A stretch of 8,968 bases of DNA from a bacterium (lineage in GTDB: Bacteria > T1Sed10-126), in assembly GCA_003557545.1 (NCBI GenBank), contig PWOD01000002.1:1-8968 (forward strand), read 5' to 3'. Both the position numbers and the translations under genes were made by a program. Shown piece by piece: positions 1 through 8,968 of this stretch; within the stretch, counting starts at the first letter, position 1; each line of letters begins with the position of its first letter. The notes beneath the pieces are model-generated. The model had not been told where the DNA came from, did no database searches, and saw only the letters and a program-made list of their open reading frames with translations.

Positions 1-411
1 CAGATGTATTCTCACCAGGTGCTGGAGGCGGTGCGGTTGTTTCTTAATTTCGAGTTTGATTCCCGTGATTATGTTATTTTACTTTTGTGCGGTCAGACTG
101 AATTCAGGAAAAGACTGCGTTATGCAGTGTATGAACCATTGGTGCAGCGGGTAACAACACAACATCAGTTCACCGGACTTACTGCCGGGGAGATCGAGCC
201 GTATTTAACCCATCGCCTTGCAGTTGCCGGAGTAGCCCATCCTCTGTTTGAACCTGCTGCTGCAGAATTTATTTACCAGGTAACTAAAGGCATTTTCAGG
301 AAAATAGATTTACTCTGTATGCAGAGCCTTCAGAGGGCGGCTGAAGAAAAACTGAAAATGGTGGATCAACCAACCGTCGAGCAGGCCTTGAAGCAAAACT
401 TCTGGGCTTAA
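1..411 (+). CDS. ExeA/TniB-like AAA+ ATPase, C-terminal part (transposon-associated type), 5' end outside window
   Basis: This is the C-terminal part of a P-loop ATPase of the ExeA-like (AAA_22) group; the frame is open from base 1, so the Met at base 4 is internal. The first codon (Gln) followed by Met-Tyr-Ser fits the position just after a Walker B D-E-A-Q motif. A sensor-like strand LLLCGQTEFRKRL lies at about residues 27-39, and the winged-helix-side region reads GLTAGEIEPYLTHRL and then GIFRKIDLLC, matching the family's GxPRRINxLC signature. Walker A lies upstream and is not visible. In this family such proteins either energise type II secretion (ExeA) or act as target-selection ATPases beside a DDE transposase. 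The short C-terminus without a peptidoglycan-binding domain and the repeat just downstream favour the transposon role. The transposase itself would lie upstream. I am confident of the family, less so of the role. Confidence 0.8.
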   Translation, partial: QMYSHQVLEAVRLFLNFEFDSRDYVILLLCGQTEFRKRLRYAVYEPLVQRVTTQHQFTGLTAGEIEPYLTHRLAVAGVAHPLFEPAAAEFIYQVTKGIFRKIDLLCMQSLQRAAEEKLKMVDQPTVEQALKQNFWA

Positions 412-440
412 AATTTCAAATATTACTGATGAATTTGATA

Positions 441-452
441 AAGGGAGGTGAT
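441..452 (+). promoter_or_regulatory. Near-perfect Shine-Dalgarno sequence with no gene behind it
   Basis: The sequence AAGGGAGGTGAT is almost a full complement of the 16S rRNA 3' end, 30 bp after the ATPase stop. It is followed by in-frame stops (TAA within ten bases) and no ATG or GTG at a normal distance. It may be the leftover start region of a deleted gene, or chance. Seen directly; the interpretation is inference. Confidence 0.35.
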
Positions 453-487
453 AATTTAAATTTCTTTTCCCGCTCTTAATTCGATAA

Positions 488-516
488 ATTACACGGGATT
501 ATCGTGAGACGTTACA
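488..516 (+). repeat. Transposon-end-like repeat, copy 1
   Basis: The core is ATTACA, CG, GGATTA, four variable bases, then GAGACGTTACA. A second copy lies at 3782-3808 in the same orientation, with the variable four bases different and the CG missing. An imperfect subterminal copy (TTAATTCGATAAATTACA, 476-493) lies just upstream, 23 bp out of register. Read from the other strand it begins TGTAACGTCTC; a TG...CA terminus is typical of Mu/Tn7/IS21-like elements. It sits 76 bp after the ATPase gene, where a right end of such an element would be expected. The repeat is seen; its identity as a transposon end is inferred. Confidence 0.45.
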
Positions 517-628
517 GGATGTGCCGTGGATGACGGCGGAAACGGGGGGGGACATCGATTACAACGCCGTTTTCTATCGCACGGCGGAATATTCGGTTCG
601 GGATCATGACAGAGAAGTCACCGTTTAA
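488..628 (+). pseudogene. Possible truncated antitoxin frame upstream of the RelE-like toxin
   Basis: A frame with no stop between 485-487 (TAA) and 626-628 (TAA) reads like protein, with pieces RDYRETLQDVPW, GGDIDYNAVFYRTAEYSV and RDHDREVTV, and overlaps the toxin start by 23 bp, as antitoxin genes often overlap their toxins. There is no good start codon: the only ATG is at 530, which would give 32 residues, and no ribosome binding site precedes it. The frame contains a run of eight G at 544-551. If the repeat ending at 516 is a transposon end, the transposon may have removed the antitoxin's 5' part. I cannot assign a named antitoxin family; it could also be noncoding sequence that happens to be open. 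Confidence 0.3.
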
Positions 629-983
629 GATTGGATACCTGAAAGAATTTCATCGTGAATTAAAGAAGCTTAAGAAAAAATACCGTTCGCTAGACGGGGA
701 TTTGAAGACCTTTATTAATACCCAGCTTGAATTATTTCACAAGCGGGGAATTGACAACGATGGAATCAAAGAGTTGACCTACGTTATAAACCAAAAATTC
801 AAGCTTTATAAGGCGGTTAAATTCACCTGTGATTCATTGGGAGGACGTGCCTCAAAGTCAGGGATAAGGGTCATTTACGCTCATGCTGAGTCGACCGACG
901 AAATCGAGTTTATCGAAATCTATTATAAAGAGGACAAGGACAATGAAGACCGCGCTCGGGTGATATGTTATTACGATAAATAG
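606..983 (+). CDS. RelE/ParE-family toxin-like protein
   Basis: This 125-residue protein resembles type II toxin-antitoxin toxins of the RelE/ParE superfamily, which cleave mRNA on the ribosome (RelE type) or poison gyrase (ParE type). The N-terminal basic helix pair is visible (FHRELKKLKKKYRSLDGDL, residues 15-33). The central strand runs up to YKAVKFTC (residues 68-75). Then come SGIRVIYAH with the typical Arg-Val-Ile-Tyr core (about residues 85-93) and a terminal strand IEFIEIYYKEDKDNED (about 100-115). Length is slightly over the usual 90-120. The ATG at 606 is the sensible start because the family begins just ahead of the basic helices, but there is no clear Shine-Dalgarno, so translation may depend on coupling to the upstream frame. 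No intact antitoxin is visible on either side. It could be an orphan or decaying toxin. Confidence 0.7.
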   Translation: MTEKSPFKIGYLKEFHRELKKLKKKYRSLDGDLKTFINTQLELFHKRGIDNDGIKELTYVINQKFKLYKAVKFTCDSLGGRASKSGIRVIYAHAESTDEIEFIEIYYKEDKDNEDRARVICYYDK

Positions 984-1456
984 GGTGGTGAAGTGACTGC
1001 GGCTGTGTCATCAAGGCCCCTATGCTCTGCTCCGATGACCGGGATGAGTTAGCAAAAGACTTACCGTCAAGCCTCTATTCTTGAAAGAACGGTAAAAATG
1101 ATAGAATTTCCAATTGAATAGTTACCCCTGTTTTATGGAATGATATGCCCTTATGGAAGGGACGAGTCTATAGAGGCTGTGTTTTGTTTTTAAGGAGGGC
1201 GCTTGGTTTGGGATTTAGACACTACTATTTATGTTTTCTTATCTGAAAATAGTTTGTGAAAAATATTTAAAGTAAGGTTAATATTACAACTCCTTCCATG
1301 ACCGGTTTATTTAGTGAGGGTTTGCCCCATAATGAGGGGAGGTATTTCAAGCTAAAATTTTAACAATTATATGGATTATGTAGAAATTATGGTGTTGGCA
1401 AATGGTTATCTAAGGACGATTGTTGAGAAATATTTTGGCTAAAATAGGGGGTAGAG
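984..1456. other. Intergenic region without a convincing gene
   Basis: This stretch is AT-rich, especially 1200-1456. A short open stretch at 992-1084 reads SDCGCVIKAP then MLCSDDRDELAKDLPSSLYS before a TGA; it is protein-like but too short to assign and may be a gene remnant. A bulged stem-loop lies at 1061-1095. A weak promoter-like pair TTGTGA (1254-1259) and TTAATA (1278-1283) is the only candidate I see for the downstream methyltransferase. I see no RNA gene and no intrinsic terminator with a T-run. Confidence 0.5.
1061..1095. repeat. Bulged stem-loop downstream of the toxin gene
   Basis: TTACCGT (1061-1067) pairs with ACGGTAA (1089-1095), and directly inside it CAAG (1068-1071) pairs with CTTG (1080-1083). 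This gives an 11-bp stem with a 5-base bulge and an 8-base loop. No T-run follows on either strand, so it is not a standard intrinsic terminator. It may be an operator or an RNA structure. Confidence 0.4.
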
Positions 1457-2218
1457 ATGAAACAGTGGTATGAACTATTATTTGAGAATTGTGGAAAAAA
1501 ATATGATGGAGAGAGTTTTACCCGGGGAACAATGGGAGAGTGTGATTTTATTGAGCACGAGATAGGTTTTGACAGATCTGTGAAAATTCTGGACATTGGG
1601 TGTGGGACGGGCCGGCACTCAATTGAACTGGCCAAACGAGGGTACAATATTACGGGGATAGATTTATCTGATTCACAGTTGAACAGGGCCCGAGATAAGG
1701 CTGAAAAACAGGGACTAAAAATTGATTTTTGGAAACATGATGCAAGAAAGTTGCCGTTCAATGATGAGTTCGATCTGGTGATAATGATTTGTGAAGGAGC
1801 TTTTCCTTTGATGGAGACAGACGAGATGAACTACGAGATACTAAAGAATGGCACAAAAGCGTTAAAAACAGACGGAAAGTTGATTTTTACTACGCTCAAC
1901 GGGCTGTTTCCTTTGTATCATTCGATTGAGGAGTTCTGTGAGGCTAATTCTGAGGTGGGGAATGCGACTTATCGAGACAATAGTTTTGATTTGATGACGT
2001 TTCGTGATTACAATATTACTGAGGTTGAAGATGATGACGGTAACAAGCTAATACTGGAGTGTAACGAACGGTATTATGTGCCGAGCGAGATTTCATGGCT
2101 GTTGAAAAGATTGGGATATCAAACCATTGATATTTTTGCTGCAAAGTCAGGTGCTTTTTCCAGAGATGATAAACTTACCACAGAGGATTTTGAAATGCTG
2201 GTTGTTGCTGACAAATGA
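1457..2218 (+). CDS. Class I SAM-dependent methyltransferase, substrate unknown
   Basis: This 253-residue soluble protein has a Rossmann methyltransferase core. Motif I, ILDIGCGTG, is at residues 44-52. The acidic ribose-binding Asp follows in TGIDLS (about 66-71), then the adenine-side HDARKLPF (94-101), and motif IV-like FDLVIMICEGAF (105-116). The N-terminal part (WYELLFENCGKKYDGESF onward) is typical of small stand-alone enzymes in the Methyltransf_25 or Methyltransf_11 groups, which act on small molecules; the substrate cannot be read from sequence. The ATG at 1457 has a purine-rich GGGGGTAGAG just ahead and the protein length fits the family. It is flanked by a decayed accessory region upstream and a porin with its own promoter downstream, so it looks monocistronic and context gives no pathway. 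The antisense frame over its 5' half is a shadow. Confidence 0.85.
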   Translation: MKQWYELLFENCGKKYDGESFTRGTMGECDFIEHEIGFDRSVKILDIGCGTGRHSIELAKRGYNITGIDLSDSQLNRARDKAEKQGLKIDFWKHDARKLPFNDEFDLVIMICEGAFPLMETDEMNYEILKNGTKALKTDGKLIFTTLNGLFPLYHSIEEFCEANSEVGNATYRDNSFDLMTFRDYNITEVEDDDGNKLILECNERYYVPSEISWLLKRLGYQTIDIFAAKSGAFSRDDKLTTEDFEMLVVADK

Positions 2219-2254
2219 TTGGCAGGAGTTGTTTTTGCTCGGTTAACTTTCGGA

Positions 2255-2280
2255 GACAAGTTATGAAAAAATGAGTTGTC
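2255..2280. promoter_or_regulatory. Hairpin overlapping the -35 box of the porin promoter
   Basis: GACAA (2255-2259) pairs with TTGTC (2276-2280), and after one mismatch TTAT pairs with ATGA (one G-T pair), leaving a loop of GAAAAA. No T-run follows, so it is unlikely to be a terminator. Its right arm lies within the TTGTCA -35 element, so a binding site for a regulator is possible. This is inference from symmetry only. Confidence 0.25.
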
Positions 2281-2303
2281 ATATTATCAGTGTGAAATAT
2301 AAT
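2276..2303 (+). promoter_or_regulatory. Sigma-70-type promoter of the porin gene
   Basis: TTGTCA at 2276-2281 and a consensus TATAAT at 2298-2303 are separated by 16 bp. The site is about 70 bp upstream of the porin start and has an AT-rich flank. It is the best-matching promoter in the window together with the one before the repeat protein. Confidence 0.6.
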
Positions 2304-2373
2304 AAGAATTGGTTGAGTAATGTTTGAGTATAAGTAAAGTTTGTTTAAAAATTTTTTCTCAGGAGGTATAAGG

Positions 2374-3492
2374 ATGAGAAAAGAAAATATAAGGTGGTTC
2401 TCCGGGTTGTTAATTTTTTTGGGATTTATTTTGCTGGTTGCCGGAACCGTTGAGGGTAGTGAGGTTGTTACAGGTTGGGAGCCGCGGTTAAATTTTGCAA
2501 CGGAGGATGGTAGTTTTAGTATGAATCTAGGGGGGCGACTCCAGCCTCGATATGAATATAAACAGATTGAAGGATCTGAAAACCTCAGTACTTTTGATTT
2601 ACGGCGGGCGTGGCTGGAATTTAACGGTCATCTCATAGAAGAAAATTTGACCTGGCAAGTTATCGCTGACCTTGGTAATGAAAGGCTGTGGAATGGTTGG
2701 ATAGATTATAGGCTATCTGATTTACAGGCTTTTAGGGTGGGGCAATATGATATTCCCTGGGGCTGGGAGCGAAGGACTTCGAGCAACCGACATCTGTTTA
2801 CTGAACGCTCGGTGGCAAATAATAATTTTCAATGGCCCACCGGCGGTGGGGATGTGGGTGTTCAAATGCATGGCGCTCGCGGTCGAGTCAGTTATGAGGT
2901 GGGGGTCTTTTCTGGTGAAGGACGGTTATTTGACCGGGCTGACACCTTTTCCCAGGGGAATCTGTACACTGGCCGTTTAGAATACAGTCTGCTGGGTGGT
3001 GACGCAAAGCCGGAAGCGATAGTTGTTCCAGTTCCTGAAACAAATCTGGCTCTTGGACTGGGGGCGTATCAAACAAACCGCAATTATCTACGAGATTGGT
3101 CAGGTGATGGTTCGGATAGCGGGGCCGAGAAAGCTAGAGTATATACGGCAAATCTCTCTTTTCAGCATAATCGTTATACAGTACAACTGCAGGGTTTTTC
3201 CCGAGATGTAGATCCTGATGGCGGTGAAAATTATCGGGGTAGGGGATATACTATTGGAGCCGGAGTATTGCTCCAACCTGAAAATTTTTTTCTTGCAGCA
3301 CGGTTTTCTTCTTCCGATCCTAACCGGGATAATTCTGAGTTGAAACGTCGACAGTCATATCTGGGCTTACAGTGGTATCATTCGGGTCATAGGTGGAAGA
3401 CGCATTTTGAAGTGGGTCGGGAGGAAGAGCGTAATAGTGATGGATGGGAAGAAACTGACATTTTTCGTATTCAACAGCACCTGTCCTTTTAA
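2374..3492 (+). CDS. Outer-membrane porin of the O/P (phosphate-selective porin-like) type
   Basis: This 372-residue outer-membrane beta-barrel probably forms a diffusion channel. I place the start at the ATG at 2374 because AGGAGGT (2361-2367) sits 6 bases ahead of it; a TTG 33 bases upstream is in frame but has no ribosome binding site. Residues 1-28 form a signal peptide: basic MRKENIR, a hydrophobic core LLIFLGFILLVAG, and a likely cleavage near VEG/S. The mature part opens with GGRLQPRYEYKQ, FDLRRAWLEFNGHL, WQVIADLG and FRVGQYDIPWGWERRTSS, which is the typical N-terminal pattern of the Porin_O_P (OprO/OprP) family. Alternating polar and aromatic strands continue to the end, and the last residue is Phe, the usual signal for barrel insertion. 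Phosphate specificity cannot be claimed, since no phosphate genes or Pho box are seen nearby. It is probably monocistronic. Confidence 0.88.
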   Translation: MRKENIRWFSGLLIFLGFILLVAGTVEGSEVVTGWEPRLNFATEDGSFSMNLGGRLQPRYEYKQIEGSENLSTFDLRRAWLEFNGHLIEENLTWQVIADLGNERLWNGWIDYRLSDLQAFRVGQYDIPWGWERRTSSNRHLFTERSVANNNFQWPTGGGDVGVQMHGARGRVSYEVGVFSGEGRLFDRADTFSQGNLYTGRLEYSLLGGDAKPEAIVVPVPETNLALGLGAYQTNRNYLRDWSGDGSDSGAEKARVYTANLSFQHNRYTVQLQGFSRDVDPDGGENYRGRGYTIGAGVLLQPENFFLAARFSSSDPNRDNSELKRRQSYLGLQWYHSGHRWKTHFEVGREEERNSDGWEETDIFRIQQHLSF

Positions 3493-3681
3493 GTAGTTGA
3501 AAATCGGTCTTCGACGAGGACTTCCGGAACTAATTCAAAAGCAATTTTCAACAAGAATTTCAGAAATCGGTTTATGCGGATTTAAAACCAGACCCGGTGG
3601 TTCGGATTTTATTTCGGTCATAGTAATATAGCCTGGCTAGAATTATCTTCTCCAGTTTTATCCTCAATACTCTATCTAAAC

Positions 3682-3726
3682 AACCCATGCAATCATTCAC
3701 AATTGTGAATATCTACATGGGTTTTT
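3682..3726 (+). terminator. Bipartite rho-independent terminator after the porin
   Basis: AACCCATG (3682-3689) pairs perfectly with CATGGGTT (3716-3723). Inside lies a perfect 16-bp palindrome, ATTCACAATTGTGAAT (3695-3710), separated by 5-base internal loops on each side. The outer stem runs directly into TTTTT. It lies 190 bp after the porin stop and should end that transcript. The inner palindrome could also serve as a protein-binding site. Confidence 0.75.
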
Positions 3727-3781
3727 GGGGGAGCGGGTTGGTTCTTTTTATCGTAGTGGAACTGTCCCTTTACCAGCGGGG

Positions 3782-3808
3782 ATTACAGGATTAATTCGAG
3801 ACGTTACA
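3782..3808 (+). repeat. Transposon-end-like repeat, copy 2
   Basis: ATTACA, GGATTA, four variable bases, GAGACGTTACA: the same order and orientation as at 488-516, with 17 of 21 bases identical over the GGATTA...TTACA part. No transposase or ATPase gene accompanies this copy, so it looks like a solo end or the scar of a lost element. It could instead be a dispersed intergenic repeat of this genome. Confidence 0.45.
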
Positions 3809-3911
3809 ACATTGCCAACAGTTTAATTCAGATAAAATAACGGACTAACTTAACCTCCGAGGTGTTGGTATACCACTGGTTAAAAAAAAAAATAAAACTT
3901 ACAGAATTAGT

Positions 3912-3940
3912 TTGATGTGGTAATTCCATGGGAGTATAAT
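3912..3940 (+). promoter_or_regulatory. Sigma-70-type promoter of the leucine-rich-repeat gene
   Basis: TTGATG (3912-3917) and consensus TATAAT (3935-3940) are separated by 17 bp, about 45 bp upstream of the start codon. An 11-A run (3882-3892) lies roughly 55-65 bp upstream of the expected start site and may act like an UP element; its length could also vary by slippage. Confidence 0.6.
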
Positions 3941-3985
3941 AGTTAGATAAGGTCATTTATATATTTATAGGGGGGTAAGATTATT

Positions 3986-6496
3986 TTGAAAAATAGCTAT
4001 GCTGAGCATTTTAAAATGTTGGTTTTTGTGTTGATCGTGGGATTTTTTCTGGTGGTAAATGTTTCAACAGTTTTTGCTCAGACTACCCCGGATGTCTATT
4101 TTGAGTTTGATTCAGATAGTGGTTCTATTACAAAATATTATCCAACCGGGATAAGTGGGGACTCCCCGGAAATTCTTGCTCCGGTAATTCCCCAGGAGAT
4201 TAACGGGGTGCCAGTAGAAATTATTGGCGGTTGGTGGAACAACCCGAGTTTCGCTAATATGAATTTAACTGCTGTAACTCTTCCTGATTCGCTTGTCCAG
4301 ATCAATGATTATGCTTTTCGGGATAATAATTTTACTACGCTGACAATCCCCGACCAGGTTTTGTCTATTGGTATGAGAGCTTTTGAAAATAATGCTCTCG
4401 TGGAATTAAATCTTGGGACAGAATTAATTGAAATTAGTAATAATGCCTTTGCGAATAATCTTTTGACTACCATCTCATTTCCACCAAATATTACGACGAT
4501 TGACCAGGGAGCTTTCAGTCAGAATCAGTTGACGTCTGTTATAATTCCTGACGCTATTACCGAGATTTCTGGGGCTGCTTTTAGTAATAACCAGTTGACT
4601 ACGGTGACACTCCATCCGGAGATTACCGCCATAGATGGGTCTGCCTTTGCCGATAATGATATTGCTCAACTGACAATACCGGATAGTGTGACAACTATCG
4701 GTGGGTACGCTTTTCGTAACAATCAGCTGAGCCAGCTAATAATCCCCGACCAGGTTAGCAATATTGGGCCTTATGCTTTTAAGAACAATAACCTTTCAAC
4801 AGTCATAATTGGTGATTCTGTTGAACAGATTGGGCTTGATGCTTTCCGTGACAATCAGCTTACAGAATTAGTGCTTCCAGATAAGATTTCATTGATTAGC
4901 GAGGGAGCGTTTCGTAATAATAATATTGTAGAAATAGTGATTCCTGATCTGATAACTGAAATAAACGACTGGGCTTTCTCAGAAAACAATTTAACCACGG
5001 TGGTTTTTCACCCCCAGCTGACTGCGATTGGCCGTCATGCTTTTGCTGATAATGCACTGTCTGAACTAACACTTCCCAGTAGTATTAACACAATTGGTGA
5101 TAATGCCTTTCGAGGAAATTTATTAGAGCAGATCGAGCTGCTTGAGTCGATAACAGTAATTTCATCCTACATTTTTTATAATAATCAGTTGACTGAAGTT
5201 ACAATTTCAGATTCGACAACGTCGATTGGAACCGGCGCGTTTGCCTATAATAATTTGACTGCAATAGAGCTTCCTGAAACACTTGAAACCATCTGGGATG
5301 AAGCTTTTGCCTGGAATGCTTTAACGGAGGTAGAGATTCCTGATGCTGTTTCTCATATTGGCTCACAGGCGTTTGTCAGCAATAATCTCACGACAGTTCA
5401 GCTTCCCACTTCCCTCAGTACGATCAATTTTGCAACTTTTGGGTTTAATGAATTAACAGAGGTGATAATTCCTGACTCAGTAATCGAGATCAGGCAAGCA
5501 TCATTTGGAAATAATCAGATTACTGATCTGACAATTCCAGATTCGGTTACTACTATCGCCTGGGGAGCGTTCAGTTCTAATGAGCTAACTACCCTGACGC
5601 TTGGCAGCGCGGTTGAGGAGATTGGGGATGGGGCGTTTCGAGGCAATTCATTAAGCTCATTGACCATTCCTGATTCTGTTGTAACCATCGGAAAAGAAGC
5701 GTTTCATTTTAACGAGCTTGTAGAGTTGAATCTGGGCAAATCAGTCGTGGAGATCGGGGAGGAGGCTTTCGCTTATAATTCTCTAACGGAAGTGGCACTG
5801 CCGGATTCCGTGGTTGAAATCGGGGATGGGTGTTTTTTCTTCAATGATTTGATAAAGCTGCGAATAGCTGCTGATGTATCTGTTGGAGATGAGCGTTCTG
5901 CTGGCAATCACGGTAACTTTAAAGCTGACTATGCAGAGAATAATCTTCGGGCTGCAACTTATCTGTGGGATGAAGCCGCTGAGAGATGGATTCATGATTT
6001 TACCCTGCTTGTGGATATTCAGGGGACAGGTTCTGTGATGATAAATCCGCAAGCTGATAGTTATATTTATGGAACTCAGATCGTTCTTACCGCGGTTGCC
6101 GATACCGCCTGGTTGTTTTCTGAGTGGGCTGGTGATTTGAGCGGAAGCGACACTGTTATTATCTTGATGATTGATGGCAATAAAAATGTTACGGCTAAAT
6201 TTGTTAGTGAAAGTACAGCTATTTTTAAGAATACCGTCTACTCCTGGCCTAACCCTCTGCGGCCTGTTGCTGGAGTTTCAAAGCCGGAGTTGAATTTTAA
6301 TGTACCTGATAGTTTTGGAAATTCTGTGCGGGTGAAGATCTATGATCTGTCCGGTCGCCGGTTTTTTGCTGAAAGATTTTCTCTTCAAACAGCCCGCGAC
6401 CTTACCGTCCGGCCGAAGCTGGCCAGCGGCACCTATATTTTTGTTGTTAGCGGTCGCGGCAAAAGCTCTTCTGATCGGTTTACGGTTATCCGCTAA
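3986..6496 (+). CDS. Secreted BspA-like leucine-rich-repeat protein with InlB-type repeat and secretion-tail-like C-terminus
   Basis: This 836-residue protein is exported and probably surface-attached or released. The TTG at 3986 is taken as start because a GGGGGG ribosome binding site (3970-3975) lies 10 bases ahead and the frame gives a good signal peptide: a basic start, core MLVFVLIVGFFLVV and cleavage after VFA at about residue 31. The first ATG is inside the signal region, at residue 11. Residues 95-622 are 24 consecutive LRR_5 (BspA/TpLRR) repeats of exactly 22 residues, with the pattern TxLxIPDSVxxIGxxAFxxNxL. Residues 673-740 resemble a divergent InlB B-repeat (IQGTGSVMINP, then FSEWAGDLSG and NVTAKF). 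Residues 743-836 resemble T9SS or FlgD-like Ig tails (YSWPNPLRP, VRVKIYDLSGRRF, LASGTYIFVV). Such repeats usually bind proteins or glycans in adhesion. It has its own promoter. The ligand is unknown. Confidence 0.9.
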   Translation: MKNSYAEHFKMLVFVLIVGFFLVVNVSTVFAQTTPDVYFEFDSDSGSITKYYPTGISGDSPEILAPVIPQEINGVPVEIIGGWWNNPSFANMNLTAVTLPDSLVQINDYAFRDNNFTTLTIPDQVLSIGMRAFENNALVELNLGTELIEISNNAFANNLLTTISFPPNITTIDQGAFSQNQLTSVIIPDAITEISGAAFSNNQLTTVTLHPEITAIDGSAFADNDIAQLTIPDSVTTIGGYAFRNNQLSQLIIPDQVSNIGPYAFKNNNLSTVIIGDSVEQIGLDAFRDNQLTELVLPDKISLISEGAFRNNNIVEIVIPDLITEINDWAFSENNLTTVVFHPQLTAIGRHAFADNALSELTLPSSINTIGDNAFRGNLLEQIELLESITVISSYIFYNNQLTEVTISDSTTSIGTGAFAYNNLTAIELPETLETIWDEAFAWNALTEVEIPDAVSHIGSQAFVSNNLTTVQLPTSLSTINFATFGFNELTEVIIPDSVIEIRQASFGNNQITDLTIPDSVTTIAWGAFSSNELTTLTLGSAVEEIGDGAFRGNSLSSLTIPDSVVTIGKEAFHFNELVELNLGKSVVEIGEEAFAYNSLTEVALPDSVVEIGDGCFFFNDLIKLRIAADVSVGDERSAGNHGNFKADYAENNLRAATYLWDEAAERWIHDFTLLVDIQGTGSVMINPQADSYIYGTQIVLTAVADTAWLFSEWAGDLSGSDTVIILMIDGNKNVTAKFVSESTAIFKNTVYSWPNPLRPVAGVSKPELNFNVPDSFGNSVRVKIYDLSGRRFFAERFSLQTARDLTVRPKLASGTYIFVVSGRGKSSSDRFTVIR
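4268..5851 (+). repeat. 66-bp-period coding tandem repeat (24 units)
   Basis: The 24 LRR units give a strict 66-bp period without a single insertion or deletion. Nucleotide identity between units is only moderate, with the conserved islands around ATTCCTGAT, GCTTTT and AATAATCAG. The array therefore looks old and protein-selected rather than recently amplified. Confidence 0.85.
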
Positions 6497-6711
6497 AAGG
6501 TGACTTTCCTCTGGAAGGTTCGAAATAAGATTTTAAACCAGCCACTTGATTTTCAGTTTGGTTCAGCGGCAGATAGCTGTTGTAAAAATTTTAACAGGCT
6601 GTCTTGCACTGAGCTTTGCGGGGATAAAATCAAAATTCTATATTTTTTGAGCAATATTTGAAATAATATGTAGATTCAAGATCCAGATAAAATACTGAAA
6701 CTGGGGATAAG

Positions 6712-7893
6712 ATGGATCTACACCTGGCAGCCAACTATGATTTAGAACTAATTGATAAGGTTGCAGATGGTTCAGTCAGTACTGTTTATGGTAAATGTCG
6801 AGAAGATTTTGTGGGTGGTGGTAGAGCCTCATACATGGGTAAGCAGATCGGGTTTACAGAGCTGGCTTGGTATATTCGCAAATTGAAAGAGAGAGGGCTT
6901 GAATTTTCTTATCTGCTGAACAGTTCCTGTTTGGGCAATAGAGAGTGGAATCGCTGTGGCCAGAAGAAGCTTCAGCGGTTTCTGAAGAATTTACTGCAAG
7001 CTGGTGTGGAAAGGGTTACTGTTTCTACACCATTCCTGTTCAAATTAATAAAAAAACGTTATCCGGAGATAAAGATTACGGTTGGTATTTATGCCCAGGT
7101 GGATACAGTTGAGCGGGTGAAGTTCTGGGATGAGCTGGGTGCTGACGCAATCACCCTGGAGTCTTTTTCGATCAATCGAGATTTCAAACTATTGGGTAAA
7201 ATCAGGCAGTCAACTGATAAGGAGTTGATTTTGCTTGCGAATCATATCTGTCTGTTAAATTGTCCGCTGCAACCTTACCATCAGAACTGTTTTTCCCACG
7301 CTTCAACTTTGGCCCCTGATTTCTTTGTTGATTACTGTTATCTGGAGTGCAACCGGCGGCGTTTTGACAATCCAGAAAGTTTTATTTCATCACAGTGGAT
7401 CAGACCGGAAGATATTGGTAGATACATCGATATGGGATATGAAACCTTCAAATTATTAGAGAGAGATCTTCCGTCTGAAGTGCTGCTGAACCGGGTTAGA
7501 GCTTATGAGAAGCGTCAATACCGGGGGAATCTAGCCGATTTATTGGTTTCTCATTCGTTTGGCCGACCAAAGATAAAAGCGGGTTTCAGATATTTTTTGA
7601 AGCAGTTATTTCAGGCCCCTTTAAAATCTTTGTTGCAAGCCAGAAAATTTATGCAGAGGCAGGGGTTGCTGTATAAGCTTGAGCAGCCGCCGGTAAATAT
7701 TAAAGCTGATCAAATCCCACCAGATTTTCTTGATAGAGTGGTTGAAAGAGATTGTCTGAACAGCTGCTGCAGTGAGTGTGGTTTCTGTAAGAAGGTGGCA
7801 GAACGAGCGGTGGAGCTGGCGGAAGATGGTCGACTAGCAGAGTATTCTGCGATGATCGAACAGCTGGAGAGTGGTGAGTTCTGGAATGTTTAA
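6712..7893 (+). CDS. U32-family (UbiU/UbiV-like) Cys-rich protein, putative Fe-S enzyme of the polyketide operon
   Basis: This 393-residue soluble protein belongs to the peptidase U32 family (PF01136), several members of which are not proteases: UbiU and UbiV carry 4Fe-4S clusters and support O2-independent hydroxylation of the quinone ring. Visible family landmarks are VYGKCREDFVGGGRASY (residues 25-41), LLNSSCLGNREW (68-79), VTVSTPFLFKLIKKRYP (102-118), ADAITLESFSINRDFKLL (144-161) and SSQWIRPEDI (226-235). The Cys set NHIC-x3-C (180, 184), C193, C209 and C213 matches the area where U32 proteins bind their cluster. A second Cys group closes the protein: C348, C352, C353, C356, C359. The ATG at 6712 follows GGGGATAAG. 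It is the first gene of an operon with a methyltransferase and a type III PKS, so I infer oxidation or hydroxylation of the polyketide product. Protease or tRNA-modification roles remain possible. Confidence 0.85.
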   Translation: MDLHLAANYDLELIDKVADGSVSTVYGKCREDFVGGGRASYMGKQIGFTELAWYIRKLKERGLEFSYLLNSSCLGNREWNRCGQKKLQRFLKNLLQAGVERVTVSTPFLFKLIKKRYPEIKITVGIYAQVDTVERVKFWDELGADAITLESFSINRDFKLLGKIRQSTDKELILLANHICLLNCPLQPYHQNCFSHASTLAPDFFVDYCYLECNRRRFDNPESFISSQWIRPEDIGRYIDMGYETFKLLERDLPSEVLLNRVRAYEKRQYRGNLADLLVSHSFGRPKIKAGFRYFLKQLFQAPLKSLLQARKFMQRQGLLYKLEQPPVNIKADQIPPDFLDRVVERDCLNSCCSECGFCKKVAERAVELAEDGRLAEYSAMIEQLESGEFWNV

Positions 7894-8602
7894 CTTGATG
7901 AACCGGGAAGTTGAACGTCAGGAGATTATCGATGGTCCCGGGGCATCGATAAAAATCCTTGAAAAAAGTTATGCGTTAATGGAGGAGGTTAACCGGTATT
8001 ACGGAGGAAGTTATGTGATCTGTTCTTTTTTGAAAAAAGAATACAGTTCTGGGCGGATAACTGGTGGAAAACCGACGCGGATACTTGATCTGGGTAGTGG
8101 CAGCTGTGACCTGCCGGCAGCGGTGATAAAATGGGGCAAGAAAAACGGCCGTGAGATTGAGTATACCTGTCTGGAAACTCAGCAAGCGGCGATAGATCGA
8201 GCCCGTAAAGCCGGCCGTCTGGGTCTTCAGATTCGGATATTAAAAGAGGATTTGTTCGCCTATCAACTCTCTGAAAAATATGATTATGTTACGGCCAGTA
8301 TGGTAATGCATCATTTTGATTATCCGAAGATTTTGGAGATTTGCCAGAAATATCTCGACTGTGTGACAGGGGCTTTAGTAATAAATGATCTGATAAGAAA
8401 TCCGCTTTTTTATTTACTTACCTCTATGAGAACAGCATTCATTAACCCGGGAGTCAGGCATGACGCGCTACTGTCGATTAAGAAAGGTTTTGCCAGGCGA
8501 GAGTTGGAAAGATTAGCGGCCGACCTTCCAGAATTTTCAGTTGAAACTGTTACCAAACCATTATTTAGAATCAGAACGGTTATTCGAGCAAAGGGAGATT
8601 AA
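7886..8602 (+). CDS. Class I SAM methyltransferase of the type III PKS operon
   Basis: This 238-residue enzyme has motif I ILDLGSGSCDLP at residues 66-77, an acidic ribose contact in YTCLETQQ (Glu97), KEDLF (120-124) and an MHHFDYP stretch (141-147). The later segment NDLIRNPLFYLL and RHDALLSIKKGFARREL is, as I recall the family, typical of methyltransferases encoded beside bacterial type III polyketide synthases. I choose the ATG at 7886, which overlaps the U32 gene by 8 bp; in-frame GTGs at 7871 and 7874 and an ATG at 7898 are alternatives, and none has a strong ribosome binding site, so translation is probably coupled. By analogy with SrsB-type enzymes it would methylate a phenolic hydroxyl or ring position of the polyketide; whether it is O- or C-methylation cannot be told. 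The next gene's ATG starts 1 bp after its stop. Confidence 0.85.
   Translation: MFNLMNREVERQEIIDGPGASIKILEKSYALMEEVNRYYGGSYVICSFLKKEYSSGRITGGKPTRILDLGSGSCDLPAAVIKWGKKNGREIEYTCLETQQAAIDRARKAGRLGLQIRILKEDLFAYQLSEKYDYVTASMVMHHFDYPKILEICQKYLDCVTGALVINDLIRNPLFYLLTSMRTAFINPGVRHDALLSIKKGFARRELERLAADLPEFSVETVTKPLFRIRTVIRAKGD
8592..8597 (+). promoter_or_regulatory. Ribosome binding site of the type III PKS gene
   Basis: AGGGAG lies within the last codons of the methyltransferase gene, 6 bases before the ATG at 8604. It fixes the start and shows that the two genes are translated from one message. Confidence 0.7.
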
Positions 8603-8603
8603 G

Positions 8604-8968
8604 ATGAGTCTTTATATAAATCAAATTGGAACAGCAGTACCAGATTTTTCTGTTACCCAAGAAGAGGCCTTTGTCCATATGCAGAAGTTTTTTGATTTAT
8701 CTGAAAAAGAGCGTCTCTGGTATGGCAAACTTTTTCGTCAGAGTCCGATAAAAAAACGGCATGTGGGTTTGGATAGTGTTGAAGATATTACGAGGAATAA
8801 CCAGGATCAACTGGTAGAAAGATTTAATATCCAGGGCCGGCGAGTGGCGCGCCGGGCTGCCCGGAGATGTCTTGAAGTGACCAACTTGGCCGCTACGGAT
8901 ATTGCCCGGCTTACAGTTAATACCTGTACCGGTTATTTATGTCCGGGGTTGACGTCCTACCTGGTAGA
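8604..8968 (+). CDS. Type III polyketide synthase (chalcone/stilbene synthase-like), N-terminal part, truncated by window end
   Basis: About 121 residues are visible of an enzyme normally 350-400 long. It starts MSLYINQIGTAVPDFSVTQ, the usual thiolase-fold beginning of type III PKS proteins. RQSPIKKRHV (about 45-54) follows at the place of the family's xxIxxRy segment, then FNIQGRRVARRAARRCLEV (about 73-91). The strand NTCTGYLCPGLTSYLV (about 106-121) matches the family's CTGxxxPGxD region, except that Asp is Thr here. The catalytic Cys, His and Asn lie beyond the window. A Shine-Dalgarno AGGGAG (8592-8597) is 6 bases ahead of the ATG, inside the methyltransferase gene. Such homodimers condense a fatty-acyl starter with malonyl-CoA to make pyrones, resorcinols or phloroglucinols; a long-chain alkylresorcinol product is plausible here, but starter choice cannot be read. 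A KAS III-type enzyme is a less likely alternative. Confidence 0.88.
   Translation, partial: MSLYINQIGTAVPDFSVTQEEAFVHMQKFFDLSEKERLWYGKLFRQSPIKKRHVGLDSVEDITRNNQDQLVERFNIQGRRVARRAARRCLEVTNLAATDIARLTVNTCTGYLCPGLTSYLV

Follow-up and report, generated by a model that had tools for sequence, protein, structure and literature searches.

A U32-family protein beside a methyltransferase and a type III polyketide synthase: a candidate operon for oxygen-independent modification of a phenolic lipid

Three genes at the end of the window, which is the whole 8968-bp stretch of DNA analysed here and the entire contig C95 of a genome of 2.15 Mb and 92% completeness, encode a U32-family protein, a methyltransferase (MTase) and a type III polyketide synthase (PKS). 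The set is real and not a local accident, as the same genes lie together in other lineages. We read it, with a probability of about 0.6, as an operon of three genes that would make a modified phenolic lipid and in which the U32 protein would hydroxylate without O2. As far as the literature searched shows, the set is undescribed; a search that left out most subscription literature found no paper tying U32 proteins to type III PKS chemistry. The genes are as follows.

6712–7893, + strand: U32-family protein, 393 aa, assigned from PF01136, the predicted fold and cysteine conservation
7886–8602, + strand: SAM-dependent methyltransferase, a relative of PRK06202/NF004851
8604–8968, + strand: N-terminal 121 aa of a chalcone synthase-like type III PKS, the reading frame continuing to the contig end

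All three lie on one strand. The preliminary description had reported an 8-bp overlap and a 1-bp gap among them, and the coordinates agree: the U32 stop and the MTase ATG overlap by 8 bp, and 1 bp separates the MTase from the PKS. Purine-rich, ribosome-binding-like sequence precedes each start, including the PKS ATG at 8604; GTG codons at 7871/7874 are alternative starts for the MTase. No excess of promoters or terminators was found around the operon, and a plasmid search with the window U32 gave no match. Elsewhere in the window, positions 3986–6496 encode a BspA-type leucine-rich-repeat protein with six LRR_5 copies, part of whose C-terminus resembles type IX secretion sorting domains.

The best NCBIfam match of the MTase is NF004851/PRK06202 (E 4e-32), at 111.5 bits against an equivalog cut-off of 243, making it a relative only. 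Because the window is the whole contig, the 3' end of the PKS gene is missing. The 121-aa fragment has no Pfam match; it matches NF042429 (DpgA, E 1.6e-12) and PDB 1u0m (E 0.0026), and it is 42% identical to a complete PKS from genome G161 that carries both Chal_sti_synt domains. The fragment ends at residue 121, ahead of the catalytic Cys; every complete U32-linked PKS has the Cys-His-Asn triad. The remainder was not found in the rest of the same genome, where the sole match resembling a type III PKS C-domain is a FabH.

Conservation of the neighbourhood, which the preliminary description had named as a check, extends to distant lineages. A single-protein scan of genome contigs gave no matches, and an alignment of distant U32 proteins led to 63 loci, none with PKS or MTase genes of the window's types nearby. 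These loci were first taken as refutation; searching 386 genomes for the MTase family, where PKS and MTase proved a common pair, overturned that and was the starting point that exposed the conserved sets. The complete set occurs in the window's gene order in G161 (loci L092/L111), a member of the class of Candidatus Sumerlaeia; within the same class, G413 and Candidatus Sumerlaeia SKW40 have identical U32s. In G119 (L106/L110) the set is split between contig C70, with the PKS and the N-terminal part of the U32, and contig C157, with the C-terminal part and the MTase. Following this order led to complete PKS-U32-MTase operons in G406 and G393, of the same lineage. G157 has the order U32-YceI-PKS, after which comes a UbiE-type MTase (UbiE match at 3e-50, below its cut-off), and G068 the order YceI-PKS-U32. 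A type III PKS thus adjoins a U32 gene, or lies one gene away, in five families, in three of them with an MTase of the window's type.

A functional linkage of the U32 with the type III PKS is, in our judgement, nearly certain. The alternative is a chance neighbourhood, in which the gene of a house-keeping RNA hydroxylase or protease lies next to a PKS operon by coincidence; in its favour, U32-superfamily proteins are common, and sister genus G001 lacks the U32. It is already contradicted, and we regard it as extremely improbable: U32 genes are found near PKS genes in five families with differing gene orders and PKS types, the recurrences, which this alternative would have to explain as assembly artefacts, sit inside contigs of several genomes, and neither score nor tree makes the window U32 a TrhP or RlhA. 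On the equivalog model PRK15452 it scores 19.7 bits against 534, and the NCBIfam models for UbiU and UbiV do not match it.

The window U32 belongs to a subfamily separate from UbiU, UbiV, TrhP and RlhA. In an unrooted tree of 70 rows, built by a quick method with SH-aLRT support and with UbiU and UbiV on long branches, it groups at support 99 with an unlinked Spirochaetales protein and the U32s of G161, G406 and G393, and the U32s of G157, G068, G138 and G128 are neighbours of this group. UbiU and UbiV fall outside a 62-row U32 clade (support 96), the branch to UbiV being very long, and TrhP and RlhA are also separate in the tree. The preliminary description had called the U32 related to UbiU/UbiV, and no grouping with either E. 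coli protein was recovered; a grouping with RlhA or TrhP, which it had held to count against its proposal, was likewise not seen. MTases linked to a U32 make up a single clade (support 95), apart from flavoprotein-linked MTases, and the U32-linked PKSs fall into several divergent types. U32 and MTase therefore move as a pair, joined by differing PKSs.

The U32 protein matches PF01136 at 34.9 bits (cut-off 22.4), the match being confined to residues 85–148. Its structural model (pLDDT 86) predicts a (beta/alpha)8 TIM barrel followed by a C-terminal part. The closest fold in the PDB is the U32 protein 5d88 (Z 22; runner-up Z 14); Foldseek also lists many other TIM barrels, which we read as the common fold. 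Two sets of four cysteines are present, C180, C184, C209 and C213 in the barrel and C348, C353, C356 and C359 in the C-terminal part. Across the subfamily, C180, C184, C213 and the C-terminal four are near-invariant. C209 is kept in all six complete PKS-linked U32s and varies elsewhere. To our knowledge, no member of this subfamily has known biochemistry. Barrel spacing is CX3C-X24-CX3C, unlike that of TrhP and most U32 families and not the recurrent U32 spacing CX6CX15CX3/4C, from which UbiU and UbiV also depart (PMC6747719). With two four-cysteine sets, a single chain could bind two clusters, an arrangement reminiscent of UbiU-UbiV, in which each of two chains has one cluster (PMC6747719). 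Characterised U32 oxidases contain [4Fe-4S] clusters and hydroxylate without O2 (PMC6747719; PMC11574389); their substrates are ubiquinone precursors and RNA, with prephenate implicated as oxygen donor (PMC11574389).

Comparison of PKS+MTase loci places the U32 where others have a flavoprotein. The third gene is an FAD flavoprotein in L080, L081, L082, L085, L086 and L089, with Pfam FAD_binding_3 tested and confirmed in L080, L082 and L085 (L112 is a longer copy of L085), and it is a U32 in L092/L111 and L106/L110. In L097 and L103 the pair has no assigned third gene. Among the PKS loci examined, none was found with both a U32 and an FAD flavoprotein. The window set itself has a U32 instead of a flavin hydroxylase or oxidoreductase of the srs/pkq/hid type. 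YceI genes accompany U32 versions (L143, L145) and a flavoprotein version (L086); YceI proteins bind isoprenoid-type lipids. As the contig stops within the PKS, an FAD hydroxylase might also lie downstream, making the U32 an extra enzyme and not a replacement. We think this quite improbable, as the flanks examined in G161, which has the same gene order, and in G406, G393, G157 and G068 showed no FAD monooxygenase.

A profile built from the linked U32s matched 18 genomes of the 386-genome sample, the window's included, and a PKS lies beside the subfamily U32 in 4 of the 17 others. Homologues occurring mainly without a PKS, which the preliminary description had listed, together with a grouping with RNA-modification or protease members, as evidence against its proposal, are thus what the wider subfamily presents. 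Since most members have no PKS nearby and some lie in polysaccharide or other loci, the chemistry of the subfamily may be broader or different. The U32 could act in the pathway through another Fe-S reaction, one that reduces or dehydroxylates, modifies the chain or activates the starter acid; a methylated resorcinol or pyrone with no extra oxygen would then result. Consistent with this are the varied settings of members: L011 and L150 have acyl/CoA ligases and a thioester reductase-like protein, L018 and L022 represent a polysaccharide-like locus, and L122 and L149 have radical SAM proteins nearby. The cysteine spacing, too, is unlike that of known U32 oxidases. Two points make it unlikely: the U32 fills the slot of the FAD flavoprotein, and the U32 proteins of known function in the literature consulted are all linked to hydroxylation (PMC6747719; PMC11574389).

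Other members of the subfamily were observed in further settings. One lies beside UbiA and UbiD, with a second, convergent U32 (L148:7267-13281, G226), and one beside a UbiE-type MTase and a UbiD read by eye (L135:617-3857, G356); both may act in isoprenoid quinone synthesis at a step that needs no O2. These neighbours are quinone-type genes, and we count them in favour of the main reading. ANME/Methanosarcinales loci (L039, L043, L066 and others) contain tandem U32 gene pairs, recalling UbiU-UbiV, and in L066 a UbiA-like gene is about 3 kb from the pair. In L010 (G052:C1:2660000-2678000) the U32 belongs to what is probably a biosynthetic cluster, whose other genes encode glycosyltransferases, a carbamoyltransferase, an acyl-CoA ligase and a UvrA-like protein. 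The polysaccharide-like locus of an Omnitrophota genome (L022:477-6097) has three subfamily U32 genes with radical SAM and amidotransferase-like genes between them. A Clostridia/Bacilli clade comprises L019:9001-12968, L021, L025, L026 and L034; in L019 a GHMP-type kinase gene and one for a CobD/HisC-like aminotransferase come after the U32.

For the operon as a hydroxylating pathway, we propose that the type III PKS would extend a fatty acyl starter with malonyl-CoA to an alkylresorcinol-type ring. The U32, a putative Fe-S protein, would then probably add a ring hydroxyl without O2, by analogy with its characterised relatives, and the MTase would attach an O- or C-methyl group. This scheme, from PKS alkylphenol through hydroxylation to methylation, is reached by placing the U32 in the oxidoreductase's slot; in aerobic operons, ring hydroxylation is thought to be the task of an FAD monooxygenase (SrsC/PkqC/HidB-like). 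The oxygen donor may be prephenate, by analogy with UbiU/UbiV/TrhP. Each of the eight genomes checked, of which seven host the U32-PKS set, encodes prephenate dehydratase, so prephenate is expected in these hosts. The likely product would be a membrane methylated alkyl-hydroquinone/benzoquinone or methoxyphenol, an O2-independent version of a polyketide quinone; a quinone as the end product has somewhat less than an even chance.

Host physiology bears on where such a product might serve. The preliminary description had the U32 replacing the oxygenase in an anaerobe. Replacement agrees with the flavoprotein slot; the anaerobic setting holds only in part, as G161, G393, G157 and G068 have haem-copper oxidases together with the futalosine-pathway MqnA/D. 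The view that all hosts are anaerobes was accordingly rejected. A survey of these incomplete genomes for haem-copper oxidase and MqnA/D gave no match to either in G119, G406 and the window's genome. Menaquinone was also considered for the window's genome and set aside on two results, the lack of an MqnA/D match and a single UbiA-family protein that is not close to MenA. The main quinone of the three genomes without these matches might be of polyketide type. A wider proposal, that a two-Fe-S-site U32 replaces the flavin monooxygenase in a widespread O2-independent polyketide-quinone pathway whose products carry electrons where menaquinone genes are absent, is tentative and in our view rather doubtful. 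If the main reading is true, U32 hydroxylation reaches beyond ubiquinone and RNA to polyketides, and lineages without menaquinone genes may have an extra quinone class. Expressible operons offer a way to test U32 chemistry, with a product easily seen by MS.

Known systems share the architecture of the set and differ in its redox enzyme. The oxidoreductase/hydroxylase of polyketide quinone operons needs O2 if it is a flavin monooxygenase. Actinobacteria use a type III PKS, a methyltransferase and an oxidoreductase to make respiratory polyketide quinones, which carry electrons at low O2 (PMC9927152). Like the window set, pkqABC of Mycobacterium smegmatis, the Streptomyces sp. MNU77 cluster and srsABC of S. 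griseus combine a PKS and a methyltransferase with a ring-modifying redox enzyme (PMC9927152). In pkqABC/srsABC this enzyme is an oxidoreductase/hydroxylase of another kind and not a U32, and the product is known, whereas that of the window operon is a proposed one. Operons of MTase, oxidoreductase and PKS yield alkylresorcinols in Planctomycetota (PMC10896814) and cyanobacteria (PMC8086630). The hidABC and planctomycetal operons resemble the window set in their three parts, and the S. ferox variant includes an isoprenoid-binding protein; the exact role of the FAD partner is still unsettled in Planctomycetota (PMC10896814). In these operons the oxidoreductase is an FAD enzyme and not a U32, and the PKS and MTase are only distant relatives of the window's. 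Compared with UbiU-UbiV, the window U32 lies in a separate clade, has a different cysteine spacing and an extra C-terminal four-cysteine set, adjoins a PKS and not an isoprenoid quinone pathway, and has no second U32 gene beside it. It shares with them the U32 family, conserved cysteines fit for [4Fe-4S] and, as proposed here, hydroxylation of the ring of a membrane lipid precursor without O2.
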